Shown: positions 1 through 46,398 of the stretch, one piece after another
How the letters are laid out: each line of letters opens with the position of its first letter
Position numbering within the stretch: the stretch's first letter is position 1
Assembly (NCBI GenBank): GCA_937872065.1
Contig: CALMRA010000007.1
Span: forward strand, 1-46,398
From: an uncultured Eubacteriaceae bacterium
Lineage (GTDB): Bacteria; Bacillota; Clostridia; Eubacteriales; Eubacteriaceae
Direction of reading: 5' to 3'
DNA length: 46,398 bases
The notes under the pieces: generated by a model
Told to the model about the DNA's origin: nothing
The model's database searches: none
Seen by the model: the letters and a program-made list of their open reading frames with translations, nothing else
Translations under genes and position numbers: made by a program

Positions 1-2
1 GC

Positions 3-164
3 CCCTACATTGTTCAGGGATACAGAGATTCTTTCTTAAACGGCCCATGGTTCTGGCAGTACGATACAATGTCACTGTATTTCTGGGTATTCACACTGCT
101 GCTTTTAATAATCGGCTCGAAAGTCTACAACAGACTCAGCCCTCACTTCTCGGATGTGCTTTAG
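3..164 (+). CDS. Wzm-type ABC-2 polysaccharide export permease, C-terminal fragment
   Basis: This is the last 53 codons of a gene cut by the left window edge, ending in TAG. The visible tail starts PYIVQGYRDSF, has a hydrophobic segment (FWVFTLLLLIIG) and ends PHFSDVL. That end is typical of the membrane subunit of O-antigen or teichoic-acid ABC-2 exporters (Wzm/TagG/RfbA family). The next gene is the matching ATPase, 9 nt downstream, which supports the call. Its role would be to carry a lipid-linked polysaccharide across the cytoplasmic membrane. Only the tail is visible, so the assignment rests on the motif and the neighbour. Confidence 0.8.
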   Translation, partial: PYIVQGYRDSFLNGPWFWQYDTMSLYFWVFTLLLLIIGSKVYNRLSPHFSDVL

Positions 165-173
165 GAGGTATGA

Positions 174-1487
174 ATGGAACAGAAAAAATTAGCGGTCAGA
201 GTTCAGGACCTCTCGAAAGTCTATAAGCTTTACGACAGCAATCACGCGCGATTCAAAGAAGCGCTTTCGTTTTCGAAGAATAAGAAACAGTATCATAAAG
301 ACTTTTATGCGCTTAACGATATCAATTTCGCGGTCAAGGAAGGCGAATGCTACGGGATAATCGGGAAGAACGGTTCGGGTAAATCGACGCTTTTGAAAAT
401 TATTACCGGCGTTCTTTCTGAAAGCAGCGGCAGCGTCGAAATTAACGGTAGAATCTCAGCGCTGCTGGAGCTCGGAGCGGGATTCAATCCCGAATACAAC
501 GGCATTGAAAATATTTATCTGAACGGACAGATTATCGGTTTTACGAAAGCTGAAATGGATCAGAAGCTTCAGGAGATCATCGATTTTGCAGATATCGGCG
601 ATCATATCTATCAGCCGGTCAAAACCTATTCTTCCGGTATGTTTGTCCGCCTCGCGTTTGCCATCGCAATTAACGTCGATCCGGAAATCCTCATCGTCGA
701 CGAAGCTCTTTCTGTCGGAGATGCATTTTTCCAGCTGAAATGCTACAAGAAGTTTACGGAGATCAAGAAAAAGGGAAAGACGATCATTTTCGTTACCCAT
801 GATCTGTCTTCAGTAATAAAATACTGTGACCGCGTTATGGTTCTCAATGAAGGCACTGTCGTCGATGAAGGAACCGCGCATGAAATGGTCGATGTCTATA
901 AACAGATTCTTGTCGACGAAGAAATGCTCAAAGCTAACAAACAGCGGGGCGGAAGTGACGGCAGTACCGAAAAGGAACTGTTCAGCAACAGACAGCTTAA
1001 GTGCAATATTCGTCTGAACGAACAGATTCTCGAATACGGAACGAAACAGGCGGAGATTATCGAACTTACGGTTTTGGACGCAAATGGCAAGGCGGCCCCG
1101 CAGATCGAAAAATTCGACGAGCTTACTGTCAAATTCAAGGTCCGGTTCAATGAGGAAATCAAGGATCCGATCTTTGCGCTGACGTTTAAAAATATCAAAG
1201 GAACGGAAATTACCGGAACGAACACGATGTATGAGGGAATCGAAGGGTTCACAGCCGAACCGGGAGAAATTTACGAGGCAAGTTTCAGGCAGGAAATTCC
1301 GTTTCAGGGCGGGTCGTATTTTATTTCACTGGGCTGTACCGGACTTGATGTACAGGGCAACTTTTCGGTTTTTCATCGTTTTTACGACGTCGCAAGCATT
1401 ACGGTCCTGTCAAAACAGGATACGGTCGGTTATTTCGACACCCATTCTGAAGTACTGTTAGATAAACTGGACAGCATTGGAGATTAA
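174..1487 (+). CDS. Wzt-type polysaccharide ABC exporter ATPase with C-terminal glycan-binding domain
   Basis: ATPase subunit of a polysaccharide exporter, 437 aa. The ATG follows AGGAGGT at 163-169; that ribosome-binding site overlaps the stop of the permease gene. The nucleotide-binding domain (about 1-245) has Walker A GKNGSGKST at 64-72, the signature YSSGM at 152-156, Walker B ending in DE (about 171-178) and the H-loop THD near 208-210. Residues about 265-437 form a beta-rich extension matching the Wzt C-terminal domain, which in E. coli O9a-type systems recognises the modified non-reducing end of the finished glycan. Simple TagH/RfbB-type ATPases lack it. The extension suggests that export here is coupled to recognition of a chain cap, which fits the WbdD-like protein encoded next. 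Confidence 0.92.
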   Translation: MEQKKLAVRVQDLSKVYKLYDSNHARFKEALSFSKNKKQYHKDFYALNDINFAVKEGECYGIIGKNGSGKSTLLKIITGVLSESSGSVEINGRISALLELGAGFNPEYNGIENIYLNGQIIGFTKAEMDQKLQEIIDFADIGDHIYQPVKTYSSGMFVRLAFAIAINVDPEILIVDEALSVGDAFFQLKCYKKFTEIKKKGKTIIFVTHDLSSVIKYCDRVMVLNEGTVVDEGTAHEMVDVYKQILVDEEMLKANKQRGGSDGSTEKELFSNRQLKCNIRLNEQILEYGTKQAEIIELTVLDANGKAAPQIEKFDELTVKFKVRFNEEIKDPIFALTFKNIKGTEITGTNTMYEGIEGFTAEPGEIYEASFRQEIPFQGGSYFISLGCTGLDVQGNFSVFHRFYDVASITVLSKQDTVGYFDTHSEVLLDKLDSIGD

Positions 1488-1488
1488 T

Positions 1489-3738
1489 ATGGCTCGTTTA
1501 AATCTGGATTATTATCAGGGTGAGTCTGAATATTCGGACGGAACAATGGAGGATGAACTCCTTCAGCTCTTCGAATCAGGCGCGTCAAAAGACGATTTTC
1601 TGAAGAAGGACTGCAGGTGGCCTACGCTCTATCATCTGAGCGATTTCAGACAGAATATTTTGAGCTGGTATCCGTTCAGAAAAGACAGCTCGCTGCTGGA
1701 AGTCGGCGCCGGCTGCGGCGCTTTATCGGGTCTGTTCTGCCGGCGCGCAGCGAAGGTCACGTCGGTTGAACTTACGAAACGCAGAAGCTCGGTAAACTAT
1801 GCAAGAAACAGCGAGTTTCCGAATCTTGAGATTATCAGCGGAAATTTCCACAATATCCGTTTCAGTGAAAAATTCGATTATATCGTACTTAACGGCGTGC
1901 TCGAGTACGCAGCGAGCTTTACGGATACGGATAATCCATATGAAGATTTTCTGAATGAGCTTAAAAAACTGCTCAAGCCCGACGGTGTGATTCTGATTGC
2001 AATTGAGAACCGCCTTGGGATGAAGTACCTGAACGGTGCGCCTGAAGATCATACATCCGCTTTGTTCAGCGGAATTAATGATTACGCCGGGATTGATTTT
2101 GTCCGGACTTTTTCAAAGAACGAACTGGTGGATCTGATCACACGTTCAGGCTTCGCGTATCATAAGCTTTATTATCCTGCGCCCGACTATAAATTTCCGA
2201 CCGCGATATATACAGACCGCTCGGTTGGAATGGCAGATTCAAGTCTGCATGATTACTCGTTTAATGCGAACCGTCTGACTCTGTTCAGCGAACAGGAATT
2301 CGAACGTCTGCTTAAGGAAGAAAAGATCCTCAGCAGCTTTTTTAATTCGTTTCTGATCGAAGTATCACAGGCTCCGATTGCAGAACCGGCGCAGCAGATC
2401 GATTATGTGAAGCTGCCGCTGCTCAGGAAAAAGCCGTTCTGTCTGCAGACAATGATCGTCAGCACGCAGTCGGGGAAGAAAATCGCCAAGACCGCGCTCT
2501 TTCCTGAAGCGAAGCCCCATCTTCAGAATATGCTCGATTATTATGATAAAAATACCTGGATCGGCGATTATCTGAACGCGCCGGCCGCGGCTGCAGGCGA
2601 AGCGGTCGAATTTGAATTTATACCGGGGACAAGCCTCAACGATAAGCTGGTGGAAGCATCAGTGAATGAGAATAAGGCGCTGTTTAAAAAACTGGTGCAG
2701 GATTACTGCGCGAGCCTGCGCAAAGGGACTGCAGTCAGAGATGACTATTATACGCCTCAGTTTGCGCAGGTATTCGGCCGGAATGGTTCGGATAAACCGT
2801 TTCTGTGCCGTGAATCAAGCAACGTAGATATGATTTTTCCGAATATCATCACGAATGATCACGGGACTTTCGTTATCGATTACGAGTGGGTTTTTCAGTT
2901 TCCGGTTCCGGTAGATCTGACAATCTGGCGCAGTCTGTATATGGCCTTCCGTCAGCAGAATGAAATCAGCAAGAATTACTCTCTTGAAGATCTGATGCTT
3001 ATCGCCGGGCTAGATCCTGAAGATTCCGAACTTTTCCACAGCTGGCATAAGTACTTTTCGGACTGCTATGTAGCGGATCAGACTGTAGAGAAGTATTTCG
3101 GCTTCCAGGTGAATTCTGATCAGATGCTCAATCAGCAGCTCGCCAGATACAATCAGAAAATGAGACTGTACCTCGATTTTGGCAGCGGTTTTAACGAACA
3201 GGATTCCGTGGAGCTGCCGCTTGTTATTAAAGACAACAGATTTTATGCGGACTTCAATTTCGAAGCGATTCTCAAAAGGCGTGGTTCCGCTTCGGTTCAT
3301 GCAATGAGACTGGATCCGTGTTCCTGTTCGGTCATGCTTAGAAACCTGAATATTGAAAATGTGAAAAACGATCTGGCGATATTTCCGCAGAATGCCGTGT
3401 GCGACGGCTCCGACTGGTATTTCTATAATGACGATCCGAATATTCTGATACTCGGGGATTTCGAAAATATGCGGAGTCTTGCCATTACCGGAGAATATTA
3501 TGCCCAGGCAGATCATCTGCTGCGCGCGGCAGAGTATTTCCTGACTGAGGAAAATCCTAAGAAGATCGCACAGCTTGAACAGGCGCTCAGAGAAAAAGAA
3601 GCCTGTGCTGCAGAAACTGAAGACAGACTCAGACAGATGGAAGCGTTGACTTCAAGTATTGTCAACAGCCGGTCATGGAAGCTTACCGCCTCCATGCGTG
3701 ACCTGATGAATAAAATCAGAAGCAGAAGAGAAAGGTAA
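1489..3738 (+). CDS. WbdD-like protein: SAM methyltransferase, kinase-like domain and C-terminal coiled coil
   Basis: A three-part protein of 749 aa. I start it at ATG 1489, one base after the wzt stop, behind GGAG at 1479-1482; a TTG at 1477 is in frame but lacks a site of its own. Residues about 65-220 are a class I SAM methyltransferase with the glycine-rich loop EVGAGCGALSG at 71-81. Residues about 310-490 look like a divergent aminoglycoside-phosphotransferase/protein-kinase fold: a candidate catalytic loop with D447 and N452 in the kinase D-x4-N spacing, then IDYEW at 463-467 in the DFG-like place. Residues about 686-726 are predicted coiled coil, followed by SRSWKLT, a motif common at the end of polysaccharide enzymes. 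Domain order and length match E. coli WbdD (methyltransferase, kinase, coiled coil; about 700 aa), which caps O-antigen chains and sets their length. The methyltransferase is clear; kinase and chain-terminator roles are inferred. Confidence 0.75.
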   Translation: MARLNLDYYQGESEYSDGTMEDELLQLFESGASKDDFLKKDCRWPTLYHLSDFRQNILSWYPFRKDSSLLEVGAGCGALSGLFCRRAAKVTSVELTKRRSSVNYARNSEFPNLEIISGNFHNIRFSEKFDYIVLNGVLEYAASFTDTDNPYEDFLNELKKLLKPDGVILIAIENRLGMKYLNGAPEDHTSALFSGINDYAGIDFVRTFSKNELVDLITRSGFAYHKLYYPAPDYKFPTAIYTDRSVGMADSSLHDYSFNANRLTLFSEQEFERLLKEEKILSSFFNSFLIEVSQAPIAEPAQQIDYVKLPLLRKKPFCLQTMIVSTQSGKKIAKTALFPEAKPHLQNMLDYYDKNTWIGDYLNAPAAAAGEAVEFEFIPGTSLNDKLVEASVNENKALFKKLVQDYCASLRKGTAVRDDYYTPQFAQVFGRNGSDKPFLCRESSNVDMIFPNIITNDHGTFVIDYEWVFQFPVPVDLTIWRSLYMAFRQQNEISKNYSLEDLMLIAGLDPEDSELFHSWHKYFSDCYVADQTVEKYFGFQVNSDQMLNQQLARYNQKMRLYLDFGSGFNEQDSVELPLVIKDNRFYADFNFEAILKRRGSASVHAMRLDPCSCSVMLRNLNIENVKNDLAIFPQNAVCDGSDWYFYNDDPNILILGDFENMRSLAITGEYYAQADHLLRAAEYFLTEENPKKIAQLEQALREKEACAAETEDRLRQMEALTSSIVNSRSWKLTASMRDLMNKIRSRRER

Positions 3739-3742
3739 AAGC

Positions 3743-5752
3743 GTGAAAAGGCATCAGGCTAAATTTAATGCTCATCTGGACAGCGTCAGTTACGATGCGG
3801 AAAAAGATCAGTCGGTCATTTCCGGATGGTGTATAGATAAAGCTAACCGTGTTCCGGCGCTTCCCGCGGCAGATCAGGGGCTTCCGGAATTCGAGTTTAA
3901 ACCGGTATTCCGGCCGGATATCTGTGACAAGTATATGATTCGAGACCATGTCGATCTCGGATTCAGCATGACTCTTCCCGGAGACTGGACAGAACGTGCG
4001 GATACGATTCTATTCAGATCCTCAAACGATTCACCCGACACGGAATATGTTACGACTCTTGTCAGCAGAAGAAAGAAAACAGCGCTGGAGATGATCGGCC
4101 ATATCGACGAAGCGATCAGAACGAGACTCGGCAGAGCTCAGGATGAAAAAGACATCTCTGCCTATGAAAAATGGACAAAGACACACAAGACTCCGACGCC
4201 GGAATTCGATTCTGCAGCAGGACCGAAATTTTCTATTATCACACCGGTGTACAATATCGACGAAAAATGGCTGCGTGCTTTTATCGATTCGGTACTGAAC
4301 CAGACGTATCCGAACTGGGAGCTATGCATAGCGGATGACTGTTCGCCGGACCCGAGAGTCCGCGAGGTGCTTGAAGAGTACAGTGAAAAATATCCCCAGA
4401 TCAAAGTCACCTACAGGACTGAAAACGGGCATATTTCAAGGGCGACCAATACGGCTGAAGAGCAGGCGGACGGCGATTTCCTGGCTTTTATGGATAATGA
4501 CGATCTGCTCGATCCGAATGCCCTCGGCCTGATGGCTTCCTATATAGAACAGCATCCGGAATGCGATTTTGTATATTCGGATGAAGATAAGATCGATGAA
4601 GAGGGAGTCAGATTCGACCCGTTTTTTAAACCGGATTGGAATCCGGTGCTTCTTGATTTTCATAATTACATCACCCATTTTGTTGCGGTGAGAAGAAGCC
4701 TGGCGGAAAAGGAAGGCATGCTCAATCCCGATTACGACGGGGCTCAGGATTTCGATTTTGTCAGAAGACTTACGTCGGCGGCAAGAGAGGTCGGACATGT
4801 GCCAGAGATTCTGTATCACTGGCGGACGATCAAGGGATCGGTTGCGGAAAATCCCGAAGCGAAGCTGTACGCCTATGAGGCGGGCAGAAAGGTTATCGAA
4901 GATACGCTCAAAGCGGAAGGAATTCCTGTGGAGGTTCGTATCGGAGAAAACTACGGTACGTATGAAACAGACTATTTCCCGGGAAAATATCCGAAGGTTA
5001 CGGTTATTCTGGCCGGTCAGAACGGCAGCTCCAGCAGTATGCGTCAGTTTGCTGCCGGCGATATCCTGACTAGAACTGATTACCCGAACTTCGACATTAT
5101 TGCGGTGAACACACCGGTATTTACGGAAGACGAACGGGTCCGGTATATTCAGGATAATGCTCCGCGCAGCGACGTGCAGCTCAGAAATTACGCGGCCTCT
5201 CTGACAGACAGCGAACTGCTCGTGTTTGTGGATGACGAGATCAGACCGGAGAACGAACACTGGCTTACCGAGCTGGTTAATTTTGCAAAGCTCGAGGATA
5301 CGGGAATTGCGGGGCCGATGGTTCTGAACAACTCGTATAGAACTCTGGGCGCCGGCGTTTCCGTGGAAAACGGCCGAAGATATCTGCCGATGGTCGATCA
5401 CAGTCATTTTGATCTGGGCTATTATTACAGAATCGCGGCTCCTCAGTGTGTCTATGCGGTGAGTCTCGACTGTATGCTCGTTAAAAAGGATCTGTTTGAC
5501 AAGCTTGGAGGATTTAACGAAAAGCTCGAACCCTTCGAACAGGATATCGATCTTTCACTCCGTGCAAGGGAGGCAGGAAAAAACGTCGTCTACGTTTCAA
5601 GATCCGTTGTACAGAAGGACTCGAATATTAACGGAGGCGGCTTCGAGCTTCGTAATCTATGCGCAGAATATCCGGCGGAAGAAATGAACGACCGGTATAT
5701 CAGTCCGAAACTGCAGCAGGGCGGTTCTGCTTCTGCGTTTATCCGTTATTAG
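3743..5752 (+). CDS. Tandem GT2 glycosyltransferase with N-terminal GW-type beta domain
   Basis: A 669-aa protein starting at GTG behind AGAAAGG (3729-3735). Residues about 10-110 form a beta-rich domain with the motif ISGWCID, shared in position with the next gene (LRGWALP). Residues about 160-400 are a canonical GT-A family 2 domain (FSIITPVYN at 163-171, metal-binding DNDD at 251-254, downstream DFDF and the YHWR motif). Residues about 415-650 are a second GT2-like module with VDDE at 496-499 and an EQDIDLSLRA acceptor motif near 599-608. Two active sites suggest it adds two sugars of a repeat unit in the cytoplasm. Comparable enzymes make rhamnose-rich wall polysaccharides, but the sugar cannot be told from sequence. 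Confidence 0.88.
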   Translation: MKRHQAKFNAHLDSVSYDAEKDQSVISGWCIDKANRVPALPAADQGLPEFEFKPVFRPDICDKYMIRDHVDLGFSMTLPGDWTERADTILFRSSNDSPDTEYVTTLVSRRKKTALEMIGHIDEAIRTRLGRAQDEKDISAYEKWTKTHKTPTPEFDSAAGPKFSIITPVYNIDEKWLRAFIDSVLNQTYPNWELCIADDCSPDPRVREVLEEYSEKYPQIKVTYRTENGHISRATNTAEEQADGDFLAFMDNDDLLDPNALGLMASYIEQHPECDFVYSDEDKIDEEGVRFDPFFKPDWNPVLLDFHNYITHFVAVRRSLAEKEGMLNPDYDGAQDFDFVRRLTSAAREVGHVPEILYHWRTIKGSVAENPEAKLYAYEAGRKVIEDTLKAEGIPVEVRIGENYGTYETDYFPGKYPKVTVILAGQNGSSSSMRQFAAGDILTRTDYPNFDIIAVNTPVFTEDERVRYIQDNAPRSDVQLRNYAASLTDSELLVFVDDEIRPENEHWLTELVNFAKLEDTGIAGPMVLNNSYRTLGAGVSVENGRRYLPMVDHSHFDLGYYYRIAAPQCVYAVSLDCMLVKKDLFDKLGGFNEKLEPFEQDIDLSLRAREAGKNVVYVSRSVVQKDSNINGGGFELRNLCAEYPAEEMNDRYISPKLQQGGSASAFIRY

Positions 5753-5768
5753 AAGGACAGGTTAATCA

Positions 5769-7883
5769 TTGAAAGCTAATTTAGACCTAGTATGGAGAGA
5801 TCCTGCCTCTCAGACACTCAGACTGCGGGGCTGGGCTCTTCCGGAATATATTTCTGAAAAAACGAATATCGTAATCGAAGCGGACGAGCCTGTCGAGCAT
5901 ACGGAAATAATCCGTGAACCCAGAGCGGATGTCTGCAGCTCTGCTCCCGGAACCGGAACCTTAAATCCCGGATTTATCATATCGGTCAGACTTCGCAGTC
6001 TGAAAGGAAAAGTCAGGATTCATTTCCGGACTCCGATCGAGGAAAAGACGGTCACGCTTGATCTTGATAAAAAGTACTGTTCGGAATCGGAATCGGGCAG
6101 CCCGCTGTTAATTGCCAAACGCGTCTATCAGAAGGTGCGTCCGCTGATGAACAGGGAACAGCTGCCTGTTCTGATACGGAAGATTAAGAACAACCTTCCG
6201 GGCTTTTCACCTGATTATCAGGACTGGATCGATGCGAACGAAGGTCTTGGAAATATCGATCGTATCCGACAGAAAATCGATCGTTTTGAATACAGGCCCC
6301 TTGTGTCACTGGCAGCATTTGTTCAGGAGGGCGATGCAGATGCGGCGCTCAGACTCTATGAATCGGCGGTTTCACAGGAGTATCCGAACTGGCAGATGAT
6401 TCTGTCTGTGTCTTCAGAGGCTTCGGACAGCACAAACAGACTGCTCGACGGTATTGCCGGTCAGGACAGCCGGGTTAAGATCGCATCTTCCGGTTCTCCG
6501 ATAAAAACCGATGCGCTGAATGAAGCGATTCATTCTGCTGACGGCGAGTTTGTTGTTTTTCCTGAAGTTAACGCGGTATTATCCGATAACGCGCTTTACG
6601 AAGTCGTATCCTCTCTCAATGAAGACCGCGATCTCGATTTGATTTACAGCGATGAAGATCAGATAAACGGGTACGGAAAAAGAGCGAATCCTCATTTTAA
6701 AAGTGACTACGCTCCGGATTCGCTTATTTCCGGCAATTATATCGGCAGACCGGTGTTTTATAAAAAAGAAATCCTCGATACTGTCGGTGGTTTCAGACAG
6801 GAATTCGCGGAAGCCGGAAGCTACGATCTGGTCCTCAGAGCGGTCGAACAGACCGACAGGATCGCTCATATTCCGAAGGTGCTGTATCATGCGTCTGAGC
6901 ATCCCGAAGAGAGCGGGACGGATGTTAAATGCTTTGCTGCGTCGCTTGAAGCCGTTAAAGAGGCGCTGGAGCGCCGCGGAACGCCCGGTACGGTTACATC
7001 GGGACCGGTGCCCGGGGTGATCAGCGTTGAATATGAAGTTGTCGGAAAACCGAAAGTAAGTGTGATCGTTCCGACCCGCGACAGCAGGCACGTGGTTGAA
7101 ACTTCTGTCCGGTCGGTCTGCGACAGAACAGAATATGATAATTACGAGGTGATTATCGCAGATAACGGGAGTGTGGATCCGGAAACGCTCAGAATATTCG
7201 AAGAGCTTAAATCTGAATATCCTGATAAAGTCAAAGTTGTCAAAATCGATATTCCGTTCAACTACTCGAGAATCAACAATCTGGCGGTCGATCATGCCGA
7301 CGGGGATTACCTGCTCTTCCTGAACGACGATACCGAGGTTCTGTCCGGAAAATGGATGCAGAGCATGCTCGGCTTTGCGCAGCATGAGAAGACCGGTCCG
7401 GTCGGAGCTAAACTCCTGTATCCTGACGATACCGTACAGCATGCGGGCGTGGTTCTCGGAATAGGCGGAATTGCAGGTCACATCCATTATCATTATCCGC
7501 AGGATGATCCCGGTTATTTTAATCAGCTGGCATCTGCGACAAATTACTCGTGCGTTACGGCCGCCTGCCTCATGGTCGCGAAGGACAAGTTTAACGAAGT
7601 CGGCGGATTTGATGAAAATATAGCCATCGCTTATAATGATGTGGATTTGTGCTGCGCGCTGACAGATGCCGGATACTACGGTGTCTACGATCCTGCTGCT
7701 CTGCTGTATCATTATGAATCAAAAACCCGCGGACTTGACACGACCCGGGCAAAAATGAACAGAATGTACAGTGAAATCAGGAAAGTCCGTGGTAAATGGG
7801 CGGATCTGATCGACGATGATCCGATGTACAATCCCAATCTGTCCCTGGGGCACGCAGACTTCAGAATAAAAACCGACGAATAA
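5769..7883 (+). CDS. Tandem GT2 glycosyltransferase with degenerate first GT domain
   Basis: A 704-aa protein with a TTG start (AAGGACAGG upstream), last gene of the polysaccharide operon and followed by a strong terminator. Residues 1-100 carry the same GW-type beta domain as the previous enzyme. Residues about 175-415 have GT-A topology, including the YSDED and YHAS landmarks. The metal-binding aspartates are missing: where the preceding enzyme has FMDNDD, this one has VFPEVN (about 263-268). Residues about 428-680 form a full GT2 domain with SVIVPTRD, NDDTEV at 519-524 and a YNDVDLCCAL motif. I infer one catalytic domain plus one structural or acceptor-binding pseudo-domain. The C-terminal module resembles rhamnosyltransferases, but the donor is unknown. 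Confidence 0.87.
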   Translation: MKANLDLVWRDPASQTLRLRGWALPEYISEKTNIVIEADEPVEHTEIIREPRADVCSSAPGTGTLNPGFIISVRLRSLKGKVRIHFRTPIEEKTVTLDLDKKYCSESESGSPLLIAKRVYQKVRPLMNREQLPVLIRKIKNNLPGFSPDYQDWIDANEGLGNIDRIRQKIDRFEYRPLVSLAAFVQEGDADAALRLYESAVSQEYPNWQMILSVSSEASDSTNRLLDGIAGQDSRVKIASSGSPIKTDALNEAIHSADGEFVVFPEVNAVLSDNALYEVVSSLNEDRDLDLIYSDEDQINGYGKRANPHFKSDYAPDSLISGNYIGRPVFYKKEILDTVGGFRQEFAEAGSYDLVLRAVEQTDRIAHIPKVLYHASEHPEESGTDVKCFAASLEAVKEALERRGTPGTVTSGPVPGVISVEYEVVGKPKVSVIVPTRDSRHVVETSVRSVCDRTEYDNYEVIIADNGSVDPETLRIFEELKSEYPDKVKVVKIDIPFNYSRINNLAVDHADGDYLLFLNDDTEVLSGKWMQSMLGFAQHEKTGPVGAKLLYPDDTVQHAGVVLGIGGIAGHIHYHYPQDDPGYFNQLASATNYSCVTAACLMVAKDKFNEVGGFDENIAIAYNDVDLCCALTDAGYYGVYDPAALLYHYESKTRGLDTTRAKMNRMYSEIRKVRGKWADLIDDDPMYNPNLSLGHADFRIKTDE

Positions 7884-7884
7884 T

Positions 7885-7926
7885 AAAAACAGACCGGAAG
7901 ATTAAAATCTTTCGGTCTGTTTTTAT
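7885..7926 (+). terminator. Rho-independent terminator of the polysaccharide operon
   Basis: A long hairpin with arms ACAGACCG and CGGTCTGT, extended by an AAGATT/ATCTT pairing, runs into TTTTTATTTT. It lies directly after the TAA of the second glycosyltransferase. Confidence 0.9.
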
Positions 7927-7993
7927 TTTACGCCCCTTATCTGAAACACTGCTGTTTATTCGCGGCATTAATTTATTAATGAATTCTTAAAAG

Positions 7994-8002
7994 TGATATA
8001 AT
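7994..8002 (+). promoter_or_regulatory. Extended -10 promoter of the wall hydrolase gene
   Basis: TGA-TATAAT: a perfect TATAAT (7997-8002) preceded by the TGN extension at 7994-7996. No convincing -35 element lies 16-18 nt upstream, which extended -10 promoters tolerate. Transcription should start near 8008-8010, so the ATG at 8008 lies at the very 5' end of the message. Confidence 0.65.
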
Positions 8003-8094
8003 TAACCATGACTTTCACGGGAAGGCATAAGACATCAGGAAAATCATCAGGGGCTCTTTCCGGAAAATCAAATCTAAAGAAAGGAGGATATATA

Positions 8095-11000
8095 ATTTCT
8101 CGACAACTGAATAAAGAAAGGTTTTTACCTGCCGTTATTGTTATCGGAATACTTTTCTGTCTGCTTTTTGTCTGCAATGCTGCAGTCAGCGCGCAGCAGA
8201 AGGTCATTGTCATCAACCCCGGACACAGCATCGGTTATGACTCTGGAGCGACAAATGAAACGACGGGAGTTACCGAAGCTCAGGTCAATCAGGATCTGGC
8301 CGGCGCACTCGTTAAAAAACTGGCTGCGGCGGGATATGAGGTTTATATCACGCATACGACCGATAAGACTCTATCCCAGTACACTCTTGGAACTCAGGCA
8401 CAGGGAAATTCGTTTTCGGCTCTCAACACGCTTGCCGACAGTAAAAATCCGGATCTTGTGATTTCGATCCACCATAATTCCGGGGGCAGCTCCGCTTCAG
8501 GCTTCGAATTATACTGGAGCAGCTACAGAAGCTACGATACATCCGGAGTGTATGAGGTTTCCGGTCTGTGGTCGGACGGCAGTACTGCCTTCCGCGACAG
8601 CTCACCGTGCTCGGCAGCACAGGAATCCGAAAAGTTTGCAGAGATCCTTCAAAGCAGCTTTTCAGACGGCAAACTGACATACAGAAAAACAGTAGAGCGA
8701 GACGATTATCTTCCTGCTCACTCGAGCGCTCCCTGCGTTCTATACGAAGGCGGGTTTATATCGAATAATTCGGAATCAGAGTATCTGAACAGTCAGGCTT
8801 ACCGCGATTCCGCGTCGGACTGCTTTCTGAAGGCAGTCAATTCCTATTTTGGAAAAACCTCTTCGGATACGGAAGCGCCGACAATCGATTCGTTCCAGTC
8901 AAGCTGTGGTCAGCTGCCTACGACAGATGCGGTCATTACGCTGACAGCGACGGGCGTAGCGGATGACAGCGGTGTTAAATCGGTAAAATTCCCGGTCTGG
9001 ACTTCTGACAACAATCAGAAGGATCTGATCTGGTACGATGCGGTCGACATGGGCGGAGGAGTCTGGTCGGTCACAATCGACATTTCAGATTACGGAGGCG
9101 CGACGGGGCAGTATATCGCTCATGTCTATACCTATGATACAGAGGGTAATTCCTCCTATCGCGGCATGACCACCTTTACGGTCACAGAGCTTACCGGCAT
9201 AGCCGACGGCGTTTCGATTGTGAAGCAGAACGAAACGACTGCCAGCGCCTATATCAAAGGATTAGACGGTACAGGCTTCAAATTTGCAGTCTGGAGCGAA
9301 GTAAACGGTCAGGACGATCTGAAATGGGTATCGACGGTACGTCAGACGGACGGCAGCTATAAGGCTGTAATCCGGACATCGGACCATAACAACGATACCG
9401 GAGTCTATAACGTACATGCTTACTCATCGTCCGGCGGAATCAAGCCGATGACGGTCGAATTCAAGGTCATGTCCTATACGAGTCTGACAATTTCAGAACC
9501 GGAAAACGGGCAGTTTACAATTACGCTCAACGGCGTAAGCGCATCAAACGGGGTCAAGAAGATTTTGTTCCCGGTATGGAGCGCTAACGGCGGTCAGGAC
9601 GATCTGAAATGGTATACGGCAGTGAAGAACGGAGATTCTTATACTGCGACCGTAAATCTGAAGGATCACGGATGGGATACTGGAACCTATTACGTTCACG
9701 TCTATGGAACCGACAATTTGAACCAGCAGTTTTTCCTGTCTTCGTCCACTGTAACTGTAAAGACAATGGAAGCCTCTACGCTGACCGTAACTGAACCGGA
9801 AAACGGAACATTTACTGTTACACTGTCCGGAGTTTCGTCTCCCGCGGGTGTAAACAAGATTCTGTTCCCCGTCTGGAGTGCGAATAACGGCCAGGACGAT
9901 CTGAAATGGTATACCGCCGTCAAACAGAACGGCCAGTATGTCTGTACGATCAGTCTGAAGGATCACGGTTACGATACCGGAGATTACAATATTCATGCTT
10001 ACGGCATCGACAGCAGCGGGACACAGACGTTCCTGAAGAATATTACACTTAATGTTCCTCAGATGACCGCGTCGTCCGTTGCAGTAACTGAATCGGATTC
10101 GGACAGCTTCACGATTACGGTGAGCGGGATCAATGCACCGAACGGTGTGAACAGGATTCTTATCCCCGTCTGGAGTGATGTGGACGGTCAGGACGACTTA
10201 GTATGGTATACGGCTCAGAAGTCCGGAGATACCTACAGCGTAAAGGTAAAAGTGTCGGATCATAATGATGATACGGGACAGTACCATATCCATGTATACG
10301 GAGTTGACAATAACGGCAGGACTCAGGGACTCGGCTCGACGTATTATTATAATGACGCTGCGGATCAAACGGAAACACCAAAGTTAAGTGTTACGGCAGA
10401 TTCGAACGGTAAAATATCGATCGTGCTCGACGGAGTCAGCAATTATGCGAGCATCAAGTTCCCGGTCTGGAGCGAAGATAACGGTCAGGATGATCTTGTC
10501 TGGTATCAGGCGGATAAATCCGGGTCGCAGGCAACCTGTACGGTGGATATCGCAGATCACGGTTCCAAATCCGGCGTATACTACGTTCACGCTTATGGCA
10601 GGAGTGATACCGGCAGCTATGTCGGTATAGCCTCTGCATCCGTAGAGGTTGCGGCACCGGCTTCGAACAGCTCTGCCGCAGAGGCTGTTACGACTCAAAC
10701 GAAGATCATGGGGACCAGTACGGTCACAGCCGACCAGCTGGTGCAGCTGTACACACAGTCAGGTAATACCTTTCCAGATTATTATACGAAGAGAGGTGTA
10801 GATCTGAAAGCATTTGCTCAGATGTACATCGACGAAGCGAGCGCAGAAGGCGTCCGTGCAGATATCGCTTTTGCTCAGGCTATGCTTGAGACGAGCTATC
10901 TGCAGTTTACGGGCAGCGTTAATATCTCGCAGTTCAATTTTGCAGGACTCGGCGCGGCGGGAAACGGCGTCACCGGAGAAGATTTCTCAATATACGGTGA

Positions 11001-11217
11001 CAATTCGGTGGGAATTCGAATGGGCATCCGTGCGCAGATTCAGCATTTAAAAGCTTACGCGTCTACCGATCCTCTCAACAACGAGCAGGTTGACAGCAGA
11101 TTTGGTTATGTTACAAGAGGATGCGCAGCGACAATCGGACAGCTGTCAGGCACATGGGCGGCAGATACGTCCTATGCGGCGAAGATTGTTGCCATCATAG
11201 CGGAGATAGCAGCTTAA
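8095..11217 (+). CDS. Secreted wall hydrolase: N-acetylmuramoyl-L-alanine amidase, six GBS-Bsp-like repeats, glucosaminidase
   Basis: A bifunctional peptidoglycan hydrolase, about 1040 aa. Start choice: AAGGAGG at 8081-8087 lies 7 nt before an ATT codon at 8095, and no ATG, GTG or TTG follows in frame before the signal peptide. The only in-frame ATG upstream (8008) has no ribosome-binding site and sits on the predicted transcription start. From 8095 the protein begins with an ideal signal peptide (basic n-region, hydrophobic 11-27, cleavage after AVSA near 33). Residues about 36-250 are Amidase_3 with zinc-site landmarks NPGH (H44), a following Glu in TEAQ, IHHN, and catalytic Glu in YEGGF. 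About 262-852 hold six repeats, then a glucosaminidase domain with the catalytic-type MLETSY. It should act outside the cell in wall turnover or daughter-cell separation. Apart from its start, the annotation is firm. Confidence 0.9.
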   Translation: MSRQLNKERFLPAVIVIGILFCLLFVCNAAVSAQQKVIVINPGHSIGYDSGATNETTGVTEAQVNQDLAGALVKKLAAAGYEVYITHTTDKTLSQYTLGTQAQGNSFSALNTLADSKNPDLVISIHHNSGGSSASGFELYWSSYRSYDTSGVYEVSGLWSDGSTAFRDSSPCSAAQESEKFAEILQSSFSDGKLTYRKTVERDDYLPAHSSAPCVLYEGGFISNNSESEYLNSQAYRDSASDCFLKAVNSYFGKTSSDTEAPTIDSFQSSCGQLPTTDAVITLTATGVADDSGVKSVKFPVWTSDNNQKDLIWYDAVDMGGGVWSVTIDISDYGGATGQYIAHVYTYDTEGNSSYRGMTTFTVTELTGIADGVSIVKQNETTASAYIKGLDGTGFKFAVWSEVNGQDDLKWVSTVRQTDGSYKAVIRTSDHNNDTGVYNVHAYSSSGGIKPMTVEFKVMSYTSLTISEPENGQFTITLNGVSASNGVKKILFPVWSANGGQDDLKWYTAVKNGDSYTATVNLKDHGWDTGTYYVHVYGTDNLNQQFFLSSSTVTVKTMEASTLTVTEPENGTFTVTLSGVSSPAGVNKILFPVWSANNGQDDLKWYTAVKQNGQYVCTISLKDHGYDTGDYNIHAYGIDSSGTQTFLKNITLNVPQMTASSVAVTESDSDSFTITVSGINAPNGVNRILIPVWSDVDGQDDLVWYTAQKSGDTYSVKVKVSDHNDDTGQYHIHVYGVDNNGRTQGLGSTYYYNDAADQTETPKLSVTADSNGKISIVLDGVSNYASIKFPVWSEDNGQDDLVWYQADKSGSQATCTVDIADHGSKSGVYYVHAYGRSDTGSYVGIASASVEVAAPASNSSAAEAVTTQTKIMGTSTVTADQLVQLYTQSGNTFPDYYTKRGVDLKAFAQMYIDEASAEGVRADIAFAQAMLETSYLQFTGSVNISQFNFAGLGAAGNGVTGEDFSIYGDNSVGIRMGIRAQIQHLKAYASTDPLNNEQVDSRFGYVTRGCAATIGQLSGTWAADTSYAAKIVAIIAEIAA
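8881..10650 (+). repeat. Six tandem GBS-Bsp-like repeats within the hydrolase gene
   Basis: Six units of roughly 90-97 codons, each with the pattern [FI]xVW(S/T)..x(N/G)GQ(D)DL.W, then a D(H/Y)...TG.Y..H.Y core. The core motifs begin near 8986, 9280, 9570, 9867, 10167 and 10459. The first unit is most diverged (NNQKDLIW), and units 3 and 4 are closest. A 21-nt stretch beginning GGTCAGGACGATC is identical at 9307-9327 and 9592-9612, and recurs at 9889-9909 with one change. The repeats probably form a wall- or ligand-binding stalk. Confidence 0.85.
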
Positions 11218-11263
11218 GCTGAAACATATCGACATTAAGAAGAACGACATCTACAGAGAATAC

Positions 11264-11316
11264 CTCCCTGCAGACGGAAGCCTGACATACGGCCTCCGTT
11301 TTCGGGGAGTTTTTTA
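11264..11316 (+). terminator. Terminator after the wall hydrolase gene
   Basis: A compound hairpin: CTCCC pairs with GGGAG on the outside and ACGGAAGCC with GGCCTCCGT (one mismatch) on the inside, followed by TTTTTTATTTT. Confidence 0.8.
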
Positions 11317-11370
11317 TTTTAAGAGTTATAATAAAAACAATATACTACAGAAACCGGACAGAAAGCTGAG

Positions 11371-12432
11371 ATGGCGCAGGGGCTGCCCTTCGTCTGCCCG
11401 ACTAAGAAAGCTGACAAACATACCATGAATAATAAAAAGCAGGGAAGCGGACAGCCGCTCGTTTCCGTCGTAATTCCGAACTACAATGGTGATAAATATA
11501 TCATCAACTGCCTGGTGTCCGTTTTTGCCCAGGAGTATTCAAATCTTGAAATAATAGTCGTAGACGACTGTTCAATCGATAAAAGTCCGTCCCTTCTTGA
11601 AGAGTTTAATAATATCCGGCTTATTCTAAATGAGCGCAATTCCGGCTTTGCGTATTCGGTGAACCGAGGAATTGAAGCGGCACAGGGGGAATACATACTG
11701 CTGCTTAATAACGATGTGGTTTTAAATCATGATTTTGTTGAAAAAATCACGCAGGCTGCGGAGAATTCACAGCGAATATTCTCAGTATCTTCAAAGATGA
11801 TCCGGTTCAAGGAGCGGGATCTTCTTGATGACACAGGAGATTTTATGAATCTGTTCGGCTGGGGCTGGAAACGCGGAGACGGTATGCCCGTGCGTTTCTT
11901 CAGAAAACCGGACCGTGTATTTTCTGCCTGTGCCGGCGCGGGGCTTTACAGGTCTTCAGTATTTGATGAAATAGGAATTTTTGACGAGAATCATTTCGCC
12001 TATCTTGAGGATATCGATATCGGCTGGCGCGCGCTGATCGAGGGATATGAGAACTGGTACGAGCCGCAGGCAGTCTGCTATCATATCGGTTCCGCGACAA
12101 CAGCCGGAGGTGAGAAATATTCTCCGTTTAAGGTAAAGATATCGGCAAGAAATAATATTTACCTGATTTATAAGAATATGCCGCCTGTACAGATCGCGGT
12201 AAATCTGCCGTTTCTTGCCGCGGGATTCGGCATAAAATATCTGCGCTTCGCTGCGGGCGGCTATGGAAAAGAATATCGCGAAGGATTTGCTGAAGGATTC
12301 AGGAATCTGAAAAAACTGAAAAAGGTGCCGGTCAAGTCAAAAAATATCGGCAGCTACCTGAAAATCGAGGCAAAGCTTGCCGTAAATGTTTTCAGATACG
12401 CCTCGGAAAAGGTCTTCTCAAGACTTGTCTAA
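11371..12432 (+). CDS. GT2 family glycosyltransferase, probably rhamnosyltransferase-like
   Basis: A 353-aa enzyme with one GT-A domain. SVVIPNYNG (about 30-38) opens the nucleotide-sugar fold, LNNDV is the metal-binding DXD equivalent, and YLEDIDIGWRA holds the likely catalytic base. The SATT..SPFK....RNNIYLIYKNMP segment is typical of bacterial GT2 rhamnosyltransferase-like proteins, and its hydrophobic tail (VQIAVNLPFLAAGFG) suggests peripheral membrane contact. A TATAAT at 11327-11332 could serve as a -10 element. The ATG at 11371 has only a weak ribosome-binding site, and ATG 11425 (codon 19), just before the domain, is an alternative. It stands alone between terminators. It probably works on the same surface glycan, but no direct link is visible. 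Confidence 0.85.
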   Translation: MAQGLPFVCPTKKADKHTMNNKKQGSGQPLVSVVIPNYNGDKYIINCLVSVFAQEYSNLEIIVVDDCSIDKSPSLLEEFNNIRLILNERNSGFAYSVNRGIEAAQGEYILLLNNDVVLNHDFVEKITQAAENSQRIFSVSSKMIRFKERDLLDDTGDFMNLFGWGWKRGDGMPVRFFRKPDRVFSACAGAGLYRSSVFDEIGIFDENHFAYLEDIDIGWRALIEGYENWYEPQAVCYHIGSATTAGGEKYSPFKVKISARNNIYLIYKNMPPVQIAVNLPFLAAGFGIKYLRFAAGGYGKEYREGFAEGFRNLKKLKKVPVKSKNIGSYLKIEAKLAVNVFRYASEKVFSRLV

Positions 12433-12458
12433 GTCCGGATTATCCGGGCTTTTTTTAT
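12432..12458 (+). terminator. Terminator after the single GT2 gene
   Basis: The hairpin AGTCCGGA-TTA-TCCGGGCT (one G-T pair) is followed by TTTTTTTATTTTTTT. Its first base is the last base of the stop codon. Confidence 0.88.
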
Positions 12459-12658
12459 TTTTTTGTCGCTTTTATACATAAGTTCAGATTTTGATAAGAC
12501 GATATCTGCGATCGAATGTATCTATGAAAATGTTTGCTTATTATAAAAACAAAAAATCAAACAAGTTCTCAATTTAATTTGATTGAAAGCCTTAAAAAAC
12601 TTTAGATTAATAACGTTTATAACTATTATAAGAGATAAAGAGAAACTTAAAAAAGTTA
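12459..12658. other. AT-rich intergenic region upstream of the comG-like operon
   Basis: About 200 bases much richer in A and T than the flanking genes, with no credible gene. It holds an inverted repeat AATCAAA (12555-12561) and TTTGATT (12578-12584) separated by 16 bases, and two TTATAA boxes three bases apart (12617-12631). These could be regulator sites or a curved upstream element. No clear ComK-type box pair was found. Confidence 0.5.
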
Positions 12659-12687
12659 TTGACAAGGTTTATATGTCCGTTTATACT
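12659..12687 (+). promoter_or_regulatory. Near-consensus sigma-A promoter of the comG-like operon
   Basis: TTGACA (12659-12664), a 17-base spacer and TATACT (12682-12687). The predicted start is near 12694, about 28 bases before the comGA-like ATG, with AAGGTG at 12711-12716 as ribosome-binding site. Confidence 0.88.
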
Positions 12688-12721
12688 GCAAAACGTAGCC
12701 GATAGAGAATAAGGTGAAGCA

Positions 12722-13927
12722 ATGAAGAAGATGAAAATGCATGAATATCTTACGGAACTGAATTCGACGGAAGACGGTTTTTCAGAAGAGTCCATGTACC
12801 TTCGATTTACAGATTCGTTACTGGAACAGGCTGTTCGAAGCAGGTCGTCAGACGTGCATGTCGAACCCCTTGACGGGGGCGGTGCGAGAATTCGATTTCG
12901 CATCGACGCAAGTCTGAAGACGCAGATGGTTATCGGCCGAAACATCGCGTCCAAGCTTGCGATCCGTCTGAAATGTCTGGCCGGTGTCGATCTTACTGAC
13001 AGCAAGCGGGCGCAGGAAGGGAGCTTCGCTTTCTCCTGCCTGAACAGAGAGATTTCTGTCCGTTATTCTGCGCTGCCGACGTCCTCGGGGCAAAAGGTGG
13101 TTATGAGAATCTTCGATCCTCTTACCTACACGAGAGACCTGCAGGATCTCGGTTTTACGGACAGTGATTATCTGCTGTTTTCGCAGATGCTCCGCAGAAA
13201 AAGCGGTCTGATTCTGATAACCGGCGGTACGGGAAGCGGCAAGTCCACTACCTGTTTCAGCGCGTTAAGACAGATCAGTACCGAAGCGCTCAGTTTAGTC
13301 AGTATTGAAGATCCGGTCGAAGTCAGGCTGCCGTTTATAACGCAGTTTCAGACGGACTGCGCCTGCGATTTTGCTTATCTTCTGACAATGATTCTCCGAC
13401 AGGATCCGGATGTGATTTTTCTCGGAGAGATCAGAGATGAAGAGAGCGCGCGGGCGGCGGTGCGTGCCGGAAACACCGGCCATCTCGTTCTGAGTACGAT
13501 TCACGCTTCAGACTGCTTCTCCGTTCCATCGCGTTTGGGCGAGCTCGGAATCAGGCCTCAGGTCCTGTCCGAAGTGCTCACCGGCGTTATCTCTCAGAGA
13601 CTGATGCGCCGTATCTGCCCGCACTGCGCGCTGCAGGTGCCTCCCGATACCGGAGATATTCTCGCTCAGCGCGGCTGCTATCGCAGCACCGGATGTCCCG
13701 CATGCAGACATACCGGTGTACTCGGACAAAAGGGATTATACGAAGTACTACCGTATGACCGGGAACTGATTTCACTCGTAACCGGGAAGACGAAGCCCGC
13801 CCGGCTCCGCAGAGAAGCGGAAGCAAGAGGATGGGTGTCGTTCGATTCAAAAATCACCGAGGAGGTGGCTTGCGGAAGTATTTCGATAAATGAAGGCCGA
13901 AGGTTGTTGAATGAAGGAATGGTTTAA
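12722..13927 (+). CDS. comGA: ComGA/PilB-type pilus assembly ATPase
   Basis: A cytoplasmic hexameric motor of the GspE/PilB family, 401 aa, first gene of a seven-gene pseudopilus operon. Landmarks: N2-domain motif SSDVHVEPL (42-50), Walker A GGTGSGKST (168-176), Asp box SIEDPVE (194-200), Walker B with FLGEIRDEE (233-241) and His box GHLVLSTIH (253-261). The zinc-binding tetracysteine C299/C302/C325/C328, present in extension ATPases and absent from retraction ATPases, is intact. The protein is short, like ComGA, lacking the long N-terminal domain of PilB. It should power assembly of a competence pseudopilus for DNA uptake. The end overlaps comGB by 17 nt, implying coupled translation. Confidence 0.93.
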   Translation: MKKMKMHEYLTELNSTEDGFSEESMYLRFTDSLLEQAVRSRSSDVHVEPLDGGGARIRFRIDASLKTQMVIGRNIASKLAIRLKCLAGVDLTDSKRAQEGSFAFSCLNREISVRYSALPTSSGQKVVMRIFDPLTYTRDLQDLGFTDSDYLLFSQMLRRKSGLILITGGTGSGKSTTCFSALRQISTEALSLVSIEDPVEVRLPFITQFQTDCACDFAYLLTMILRQDPDVIFLGEIRDEESARAAVRAGNTGHLVLSTIHASDCFSVPSRLGELGIRPQVLSEVLTGVISQRLMRRICPHCALQVPPDTGDILAQRGCYRSTGCPACRHTGVLGQKGLYEVLPYDRELISLVTGKTKPARLRREAEARGWVSFDSKITEEVACGSISINEGRRLLNEGMV

Positions 13928-15008
13928 AATACCGCCGATGCCCGGAGTCTTCCCGACTGTCAGTTCAAAAAGGTTTGCCGTCTTCTGTTCTCAGCTGCGG
14001 GGACTGATCAAAGCAGGAATTACGATTCCTGAAGGTCTGTCGATAATCGCAGACAGCAATGAATATTCAAAGGCATTCACAACCGATCTGAACATCGTAC
14101 GGGAGCATCTGCTGGGCGGCGAACATCTTTCCGACTCCTTTCGGTCCTGTCCGGGCTCTTTTCCTGACCTGTTCTGCACCATGCTGTATTCGGCAGAAAT
14201 ATCAGGAGATCTCGAGCAGGTGCTCGAAGAATCATCAGGCCTGTACAAAGCGAAAGCGGAACAGCAGGGGAAAACTGTGTCACTACTGTTTTATCCCTGT
14301 GTGGTCATGGTCTTCGCTTTCGCGGTACTGGCTTTTCTCACCGGTTACGTCCTTCCTGTGTTTGAAAGCAGTTTTTCTGATGCGGGAATGGAAATGCCGC
14401 TGCTCACCCGGGTTGTCACTGCCTGTGCGGGCGCCGCAGTTTATCTGATTCCGCTGCTGGCGGCAATTCTGGCAGCAGCCGGACTTATGATCAGCCGTCG
14501 CTGCAAAGCGGATGAACACTTTGCCAGAGAGATCGGCAGGTACTGTCTGAAGGTTCCGGTATTCGGAAAGCTGCAGTATTACGACGGACTCCGCATGCTG
14601 GCCGGTGTTCTGGAGATACTGCTTCGAACCGGAATCACCCTTCCGGAAGCGCTCAGAGTTGCTTCGGAAACGGCTCAGAACCGTTATCTGGCCTCTGTGT
14701 ATGAGGATGTCCGGACAGACCTCTATATCGGGAAGCGTCTGTCTGAATCGTTGGATCAGACGAAGATTTTCGAACCGGTTCTTATGGGAATGGTTCGTCT
14801 CGGCGAGAAAACAGGAGACTTTGAAGGAGCGATGAGCTCCGTTAAAGCCTGGTATTCCGATGTGCTCGCCGAGCGGACCGACAGGTACGCCAGAATGGCG
14901 GAACCTGTTATGATCGGATTTCTCGGGATTATCGTGGGAATTGTCATGCTTGCACTGTTCCTGCCGGTCCTGCAGAACTATCAGAGCTTCAGCACACAAA
15001 TTAACTGA
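13911..15008 (+). CDS. comGB: ComGB/PilC-type pilus platform membrane protein
   Basis: A 365-aa inner-membrane platform protein of the GspF family. Two cytoplasmic helical domains (about 20-125 and 215-325) carry family motifs such as LIKAGITIPEGL (31-43), FxxMLYSAEISGDL, and in the second copy LRTGITLPEAL and RLGEKTGDFE. Membrane segments lie near 124-148, 168-195 and 330-355. It links the ComGA motor to the growing pilus. Translation is probably coupled to comGA through the overlap. No anomaly was seen. Confidence 0.92.
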   Translation: MKEWFKIPPMPGVFPTVSSKRFAVFCSQLRGLIKAGITIPEGLSIIADSNEYSKAFTTDLNIVREHLLGGEHLSDSFRSCPGSFPDLFCTMLYSAEISGDLEQVLEESSGLYKAKAEQQGKTVSLLFYPCVVMVFAFAVLAFLTGYVLPVFESSFSDAGMEMPLLTRVVTACAGAAVYLIPLLAAILAAAGLMISRRCKADEHFAREIGRYCLKVPVFGKLQYYDGLRMLAGVLEILLRTGITLPEALRVASETAQNRYLASVYEDVRTDLYIGKRLSESLDQTKIFEPVLMGMVRLGEKTGDFEGAMSSVKAWYSDVLAERTDRYARMAEPVMIGFLGIIVGIVMLALFLPVLQNYQSFSTQIN

Positions 15009-15016
15009 GGAAAATC

Positions 15017-15451
15017 ATGAATGGAATAAACAAGAGATATTACGGCTCCGATTCAGAAGACTACGAACTTCTCGAAGAATCGGCAGACTCAGGCTTTACG
15101 TTCACAGAGCTGCTCATAAGCTGCGCGATTATGGTCGTACTTGCTGCCGTTGCGGTACCGGTCTTTACGAAGGTGCTGGATAATGTCAAGGATCAGGCGG
15201 ATCAGTCTACTGCCGCTGCCGTTCAGACCGCCTACGATACCGCGAAGCTCATGGAATCGACTCCGATTTCGATCACAGCCGACACACCCGAAGCCGCGTT
15301 CGCAGAACTGGTTTCAGCTCTTCAGGATAGAGAATATCTGAAAAATTCTGATTATACAGCTCAACGGACCGGCAACAGCTTCGGTTTCAATTCGAGTACC
15401 GGTATCGTCGCAGTCAGTTATGCGCAGGATTCCGGAAGCGGAACTCCGTAA
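15017..15451 (+). CDS. comGC: ComGC-like major pseudopilin
   Basis: A 144-aa prepilin with AGGA upstream of the ATG. The processing site is SG-FTFTELLISCAIMVV: cleavage after G26, mature residue F27, and the assembly glutamate E31 at +5. The hydrophobic helix runs to about residue 50 (VPVF). The leader is unusually long (26 residues) and acidic (SDSEDYELLEESAD); type IV leaders in Gram-positive com systems are usually shorter. As the first pilin after the platform gene, with the best-preserved signature, it is the likely main subunit. A prepilin peptidase gene is not in this window and must lie elsewhere. Confidence 0.87.
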   Translation: MNGINKRYYGSDSEDYELLEESADSGFTFTELLISCAIMVVLAAVAVPVFTKVLDNVKDQADQSTAAAVQTAYDTAKLMESTPISITADTPEAAFAELVSALQDREYLKNSDYTAQRTGNSFGFNSSTGIVAVSYAQDSGSGTP

Positions 15452-15487
15452 GCCTGCAGTGATGTGGACCGGAGCTGACTGCCTGTC

Positions 15488-15976
15488 ATGAAGGATGAGC
15501 ATGAGCAGGGTTATGTCTATACGGAGCTTCTGATCTGTACGCTTATTATGGTTATGTTAAGCGGAAGCGCTGCCTTCGTCCTGCATGATTTTAAGGAAGC
15601 AGCCGTCAGAAAACAATTTGAGGCAGATACGAACAGGGTCCTCGCTATCATGCTTAACGAAAGAATCAGAGTGATGGCAGGCACGCCTAAGGAAACAGCC
15701 TTAAGCCGAATCTATTTTACAGAAGACACGATATACGTGACTGCACCGGATGCGGACGGCAACGTGAAAAGCATCCAGTACAGTTTCGGCAGCAGACTTA
15801 AAATCAGAGCCTATTTTGGATCGAATGCGGGGAAGGAAATTATTTTCAAGCTCAGCGGCAGCATTTCCCAGGCGGGAAATATTATCTTTAATTCGGCCGA
15901 CGGGAAGCTGAAAAGAGAGCTGATCGTTCAGCCGGTCAATTCGCTTATTTATCTTAAACCGGTCGAGACAGTCTGA
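15488..15976 (+). CDS. ComGD-like minor pseudopilin
   Basis: A 162-aa pilin-like protein with a short leader ending EHEQG at residue 8, then YVYTELLICTLIMVML, with Glu at +5 (E13). The C-terminal part is beta-rich, as in ComGD/GspH-type minor pilins. Its start is uncertain: ATG 15488 has its nearest GGAG at 15471-15474, 13 bases away, which is long; an in-frame CTG at 15479 is closer, but a stop lies just before it. By position it corresponds to comGD; sequence similarity to named ComGD cannot be judged here. Confidence 0.8.
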   Translation: MKDEHEQGYVYTELLICTLIMVMLSGSAAFVLHDFKEAAVRKQFEADTNRVLAIMLNERIRVMAGTPKETALSRIYFTEDTIYVTAPDADGNVKSIQYSFGSRLKIRAYFGSNAGKEIIFKLSGSISQAGNIIFNSADGKLKRELIVQPVNSLIYLKPVETV

Positions 15977-16073
15977 GCGCTGAACGGTCCCGTATTCGCG
16001 GAAACTCAAAAGAATCCTGCGGATCGACAGTGTAATTTAAAGCCGTAAATTCAGGCTTTCATGAGAGGAAATA

Positions 16074-16487
16074 ATGTTTCGGAAAACGCTGCTTAAGCGC
16101 GCTGCATCTCTTATCTTCCGTTGTAGACCGATACGGACAGACAGCGAGAGCGGCTCCGCTTTTATCGAGGTAATCGCAGCAGCAGCGATTTTACTGATCG
16201 GTCTATCCACTTTAACAGTCCACACAACGCTGGTGCTTCAGACGATACAGCAGTCCCGGGAGATCGGGCAGTCAGGTGAAATCGCAGGAATCGTTTTGGA
16301 AACGGTCTCTGACGAAACGCTGGACAGCAGTACGATCGGGGACAGACTGAAGGAGCGTTTTCCGGGATACGAATTTTTTATCGATGAGAAAGAATCCGGT
16401 CTGTACGAGTTGAGTTTCAGTAAAAAAACTGCGGAGGAGGAGACGAATCAAACCGTATATCGAACGCTTTTTTTCAGAGAGGGATAG
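16074..16487 (+). CDS. ComGE-like minor pseudopilin
   Basis: A 137-aa prepilin with AGAGGA before its ATG. The processing site is ESG-SAFIEVIAAAAILLIG: cleavage after G27 and Glu at +5 (E32). The leader is long and basic. The C-terminal half is short. Its last 41 bases overlap the next reading frame. GAGGAGGAG codons near its end double as a Shine-Dalgarno sequence for the following gene, and a run of seven T (16468-16474) lies close to the stop. Assignment as comGE rests on order in the operon. Confidence 0.8.
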   Translation: MFRKTLLKRAASLIFRCRPIRTDSESGSAFIEVIAAAAILLIGLSTLTVHTTLVLQTIQQSREIGQSGEIAGIVLETVSDETLDSSTIGDRLKERFPGYEFFIDEKESGLYELSFSKKTAEEETNQTVYRTLFFREG

Positions 16488-16983
16488 AGCTGCTGAATCT
16501 GAAGAAGGATCGACTCTGGCGGAACTGCTGGCTGCATCTGCCGGAGCGATGATCCTGCTGAGCGTACTGACTTCGGTATTATATACGCAGCTTAAGGTAT
16601 TAGAGGAAAGCCGTTCGCTTCAGGACCGTTCCCGTCTGATTGAAATGCATATTTATTTCCAGTCGCTCGTCGATATGACTGAAACCATTGTTATCAGAGA
16701 CGGGATTATCTATTTCGACGATCTCGACAATAAGGGTAAGGATAAATCGGCGACGAAAAAAATGTATTTCGAAACGCATGGTGAAGGTGTATACAGACAT
16801 CTTTGCTATACGGACAGTCTTGAAGGAATAGGCGGGAGCGGAGAGGCACATCAGCGTTTCGCAAAAATCAGAAATTTCAGTCTTGTAATGGACGGTGCAG
16901 ATCTGGTCCTTCGGGCATCGGCAGGAAATGAGACAATTGAAACGTATATTTTCGTTCAGAAAACAATCATCTATATAGAATAG
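16447..16983 (+). CDS. ComGF-like minor pseudopilin with apparent AUC start
   Basis: About 178 aa if started at ATC 16447. The frame is open from 16414 and contains a complete prepilin signature, SEEG-STLAELLAASAGAMILL, with cleavage after G21 and Glu at +5 (E26). No ATG, GTG or TTG exists between the upstream stop and that signature. The first ATG (16549) falls inside the hydrophobic helix and would destroy the signal. The sequence GGAGGAGG at 16433-16440 lies 6 bases before the ATC, an optimal placement. I therefore infer initiation at AUC, inside the end of the previous gene. A frameshift at the T7 tract is the main alternative. The protein likely belongs to the pilus tip complex. Confidence 0.78.
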   Translation: MKPYIERFFSERDRAAESEEGSTLAELLAASAGAMILLSVLTSVLYTQLKVLEESRSLQDRSRLIEMHIYFQSLVDMTETIVIRDGIIYFDDLDNKGKDKSATKKMYFETHGEGVYRHLCYTDSLEGIGGSGEAHQRFAKIRNFSLVMDGADLVLRASAGNETIETYIFVQKTIIYIE

Positions 16984-17042
16984 GAGTCAGAAGCGGTCCG
17001 CAGTGAGCGGACAGGCCTGAAAAAAATAATTATAGGATGAAG

Positions 17043-17480
17043 ATGAATTCTTCCGCAGGAAAAGGCGGCAGAGAAGAAGGCGCAGTACTGCCGATCGTTC
17101 TGATCGTAGTCTGCGTCTTTCTTCTGTTTATGACGGCAGTATCATCGGAGGTGCCCGTACAGAATAAAACCGGCAGGTCATACAGCGAATATTTCGGGAC
17201 GAAGCTCGCTGTGTCGGGGGTGTTGTCTATGGCTCAGGCGGAGATTGCCCGTGACCCGGAATGGTCCGGAAGCCTGTTATATGAAGCAAACGGAATTTCT
17301 GCTGCAGCTCAGGTTTCAGCCCAGGCCGGCGGATACAGAGTATTTACAGTGGATGTAAAAGGCACGCTGTTTCCGTCCGAGTATTACGGACGCTTTACAA
17401 TTTCTGACGGAACAGTCACAGATACCTATCTGATCCAGAAAAGATATTCATCGGAAACTGCGCGTTTTCCGGATACCTGA
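17043..17480 (+). CDS. ComGG/PilX/GspK-like minor pseudopilin lacking Glu+5
   Basis: About 145 aa. I prefer ATG 17043 (AGGA at 17034-17037, 5-base spacing) over ATG 17037. The leader ends REEG at residue 13, followed by AVLPIVLIVVCVFLLFMTAVS. The +5 residue is Ile, not Glu. Missing Glu5 is the hallmark of the tip subunit in other systems (GspK), and the GAVLPIVL start is like PilX. As last gene of the operon it fits comGG. A weak hairpin AAAGCAG/CTGCTTT follows the stop near 17482-17501, without a clean T-run. Confidence 0.75.
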   Translation: MNSSAGKGGREEGAVLPIVLIVVCVFLLFMTAVSSEVPVQNKTGRSYSEYFGTKLAVSGVLSMAQAEIARDPEWSGSLLYEANGISAAAQVSAQAGGYRVFTVDVKGTLFPSEYYGRFTISDGTVTDTYLIQKRYSSETARFPDT

Positions 17481-17544
17481 AAGCAGGAGCTGCTGCTTTT
17501 GTTGTTCAAAGTGTGAAAGTCCGGATGATCCTGCCGACTTACGT

Positions 17545-17550
17545 TATAAT
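17545..17550 (+). promoter_or_regulatory. Possible -10 element upstream of aroD
   Basis: A perfect TATAAT about 78 bases before the aroD start. No clear -35 hexamer is seen at the usual distance, so this is a tentative promoter. Confidence 0.4.
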
Positions 17551-17628
17551 AAGAAAGATATCTCAGAAATAAAAAATAAACCTGAGAAAGAAATAAATTC
17601 TTATCAGAAGTATGTTCAGGAGTAACGG

Positions 17629-18354
17629 ATGAAACTCGGAAATAATAAATGCGTTTTCTGTATTCCGATAGTTGCCGTAACCTGCGGGGAGCTCGGAAAA
17701 CAGGCCGGATCGGTATTGCGGGAGCATCCTGATTTCGCCGAGTGGCGGGTAGACTATCTAAATTCTGACGAAGACCTTAGTCGGGCTTCGGAGATCGTAA
17801 AAGGACTGAAGGACAGCGGGACGGGCATCATATTTACCCCTCGCAGCATCGAGGAGGGCGGTGCCGGTACTTTGACTGATGCCAGGCGTCTTGAACTGAT
17901 CGAATATGCGGTTAGAAACGATTTGTTTGACTGTCTTGATATCGAACGAGCATCGGAGGAAGGTTTCAGGCGTAAAGCTGCGGAGCTTGTCGGTGCTTCC
18001 GGGAAGCAGCTTATTCTGTCGTCGCATAATTTCGTTGAAACTCCCCGTTCACAGTCGATTGACGAGATCCTGAGAGGATGCGGGGATGCCGATATCGTCA
18101 AGGCGGCGTTCATGTGCAAGAATATGGACGATTTTATGACCCTGCAGGAAGCTGGCCGCAGATTTAAGAACCGCGACAGCCGGCCGCTTATTCTGATTGC
18201 GATGGGGCGCAGCGGTATCGTGGGACGAGCGGTTCCGGAGCTGCTGTCAAGCTGCCTGAGCTTCGCGAAAGGAACGCAGTCCAGTGCGCCGGGGCAGATC
18301 TCACTGCCGGAGATTTATGAGGCGCGCAGAATGATGGGGCTAGCCGATGCGTAA
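17629..18354 (+). CDS. aroD: Type I 3-dehydroquinate dehydratase
   Basis: Converts 3-dehydroquinate to 3-dehydroshikimate, third step of the shikimate pathway. It has 241 aa, close to the usual 250. Landmarks of the Schiff-base class I enzyme: EWRVD at 38-42, H133 in SSHNF as general base, K158 in IVKAAF forming the imine, R200 in the MGRSGIVGR segment, and the SSAPGQI lid (218-224). The gene overlaps the next by 8 nt, pairing two steps of the pathway (aroE, which lies between them, is not here). The ATG was chosen for the AGGAG at 17619-17623. Confidence 0.93.
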   Translation: MKLGNNKCVFCIPIVAVTCGELGKQAGSVLREHPDFAEWRVDYLNSDEDLSRASEIVKGLKDSGTGIIFTPRSIEEGGAGTLTDARRLELIEYAVRNDLFDCLDIERASEEGFRRKAAELVGASGKQLILSSHNFVETPRSQSIDEILRGCGDADIVKAAFMCKNMDDFMTLQEAGRRFKNRDSRPLILIAMGRSGIVGRAVPELLSSCLSFAKGTQSSAPGQISLPEIYEARRMMGLADA

Positions 18355-18883
18355 TACAGGCGGCAGCAAGAAAATTATTTTCCTGACCGGATGTACCGGG
18401 ACGGGGAAAAGTACAGTGGGCAGAGTACTCGCGCGGATGCTTCATGCAGACTATGTGGATACGGATATTCTGATTGAAGAAGCCGAGGGCAGGCCGGTAT
18501 CCGAAATTTTTGATGAATACGGCGAGGCGTACTTTCGCGAATGTGAAACCCAGACTCTGATCGCGCTTGCGGAGCGGCCGAAGAATACGGACAGTGTTCT
18601 CGTAACCGCAACCGGCGGCGGGATTGTCTTGTCCGAGCGCAACCGAAGAATCATGCGGGATTCCGGAACAGTCGTATGGCTCAGAACCGAACCTGCCGAG
18701 ATCGCAAGAAGGCTGGAAGGAGACAGTACGAGACCGCTGCTGCGAGGCAGAAAGCTCGAAGAAAAGCTGGCCGAGATGATGAACGAACGTACGCGCTTTT
18801 ACGAAGACTGCGATATTCAGATCGAGACGGACGATCCGGACTCGACTGCCGGCAGGATTATCGAAGGAATTGAATTGGACTGA
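18347..18883 (+). CDS. aroK: Shikimate kinase
   Basis: Phosphorylates shikimate with ATP. It has 178 aa. Walker A GCTGTGKST at 15-23, the shikimate-binding Asp in DTD (38-40), Arg in the YFRECE segment (62-67), glycine-rich TATGGGIVL, and the lid arginine in STRPLL are all present. It starts inside the end of aroD (8-nt overlap), so the two are translated together. No obvious terminator follows; the next element is the tRNA promoter. Confidence 0.93.
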   Translation: MRNTGGSKKIIFLTGCTGTGKSTVGRVLARMLHADYVDTDILIEEAEGRPVSEIFDEYGEAYFRECETQTLIALAERPKNTDSVLVTATGGGIVLSERNRRIMRDSGTVVWLRTEPAEIARRLEGDSTRPLLRGRKLEEKLAEMMNERTRFYEDCDIQIETDDPDSTAGRIIEGIELD

Positions 18884-18989
18884 ACGATGCAGATGAAGAT
18901 TCGGTTTACGCTGCCGGTCTGCCGGTCGGGAACCTGGCGGATTGTTTAGAATTATCCGTCATTGGAAAAATGAGCGAAAGCCGTTTTTC

Positions 18990-19018
18990 TTGCGGGACCT
19001 GCCGATCTGTCGTATAAT
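18990..19018 (+). promoter_or_regulatory. Promoter of the tRNA-Leu gene
   Basis: TTGCGG (18990-18995), a 17-base spacer, TATAAT (19013-19018). The start would be near 19025, giving a leader of about 78 bases before the mature tRNA. That leader holds a perfect 7-bp hairpin, GTTTTCC-GTTAT-GGAAAAC (19080-19098), just before the tRNA. Confidence 0.8.
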
Positions 19019-19102
19019 GTTAACCAGTCTCACCTGGCTTTTTAAAGCATCGTCATGAGACCCAGCTTAATAAGCGTTTGTTTTCCGTTATGGAAAACGG
19101 AT

Positions 19103-19187
19103 GCCGGTGTGGCGGAATTGGCAGACGCACGTGACTCAAAATCACGCGGAGCGATCCGTGCCGGTTCGAGTCCGGCCACCGGTACCA
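19103..19187 (+). tRNA. tRNA-Leu (anticodon CAA)
   Basis: An 85-nt class II tRNA with encoded CCA. Acceptor stem GCCGGTG pairs with CACCGGT (a G-T at the first pair). The D arm GCGG AATTGGCAGAC GC is leucine-like. The anticodon stem CGTGA/TCACG encloses the loop CTCAAAA, giving anticodon CAA (reads UUG). The variable arm (CGGA/TCCG) is long, and the T arm GCCGG-TTCGAGT-CCGGC is perfect. Confidence 0.97.
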
Positions 19188-19196
19188 GACAATCAC

Positions 19197-19225
19197 TCCC
19201 CGAAGTTTATGCTTCGGGGATTTTT
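19197..19225 (+). terminator. Terminator after tRNA-Leu
   Basis: A perfect 9-bp hairpin, TCCCCGAAG-TTTATG-CTTCGGGGA, followed by TTTTTCGTTTTTT. Confidence 0.92.
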
Positions 19226-19236
19226 CGTTTTTTGCG

Positions 19237-19472
19237 TGCTTGACGAATCTGCCGGAAAAGCGGATTATTAAAGGAAGTAGAACGATTTCATGAACGGCCG
19301 GATTTAGACGTGCTCCCGAAGCCGCCGGACAGAGCAGCGCAAAGTAGAAAAAATTATGTTTTTCCAAAAGCTATCAGGTATAATGAAAAAAGTGTTTTTT
19401 ATTTAACAACCTGAGACACGCTGTCGGATTAACGGAACCGGACATTAAATTATTTTGAACGGTTGCGGCTAA
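19237..19472. other. Intergenic region between tRNA-Leu and gap without a gene
   Basis: No credible coding region was found. A TATAAT at 19379-19384 could be a second, upstream promoter for gap, but its -35 region is poor. The rest shows no recognisable structure. Confidence 0.5.
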
Positions 19473-19501
19473 TTGAAAAGATTTTGTGCATGACGTATAA
19501 T
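19473..19501 (+). promoter_or_regulatory. Main promoter of the gap gene
   Basis: TTGAAA (19473-19478), a 17-base spacer, TATAAT (19496-19501). The predicted start is near 19508, about 50 bases before the ATG. The ribosome-binding site is AAGGAGG (19542-19548). Confidence 0.88.
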
Positions 19502-19523
19502 TAATTCGACTAATTGGCTGGTC

Positions 19524-19538
19524 ATCAAATTGTTTGAT
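19524..19538 (+). promoter_or_regulatory. Palindrome in the gap leader, candidate operator
   Basis: ATCAAA-TTG-TTTGAT is a perfect inverted repeat with 6-bp arms, at about +17 to +31 and four bases upstream of the ribosome-binding site. It could bind a repressor, or act as a small mRNA hairpin affecting translation. Confidence 0.45.
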
Positions 19539-19557
19539 TAAACAAGGAGGCAAGTAG

Positions 19558-20568
19558 ATGTCTGTAAAAGTAGCAATTAATGGTTTTGGTAGAATCGGCC
19601 GTCTGGCATTCCGTCAGATGTTCGACGCACCGGGATACGATGTTGTCGCGATCAACGACCTCACGGACCCGAGAATGCTCGCTCAGCTCCTCAAGTATGA
19701 CTCCTCACAGGGCAAGTTCAAATATGCCGACAAGGTTTCCGTAACTGAAGACGCTATCGTCGTTGGCGACGAAAAGATCTCGATCACACAGATCGCGGAT
19801 CCGACTCAGCTCCCCTGGAAGGAACTCGACGTAGACGTAGTTCTGGAATGCACAGGTTTCTTCGCTTCTAAGGATAAAGCGGAAGCTCACCTTAAAGCAG
19901 GCGCGAAGAAAGTCGTTATCTCTGCTCCGGCAGGAAACGATCTTCCGACAATTGTCTTCGGTGTAAATCAGGAAACGATCACACCGGAAGATAAGATCAT
20001 CTCTGCTGCTTCCTGCACAACCAACTGCCTCGCTCCGATGGCGAACACGCTTAACAAGCTTGCTCCGATCGTCAAAGGCTACATGACAACCATCCACGCC
20101 TACACCGGCGACCAGATGATTCTCGACGGACCGCACAGAAAAGGCGATCTGAGACGTGCGAGAGCTGCTGCTGTCAATATCGTTCCGAACACAACCGGCG
20201 CTGCGAAAGCAATCGGCCTGGTTATTCCGGATCTGAACGGCAAGCTCATCGGCGCGGCTATGCGTGTACCGGTTCCGACAGGATCCATCACACAGCTTAA
20301 CGCGATCGTTGAAGGCAAAGTTACACCTGAAGACATCAACAAGGCTATGGAAGCTGCTGCGGACGATTCTTTCGCGTTCAACACAGACGAAATTGTCTCC
20401 TCTGATATCGTAGGCAGCACCTTCGGTTCGATCTTCGACGCGACTCTTACAGAAGTTCAGGATCTGCCGGACGGCAATACGCTCGTCAAGGTCGTTTCCT
20501 GGTACGATAACGAAAACTCTTACACATCACAGATGGTAAGAACGATCAAGTACTTCGCAGAAGTCTAA
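19558..20568 (+). CDS. gap: Glyceraldehyde-3-phosphate dehydrogenase
   Basis: Glycolytic enzyme converting glyceraldehyde-3-phosphate, phosphate and NAD+ to 1,3-bisphosphoglycerate. It has 336 aa, the normal length. The Rossmann motif NGFGRIGR is at 8-15, D34 suggests NAD preference, catalytic C153 lies in SCTTNC (152-157), H180 is the base, and WYDNE appears near the C-terminus. Codon use is visibly more biased than in neighbours, as expected for a highly expressed gene. It has its own promoter and terminator, with pgk and tpiA following. Confidence 0.98.
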
Positions 20569-20596
20569 CATCGATAAACTGACCTGAACAAGGTCC

Positions 20597-20621
20597 CGGG
20601 GCCTCGCGGCCCCTTTTTTTT
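20597..20621 (+). terminator. Terminator after gap
   Basis: GGGGCC-TCGC-GGCCCC followed by eight T (20614-20621). It probably lowers, rather than abolishes, transcription into pgk, since no clear promoter was recognised before pgk. Confidence 0.9.
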
Positions 20622-20684
20622 CAGGCGCCGTCACGGATTTACCGCGCACGGCAGTGTATTTATTCGAATTTCGAAAGGCATCCA

Positions 20685-21872
20685 ATGAAAAAAACAGTAA
20701 AAGATATCGATCTGAAGGGCAAAAAAGTCGTAATGCGCGCGGACTTCAACGTTCCGCTCAATGACAAAGGTGAAATCACCGACGATACGAGAATTCTCGC
20801 GGCTATGCCGACAATCGAATACATCCTCGACCAGGGCGGAAGCCTGATTCTGATGTCCCATCTCGGACGTCCGAAGTCGGCGGCCGATGTTCAGTTCTCT
20901 CTCAAGCCGGTAGCGGCTCGTCTGGGCGAACTGCTTGGCAAGCCCGTCATCTTTAATCAGGACGGCGAAGTCGTCGGCGAAGTGACGAAAAAGGCTGCTG
21001 CAGAACTCAAGCCGGGCGAAGTCATGCTTCTTGAAAACACGCGTTTCCGTCCGGAAGAAAAGAAGAACGACGCACAGCTGGCCAAAGACATGGCAAGCCT
21101 CGGCGACGTATTCGTCAACGATGCGTTCGGTTCCGCTCACCGCGCTCATTCCTCCACAACAGGCATCGCGGATTATCTTCCGGCTGTTTCAGGCTTCCTG
21201 ATTCAGAAGGAACTCGACTTCATCGGCGGCGCGCTCGAAGATCCGAAGCGTCCGTTCGTCGCGATCCTCGGCGGCTCAAAGGTCTCCGACAAGATCGAAG
21301 TTATCAACAACCTTCTGGACAAGGTCAACACGCTGCTTATCGGCGGCGGTATGGCGTTCACGTTCCTGAAGGCTGAAGGCTGCGAAGTCGGTACGAGCCT
21401 GCTCGAAGTCGACAAGATCGATCTTGCTAAATCCCTGATCGCAAAAGCGAAGGAAAAGGGCGTAGATCTGATGCTTCCCGTAGACGTAGTCTGCGCGAAG
21501 GAATTCAAAGCTGACGCGACTCCGACGACCTACCCGGTCGACGCGATTCCGGCTGACGAAATGGGCCTGGATATCGGACCTGAAACAGACAAGCTGTATG
21601 CGGATAAGATCAAAGACGCTAAGACAGTAATCTGGAACGGCCCGATGGGCGTTTTCGAATTCCCGGAATTTGCAAAGGGTACCCTCGCAATCGCAAAAGC
21701 GATGGCGGACTCCGACGCGATCACAATTATCGGCGGCGGCGACTCTGCTGCAGCTGTCAAGCAGCTGGGCTACGCGGATAAAATGAGCCATATTTCGACC
21801 GGCGGCGGCGCTTCCCTCGAATTTATGGAAGGCAAGAAGCTGCCCGGAATCGAAGCGCTCCAGGATAAGTAA
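20685..21872 (+). CDS. pgk: Phosphoglycerate kinase
   Basis: Transfers phosphate from 1,3-bisphosphoglycerate to ADP. It has 395 aa, standard length. The N-terminal substrate site is seen in RADFNVPL and HLGRPKS, the [12 protein letters not shown] segment is present, and the C-terminal nucleotide domain has the NGPMGVFE motif and GGGDSAAA. The ribosome-binding site GAAAGG precedes ATG 20685. Strong codon bias is shared with gap and tpiA. Confidence 0.98.
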
Positions 21873-21879
21873 ACAGTCG

Positions 21880-21901
21880 GCGGAGCTCAGGCTCCGCTTT
21901 T
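21880..21901 (+). terminator. Weak terminator-like hairpin after pgk
   Basis: A perfect 7-bp hairpin, GCGGAGC-TCAG-GCTCCGC, followed by only four T. It may attenuate or stabilise the pgk message rather than stop it fully, because tpiA lies 73 nt from pgk with no visible promoter. Confidence 0.6.
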
Positions 21902-21910
21902 CCGAATATT

Positions 21911-21926
21911 GTCCGGAGCTCCGGAC
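21911..21926 (+). repeat. Perfect 16-bp palindrome between pgk and tpiA
   Basis: GTCCGGAGCTCCGGAC reads the same on both strands. It follows the pgk hairpin by ten bases and lies 20 bases before the tpiA start. It could be an RNA-level element or protein site; its function is unknown. Confidence 0.6.
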
Positions 21927-21945
21927 TGATTAAGGGGGGATTAAT

Positions 21946-22698
21946 ATGTCAAGACGACCGATTATTGCAGGCAACTGGAAAATGAACAAGGGCATCAAGG
22001 AAGCGAACGAACTGATCGAATCGCTCAAGCCGCTTGTCAAGGATGCGACAGCAGAATGCGTATTCTGCCCGCCGTTCATCGATCTTCCGGATGCCGTCCG
22101 CCTGACGAAGGACACGAACATCGAAATCGGCGCCCAGAACATGCACTGGGAAGAAGCCGGCGCGTTCACCGGTGAAATCGCAGGCGAAATGCTTAAGGCG
22201 ATTGGCGTTAAATTTGTCATCATCGGCCATTCCGAACGCCGCGAATATTTCAACGAAACAGATGAAACGGTCAACAAAAAGACCATCAAGGCGCTTAAGC
22301 TCGGTCTGAAGCCGATCACCTGCTGCGGCGAAACCCTCGAACAGAGAGAATCCGGCAAGGCTAAGGACATCGTCGTCAATCAAATCAAGAACGGTCTGAA
22401 GGATATCGACGATATCACGGCTGTCGTTATTGCCTACGAACCGATCTGGGCGATCGGAACCGGCAAGACCGCTTCGAATGCGGAAGCCAACGAAGCCTGC
22501 GGATGGGTCCGCGAAACGATCGGTGAAATGTACGGTCCCGAAGCGGCGGAAGGCGTACGCATCCAGTACGGCGGAAGCGTTAAGCCCGGCAATGTAGTCG
22601 CTCTGATGGAAGAACCGAACATCGACGGCGCGCTCGTCGGCGGAGCTTCCCTGACTGCGGATTTCGCGAAGATCGTAAAATTCGACGCACAGGCCTGA
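21946..22698 (+). CDS. tpiA: Triosephosphate isomerase
   Basis: Interconverts dihydroxyacetone phosphate and glyceraldehyde-3-phosphate. It has 250 aa. The active site is complete: N10 and K12 in GNWKMN, H95 in IGHSERR, E165 in AYEPIWAIGTGKT. The ribosome-binding site is a run of G (AAGGGGGGA). It completes the triose part of glycolysis encoded here; phosphoglycerate mutase and enolase, which often follow, are absent and secG comes next. Confidence 0.98.
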   Translation: MSRRPIIAGNWKMNKGIKEANELIESLKPLVKDATAECVFCPPFIDLPDAVRLTKDTNIEIGAQNMHWEEAGAFTGEIAGEMLKAIGVKFVIIGHSERREYFNETDETVNKKTIKALKLGLKPITCCGETLEQRESGKAKDIVVNQIKNGLKDIDDITAVVIAYEPIWAIGTGKTASNAEANEACGWVRETIGEMYGPEAAEGVRIQYGGSVKPGNVVALMEEPNIDGALVGGASLTADFAKIVKFDAQA

Positions 22699-22725
22699 AT
22701 TCAGTCAAAAAAATAAAATTATCAG

Positions 22726-22756
22726 AAACGGCGGACTCGTTCCGCCGTTTTTTTTT
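22726..22756 (+). terminator. Terminator after tpiA
   Basis: A perfect 10-bp hairpin, AAACGGCGGA-CTCGT-TCCGCCGTTT, running into a T tract to 22756. Confidence 0.94.
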
Positions 22757-22789
22757 CAAAAACTTGAGAATAAATTACTAAGAAAAGCT

Positions 22790-22817
22790 TTGATTTCGTT
22801 TTAATAAACTGTATAAT
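22790..22817 (+). promoter_or_regulatory. Promoter of secG
   Basis: TTGATT (22790-22795), a 16-base spacer, TATAAT (22812-22817). The start is near 22824, giving a leader of about 88 bases. Confidence 0.75.
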
Positions 22818-22825
22818 GTATTCAC

Positions 22826-22866
22826 CCCGAAGAAGCTCGTCTTTATTTGACGAACCGAAGCGGGAT
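22826..22866 (+). promoter_or_regulatory. Possible stem-loop in the secG leader
   Basis: TCGTC-N7-GACGA forms an inner stem, and CCCG near 22826 can pair with CGGG near 22861. It does not match a riboswitch I know. It may only be a 5' mRNA hairpin. Confidence 0.35.
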
Positions 22867-22912
22867 TGTTATTATGTAACGTAGACTTAAAATGACCGGA
22901 AGGAGGTGCACA

Positions 22913-23161
22913 ATGGAAATTTTATCGAATATTATTCTCTTCGCTATCATCGCGGTCAGTATCGTTCTGATTGTCGCGATCGTCATGCTTCCCCCGAAAA
23001 GTCAGGGTATGGGTTCGGCTATCGGCGGTCAGGATACGACCCTGTTCGGGCAGAAAAAATCGCACGGCTTTACGGCTGTTCTTGAACGTACTGTTAAATG
23101 GTCAGCTGCCATTTTTATGGTCGGTGCATTTGTCTACAACGTAGTTCTTAAATTCGTTTAA
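22913..23161 (+). CDS. secG: Preprotein translocase subunit SecG
   Basis: A small membrane subunit of the SecYEG channel, 82 aa. I start at ATG 22913, behind GGAAGGAGGTG (22898-22908); a longer frame from ATG 22892 reads through that ribosome-binding site. Two membrane helices (about 5-25 and 58-80) flank the conserved cytoplasmic loop, with QGMGSAIGGQDTTLFG around 33-48, the SecG signature (compare GG...LFG). It has its own promoter and terminator. Confidence 0.9.
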   Translation: MEILSNIILFAIIAVSIVLIVAIVMLPPKSQGMGSAIGGQDTTLFGQKKSHGFTAVLERTVKWSAAIFMVGAFVYNVVLKFV

Positions 23162-23172
23162 ATCGGAAACAG

Positions 23173-23222
23173 AATATTGGCCTGGGGGAGAGGGCATACC
23201 ATCAGGCCAGTATTATTTTTTT
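23173..23222 (+). terminator. Terminator after secG
   Basis: A 12-bp stem AATATTGGCCTG/CAGGCCAGTATT (one mismatch) with an 18-base loop, then ATTTTTTT. Confidence 0.85.
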
Positions 23223-23265
23223 ATTCCGTTTAAAAATAACACAAGAATGATTTAGGAGGACAGCA

Positions 23266-25266
<2,001 letters not shown>

Positions 25267-25277
25267 TCTGTCAAAAT

Positions 25278-25301
25278 AAGAGGCTTCGGCCTCTTTTTTT
25301 T
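25278..25301 (+). terminator. Terminator after hppA
   Basis: AGAGGC-TTCG-GCCTCT, a stable UUCG tetraloop hairpin, followed by a T tract to 25301. Confidence 0.92.
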
Positions 25302-25321
25302 GTCCGAAATTCGGAACATGG

Positions 25322-25350
25322 TTGCGCGGCTCAGTCTTTAGTTCTATAAT
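25322..25350 (+). promoter_or_regulatory. Promoter of the Rrf2-cysteine desulfurase operon
   Basis: TTGCGC (25322-25327), a 17-base spacer, TATAAT (25345-25350). The start is predicted near 25357. Confidence 0.82.
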
Positions 25351-25357
25351 GAATCCA

Positions 25358-25370
25358 CAGTAACTTACTG
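25358..25370 (+). promoter_or_regulatory. Palindromic candidate operator at the Rrf2 transcription start
   Basis: CAGTAA-C-TTACTG is a perfect 13-bp palindrome starting at about +1 of the predicted transcript. It lies between the promoter and the gene of an Fe-S-type regulator, which suggests autorepression. No known motif is claimed. Confidence 0.55.
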
Positions 25371-25387
25371 CGAATTAAGAGGCGGTT

Positions 25388-25864
25388 ATGAAAATCACGA
25401 CAAAAGCGCACTACGGGCTGATGGCGATGTGTACGCTGGGACGGCGCTACGGCGACGGCCCGGTTTCCGTACGGGAGATCGCCGGGCTTCAGCACTGCTC
25501 TGATTCCTATATGGAACAGCTAATCGGCATGCTTCGCAAGGCGGGACTGGTCAAAAGTGTCAGAGGGGCCCAGGGAGGGTATATTCTGACAAGGCCACCT
25601 GCCGAGATCACAGCTGCTGAAATGTTCAAGGCCCTGGAAGGGCCGTTGATGTTTACAGACTGTACTGCTGAAAATCCGGGGGCGAGCTGTACGCTCGCCT
25701 GCGGATGCTCCTCCAGATACTTCTGGCAGGATCTTTACGGCTGCATCAGCCGCTTTCTCGAAAGCAGGAGTCTTGCGGATATGATGAACGACGACAGGGT
25801 TCAGGGAATCGAAAACGGTTCGTCTGAGACGAGGGCGTTCATCCAAGAGACTGAAAAAGAATAA
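25388..25864 (+). CDS. Rrf2/IscR family Fe-S cluster regulator
   Basis: A 158-aa DNA-binding protein. A winged helix-turn-helix occupies about 1-68 (VSVREIAGLQHCSDSYMEQLI recognition region, wing GAQGGYIL). The C-terminal part has the cluster-binding cysteines C92, C101, C105 and C107, so it can probably sense an Fe-S cluster as IscR does. It is directly followed (9 nt) by cysteine desulfurase and then a NifU scaffold, whose expression it likely controls. The adjacent palindrome fits autoregulation. It may be IscR-like or CymR-like; the cysteines favour IscR. Confidence 0.9.
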   Translation: MKITTKAHYGLMAMCTLGRRYGDGPVSVREIAGLQHCSDSYMEQLIGMLRKAGLVKSVRGAQGGYILTRPPAEITAAEMFKALEGPLMFTDCTAENPGASCTLACGCSSRYFWQDLYGCISRFLESRSLADMMNDDRVQGIENGSSETRAFIQETEKE

Positions 25865-25873
25865 GAGGCGCAT

Positions 25874-27091
25874 ATGAAAAGAATTTATTTAGACAATGCG
25901 GCCACCACTCCGGTAGACGAAGAAGTCGTCAGGGAAATGGTGCCGGTTTTTACGGAAAACTACGGCAATCCGTCGTCGATCTACAAAGAAGGTCGCGACG
26001 CGAAAAAGCTCGTCGAAGAAAACCGCGCGAAGGTCGCGGACGCGCTGGGCGCACAGCCGAACGAAATCTTCTTTACGGGTTCCGGTACGGAAGCGGACAA
26101 CTGGGCCCTCAAGGGCGCCGCGCGGCGCAATAAGAAACGCGGCAGTCATATCATTACCAGCGCAGTCGAGCATCATGCGATCCTGCACACGGCTCAGCAG
26201 CTGGAAAAAGAAGGCTTCGATGTGACGTATCTTCCGGTAGATGAGTACGGGAAGGTGAGTCCCGAAGACCTGAAGAAGGCCCTGCGGGACGATACGATCC
26301 TCGTATCGATTATGATGGCGAACAACGAAGTCGGAACGATCGAACCGATTAAGGAAATGGTCGAAATCGTCAAGGAACATAATCCGAGAACTCTGTTCCA
26401 CACGGATGCGGTTCAGGCATTCGGAAACATTCCGGTGGATGTCAAGGATCTCGGCGTGGACCTGCTGTCGGTTTCCGGTCACAAGATTTACGGACCGAAG
26501 GGCATCGGCGCGCTGTACATCAAGAAGGGAACGCCGGTAGAAAATATTCTTCAGGGCGGCGCCCAGGAAAAGAACAGACGTCCAGGCACTGAAAATACGG
26601 CGAGTATTGCCGGCTTCGGCAAGGCTGCGGAAATTGCGAAGGAAAAGCTTCCCGAACATACGGAGCATATGCAGAAGCTTCGCGACAAGCTTATAAAAGG
26701 CGTGCTCGAAACGGTTCCGAAATCGGAGCTGACCGGACATCCGGAAGACAGACTTCCGGGCAACGCGAGCTTTATCTTCGATTATATTGAAGGCGAAGGA
26801 ATCCTGCTGAGTCTGGATCTGGCCGGTATAGCCGGTTCCTCCGGCTCCGCCTGCACATCCGGTTCGCTGGATCCGTCCCACGTCCTGCTGGCGCTGGGAC
26901 TTCCCGCTGGACGTGCCCACGGGTCCCTGCGGCTGACTCTTGGCAGAGATACGACGGAAGAAGATATCGATTATGTGATCGAGCAGCTCGGACCGATCGT
27001 CAAGCGTCTGCGCGCGATGAGCCCGCTGGACGAAGCGCATCCGATCGATGCCGCGGTATATGAACACGGTGATCATCACCACCATCATTAA
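25874..27091 (+). CDS. Cysteine desulfurase (NifS/IscS family) with a natural polyhistidine tail
   Basis: A PLP enzyme that takes sulfur from cysteine for Fe-S cluster assembly. It has 405 aa. PLP lysine K204 lies in SGHKIYGPKG, the cofactor-stacking H101 in VEHHA, and the persulfide cysteine C327 in the mobile loop GSACTSGSLDPSH. Partner NifU/IscU is encoded next. The C-terminus ends EHGDHHHHH, a run of five His after another His, not a feature of the catalytic family core; it may bind metal. The ATG 25874 has AAGAGGCG upstream and overlaps nothing. Confidence 0.95.
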   Translation: MKRIYLDNAATTPVDEEVVREMVPVFTENYGNPSSIYKEGRDAKKLVEENRAKVADALGAQPNEIFFTGSGTEADNWALKGAARRNKKRGSHIITSAVEHHAILHTAQQLEKEGFDVTYLPVDEYGKVSPEDLKKALRDDTILVSIMMANNEVGTIEPIKEMVEIVKEHNPRTLFHTDAVQAFGNIPVDVKDLGVDLLSVSGHKIYGPKGIGALYIKKGTPVENILQGGAQEKNRRPGTENTASIAGFGKAAEIAKEKLPEHTEHMQKLRDKLIKGVLETVPKSELTGHPEDRLPGNASFIFDYIEGEGILLSLDLAGIAGSSGSACTSGSLDPSHVLLALGLPAGRAHGSLRLTLGRDTTEEDIDYVIEQLGPIVKRLRAMSPLDEAHPIDAAVYEHGDHHHHH

Positions 27092-27137
27092 ATGAATTTC
27101 CGCGTGAATATGTGGAACGATATAAAAGGAGCCAGAA

Positions 27138-27527
27138 ATGTATACAGAAAAAGTTATGGAAAATTTCACCAATCCGAAAAACGTCGGTGAAGTCGAAAAT
27201 GCAAACGCCGTCGGTCAGGTCGGTTCTCCGGCCTGCGGCGATATCATGAAAATGTCGATGAAGATCAACGACGACGGGATCATCGAAGATGTCAAATTCA
27301 AAACCTACGGCTGCGGCGCCGCGATCGCGACAAGCTCGGTCGCCACTGAAATGATTAAGGGCAAGCACGTCGACGAAGCCAGAAAGCTTACGAATCAGCA
27401 GGTTATCGACGATCTGGGCGGTCTCCCCCCGGCAAAGATCCACTGTTCGGTTCTTGCTGCGGAAGCGATTCAGGCAGCACTTGAAGACTGGGAAAAGAAT
27501 AAAGAAGAAGCGAAGACTGAAGCTTAA
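27138..27527 (+). CDS. NifU/IscU-type Fe-S cluster scaffold protein
   Basis: Receives sulfur from the desulfurase and builds the Fe-S cluster. It has 129 aa, like the N-terminal domain of NifU. The ligands are C33 in SPACGD, C59 in TYGCGAAIA, and C103 in IHCSVLA, with D35 as the turnover Asp. AAAAGGAG precedes the ATG. Downstream a terminator ends the operon. Confidence 0.94.
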   Translation: MYTEKVMENFTNPKNVGEVENANAVGQVGSPACGDIMKMSMKINDDGIIEDVKFKTYGCGAAIATSSVATEMIKGKHVDEARKLTNQQVIDDLGGLPPAKIHCSVLAAEAIQAALEDWEKNKEEAKTEA

Positions 27528-27561
27528 GTTATCGAACAGAGACAGAAAACTTTCATACGGG

Positions 27562-27594
27562 AGTCCGCACCGCTGCGGGCTTTCGTTTTTTTTG
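27562..27594 (+). terminator. Terminator after nifU-like gene
   Basis: AGTCCGCA-CCGC-TGCGGGCT (one G-T pair), then TTCGTTTTTTTT. Confidence 0.85.
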
Positions 27595-27623
27595 AAAAGC
27601 GATGAAAACGAATTTACTCACTG

Positions 27624-27632
27624 TGGTAAAAT
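27624..27632 (+). promoter_or_regulatory. Possible extended -10 promoter of the PRC-barrel gene
   Basis: TGG-TAAAAT, an extended -10 element about 65 bases before the gene; the -35 element is unclear. Confidence 0.45.
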
Positions 27633-27697
27633 ACAGCCATACGGGAAACAGACCCGGGAGGTCGGTTTTCTAACAGTGTTTTACCGGAGGAATCGTG

Positions 27698-28240
27698 ATG
27701 GAAATTTCATCCTTACTGAATCTTGAGGTTGTTTCCGAAAATCCGGCCAGGTGGTACGGACTGATCACCGACCTGAAGATCAGAGATAATCGCATCGTCA
27801 GCTGTGTCATCAAGAACGGGAGCCGGTTTACGCCTTCCGTTTTTTTTGTACCGGAGGACATCGTCAGAGTTGAAGAAGAATTTATACAGATCACGTCGGA
27901 GCATGCGATCCGGCGTGATTTGAAGAAGGACTTCGAAGAAAAGAACACACAGACGTTTTCGCTCATCGGCACGCCTGTACTCGACAAGTATAACGTGCGT
28001 TTTGCAAAGGTCGTAGACGCAGTATTTACGAAAGAACTCAAAATTACACATTATATTTTGTCCCGGAGCTTTTTTGACGATATCGATTTCGGTTTTGTGA
28101 TTATCGCCGCGGAGGACCTCAGAGCGGAACCCGAGCTGGCCCGGCTGTGCTACAACCGCGCCCGCAATGATCTTCCCGAAGATCCGCGCCAGAGCGGACT
28201 GATGCGAAAGATATTCGGGATCAGGGAGGAAGGCAGATGA
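27698..28240 (+). CDS. PRC-barrel domain protein
   Basis: A 180-aa soluble protein with two PRC-barrel-like beta modules, about 3-85 (SLLNLEVVSE...) and 90-150 (SLIGTPVLDKYNVRFAKV). PRC barrels serve as small adaptor domains, for example in RimM. Its exact job is unknown. GGAGG at 27686-27690 fits ATG 27698 better than GTG 27695. Its end overlaps the start of the next gene by 4 nt (ATGA), so it is translated with a membrane transporter. The cluster of PRC-barrel, AI-2E transporter and alaS recurs in Clostridia. Confidence 0.78.
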   Translation: MEISSLLNLEVVSENPARWYGLITDLKIRDNRIVSCVIKNGSRFTPSVFFVPEDIVRVEEEFIQITSEHAIRRDLKKDFEEKNTQTFSLIGTPVLDKYNVRFAKVVDAVFTKELKITHYILSRSFFDDIDFGFVIIAAEDLRAEPELARLCYNRARNDLPEDPRQSGLMRKIFGIREEGR

Positions 28241-29460
28241 ACAAGGACAGACGGATTCTGCTGCTTCTGAACGCGCTGATTATGCTTGTTGCGATAATTA
28301 TACTGTGTGTCCTTTTTCCTGCGCTCTGGAACGTGGCGGGACCTTTTATCGTGGCAATCATCATCGCGTATCTGCTGTTTCCGCTGGTCAAGCGTCTGAC
28401 GGCGACCGGAATGAAACGGGGAATGGCGGTCACGGTCGTCACGCTGGGGACCTTTCTGGTCATTCTGCTGTTTTTCGTGATTCTCGTGCCTCAGCTGGTC
28501 AGCAGCATCTCGCAGATGACGAAAATCCTGCCCGATCTGTATACGGAGCTGTCCGATTCGACAAGCAGGATCGATGAGAAGCTGACGCTGCTTCTGGGGC
28601 AGAATGCGCTTTCGTCGTTCAATTTTCAGGATATGATAGACAAAGCGAGCGAATATTTCAGCTCGATGCTCTCGAGCTTTTCGAACACGCTTCTCGCAAG
28701 CTCGGGACAGGCGATGAATCTGGTGATCGTACCGATCGTCGCCGTTCTTCTGCTTCTGAATACCGGCGGAGTCGTCAACAAGCTCGACTACTTTATACCG
28801 GCTTCAGGACGTACGGTTACGAGCAAAATGGGTTCTGACATCGACCGCGTGATCGGCGGCTTTATCCGGGGACAGGCGGTGATGAGCCTGTGCGCCGGTC
28901 TTCTGACTGCCTTCGGCGCTGCGGCGCTGGGCGTCCCCTATGCGCCCGTTATCGGAATTATTGCGACGGTCACATCCTTCGTACCGTATTTCGGACCGGT
29001 GGTCGGATGTATCATTATCGCGATTCTTGCGCTGTTCTCGGGAATTCTGCCCACGGTCGTGCTTGTGATCTGGATGGGCATCGTACAGGTTTTCTGCGGC
29101 AATGTGCTTGCGCCGTCTCTGATGACGGAAAGCGTCGGACTGTCCGCTGTCGGAATTATTTTTTCAGTCTTCTTTTTCGGCCAGCTGATGGGCGGAGTGG
29201 GCATGCTGCTGGCTGTTCCGATCGCAGGCACGCTCAAGGTGCTGCTGCGATATCTTGTGAAAGCGGCGGCAAATCCTGTCTCCGACGGAGAGCCCACACG
29301 GTTTACGCCTGTGTTCCCGAAGAAGCCGGAGAAACCTGATTCCGCAGATACGGAGGATGATGAATCAGCGGCAGCGGAACAGGAAAAATGGGAAGAAATA
29401 CCGGCGGAAGAAGCTGAAAATAATGGCTCTGCGCCCGAGGAGATGCCTTCAGAAAATTGA
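28237..29460 (+). CDS. AI-2E family (TqsA/YdbI-like) transporter
   Basis: A 407-aa integral membrane protein with about eight hydrophobic segments: two at the N-terminus (10-30, 34-52), one at 66-88, then a soluble middle (90-150) and the remainder to about 350. The GGFIRGQA segment and the later APSLMTESVGLSAVGII and FGQLMGGVGMLLAVPI blocks are family marks. Substrate is unknown; E. coli relatives were linked to autoinducer-2 export, and others act in Na+ or H+ exchange. The tail (about 360-407) is very acidic (Glu- and Ala-rich). The alaS promoter begins inside its last codons. Confidence 0.88.
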   Translation: MNKDRRILLLLNALIMLVAIIILCVLFPALWNVAGPFIVAIIIAYLLFPLVKRLTATGMKRGMAVTVVTLGTFLVILLFFVILVPQLVSSISQMTKILPDLYTELSDSTSRIDEKLTLLLGQNALSSFNFQDMIDKASEYFSSMLSSFSNTLLASSGQAMNLVIVPIVAVLLLLNTGGVVNKLDYFIPASGRTVTSKMGSDIDRVIGGFIRGQAVMSLCAGLLTAFGAAALGVPYAPVIGIIATVTSFVPYFGPVVGCIIIAILALFSGILPTVVLVIWMGIVQVFCGNVLAPSLMTESVGLSAVGIIFSVFFFGQLMGGVGMLLAVPIAGTLKVLLRYLVKAAANPVSDGEPTRFTPVFPKKPEKPDSADTEDDESAAAEQEKWEEIPAEEAENNGSAPEEMPSEN

Positions 29461-29485
29461 AAGGCCTTTACCGGTTTGTTATAAT
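29457..29485 (+). promoter_or_regulatory. Promoter of alaS
   Basis: TTGAAA (29457-29462, overlapping the preceding stop codon), a 17-base spacer, TATAAT (29480-29485). The leader of about 53 bases contains a small hairpin CGTCTG-CACAGA-CAGACG but is too short for a T-box. Confidence 0.88.
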
Positions 29486-29544
29486 TAATCATTCAGGGGC
29501 CGTCTGCACAGACAGACGTCACCGATTTTATTAAGGAGTTACCA

Positions 29545-32199
29545 ATGGAGCCGTTAGGTTTAAATGAAATAAGAGAAAAATTTCTGGAGTTTTTCGAATC
29601 CAAGGATCATCTGCGGTTAAAGAGCTTTCCGCTTATTCCGGTCGGAGATAAAAGTCTCCTGCTCATCAATTCCGGGATGGCGCCGATGAAGCCTTATTTT
29701 ACCGGCGATGAAGTACCGCCGAGAAAGCGCGTGACAACCTGTCAGAAATGTATCCGTACGCCGGATATCGAAAACGTCGGGATCACGTCGCGTCACGGTA
29801 CGTTTTTTGAAATGCTCGGAGACTTTTCCTTCGGCGATTATTTTAAAAATGAAATTATCCCGTGGAGCTGGGAATTCTGTACGGAAGTCATGAAAATGGA
29901 TCCGGATAAGCTCTGGGTCACCGTATACGAGGACGATGACGAAGCGGAGGATATCTGGGTCAATAAGGTAGGCCTGTCCAGAGACCGCATCGTGCGTCTC
30001 GGCAAGGAAGACAATTTCTGGGAACACGGAACCGGTCCGTGCGGTCCGTGCTCTGAAATTTATTACGACCGCGGAGAAAAATACGGCTGCGGAAGTCCCG
30101 ACTGTGCGCCGGGCTGTGAATGCGACCGTTACGTCGAGTTCTGGAATCTCGTATTCTCCCAGTTCGATCACCAGGAAGACGGAACCTATAAGGATCTGAT
30201 CCAGAAGAATATCGATACCGGGATGGGACTGGAACGTCTCGCGACGATCATGCAGGGCGCGGAAAATATCTTTGAAGTCGATACGATCCGAAGCATCCTC
30301 GACAAGGTCTGTGAATTAGCGGACGTAACCTACGGAGAAGACGAAAAGAAAGATATTTCGATCCGCGTCATCACCGACCATATCCGCAGCGTCACATTCA
30401 TGGCGGCGGACGGAATCATGCCGGGCAACGAAGGCCGCGGATACGTTTTAAGGCGTCTGCTCAGAAGAGCCGTCAGACACGGCAAGCTTCTGGGAATCGA
30501 CGATATCTTCCTGTATAAGCTCGTGGACGAAGTCGTTAAAAATTACGGCGGTCACTATCCGGAGCTTGTTGAAAAGCAGGACTACATCAAGAAGCTTGTC
30601 AGGATCGAAGAAGAACGCTTCAAGGAAACCATCGACCAGGGGATGTCTCTGCTCGAAGGCGAAATTGACGATCAGATCAGAGAAGAAAACAAGGTCTTCC
30701 CGGGCGGCGCTGCGTTTAAGCTTTACGATACCTACGGCTTCCCGAAGGACCTGACACGGGAAATCCTCGCGGAACGCGGGCTTACTCTGGATGAAAAAGG
30801 CTTCGAGGAAGCGATGGACGAGCAGCGCGAACGCGCCCGTCAGGCAAGAAAAGACAGCAATATCCAGGTCTTTACAGACGATCCCTTCAATCCGCTCGGT
30901 TCGGACGCCGTTACGGAATTCACCGGCTACGAACATCTGAACGGAACAGGCAGAATCCTCGGTCTGATTAAAGATGAAGAGCTCTCCGATACCGTTTCCG
31001 AAGGCGATCAGATTCTGATGCTGCTGGACCAGACTCCGTTTTATGCGGAATCCGGCGGACAGATCGGCGACAGAGGAATCGTCACGGCGCTTGAGGGCGA
31101 GGGCGAACTGCGTGTCGACGACGTCAGAAAGGGAAGTCTCGGACGTCATATTCTCCGGGGAACCGTTACGAAGGGCAGCTTCAACAAAGGCGAGGTTGTC
31201 GAATCACAGGTCGACAGCGAGCTCCGACATGCGACACAGCGGAATCATACCTCGACGCATCTTCTTCAGAAGGCGCTCAAGATGGTTCTCGGCGACCATG
31301 TGGAACAGGCAGGCTCCTTCGTTTCACCGACGCGTCTGCGCTTCGACTTCAACCATTTCGAACCGGTAAACCAGGACCAGATCCGCGAGGTCGAAAAGAT
31401 CGTCAACACACAGATTCTGAAGGCGATGAACGTCAAGACCTCGACGATGAAAATCGACGAAGCGAGAAAGCTCGGCGCGATGGCGCTGTTCGGAGAAAAG
31501 TACGGGGATATCGTCCGGGTGGTTCAGGTCGGCGATTTCTCCGCGGAGCTGTGCGGAGGATGTCACATCACGAACTCGGCACAGGTCGGATTCTTCAAGA
31601 TTCTGTCTGAAACAGGGGTTGCTGCAGGCGTGCGCAGAATCGAAGCGGCGACGGGCATGAACGCCTTCAATGTCGTCGAAGACAACAGCCGGATGCTGCG
31701 TGAAGCGTCGAAGATTGTCAGATCGACGCCCGACCAGCTGGCGGAACGTCTGAATGAAATGAACCAGCAGCTCAAGGATAAGGACAGGCAGATCGCCGAG
31801 CTGAAAAATAAGGAAGCCGGCAGTCTCGTCGACGTACTGATCGAGAATGCGGCGGATCTCGGAGACGGCGCGAAAGCGGTCGTCGCCGAAGTTGCGGGAG
31901 CGGATACGGAAGAGCTTCGCGAAATCGCGGACAAGCTCAGAGACAGACTCGGCTCCGCGGCGGTACTGCTGGCGTCTGCAGGCGACGGCAAGGTTATCCT
32001 GCTGTCGGCAGCGACGAAGGATCTGGTCAAGAAGGGCTTCCACGCGGGGAATCTCGTCAGAGAAGCGGCCAAAATCACCGGCGGAGGCGGCGGCGGACGT
32101 CCGGATATGGCTCAGGCCGGCGGACGAAAGCCTGAAAAGCTGCCGGAAATGCTTGAAAAAGCACCGGGAATGATTCGGGCTCAGCTTGAAAATGCATAA
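29545..32199 (+). CDS. alaS: Alanyl-tRNA synthetase
   Basis: Charges tRNA-Ala. It has 884 aa, standard length and domain order: class II catalytic core (about 1-240, with the RHGTFFEMLGDFSFGDY motif), a tRNA-recognition helical domain, an editing domain with the zinc motifs HTSTH (near 567) and CGGCH (near 669), a coiled coil around 725-755, and a C-terminal Gly-rich C-Ala domain (GGGGGGRPDMAQAGG). AAGGAG lies before the ATG. Confidence 0.98.
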   Translation: MEPLGLNEIREKFLEFFESKDHLRLKSFPLIPVGDKSLLLINSGMAPMKPYFTGDEVPPRKRVTTCQKCIRTPDIENVGITSRHGTFFEMLGDFSFGDYFKNEIIPWSWEFCTEVMKMDPDKLWVTVYEDDDEAEDIWVNKVGLSRDRIVRLGKEDNFWEHGTGPCGPCSEIYYDRGEKYGCGSPDCAPGCECDRYVEFWNLVFSQFDHQEDGTYKDLIQKNIDTGMGLERLATIMQGAENIFEVDTIRSILDKVCELADVTYGEDEKKDISIRVITDHIRSVTFMAADGIMPGNEGRGYVLRRLLRRAVRHGKLLGIDDIFLYKLVDEVVKNYGGHYPELVEKQDYIKKLVRIEEERFKETIDQGMSLLEGEIDDQIREENKVFPGGAAFKLYDTYGFPKDLTREILAERGLTLDEKGFEEAMDEQRERARQARKDSNIQVFTDDPFNPLGSDAVTEFTGYEHLNGTGRILGLIKDEELSDTVSEGDQILMLLDQTPFYAESGGQIGDRGIVTALEGEGELRVDDVRKGSLGRHILRGTVTKGSFNKGEVVESQVDSELRHATQRNHTSTHLLQKALKMVLGDHVEQAGSFVSPTRLRFDFNHFEPVNQDQIREVEKIVNTQILKAMNVKTSTMKIDEARKLGAMALFGEKYGDIVRVVQVGDFSAELCGGCHITNSAQVGFFKILSETGVAAGVRRIEAATGMNAFNVVEDNSRMLREASKIVRSTPDQLAERLNEMNQQLKDKDRQIAELKNKEAGSLVDVLIENAADLGDGAKAVVAEVAGADTEELREIADKLRDRLGSAAVLLASAGDGKVILLSAATKDLVKKGFHAGNLVREAAKITGGGGGGRPDMAQAGGRKPEKLPEMLEKAPGMIRAQLENA

Positions 32200-32213
32200 A
32201 ACATCAGATTTTA

Positions 32214-32242
32214 TTGTAAAATTTCATCAAAAGCGGTAAAAT
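32214..32242 (+). promoter_or_regulatory. Probable promoter of ireB
   Basis: TTGTAA (32214-32219), a 17-base spacer, TAAAAT (32237-32242). It lies just after the alaS stop. Confidence 0.6.
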
Positions 32243-32275
32243 CAATCTACAAGTATGCAGCAGGAGGATCAGAGT

Positions 32276-32563
32276 ATGAACAATGAAACTTCATTTGACC
32301 GCGGAACAATTCTGTTCGACGTCAACAATGAAAAATCACAGAGGATTGACGATATAATGCGGCGTATTTATACTGCTCTGGTCGAAAAAGGATATAATCC
32401 GGTCAATCAGATCGTAGGCTACGTTATGTCGGGAGACCCGACGTACATCACTAGCCACGGTGACGCGCGTATGCTTATTCAGAAGGTAGAACGCGACGAG
32501 CTCCTCGAGGAGCTGGTCAAACGTTATATTGACAGTCTGGAAGGGACTGAACCCCAGTCCTGA
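32276..32563 (+). CDS. IreB family regulatory protein (UPF0297)
   Basis: A small soluble protein of 95 aa. I start at ATG 32276, with AGGAGG at 32262-32267; an ATG at 32255 is in frame but reads through that site. The core [33 protein letters not shown] is the family signature. In Enterococcus, IreB is a phosphorylation target of the PASTA kinase IreK and affects cephalosporin resistance. The position after alaS and before ruvX is conserved across Bacillota (yrzL in B. subtilis), although here an aldo/keto reductase is inserted before ruvX. Confidence 0.92.
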
Positions 32564-32587
32564 CCGACCAAGGCAGCTTGCATAACG

Positions 32588-32620
32588 AGCTCCCGGCATT
32601 GCTGGGAGCTTTTGTTTTAT
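32588..32620 (+). terminator. Terminator after ireB
   Basis: AGCTCCC and GGGAGCT, with inner GGC/GCT pairing around ATT, followed by TTTTGTTTTAT. Confidence 0.82.
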
Positions 32621-32682
32621 CTGTCCTTTTTATTTTGCAGGGTGCTCGCCGCTAAAATTTGACAAGGCGAGGACTGTGCAAA

Positions 32683-33636
32683 ATGAAAATGAATACTTTG
32701 GGTAAAACCAATATAAAGGTTTCGGAAATCTGTTTCGGAACCCTGACGATCGGGCCGCTGCAGCGGGCTCTGACCGTTCCGGACGGTCTGCGGGTGCTCA
32801 CGGAAGCACTGGACGCAGGCATCAATTTTTACGATACGGCGGATCTGTACAACACCTACGATTATCTGCGTGAGCTTCTGAAAATCAGAAAGGATCTGGT
32901 GATCTGCACGAAGTCGTACGACTATTCCGCACAGGGAGTCCGTAAAAGTCTTGAAAGAGCTTTACGGGAGCTGGACAGAGACTACGTCGATATCTACATG
33001 CTGCACGAGCAGGAATCAAGGTATACCTTCGAAGGCCACAGCGAAGCGATCGAAGAGCTTCTGAAGGCAAAAGCCGAAGGGAAGATACGGACTTTCGGAG
33101 TTTCGACCCACAGGGTCGAAGCGGTCAGGGATGCGCTTGATTTTCCGAATATCGAGGTCGTTTTTCCGCTTATCAATCCGACCGGCGTCGGTATTGAAGA
33201 CGGAACCGCGCACGAAATGCGCGAAGCGGCAGCTGCGCTCAGAAAAGCAGGCCGCGGCGTTTACGGGATGAAACCGCTCGGAGGCGGTACGCTCATCCGT
33301 GAAAAGGCGCGATGTTTCGACTATGCGAGAAAAATGCTCGACGCAGGAATCCTCGATTCCGTAGCGATAGGCATGCAGAGTCCGGAAGAAGTACGTTATA
33401 ACTGTCTTGTCCTGCAGGGGAAGACTGTTCCGCACGATCTGGCGGAAAAAGTGGCGGATATGCCCAGAAAGCTGCATATCGACGACTGGTGCGAGGGCTG
33501 CGGAAGCTGTGTCAGAAGATGCGGACAGCACGCTCTGTATCTGAAAGACGGTAAAGCCGCCGTGCACAGGGACAAGTGTCTGAGCTGCGGCTACTGCGCG
33601 TCTGTCTGCCCCGTTTTCTGCCTGAAGATCGTCTGA
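32683..33636 (+). CDS. Aldo/keto reductase fused to a 2[4Fe-4S] ferredoxin domain
   Basis: A 317-aa fusion. I start at ATG 32683, behind GAGGA (32669-32673); a TTG at 32659 has no site. Residues 1-260 are an AKR barrel with the tetrad D51 (FYDTADLY), Y56, K77 (CTKS) and H108 (YMLHEQE). Residues 265-317 hold two CxxCxxCxxxC sets (C270, 273, 276, 280 and C299, 302, 305, 309), a bacterial ferredoxin; an extra C313 follows. It probably reduces an aldehyde or ketone using both NADPH and ferredoxin-type electrons. The substrate is unknown. It sits between ireB and ruvX, which are adjacent in B. subtilis. Confidence 0.9.
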   Translation: MKMNTLGKTNIKVSEICFGTLTIGPLQRALTVPDGLRVLTEALDAGINFYDTADLYNTYDYLRELLKIRKDLVICTKSYDYSAQGVRKSLERALRELDRDYVDIYMLHEQESRYTFEGHSEAIEELLKAKAEGKIRTFGVSTHRVEAVRDALDFPNIEVVFPLINPTGVGIEDGTAHEMREAAAALRKAGRGVYGMKPLGGGTLIREKARCFDYARKMLDAGILDSVAIGMQSPEEVRYNCLVLQGKTVPHDLAEKVADMPRKLHIDDWCEGCGSCVRRCGQHALYLKDGKAAVHRDKCLSCGYCASVCPVFCLKIV

Positions 33637-33692
33637 GGTACCCGAAGCTTCATTTCATTTCAAGGCTGTGAGCCAGCCGGAACAGGAGATTC

Positions 33693-34136
33693 ATGGAAAG
33701 AATACTGGGACTGGATATCGGTGACAAATACATCGGGATCGCCGTAAGCGATCCGCTCGGATTTACCGCCCAGCCGTACAGGACATACAGGAGAGGGAGC
33801 AGGGACGAGGATCTCGACTTTTTCAGAAACGTCGTCGATCAGTTCAGACCGAAGCTTATCGTTGCAGGTCTGCCGCTCAGCCTTTCCGGCAAGGAGTCCG
33901 CACAGACCCGGAAAGCCCGCAATTATGCCGGCTTTCTGAAAAATGCGCTGGGACTTCCGCTTGTGTTCTGGGACGAACGGCTGACGACGGAAGCCTCCGG
34001 CGATATACTCGCGGAGTCCGGCGTCAAACGGAGCGACAGAAAACAGATGATCGATACGGTCGCTGCTCAGATTATTCTCCAGGAATACCTTGAATCCGAA
34101 CGGCAGTCAGTCAATTCGGAAATCAGCGAGGAATAA
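33693..34136 (+). CDS. ruvX: RuvX/YqgF family Holliday junction resolvase-like nuclease
   Basis: A 147-aa RNase H-fold protein. The first strand has the metal-binding Asp in LGLDIGDKYIGIAVSD, the middle GLPLSLSGKES loop is typical, the second acidic residue lies in FWDERLTT, and the final Asp in the C-terminal IDTVAAQIIL helix. Roles known in the family are pre-16S rRNA 5' processing and resolution of junction DNA. AGGAGA is upstream. The DUF1292 gene follows with one intervening base. Confidence 0.93.
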   Translation: MERILGLDIGDKYIGIAVSDPLGFTAQPYRTYRRGSRDEDLDFFRNVVDQFRPKLIVAGLPLSLSGKESAQTRKARNYAGFLKNALGLPLVFWDERLTTEASGDILAESGVKRSDRKQMIDTVAAQIILQEYLESERQSVNSEISEE

Positions 34137-34137
34137 C

Positions 34138-34452
34138 ATGGAAGAAAACACAATACATCTGAAAAACGATAACGGAGAAGAAAAAGAATTCGAGATCGTC
34201 GTATCATTCGATATCGGAGACAAGACCTACGTCCTGCTTGCCGGAGAAGGTGAAGAAGCGGTATATCCCTTTGCGATCGAAACGGACGAGGACGGCGAAG
34301 ACATGCTCGTAGCGGTTGAAGACGAGGATGAATTCAAGCTCATTGAAGAAGCTTACGATGCGCTTGCCGACGATGATGACGGACAGGGCTGCTGCTGCGG
34401 CTCTGACGATCACGACTGCAGCTGCACAGGATCGGAAAGCTGCGATCAATGA
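34138..34452 (+). CDS. DUF1292 protein with a Cys-rich tail
   Basis: A 104-aa acidic protein (yrzB family) of unknown function. I start at ATG 34138, behind AGCGAGGA (34126-34132). The N-terminal 80 residues fit DUF1292 (ITLxNDxGEExEFEIV... DxxYVLL ... YxF ... DEDEFxxIEEAYDAL). The tail GCCCGSDDHDCSCTGSESC has six Cys and one His after an Asp run and could hold a metal or cluster; not all family members have it. The stop overlaps the RNase J start (ATGA), so the two are translated together. Confidence 0.86.
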   Translation: MEENTIHLKNDNGEEKEFEIVVSFDIGDKTYVLLAGEGEEAVYPFAIETDEDGEDMLVAVEDEDEFKLIEEAYDALADDDDGQGCCCGSDDHDCSCTGSESCDQ

Positions 34453-36239
34453 ACGTAAGAGTAGCAGAACGACAGAAGGAACAGAGCCAGGGAGAAACAC
34501 GCAGGACAAGAAAATCTCAGGTTCCGGCAGTCAAGAAACATACGGCTCCGTACACACACAAATCAAAGCGCAAGCGCAGAGCGGCCAGGGACAAGCTTAA
34601 GGTTATCCCGATCGGCGGACTCGGTGAAATCGGCAAGAACATGACAGTGTTCGAATATAAAAACCAGGCGATCATCGTCGACTGCGGACTCATGTTCCCC
34701 GACGACGATATGCTCGGCGTCGACATTGTTCTGCCGGATTTCGAATATATCAAGAACAACCGCGACAAGGTCAAGGGACTGATCATAACCCACGGTCACG
34801 AAGATCATATCGGCGGAATCGCGTACCTGCTCAAGGAACAGAATATTCCGGTTTACGCGACGAAATTCACGATGGGTCTTATCGAGAAGAAGCTTGACGA
34901 GCATAATCTGCTCACAAAGGCGGATCTTAACGTGATCAAGGCCGGTGAAAAATTCAAGCTCGGCGATTTCGACATCGAACCGATCCGCGTCAATCACAGT
35001 ATCGCAGACTCGGTCGCCTACTGTATCAAGACGCCGGCTGCAACGGTTCTTCACACAGGCGACTTTAAGATCGACTATCAGCCTATCGACGGCGAAATCA
35101 TGGACCTGCAGCGAATCGCACAGCTCGGTGCGGAGGGCGTGGATCTGCTGATGTCCGACTCGACCAACGTCGAAGAAGGCGGCTATACGCCCAGCGAATC
35201 CTCGGTTGGAGAAACCTTCTACCAGCTTTTCAGAGGCAGCAAGAACCGGATTATCGTCACGACCTTCGCGTCCAACGTGCACAGAGTTCAGCAGATCATC
35301 GACGCTGCGGCAGCCTATAACAGGAAGGTCGTCGTCAACGGACGCAGCATGGAAAACATGGTGGATGTCGCGACGAATCTCGGCTATCTGAATATCCCGA
35401 AGAATCTTCTCATCGATATCAAGGATATGCACAAGTACAATCCGAAGGAGCTGGTTGTCATCACGACGGGAAGCCAGGGGGAACCGATGGCTGCTCTCGG
35501 ACGCATGGCTTCCGGCGAACACCGCTACCTGAACATCGGTTCGGACGATACGGTAATTATTTCGGCTTCACCGGTTCCGGGGAACGAAAAGATGGTCGCC
35601 GACGTCATCAACCGCCTCGTGGATCTCGGCTCGGACGTTGTCTATAAAAAATTCGCGGACATTCACGTCTCCGGACATGCGAAGCGCGAAGAACTTAAGC
35701 TTCTCCAGGTTCTGGTAAAGCCGAAGTACTTCATGCCGGTTCACGGCGAAGCGAGAATGCTCATGCATCACGGCGCTCTGGCAGAATCTCTCGGACAGAA
35801 TCCGAAGAACATCTTTATACTCCAGAACGGCAAGGAACTGGATATCGACCACTTCTCGGCGAAGGTTGCGGAAGAATCCGTACCTGCCGAAGCGATCATG
35901 GTGGACGGCCTCGGAGTCGGGGATATCGGAAACATCGTGCTCAACGACAGAAAGCGTCTGTCGGAAGACGGTCTGTTTATTGTCGTCTGCAAGATGAAGA
36001 ACGGAAAATCCGTCGCACCGCCGGACATCATCTCGAGAGGATTCGTCTATGTCAAGGAATCCGAGCAGCTGATGAACGACGCGAAAAAGCAGATCGAAGA
36101 GGTTCTGAAAAAATGTGAGGATAAGGGAATCACGGACTGGGCGGACATCAAGAGCGAGATCCGCGAAACGCTGTACCGCTATCTGTTTAAGAAAACGCAG
36201 CGCAAACCGATGATATTACCCATATTGATTAACGTATAA
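34449..36239 (+). CDS. rnj: Ribonuclease J
   Basis: A metallo-beta-lactamase ribonuclease, 5'-3' exonuclease and endonuclease, of 596 aa. The beta-lactamase motif HGHEDH is at 115-120, GGLGEIGKN at 56-64, beta-CASP motifs follow (SDSTNVEEGG, TTGSQGEP, the HVSGHA histidine), and a C-terminal domain with FxVHGEARMLMHHG and the C-terminal FKKTQRKPMILPILI end. The first 50 residues are a basic, disordered extension absent from B. subtilis RNase J1, which starts near the FxxGG core. It may bind RNA. Its ATG overlaps the preceding stop by 4 nt. Confidence 0.96.
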   Translation: MNVRVAERQKEQSQGETRRTRKSQVPAVKKHTAPYTHKSKRKRRAARDKLKVIPIGGLGEIGKNMTVFEYKNQAIIVDCGLMFPDDDMLGVDIVLPDFEYIKNNRDKVKGLIITHGHEDHIGGIAYLLKEQNIPVYATKFTMGLIEKKLDEHNLLTKADLNVIKAGEKFKLGDFDIEPIRVNHSIADSVAYCIKTPAATVLHTGDFKIDYQPIDGEIMDLQRIAQLGAEGVDLLMSDSTNVEEGGYTPSESSVGETFYQLFRGSKNRIIVTTFASNVHRVQQIIDAAAAYNRKVVVNGRSMENMVDVATNLGYLNIPKNLLIDIKDMHKYNPKELVVITTGSQGEPMAALGRMASGEHRYLNIGSDDTVIISASPVPGNEKMVADVINRLVDLGSDVVYKKFADIHVSGHAKREELKLLQVLVKPKYFMPVHGEARMLMHHGALAESLGQNPKNIFILQNGKELDIDHFSAKVAEESVPAEAIMVDGLGVGDIGNIVLNDRKRLSEDGLFIVVCKMKNGKSVAPPDIISRGFVYVKESEQLMNDAKKQIEEVLKKCEDKGITDWADIKSEIRETLYRYLFKKTQRKPMILPILINV

Positions 36240-36290
36240 CAGCATTCGTTCTATTTGTAAAAAAACTGTAACGAAAATTCTATTTTATGT

Positions 36291-36296
36291 TATAAT
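36291..36296 (+). promoter_or_regulatory. Possible -10 element of the ylbF-like gene
   Basis: A perfect TATAAT about 22 bases before the ATG. A weak TGTAAC lies 18 bases upstream as a possible -35. Confidence 0.5.
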
Positions 36297-36317
36297 ATTC
36301 AAGTCTAAAGGAAAAAA

Positions 36318-36761
36318 ATGAACGTATACGACGAAGCCAACAGTCTGGCACAGGCTTTACGCGAATCTGACGAATACAAGCGTTATAAAGAAGCGGAAGC
36401 CTCACTTAAACAGGACAAGGAACGCTGGAACATCGCCCGCGATTATGCGAAAAAGCAGATGGGGATGCAGTCCAAGCAGATGATGGGTCAGGAACTGACG
36501 CCTGAAGAAGTCAGCGCGTACAACACTCTGACACAGACCGTTCTCGGAATCCCGGCGATTGCGGATTATTTCCAGTCGCAGATGTATTTCGGAATGATCT
36601 TCCAGGACATCATGGGTATTATTTCCGACGCGGTGGATCTTGATCCGGGATTCTTTGAAGACGACGAAAAGCCGGGGGAAGAAACGGCGCCGGAAGAAAA
36701 GACAGACGAAAAGCCGGACGAACAGCAGCAGACGAAATCCGATACCGGATCGGAAGAATAA
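36318..36761 (+). CDS. YlbF/YmcA family protein
   Basis: A 147-aa helical protein. Residues 1-110 match YlbF/YmcA (ANSLAQALRESDEYKRYKEAE, later GIPAIADYFQSQMYFGMIFQDIMGIIS). In B. subtilis, YlbF and YmcA form the Y-complex with YaaT, acting with RNase Y in mRNA maturation and needed for competence, sporulation and biofilm formation. The tail (112-147) is an acidic, disordered Glu/Pro/Gln stretch. It sits right after RNase J, which gives an RNA-metabolism context. The name ylbF cannot be fixed from sequence alone. Confidence 0.88.
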   Translation: MNVYDEANSLAQALRESDEYKRYKEAEASLKQDKERWNIARDYAKKQMGMQSKQMMGQELTPEEVSAYNTLTQTVLGIPAIADYFQSQMYFGMIFQDIMGIISDAVDLDPGFFEDDEKPGEETAPEEKTDEKPDEQQQTKSDTGSEE

Positions 36762-36774
36762 AAGACAAATAGAT

Positions 36775-36803
36775 AATGAGCAAGGTGACTTGCTCATTTT
36801 TTT
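36775..36803 (+). terminator. Terminator after the ylbF-like gene
   Basis: A perfect 10-bp hairpin, AATGAGCAAG-GTGA-CTTGCTCATT, followed by a T tract. Confidence 0.93.
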
Positions 36804-36838
36804 AGTCTGGCAGTCGGTACGCTTAGAAAGAGCACAGC

Positions 36839-38194
36839 ATGAGACGAAGCAACCTGGGCAGAGAATTCAACAATTCTCCGCCGGAAAATTACAGTCATCC
36901 TGAACAGCAGGACAGAGTCCAGCCTTCGGACAGTAAAACGGACCGCCAGAGAAGATCAAATACGGAGCAGCGCCGCGATAATGAAAACAGGCGCGAGAAC
37001 CAGAGTCAGAATGAAGACCGGCAGAATCAGCCGGCAGGGAAGAGCAGAAAACGCCGCAGCGAAGCTTATGAACAGCCGGCAGTCGGACAGCAGCCTGCGG
37101 GAAATCAGCCTAAAAAGAAGAAAAAGCGGATTTCGCACCGTCAGGAAGTTTTTCTTGTCGTCGGCGTATCCCTTCTGCTTCTCGTAGCGATGTTTTTCGG
37201 CGCAAGAGCTTATTATTTAAACGGACTTGAGGCGAAAAGCACGACAGAGAGAAATATCCTGGTCAAGATACCCGAGGGCAGCTCCGTTGCGGACACAGCG
37301 GCGATTCTTGAGGAAGACGGCGTCATCAAAAACGCGATCATTTTCCAGAGCTATGTCGGAACCCATTCCTACGGCGGCCAGAGTATTCAGGCAGCGGATT
37401 ATTTGCTTTCTCCGACTATGACGGTTCCCGAGATTTATACGAAGCTGGTCGACGGAGACGCATATCACGGCGATGAATACCAGTTCACGATCCCCGAGGG
37501 AAAAAATATCGAGGAAATGAGCACGATCATTGCGGATACGGGAATATGTACCGCGGATGAATTCAAGGCCGAGACAAAAAAACTGGCCCAGTATATGAAA
37601 GAGTATCCGATACTCGATTCGATACCGAGCGACAAGGTGAGCGAACGGACGCTGGAAGGTTATCTGTTCCCGGATACCTACGATATCGCCGTTCCTGAAG
37701 GAACCAGCGGTGCGGAACAGGTCTGTGATACGATGCTCCAGCGGTTTACAGATGTGTTTACCCAGTCAATGATTGACGAGGCGAATTCGAACGGCCATAC
37801 GGTCGACGATATCGTGATTATGGCGTCGATTGTCGAGCTTGAAACGAAGCTTCCCGAGGACCGGAAGGATGCGGCCTCGGTATTTTATAACCGTATCGCG
37901 CAGGATATGCCGCTGCAGTCCGACATAACTGTGGATTACGCACTCGGTACCAAAACGCCGGTCCTGACGACAGAACAGGTGCAGAGCACGGACTCGCCGT
38001 ACAATACCTATCTGTATACGGGACTTCCGCTCGGACCGATCTGTTCTCCGGGTCTTTCATCAATTGAAGCGGCCCTTGAACCGAGCACTACGGATTATCT
38101 GTACTTTGTAGCAGATATGGATACCGGCAAGCTACATTTCAACACGACCCTTGAAGGCCATGAAGCGGATGTTGAAAAATACATGAGCAACTAA
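36839..38194 (+). CDS. mltG: Endolytic transglycosylase MltG
   Basis: A membrane-bound enzyme that cuts nascent glycan strands and so sets peptidoglycan chain length. It has 451 aa. The cytoplasmic region (1-102) is long, disordered and rich in Arg, Gln and Asn, ending in PKKKKKRISHRQ. One membrane helix is at 103-127. A LysM-like module (135-200) is followed by the YceG catalytic domain, with the catalytic Glu at E333 (ASIVELET) and the YNRI and LQSD motifs after it. In B. subtilis this is yrrL, in the same order before trmR. A weak AGAAAGAG is upstream. Confidence 0.94.
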   Translation: MRRSNLGREFNNSPPENYSHPEQQDRVQPSDSKTDRQRRSNTEQRRDNENRRENQSQNEDRQNQPAGKSRKRRSEAYEQPAVGQQPAGNQPKKKKKRISHRQEVFLVVGVSLLLLVAMFFGARAYYLNGLEAKSTTERNILVKIPEGSSVADTAAILEEDGVIKNAIIFQSYVGTHSYGGQSIQAADYLLSPTMTVPEIYTKLVDGDAYHGDEYQFTIPEGKNIEEMSTIIADTGICTADEFKAETKKLAQYMKEYPILDSIPSDKVSERTLEGYLFPDTYDIAVPEGTSGAEQVCDTMLQRFTDVFTQSMIDEANSNGHTVDDIVIMASIVELETKLPEDRKDAASVFYNRIAQDMPLQSDITVDYALGTKTPVLTTEQVQSTDSPYNTYLYTGLPLGPICSPGLSSIEAALEPSTTDYLYFVADMDTGKLHFNTTLEGHEADVEKYMSN

Positions 38195-38211
38195 GCAGTG
38201 AGTGATCTGAA

Positions 38212-38892
38212 GTGAGCTATCTGTACAATGACAGACTGACCGGGATGATCGAAGGTCTTTCGTCAGCTTCGGAAGATCCGAAGCTGGCGGAGCTCAGAGA
38301 GAGAGCCCGTGACGCACATATTCCGACGGCCGAGCTTCAGTCTGCGGCGCTGCTGTCGGTTATTATCCGGATGAGCAGGACGGTGAAGATCCTGGAGATC
38401 GGAACGGCCTGGGGCTGTTCCGCGATCGATGCGGCTCAGACAATCGGAGACAACGCCCGGATCCTGACCGTCGATACCGATTCTGAAAGAATTATTGCTG
38501 CGAAGCAGAATATCGAAGATTTCGGTCTGACGGACCGGATATTTCCGGTCTGCGCCAGAGCTCAGGACGTACTCGAAGAGCTGCTCTTAAAAGGTAAAGC
38601 CGCGCCGTATCCTGTAACGCCGCCCTATGATCTGATCTTTATGGACGGGCCCAAGGCACACTACGTCAGGATGCTTCCTGCGGCAAAACGCCTGCTGAGA
38701 ACAGACGGAGTGCTCGTTGCGGACAACGTGTTATTCAGAGGCCTCGTAGCGGAGGAGATTCACGCCTCCCACCGAAAGATCACGATCGTAAAACGCCTGC
38801 GTCGCTTTCTCGAAAAAATAGAGAACGACCCCGGCTGGGACAGCGTGATTCTTCCCGTCGGAGACGGTGTCTCTGTCAGCGTAAAAAAATAA
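38212..38892 (+). CDS. trmR: O-methyltransferase, probable tRNA 5-hydroxyuridine methyltransferase TrmR
   Basis: A class I SAM methyltransferase of 226 aa. SAM-binding motif LEIGTAWGCSAI lies near 61-72, a metal/substrate motif DLIFMDGPKAHY near 140-151, and DNVLFRG later, as in COMT-like enzymes. B. subtilis TrmR (YrrM) methylates 5-hydroxyuridine at tRNA wobble position 34, and the mltG-trmR-U32 (trhP) order here is the same, so the pathway is likely shared with the next gene. GTG 38212 is used; the ribosome-binding site is weak. Confidence 0.88.
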   Translation: MSYLYNDRLTGMIEGLSSASEDPKLAELRERARDAHIPTAELQSAALLSVIIRMSRTVKILEIGTAWGCSAIDAAQTIGDNARILTVDTDSERIIAAKQNIEDFGLTDRIFPVCARAQDVLEELLLKGKAAPYPVTPPYDLIFMDGPKAHYVRMLPAAKRLLRTDGVLVADNVLFRGLVAEEIHASHRKITIVKRLRRFLEKIENDPGWDSVILPVGDGVSVSVKK

Positions 38893-38915
38893 GAGCACTG
38901 CGGTGCTCTTTTTTT
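38892..38915 (+). terminator. Terminator after trmR
   Basis: AGAGCAC-TGCG-GTGCTCT followed by TTTTTT. It overlaps the last base of the stop codon. Confidence 0.92.
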
Positions 38916-38973
38916 ATTGACGGGGTATGGATTATCCTGATAACGGCGCCGAGAGTCTGCTTTCCAGACGCGG

Positions 38974-38979
38974 TATAAT
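38974..38979 (+). promoter_or_regulatory. Possible -10 element upstream of the U32 gene
   Basis: A perfect TATAAT 82 bases before the U32 ATG. No strong -35 hexamer is seen at the usual distance. The 146-nt interval up to the ATG holds nothing else recognisable. Confidence 0.4.
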
Positions 38980-39061
38980 AAGCTGAAAGAAACAGGATGA
39001 AATACGTCGGTCTGCACAGGTCAAAATCGAATACAAAGTCTTAAGGAATGAAAAGAACGAT

Positions 39062-40333
39062 ATGAAAAAAACTGAACTGCTGGCGCCAGCCGGCGATTTT
39101 GAGAAAATGAAATACGCGCTGCACTACGGCGCGGACGCGGTATACTGTGCGGGCAAGCGCTTCGGTATGCGCTCGAACGCGGGAAACTTCACCGACGAGG
39201 AGCTGGCTGCTGCGGCAGAATACGTGCACTCACTTGGAAAACGAATTTACGTGACGGTCAATATTACCGCAGGCAACGACGATATCGCTGAGCTTCCGGA
39301 ATACGTACGCTATCTGGATTCAATCGGGATCGATCATCTGATCGCGGCGGATCCCGGCGTGATTCTGACGATCCGTGAAACCGCGCCCGATATGAAGATT
39401 TCCGTCAGTACCCAGGCGAACACCCAGAACTGGAAAAGCTGCGAATTCTGGCACCGAAACGGGGCCGGACGCATCGTGCTCGCCCGGGAACTGGGGCTTT
39501 CGGATATAACGGAGATCGTACAGAAGAGTCCCGAGGATCTCGAGATCGAGGTCTTTGTCCACGGAGCGATGTGTATCTCCAATTCCGGCAGGTGTCTGCT
39601 CTCCAATTATATGACGGGCCGGGATGCGAACAAGGGCGACTGCGCGCAGCCGTGCCGCTGGAACTATTCGCTGCGTCCGGGGGATCCGGGAGACGAGGTG
39701 GCGGGCGGAGCCGATCTGATCGAGCGAGAACGTCCTGATCAGAAATGGCATATCGAAGAGGACGAACGGGGCAGCTTCATATTCAATTCGAAGGATCTGT
39801 GCCTGATCGACAAGATACCGGAGCTGATGGAAGCCGGTGTCACGAGCTTTAAGATCGAAGGACGGATGAAGAGCATCTATTATGTCGCGACTGTGGTCAG
39901 CGCCTATCGTCAGATGATCGACGCGGCTGCCGCAGGCGAGACGGAACCGGAAACGGCAGCGATGCTGCGGGCGGAGCTTGAGAAGGTTTCTCACAGAGAT
40001 TACACCACAGCCTTCTATGACAGGAAGACTGACGAGCGGGATCAGAACTACGGGAGCTCCAGCTATGTCCGCAGCTGCGATTACGCGGGTCTCGTTCTCG
40101 AATATGACGAAAAGACCGGAACGGCCCTCGTCGAACAGCGCAACAAGCTTATGGCAGGTGACGATATCGAGCTTCTCAGGGCCGGAAAAAGCGGTTTTCT
40201 CGAGCTTAAGGATATCGAACTGTTCGACGAAGAGATGCGGCCCATCGAATCGACGCCTCATGCGAAAATGCGCTTCAGAATACGCCTGCCGGAAGCCGCC
40301 CCTATGGATATCCTGCGCAGACCTGTGATCTGA
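39062..40333 (+). CDS. U32 family peptidase-like protein, probable tRNA hydroxylation enzyme (TrhP-like)
   Basis: A 423-aa protein. The N-terminus ELLAPAGDFEKMKYALHYGADAVY is the U32 hallmark. Four cysteines in VHGAMCISNSGRC, followed by GDCAQPCRW, form the [4Fe-4S] site of RlhA/TrhP-type hydroxylases. SKDLCLIDKIPEL and IEGRMKSIYYVA are typical too. The C-terminal part (about 330-420) is a small beta-barrel. In B. subtilis TrhP1/TrhP2 act with prephenate to make 5-hydroxyuridine in tRNA, the substrate of TrmR, encoded just before. Only one U32 gene is here, where B. subtilis has two. Peptidase activity is unlikely. Confidence 0.9.
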   Translation: MKKTELLAPAGDFEKMKYALHYGADAVYCAGKRFGMRSNAGNFTDEELAAAAEYVHSLGKRIYVTVNITAGNDDIAELPEYVRYLDSIGIDHLIAADPGVILTIRETAPDMKISVSTQANTQNWKSCEFWHRNGAGRIVLARELGLSDITEIVQKSPEDLEIEVFVHGAMCISNSGRCLLSNYMTGRDANKGDCAQPCRWNYSLRPGDPGDEVAGGADLIERERPDQKWHIEEDERGSFIFNSKDLCLIDKIPELMEAGVTSFKIEGRMKSIYYVATVVSAYRQMIDAAAAGETEPETAAMLRAELEKVSHRDYTTAFYDRKTDERDQNYGSSSYVRSCDYAGLVLEYDEKTGTALVEQRNKLMAGDDIELLRAGKSGFLELKDIELFDEEMRPIESTPHAKMRFRIRLPEAAPMDILRRPVI

Positions 40334-40361
40334 TTTGAGCAAATGAATACAGTATTTTTTC

Positions 40362-40391
40362 AAAGATAAGCAGCTTTCTGCTTATCTTTTT
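40362..40391 (+). terminator. Terminator after the U32 gene
   Basis: A perfect 12-bp hairpin, AAAGATAAGCAG-CTTT-CTGCTTATCTTT, ending in a T-run. Confidence 0.95.
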
Positions 40392-40423
40392 TTGATTTCT
40401 GCACATTTCTGGCAGAGAATAGC

Positions 40424-40460
40424 TATAATTGAATTAGACCGACAAACGTAAACGGTTGAC
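40424..40460 (+). promoter_or_regulatory. Promoter and cre-like operator of the fructose operon
   Basis: TATAAT at 40424-40429 is the likely -10 element, with a poor -35 region. At 40448-40460, about +12 of the transcript, lies GTAAAC-G-GTTGAC, a pseudo-palindrome with 5 of 6 arm bases paired, resembling LacI-family operators such as CcpA cre sites. It suggests catabolite control; the fructose regulator itself is an alternative ligand. Confidence 0.5.
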
Positions 40461-40562
40461 ATGAATGATATTGAAGAAATATGGAAGATTTTGGCAGAAA
40501 AACAAAATATTATCTTCCAAACTCAGTCAAATTCTGTTATATTTAAATCACAGGAGAAACAA

Positions 40563-41330
40563 ATGCTGACGGAAGATCGTTACAAAAAGATTGTAGAGTT
40601 TCTGGAGCGTGAAGGCTCCGGATCAGTCAAAAAACTGAGTGAGGTTGTGGGGACATCCGAATCCACAATTCGCAGGGATCTGGCGGCGCTCGATCAGGAA
40701 GGCCTGATCACAAAGGTCTACGGAGGCGCTACTTCTAAAGAACACCGGATACGGACAGAAGAAACCGATATGCTTCAGAAGCACAATCTGTACAGTGCGG
40801 AGAAGGAACGGATCGGGAAGTATGCGGCACGACTTGTCGAAGAGAACGATTTTGTTTATATCGACGGCGGTACGACGACAGAAGCGGTAATCCGGTACCT
40901 GACTGAAAAGAAAGCGACCTATGTGACGAACGGACTGTTTCAGGCTCAGCTGCTTATCGGGCGAGGTTTTCAGACCTACGTCCTCGGAGGCAGGATACGG
41001 CCGGAGACAGAAGCGATTGTCGGAGCGGAATCGCTCGAACAGATCGAATCCTACAATTTCAGCATCGGTTTTTTCGGTACCAACGGAATTACCCTGGAAA
41101 ACGGATTTACGACGCCTGACCTGATCGAAGGGTCGGTTAAGGAAGCGGCGATGAGGAAATCCCTCAGGGCCGTCGTGCTCGCGGACCCGTCAAAGTTCGG
41201 AAGGATCTATCCGATGACCTTCGGCGAGATTCAGGATGCAGAGATCATAACGACCGTTCTACCGGAACCGTCGCTTAAAAATAAAACCAAAATTACGGAG
41301 GCAGATTATGATTTACACGGTGACGTTTAA
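40563..41330 (+). CDS. fruR: DeoR/FruR family transcriptional regulator of the fructose operon
   Basis: A repressor of 255 aa. I start at ATG 40563, behind AGGAG (40552-40556), not at the longer in-frame ATG 40461, whose translated leader is unlike the family. The DeoR helix-turn-helix is at about 1-55 (MLTEDRYKKIVEFL, SEVVGTSESTIRRDL), with the effector domain in the rest (YIDGGTTTEAVIRYL, then YNFSIGFFGTNGI). Related FruR proteins respond to fructose-1-phosphate. It overlaps fruK by 23 nt and is the first gene of the operon. Confidence 0.9.
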   Translation: MLTEDRYKKIVEFLEREGSGSVKKLSEVVGTSESTIRRDLAALDQEGLITKVYGGATSKEHRIRTEETDMLQKHNLYSAEKERIGKYAARLVEENDFVYIDGGTTTEAVIRYLTEKKATYVTNGLFQAQLLIGRGFQTYVLGGRIRPETEAIVGAESLEQIESYNFSIGFFGTNGITLENGFTTPDLIEGSVKEAAMRKSLRAVVLADPSKFGRIYPMTFGEIQDAEIITTVLPEPSLKNKTKITEADYDLHGDV

Positions 41331-42231
41331 TCCTTCGCTGGATTATATCGCGGACGTAAAAGACTTCGTCCTGGGGCAGACAAACAGGACGAGTCAGGAA
41401 GCGCTCTATCCGGGCGGAAAAGGAATCAATGTCTCCATGGTACTCAAGAACCTCGGACTTGAGTCCTCCGCTTTAGGCTTCGTCGCAGGCTTTACCGGAG
41501 ACGAAATCGAACGCAAGCTCGCTCAGCGCGAAATCGATACGGATTTTATCCGTCTGAATAACGGCTACTCGAGAATAAACGTCAAGCTCAGAGCGGCTGA
41601 AGAAACTGAAATTAACGGTATCGGACCGGATATCGGACAGGAAGGGCTGGACAAGCTGTACGCTCAGTTCGAAAAGCTTGAAGAAGGCGATTATCTGATC
41701 CTTGCCGGGAGCATCCCGAACTCGATGCCCGCGGATACCTACGAACAGATCGCCGCTCATCTTCAGGGACGCGGTATTCACATCGTCGTCGACGCGACGA
41801 AAAATCTGCTGATGAACGTGCTTCGTTACAAGCCGTTTCTTATAAAGCCCAACAACCATGAACTGGCAGAAATGTTTAACGTGGAACTGACGGGCAATCC
41901 GATGATCGCGGAATACGCGAAGCGCCTGCAGGATCTGGGCGCGCGCAATGTCATCATTTCGATGGCGGGAGACGGAGCGATTTTCGTTCCGGAAAACGGA
42001 GAAGCAGTATTTCTTCCGGCTCCCAAAGGACAGGTTGTCAATTCGGTCGGAGCGGGAGACTCCATGGTTGCAGGATTCACGGCTGGAAGCGCTCAGGGAC
42101 TGGCTCCCGAAGAAGCTTTTAAGCTGGGTGTCGCGACCGGCTCAGCATCTGCTTTTTCGGAGCTTCTGGCGGAAAAGAAGGATGTGGAAAAGCTGCTTAG
42201 TACCCTTCCCGCACCGAGTCCGGTTGAATAG
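41308..42231 (+). CDS. fruK: 1-phosphofructokinase
   Basis: Phosphorylates fructose-1-phosphate, product of the fructose PTS, to fructose-1,6-bisphosphate. It has 307 aa, PfkB family. The N-terminal GGKGINVS substrate motif and the C-terminal GAGDSMVAGF motif with catalytic Asp are present. It starts inside the regulator gene (overlap), and fruA follows 43 nt later. GGAGG is upstream of the ATG. Confidence 0.96.
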   Translation: MIYTVTFNPSLDYIADVKDFVLGQTNRTSQEALYPGGKGINVSMVLKNLGLESSALGFVAGFTGDEIERKLAQREIDTDFIRLNNGYSRINVKLRAAEETEINGIGPDIGQEGLDKLYAQFEKLEEGDYLILAGSIPNSMPADTYEQIAAHLQGRGIHIVVDATKNLLMNVLRYKPFLIKPNNHELAEMFNVELTGNPMIAEYAKRLQDLGARNVIISMAGDGAIFVPENGEAVFLPAPKGQVVNSVGAGDSMVAGFTAGSAQGLAPEEAFKLGVATGSASAFSELLAEKKDVEKLLSTLPAPSPVE

Positions 42232-42274
42232 TATTGCAGGCAAAGGGAGAATTGCCTGAACAGGAGGAAATGGA

Positions 42275-44317
42275 ATGAGGATTACGGATCTGCTCAGCAA
42301 AAAAGGCATCGATCTGAACGGGAAGCCGGGAACAAAACAGGAAACGATCGATCAGGTCACGAACCTGATGAACGCCACCGGCAACCTGTCAGATAAGGAA
42401 GCCTACAAAAAAGCTGTCGAAAAGCGTGAAGAAGAAGGAACGACGGGAATCGGCGACGGAATCGCGATACCCCACGGGAAATCTTCAGCGGTTAAACAGC
42501 CGGGTCTCGCCGTACTGGTCGTCAAGGACGGTACCGAATACGACTCGATGGACGGACAGCCTACAAAGCTGATCTTTGAAATCGCCGTGCCGGAAAATTC
42601 GGACAACACGCATCTGGAACTGCTTTCCAGACTGTCGATGATGCTCATGGATCCCGGTTTTAAGGATGCTCTGATCGACGCGACGGATAAGGATGAATTC
42701 CTGAATATCGTCGATTCGAAGGAACGCGAACGTTTCGCGGAAGAGGATCTCGCGAAGGAAGACAAGGATCTTAACGCTGTCGAACGCGGCGTCATGGATC
42801 TGAACGAAAAGGAAATGAATGTCCGTCAGGCTGCAGCGGCAGCGGACGCACAGGAACTTCCGAGACTGCTCGGCGTCACGGCCTGCCCGACAGGGATCGC
42901 CCATACCTACATGGCTGCGGAAGCTCTGACTAATACGGCCGCCGACCAGGGTATCAAGATGAAGGTCGAAACCAACGGCTCCGGCGGTACGAAGAACAAG
43001 CTCACACCGCAGGAAATCGCAGCCTGTGACGCGATTATCGTCGCGGCTGACAAGAAGGTTGACACCGACCGTTTCGCAGGCAAGCCGGTTATCCAGGTTC
43101 CTGTTAAGGACGGGATTCACAGACCTGAAGAACTGATTAAAGAAGCCCTGTCAGGGAACGTACCGCCGTTCCAGGGATCAGGCGCAGCTGCCGCTACCGG
43201 TACAGTCGGCGAAGGCAAGGAAAGCGCAGGACGCAAGTTCTACAAGGACCTGATGAACGGCGTCTCGAACATGCTGCCATTCGTTATCGGCGGCGGGATT
43301 CTTATCGCGATCGCATTCCTGCTTGATGATTACAGCATTGATCCTTCTAATTACGGGATGAACACACCGGTCGCGGCCTTCTTCAAGACTGTAGGCGGCG
43401 CGGCGTTCGGCTTCATGCTTCCTGTTCTCGCGGGTTACATCGCGATGTCTATCGCAGACCGTCCGGCATTCATGCCCGGCTTCCTCGGCGGCTATCTGGC
43501 CAGCACAGGAACGGTTTATTCGCCTGAAACAGTAGACGGCGTCACGACATACTTCACAGCTGCTTCACCGTCAGGCTTCCTCGGCGCGCTCGTCGCGGGC
43601 TTTATGGTCGGCTATATGATGCTCGGCATCGAAAAGATGTGCGATAAGATGCCCGATTCGCTTCAGGGCACCAAGCCTACCCTTATTTACCCTGTACTCG
43701 GACTGCTCTTTACAGGACTGGCGATGGTATTTGTCATCAACCCGCCTGTCGCATGGCTCAATACGGCACTGTCCAACGGACTGCAGAGCATGGGCGGAAG
43801 CTCTAAGATTCTCCTCGGCGCCGTTCTCGGCGGAATGATGGCAATCGACATGGGCGGCCCCTTCAACAAAGCCGCGTATGTATTCGGTACTGCGATGCTC
43901 GCAGACGGCCAGTATGATATCATGGCGGCCGTCATGATCGGCGGCATGACTCCTCCGATCGGAATCGCTCTGTGTACGACATTCTTCAAAAACCGCTTCA
44001 CACCTGCGGAACGTCAGGCCGGTATCACGAACTACATTATGGGTCTGTGCTTCATCACTGAAGGCGCGATTCCGTTCGCAGCCGCCGACCCGGGACGTGT
44101 TATCCCGGCATGTGTTGTCGGTTCTGCAACAGCGGGCGCGATCTCAATGGCAGTAGGCGCGACGCTGATGGCTCCTCACGGCGGAATCTTCGTATTCCCG
44201 GTTGTCGGTAACGCCGGAATGTACTGTGTAGCTCTCGCAGTCGGCTCAGTCGTTACGATGGCTCTTCTGGCTCTGCTCAAAAAACCGATCCCGGAAGCGG
44301 AAGCAAAAAAAGCCTGA
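42275..44317 (+). CDS. fruA: PTS fructose transporter, fused IIABC
   Basis: Takes up fructose and phosphorylates it to fructose-1-phosphate. It has 680 aa. Domain order is IIA (about 1-150, phospho-histidine H67 in IPHGKSS), IIB (about 195-290, phospho-cysteine C204 in VTACPTGIAHTYMAAEAL), and IIC (about 325-680, with about 8-10 membrane segments and GGPFNKAAY near 527). All three domains are intact. AGGAGG precedes the ATG. No terminator was seen after it. Confidence 0.97.
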   Translation: MRITDLLSKKGIDLNGKPGTKQETIDQVTNLMNATGNLSDKEAYKKAVEKREEEGTTGIGDGIAIPHGKSSAVKQPGLAVLVVKDGTEYDSMDGQPTKLIFEIAVPENSDNTHLELLSRLSMMLMDPGFKDALIDATDKDEFLNIVDSKERERFAEEDLAKEDKDLNAVERGVMDLNEKEMNVRQAAAAADAQELPRLLGVTACPTGIAHTYMAAEALTNTAADQGIKMKVETNGSGGTKNKLTPQEIAACDAIIVAADKKVDTDRFAGKPVIQVPVKDGIHRPEELIKEALSGNVPPFQGSGAAAATGTVGEGKESAGRKFYKDLMNGVSNMLPFVIGGGILIAIAFLLDDYSIDPSNYGMNTPVAAFFKTVGGAAFGFMLPVLAGYIAMSIADRPAFMPGFLGGYLASTGTVYSPETVDGVTTYFTAASPSGFLGALVAGFMVGYMMLGIEKMCDKMPDSLQGTKPTLIYPVLGLLFTGLAMVFVINPPVAWLNTALSNGLQSMGGSSKILLGAVLGGMMAIDMGGPFNKAAYVFGTAMLADGQYDIMAAVMIGGMTPPIGIALCTTFFKNRFTPAERQAGITNYIMGLCFITEGAIPFAAADPGRVIPACVVGSATAGAISMAVGATLMAPHGGIFVFPVVGNAGMYCVALAVGSVVTMALLALLKKPIPEAEAKKA

Positions 44318-44377
44318 GGGATTTAGTTTAAAATCGAATTCGGGTATAACATCTGACAAGCTTTCAACTATAGTCTT

Positions 44378-44407
44378 TTGACACTGAAGACAATAAAACT
44401 GTATTTT
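44378..44407 (+). promoter_or_regulatory. Promoter of ptsH
   Basis: TTGACA (44378-44383), an 18-base spacer, TATTTT (44402-44407). It gives ptsH its own promoter although it follows fruA by 145 nt. Confidence 0.7.
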
Positions 44408-44462
44408 TTAGTATCGGAGTGTTAAACTACTTATAGAAATATTACTTACAGGGAGAGTTTTT

Positions 44463-44720
44463 ATGAAGGAATTTACGTATGTCATCACTGACCAGGCTGG
44501 TATCCACGCAAGACCGGCAGGACTTCTCGTAAAGCAGACACAGCCCTACGCTTCTGAAGTAACGATCGTCAAGGGCGACAAAAAAGGCAATGCGAAGAGC
44601 ATGCTCAGCGTTATGGGTCTCGGCGCGAAGCACGGCGAAGAACTCACAGTCCAGGCTGAAGGTCCGGATGAAGATGTAGTCATCACGGAACTGGAAGACT
44701 TCTTCAAGAACAATCTTTAA
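44463..44720 (+). CDS. ptsH: Phosphocarrier protein HPr
   Basis: Relays phosphate from enzyme I to sugar IIA domains. It has 85 aa. H15 lies in GIHARPAG, and the regulatory S46 (KSMLSVMGL) is present as in Gram-positives, so HPr kinase and CcpA signalling are likely. No ptsI follows. It has its own promoter and terminator; proximity to fruA suggests joint use. Confidence 0.97.
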   Translation: MKEFTYVITDQAGIHARPAGLLVKQTQPYASEVTIVKGDKKGNAKSMLSVMGLGAKHGEELTVQAEGPDEDVVITELEDFFKNNL

Positions 44721-44727
44721 GTCATAG

Positions 44728-44754
44728 AAAGACCGGGCAACCGGTCTTTTTTTT
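44728..44754 (+). terminator. Terminator after ptsH
   Basis: A perfect 9-bp hairpin, AAAGACCGG-GCAA-CCGGTCTTT, followed by a T tract. Confidence 0.94.
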
Positions 44755-44823
44755 ATGCGCGAATTCCGTCGTGTTATCCTGATTTTGCGGCAGGTTGTCT
44801 TAATTGTGCTCTGTCTCCTCGGG

Positions 44824-44829
44824 TATAAT
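44824..44829 (+). promoter_or_regulatory. Possible -10 element of the gene at the right edge
   Basis: A perfect TATAAT 28 bases before the ATG; no clear -35 hexamer. Confidence 0.5.
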
Positions 44830-44857
44830 AAGCTTACATGTAATGCGAGGTGTTCTT

Positions 44858-46398
44858 ATGGATAAATGGATCACGGACGGAAACCGGATCAGACTCGAAA
44901 TAACAAAACGGATGCTTGAAGACTCTGAAGCGGCGCTGGATAATCAGGCGGCAGCTTTCTTTGAATTCTCGCCGGATGACGGCGACAGACGGATCACGAT
45001 GTATTACGAAGGCCGGGAATTTCCGGGCTACGTGGAACCGAATTCGGATAAAGGAGCCGTCAGCTGGAGTAAAGCGCTGGGCAGCAGGATCGTCGGGGAG
45101 TTTCCGGAATACGAAACGTATCTGCAGTCGCCGGACCAGGGGATTCCCGCGCTCGTTTTCGAGCCGGACGACGAGGGGGCATACGTCCTAAAGCTGGATC
45201 TCCCGTGGGAGAACGGTCTTTCACGCAAGCAGCAGCTGTTCGATTATTTCGGAACCGGCGCAGGTACCGACAATTTTGCCGATGCCTACGAAATTGAATT
45301 TATGAAGGAGTTCTTCGAAGAGCTCAGCAACAGGGGACAGTCGGATGTCTTCATGGTTTCCGGCAAGCTGAAGAAATTCTTCACGGAGCGGGAAAAGCAG
45401 ACGGGCGAGCAGGACAGATCTGCCCGGAAGCAGATCGCTTCAGTCGCGGACGCCGGACTCGACGACATCCTGTCGTTCCTTATGGACGGACCTTATCAAA
45501 AGGCCTCGGAAATGGGCATTATGAGCCTCCAGCAGAACGACGACCACTTTGTGTTCCAGCTGGACCATGAGCTGCTTGACGAGCTGTCCACTGACGACAG
45601 AAACTTTATTAAAGACAGTCTCGGCGAGAAGCTTACGGCCTATTTTGACAGGCAGGACGCTCCGTCTCTGTCAGACAGTCTGAACGCGTTTATAACAGAT
45701 TACGCAAGCTTCTACGGAAAGGATTTTCGGTACTCGTTTAAGGATGTGATCCTGCAGGCGATCCCCGCAGGCATTGCAAATACCGGGATCTATCCGCCTG
45801 GAGAATTTAAGATCACGGGGTTTCCGGGAACAGATTCCTGGACAGAAGTTCCGTACATTCGGATCTCTGAAAAGAATCAGCAGGCCGGCGGCGTCAACGT
45901 CAGCTATATCCTCGACAAGGAAACGGGAAAGCTGTATCTGAGTCTCGTACTCGAGAGTACGGATATTGAACGGGAGCTCAGGAAAGCCGGACGCGCGGAT
46001 GCGGAAGCTCTGACCGCAGCGGCGCTGCTTCAGACGGCGCAGCTGATCCGGAGAAATCTCGAACCCGGCAGCTTCAGCGGAGATGTCGAAGAAGCGGCGT
46101 TTAACGATCAGAAGCTCAAAAACGGAATGATTTTCTATAAGGTCTACGAAAACGGAGCGCCTCAGGAGGACACCATTGAGGAGGACCTGAAGGAAGCGAG
46201 AATTCTGCTTGACGAGCTGGCGCAGCTGGATTTTGAAAGGCTCGGAGAAGAACCGGAAGAGCCGGAGAAATCGGCGGAAGTACAAGCTCAGCCGGCGGAA
46301 GACCAGATAGTCCGGACAGGCAGCGATGCGGCTGAGGAGATCGCCGAAGCTGAAATCGTCACAGAAACTGAATCGTCGACAGCTGAAGTCGAACCGGC
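44858..46398 (+). CDS. Large soluble protein, N-terminal part, with a MrcB_N/DUF3578-like domain; gene runs off the window
   Basis: An open frame of 513 codons that has no stop before the window ends. GAGGTG at 44846-44851 sits 6 bases before ATG 44858. Residues 1-170 are not recognised. Around 290-385 the pattern GFPGTDSWTEVPYIRI, ...GGVNVSYILD, then GKLYLSLVLE resembles the MrcB_N (DUF3578) domain found at the N-terminus of McrB-type restriction ATPases, in which the pattern is roughly GS.G.G.WA.VPWI...Q.G.YvvYLF....vYLSL. The last ~50 visible residues are a Glu/Pro/Ala-rich linker, consistent with a further domain downstream. An AAA+/GTPase domain may lie beyond the window but is not seen. 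It could be part of a defence system, or a different protein sharing the fold. No signal peptide is present. Confidence 0.6.
   Translation, partial: MDKWITDGNRIRLEITKRMLEDSEAALDNQAAAFFEFSPDDGDRRITMYYEGREFPGYVEPNSDKGAVSWSKALGSRIVGEFPEYETYLQSPDQGIPALVFEPDDEGAYVLKLDLPWENGLSRKQQLFDYFGTGAGTDNFADAYEIEFMKEFFEELSNRGQSDVFMVSGKLKKFFTEREKQTGEQDRSARKQIASVADAGLDDILSFLMDGPYQKASEMGIMSLQQNDDHFVFQLDHELLDELSTDDRNFIKDSLGEKLTAYFDRQDAPSLSDSLNAFITDYASFYGKDFRYSFKDVILQAIPAGIANTGIYPPGEFKITGFPGTDSWTEVPYIRISEKNQQAGGVNVSYILDKETGKLYLSLVLESTDIERELRKAGRADAEALTAAALLQTAQLIRRNLEPGSFSGDVEEAAFNDQKLKNGMIFYKVYENGAPQEDTIEEDLKEARILLDELAQLDFERLGEEPEEPEKSAEVQAQPAEDQIVRTGSDAAEEIAEAEIVTETESSTAEVEP

Follow-up and report, generated by a model that had tools for sequence, protein, structure and literature searches.

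A comGF-like minor pilin gene with a probable AUC initiation codon and an amidase gene with a conserved AUU start in an uncultured Eubacteriaceae bacterium

We asked where translation begins in the sixth gene of a comG-type operon, whose reading frame encodes a prepilin signal and offers no ordinary start codon in front of it. The window, i.e., the whole stretch of DNA that was analyzed (46,398 nucleotides), carries this operon in the order GA-GB-GC-GD-GE-GF-GG, and the gene tested lies between comGE and comGG:

12722..13927, + strand: comGA, pilus extension ATPase (T2SSE, 1.1e-91; ComGA model 218 bits, under its 300-bit cut-off)
13911..15008, + strand: comGB, platform protein (T2SSF, 9.7e-51)
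15017..15451, + strand: comGC, major pilin (N_methyl above cut-off; ComGC match weak)
15488..15976, + strand: comGD-like minor pilin (weak ComGD match, E 0.19; operon position)
16074..16487, + strand: comGE-like minor pilin, its final 41 nt shared with comGF, which is in the +1 frame
16447..16983, + strand: comGF-like minor pilin read from ATC, 178 codons plus stop, similar to the comGF-position genes of the family
17037..17480, + strand: comGG-like gene at the end of the operon (assigned only by its position and by a hydrophobic N terminus)

The window protein matched no curated ComGF family model in Pfam or NCBIfam; therefore, we call it comGF-like, on the basis of its position and its similarity to relatives. 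It resembles comGF-position genes in 22 genomes of the family besides its own (E<=0.01), with the best match in G002, the nearest relative (E 2.9e-9), and identity to relatives is only about 20–30%. The prepilin residues Gly-1 and Glu+5 (GSTLAE) were invariant in an alignment of 13 comGF sequences (alignment columns G13 and E18). A prepilin peptidase gene and ComEC are present in the genome, no other lesion was seen in the comG operon, and the DNA-uptake machine looks complete. Because the peptidase and ComEC are present and comGA and comGB are intact, a functional ComGF is expected. The genome holds no second copy of the comG locus, and a contig scan with ComGA returned distant loci only.

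The comGF frame (16414-16983) opens after a TGA at 16411-16413. An earlier, sequence-only reading had described a complete prepilin signal (EEG-STLAELL, Glu at +5) upstream of the first ATG and an ATC behind an optimal Shine-Dalgarno sequence in place of an ordinary start codon, and the sequence confirmed both. No ATG, GTG or TTG occurs in the frame until ATG 16549, which lies within the hydrophobic segment; as that reading had also noted, a start there would strip the signal. The start region contains the following features, and the spacer between the first two is 6 nt:

16433..16440, + strand: Shine-Dalgarno (SD) sequence GGAGGAGG of comGF, in the comGE 3' end; same motif in the same place in G002
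16447..16449, + strand: ATC, proposed comGF initiation codon, aligning with GTG in G002 and with ATG, GTG or TTG in the relatives
16447..16509, + strand: prepilin leader, 21 codons ending in Gly, with cleavage expected between 16509 and 16510

The encoded leader is IKPYIERFFSERDRAAESEEG, followed across the cleavage site by STLAELL, and the Glu+5 codon is at 16522-16524. The predicted anti-SD pairing at the ATC was -12.3 kcal/mol; in a 1.1-Mb sample of the genome, about 92% of the ordinary starts pair no more strongly than this. Pairing as strong was found at 0.7% of internal ATH or CTG codons. The presence of ATC 16447 at SD distance exceeds chance expectation. CTG 16429 and ATC 16459 were considered as comGF starts and rejected for a weak SD or wrong spacing, and no alternative start with an SD was found upstream of the cleavage site.

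We then compared the comGF start across relatives. The start was ATG, GTG or TTG in 23 of 23 relatives and always upstream of the cleavage site; it lay near the comGE/comGF junction and, in most of them, within the comGE 3' end. The usual arrangement is a start that spans two comGE codons, the first ending in T and the second beginning with G (encoding DE, NE, HE or SG). In G002, GGAGGAGG is followed after 6 nt by GTG, and both SD and start are in the exact comGE codon phase of the window. The comGE codons at this point are AAT CAA (NQ) in the window and AAT GAR (NE) in two relatives (L006 and L014); a single G>C at 16449 separates the ATC of the window from an ordinary ATG. None of the 23 relatives shared ATC at the comGF start. 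Judged from this alignment, ATC 16447 is on the conserved, ancestral comGF initiation site, and it is the AUC codon, not the site, that appears private to the window genome. The alignment of relatives that the sequence-only reading had called for thus upheld the position of the start and not its codon. No comGF was detectable in G001, the single congener, whose genome is only 70% complete, or in genus g7, indicating that comG was probably lost in nearby lineages.

We propose, with a probability of roughly two in three, that ATC 16447 is the ancestral comGF initiation site, now used as a weak near-cognate start. An ancestral NTG would have become ATC by G>C, a change that in the comGE frame turns AAT GAA into AAT CAA and so replaces Glu by Gln. 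Ribosomes would be recruited to comGF by the SD sequence, itself encoded by comGE Glu codons; the initiator tRNA would read AUC with a third-position mismatch, the strong SD would preserve some initiation, and the cell would make ComGF, complete with its prepilin leader, at a lower rate. IF3 destabilizes the initiator tRNA on AUC, AUU and AUA, where two of three positions are paired, and a strong SD partly compensates, as established for infC. We infer that the cell does initiate at this AUC, at a reduced yield, and that it tolerates or profits from the small amount of ComGF. For the further suggestion that AUC was selected to hold down the pilus, we found no evidence: the codon is unconserved, and one base error would produce it.

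Such an error is the alternative that survives best, and we consider it unlikely. The true codon would be ATG, the C at 16449 would be a single-base assembly or consensus error, and comGF would be an ordinary gene. The equivalent of 16449 is G in all relatives, L006 and L014 have the AAT GAR codons given above, and the ATC is known from one assembly only, which is fragmented into 315 contigs. In addition, CAA is very rare in the genome sample, where the usage of Gln codons is extremely biased (169 CAA vs 8054 CAG, with 14147 GAA, among 272,124 codons); thus, the codon change in comGF is either recent or an error. Three conserved genes are each interrupted by one TAG in frame, which in at least two of them replaces a conserved Tyr: glycogen phosphorylase, glgP (L138, 7842, minus strand), a double-rubredoxin (rubredoxin-like) gene (C64, 53892, plus strand) and a MerR regulator gene (L133, 2552, plus strand). 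These interruptions are base errors or real nonsense mutations, and they suggest that isolated single-base defects are present in this assembly. We also considered TAG as a genome-wide sense codon and rejected it: TAG terminates 95 of 794 sampled genes, and the 1.1-Mb sample contains no CTA-anticodon tRNA. Supposing that all three TAGs are errors, the error rate is about 1e-4 per base (3 events among about 85,500 possible nonsense changes). However, at this rate, assembly error predicts 0.03 (uniform errors) to 0.3 (G/C-skewed errors) false ATC starts among the 884 sampled genes. The other near-cognate starts of the genome, which are described below, are too many for the estimated rate, and the one at 8095 is confirmed by relatives.

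A real loss of the start codon is improbable. Here, the ATC would not serve as a useful start; comGF would be a recent loss-of-function allele, and the pilus would be lost with it. The lineages without detectable comGF (G001, at 70% completeness, and genus g7) are in keeping with such a loss, and the Com pilus of S. sanguinis requires every com gene, comGF among them (PMC10790768). However, the comG operon is otherwise unlesioned, prepilin peptidase and ComEC are present, the SD is still strong, and other genes are known to work with AUC or AUU starts. Far less probable is a ComGE-ComGF fusion made by +1 frameshifting at the T7 run at 16468-16474. The two frames overlap and the run of seven T lies inside the overlap; however, fusion would put the prepilin signal inside the protein, the run is absent in G002, which has its GTG start, and all relatives have separate starts. 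The frameshift product that the sequence-only reading had named as a possible refutation was, therefore, not supported. Translation from ATG 16549, which would yield a pilin without a signal, can be dismissed just as readily: it is the first ordinary start codon in frame, but it would lose the conserved Gly-1 and Glu+5 and half of the hydrophobic helix, its SD is weak (-4.2 kcal/mol), and the start precedes the cleavage site in every relative.

We also examined a second gene of the window, at 8095, which had been read as starting with AUU:

8078..8087, + strand: 10-nt SD match AGAAAGGAGG of the amidase gene, in the top 0.5% of genes by pairing
8095..11217, + strand: secreted N-acetylmuramoyl-L-alanine amidase / GBS_Bsp-like repeat / glucosaminidase protein, from domain matches; start ATT 8095

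An in-frame ATG farther upstream, at 8008, lacks a convincing SD and lies 5 nt after a TATAAT box (7997-8002). ATT was the only start at SD distance in the amidase relatives of G001 (L201 and its paralogue L214), G007 (L206) and G014 (L202), and likewise in G019 (L205 and its paralogue L215). In G002 (L209), ATT is 8 nt from the SD and an ATG merely 2 nt from it, indicating that an AUU start is probable. AUU thus recurs in orthologues or paralogues of five other genomes (G002 probably) in three genera, which bears out the earlier proposal for this gene. The amidase start was mostly TTG in genus g6 (ATG in G022) and mostly ATG in genus g3. Since the codon has been kept in six genomes, including that of the window, and in three genera, this comparison identifies the amidase AUU as real and not a sequencing artefact. 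The conserved amidase AUU is a firmer result than the comGF AUC. Gene callers would extend or truncate this gene.

Next, we scanned the 1.1-Mb genome sample (884 genes) for other near-cognate starts. The infC gene starts with ATA behind GGAGGT (L033, contig C1, minus strand, about base 125). An AUA-started infC is classical and is the usual sign of IF3-discriminated initiation. This gene is divided over two contig ends (C1 and C258). An iron-type alcohol dehydrogenase gene has ATT behind AAGGAG (L080, C44:35705); the codon at that residue is ATG in G042 and G007. Further candidates, each with an SD upstream and no ordinary start nearby, are ATA in a GntR regulator gene (L064, about 2108) and CTG in ArsR (L035, 12440, minus strand) and PhoH (L136, about 7790, minus strand) genes. 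A single tRNA-Met was found in the sample and is apparently the elongator. A PTS EIIC-like gene (L080, 11722, minus strand) shows an apparent frameshift just past a seven-A run near its 5' end. We set aside, as too permissive, an expectation-maximization (EM) estimate of how often each of the 61 codons serves as a start.

The sequence-only reading had inferred that this organism uses near-cognate initiation to hold down secreted or pilus components and had suggested a genome-wide search. This general idea is supported in part, chiefly by the conserved amidase AUU and also by the AUA of infC; the comGF AUC is unconserved, with NTG in 23 of 23 relatives. The search did return further candidates, and several of them, namely alcohol dehydrogenase, GntR, ArsR and PhoH, are cytoplasmic; a rule limited to exported proteins is therefore unsupported. 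A broader possibility is that the family uses AUU, AUA and AUC behind a strong SD as a regular, evolving gene-dosage dial, at a rate above that of known bacteria, in envelope genes (amidase and pilus) and some metabolic and regulatory genes. We regard this as doubtful.

Gene callers permit NTG starts only. In genes such as these, the signal peptide is consequently lost from the annotation, and exported proteins appear as cytoplasmic fragments. If comGF starts at AUC, it is a natural case in which a single base change sets the dosage of a minor pilin and at the same time alters an amino acid encoded by the overlapping gene. The amidase AUU survives across species and is directly testable in a cultured relative. 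In the open-licence literature that we searched, no paper was found linking pilin or amidase genes to near-cognate starts; as far as this literature shows, the amidase AUU adds a new case of a conserved near-cognate start. The comGF AUC, probably a weak start of a type already described, would be a new, apparently species-private example of it.

Non-canonical starts behind strong SD sequences are a known phenomenon, and we compared the window genes with described systems. With respect to the comGF of comG operons (ComGF/PilW-type minor pilin), the window gene agrees in gene order, comGE overlap and prepilin signal, and differs in having ATC for NTG and no curated-model match. The autoregulated infC genes, with AUU, AUC or AUA, share the IF3-discriminated near-cognate codon; however, infC autoregulates IF3, and there is no reason to suppose any such feedback from comGF or the amidase. 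In Streptomyces, infC starts with ATC, and sigR starts with GTC and is repressed by IF3 (PMC5472188). The sigR start resembles that proposed for comGF in being non-canonical, overlooked by gene callers and dose-limiting, but the dose effect was shown genetically for sigR (PMC5472188), whereas for comGF we infer it. In S. aureus, cvfC1, ccpN, citZ and infC have non-canonical starts behind extended SDs, as proven by Ribo-Ret and reporters, and AUU and AUA starts there reach about 10% of AUG activity; in rich medium, the ccpN start reaches as much as 30% (PMC13009471). Those starts and the window cases have in common a third-position mismatch a few nucleotides past a strong SD, and the S. aureus set and the window amidase are both kept across species. 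The S. aureus starts were established experimentally (PMC13009471), whereas support for the window starts is comparative. Compared with S. aureus, the comGF start is AUC and unconserved, and its SD is strong yet not of the long extended type. More generally, weaker start codons tend to be offset by stronger SDs in bacteria (PMC5622118).
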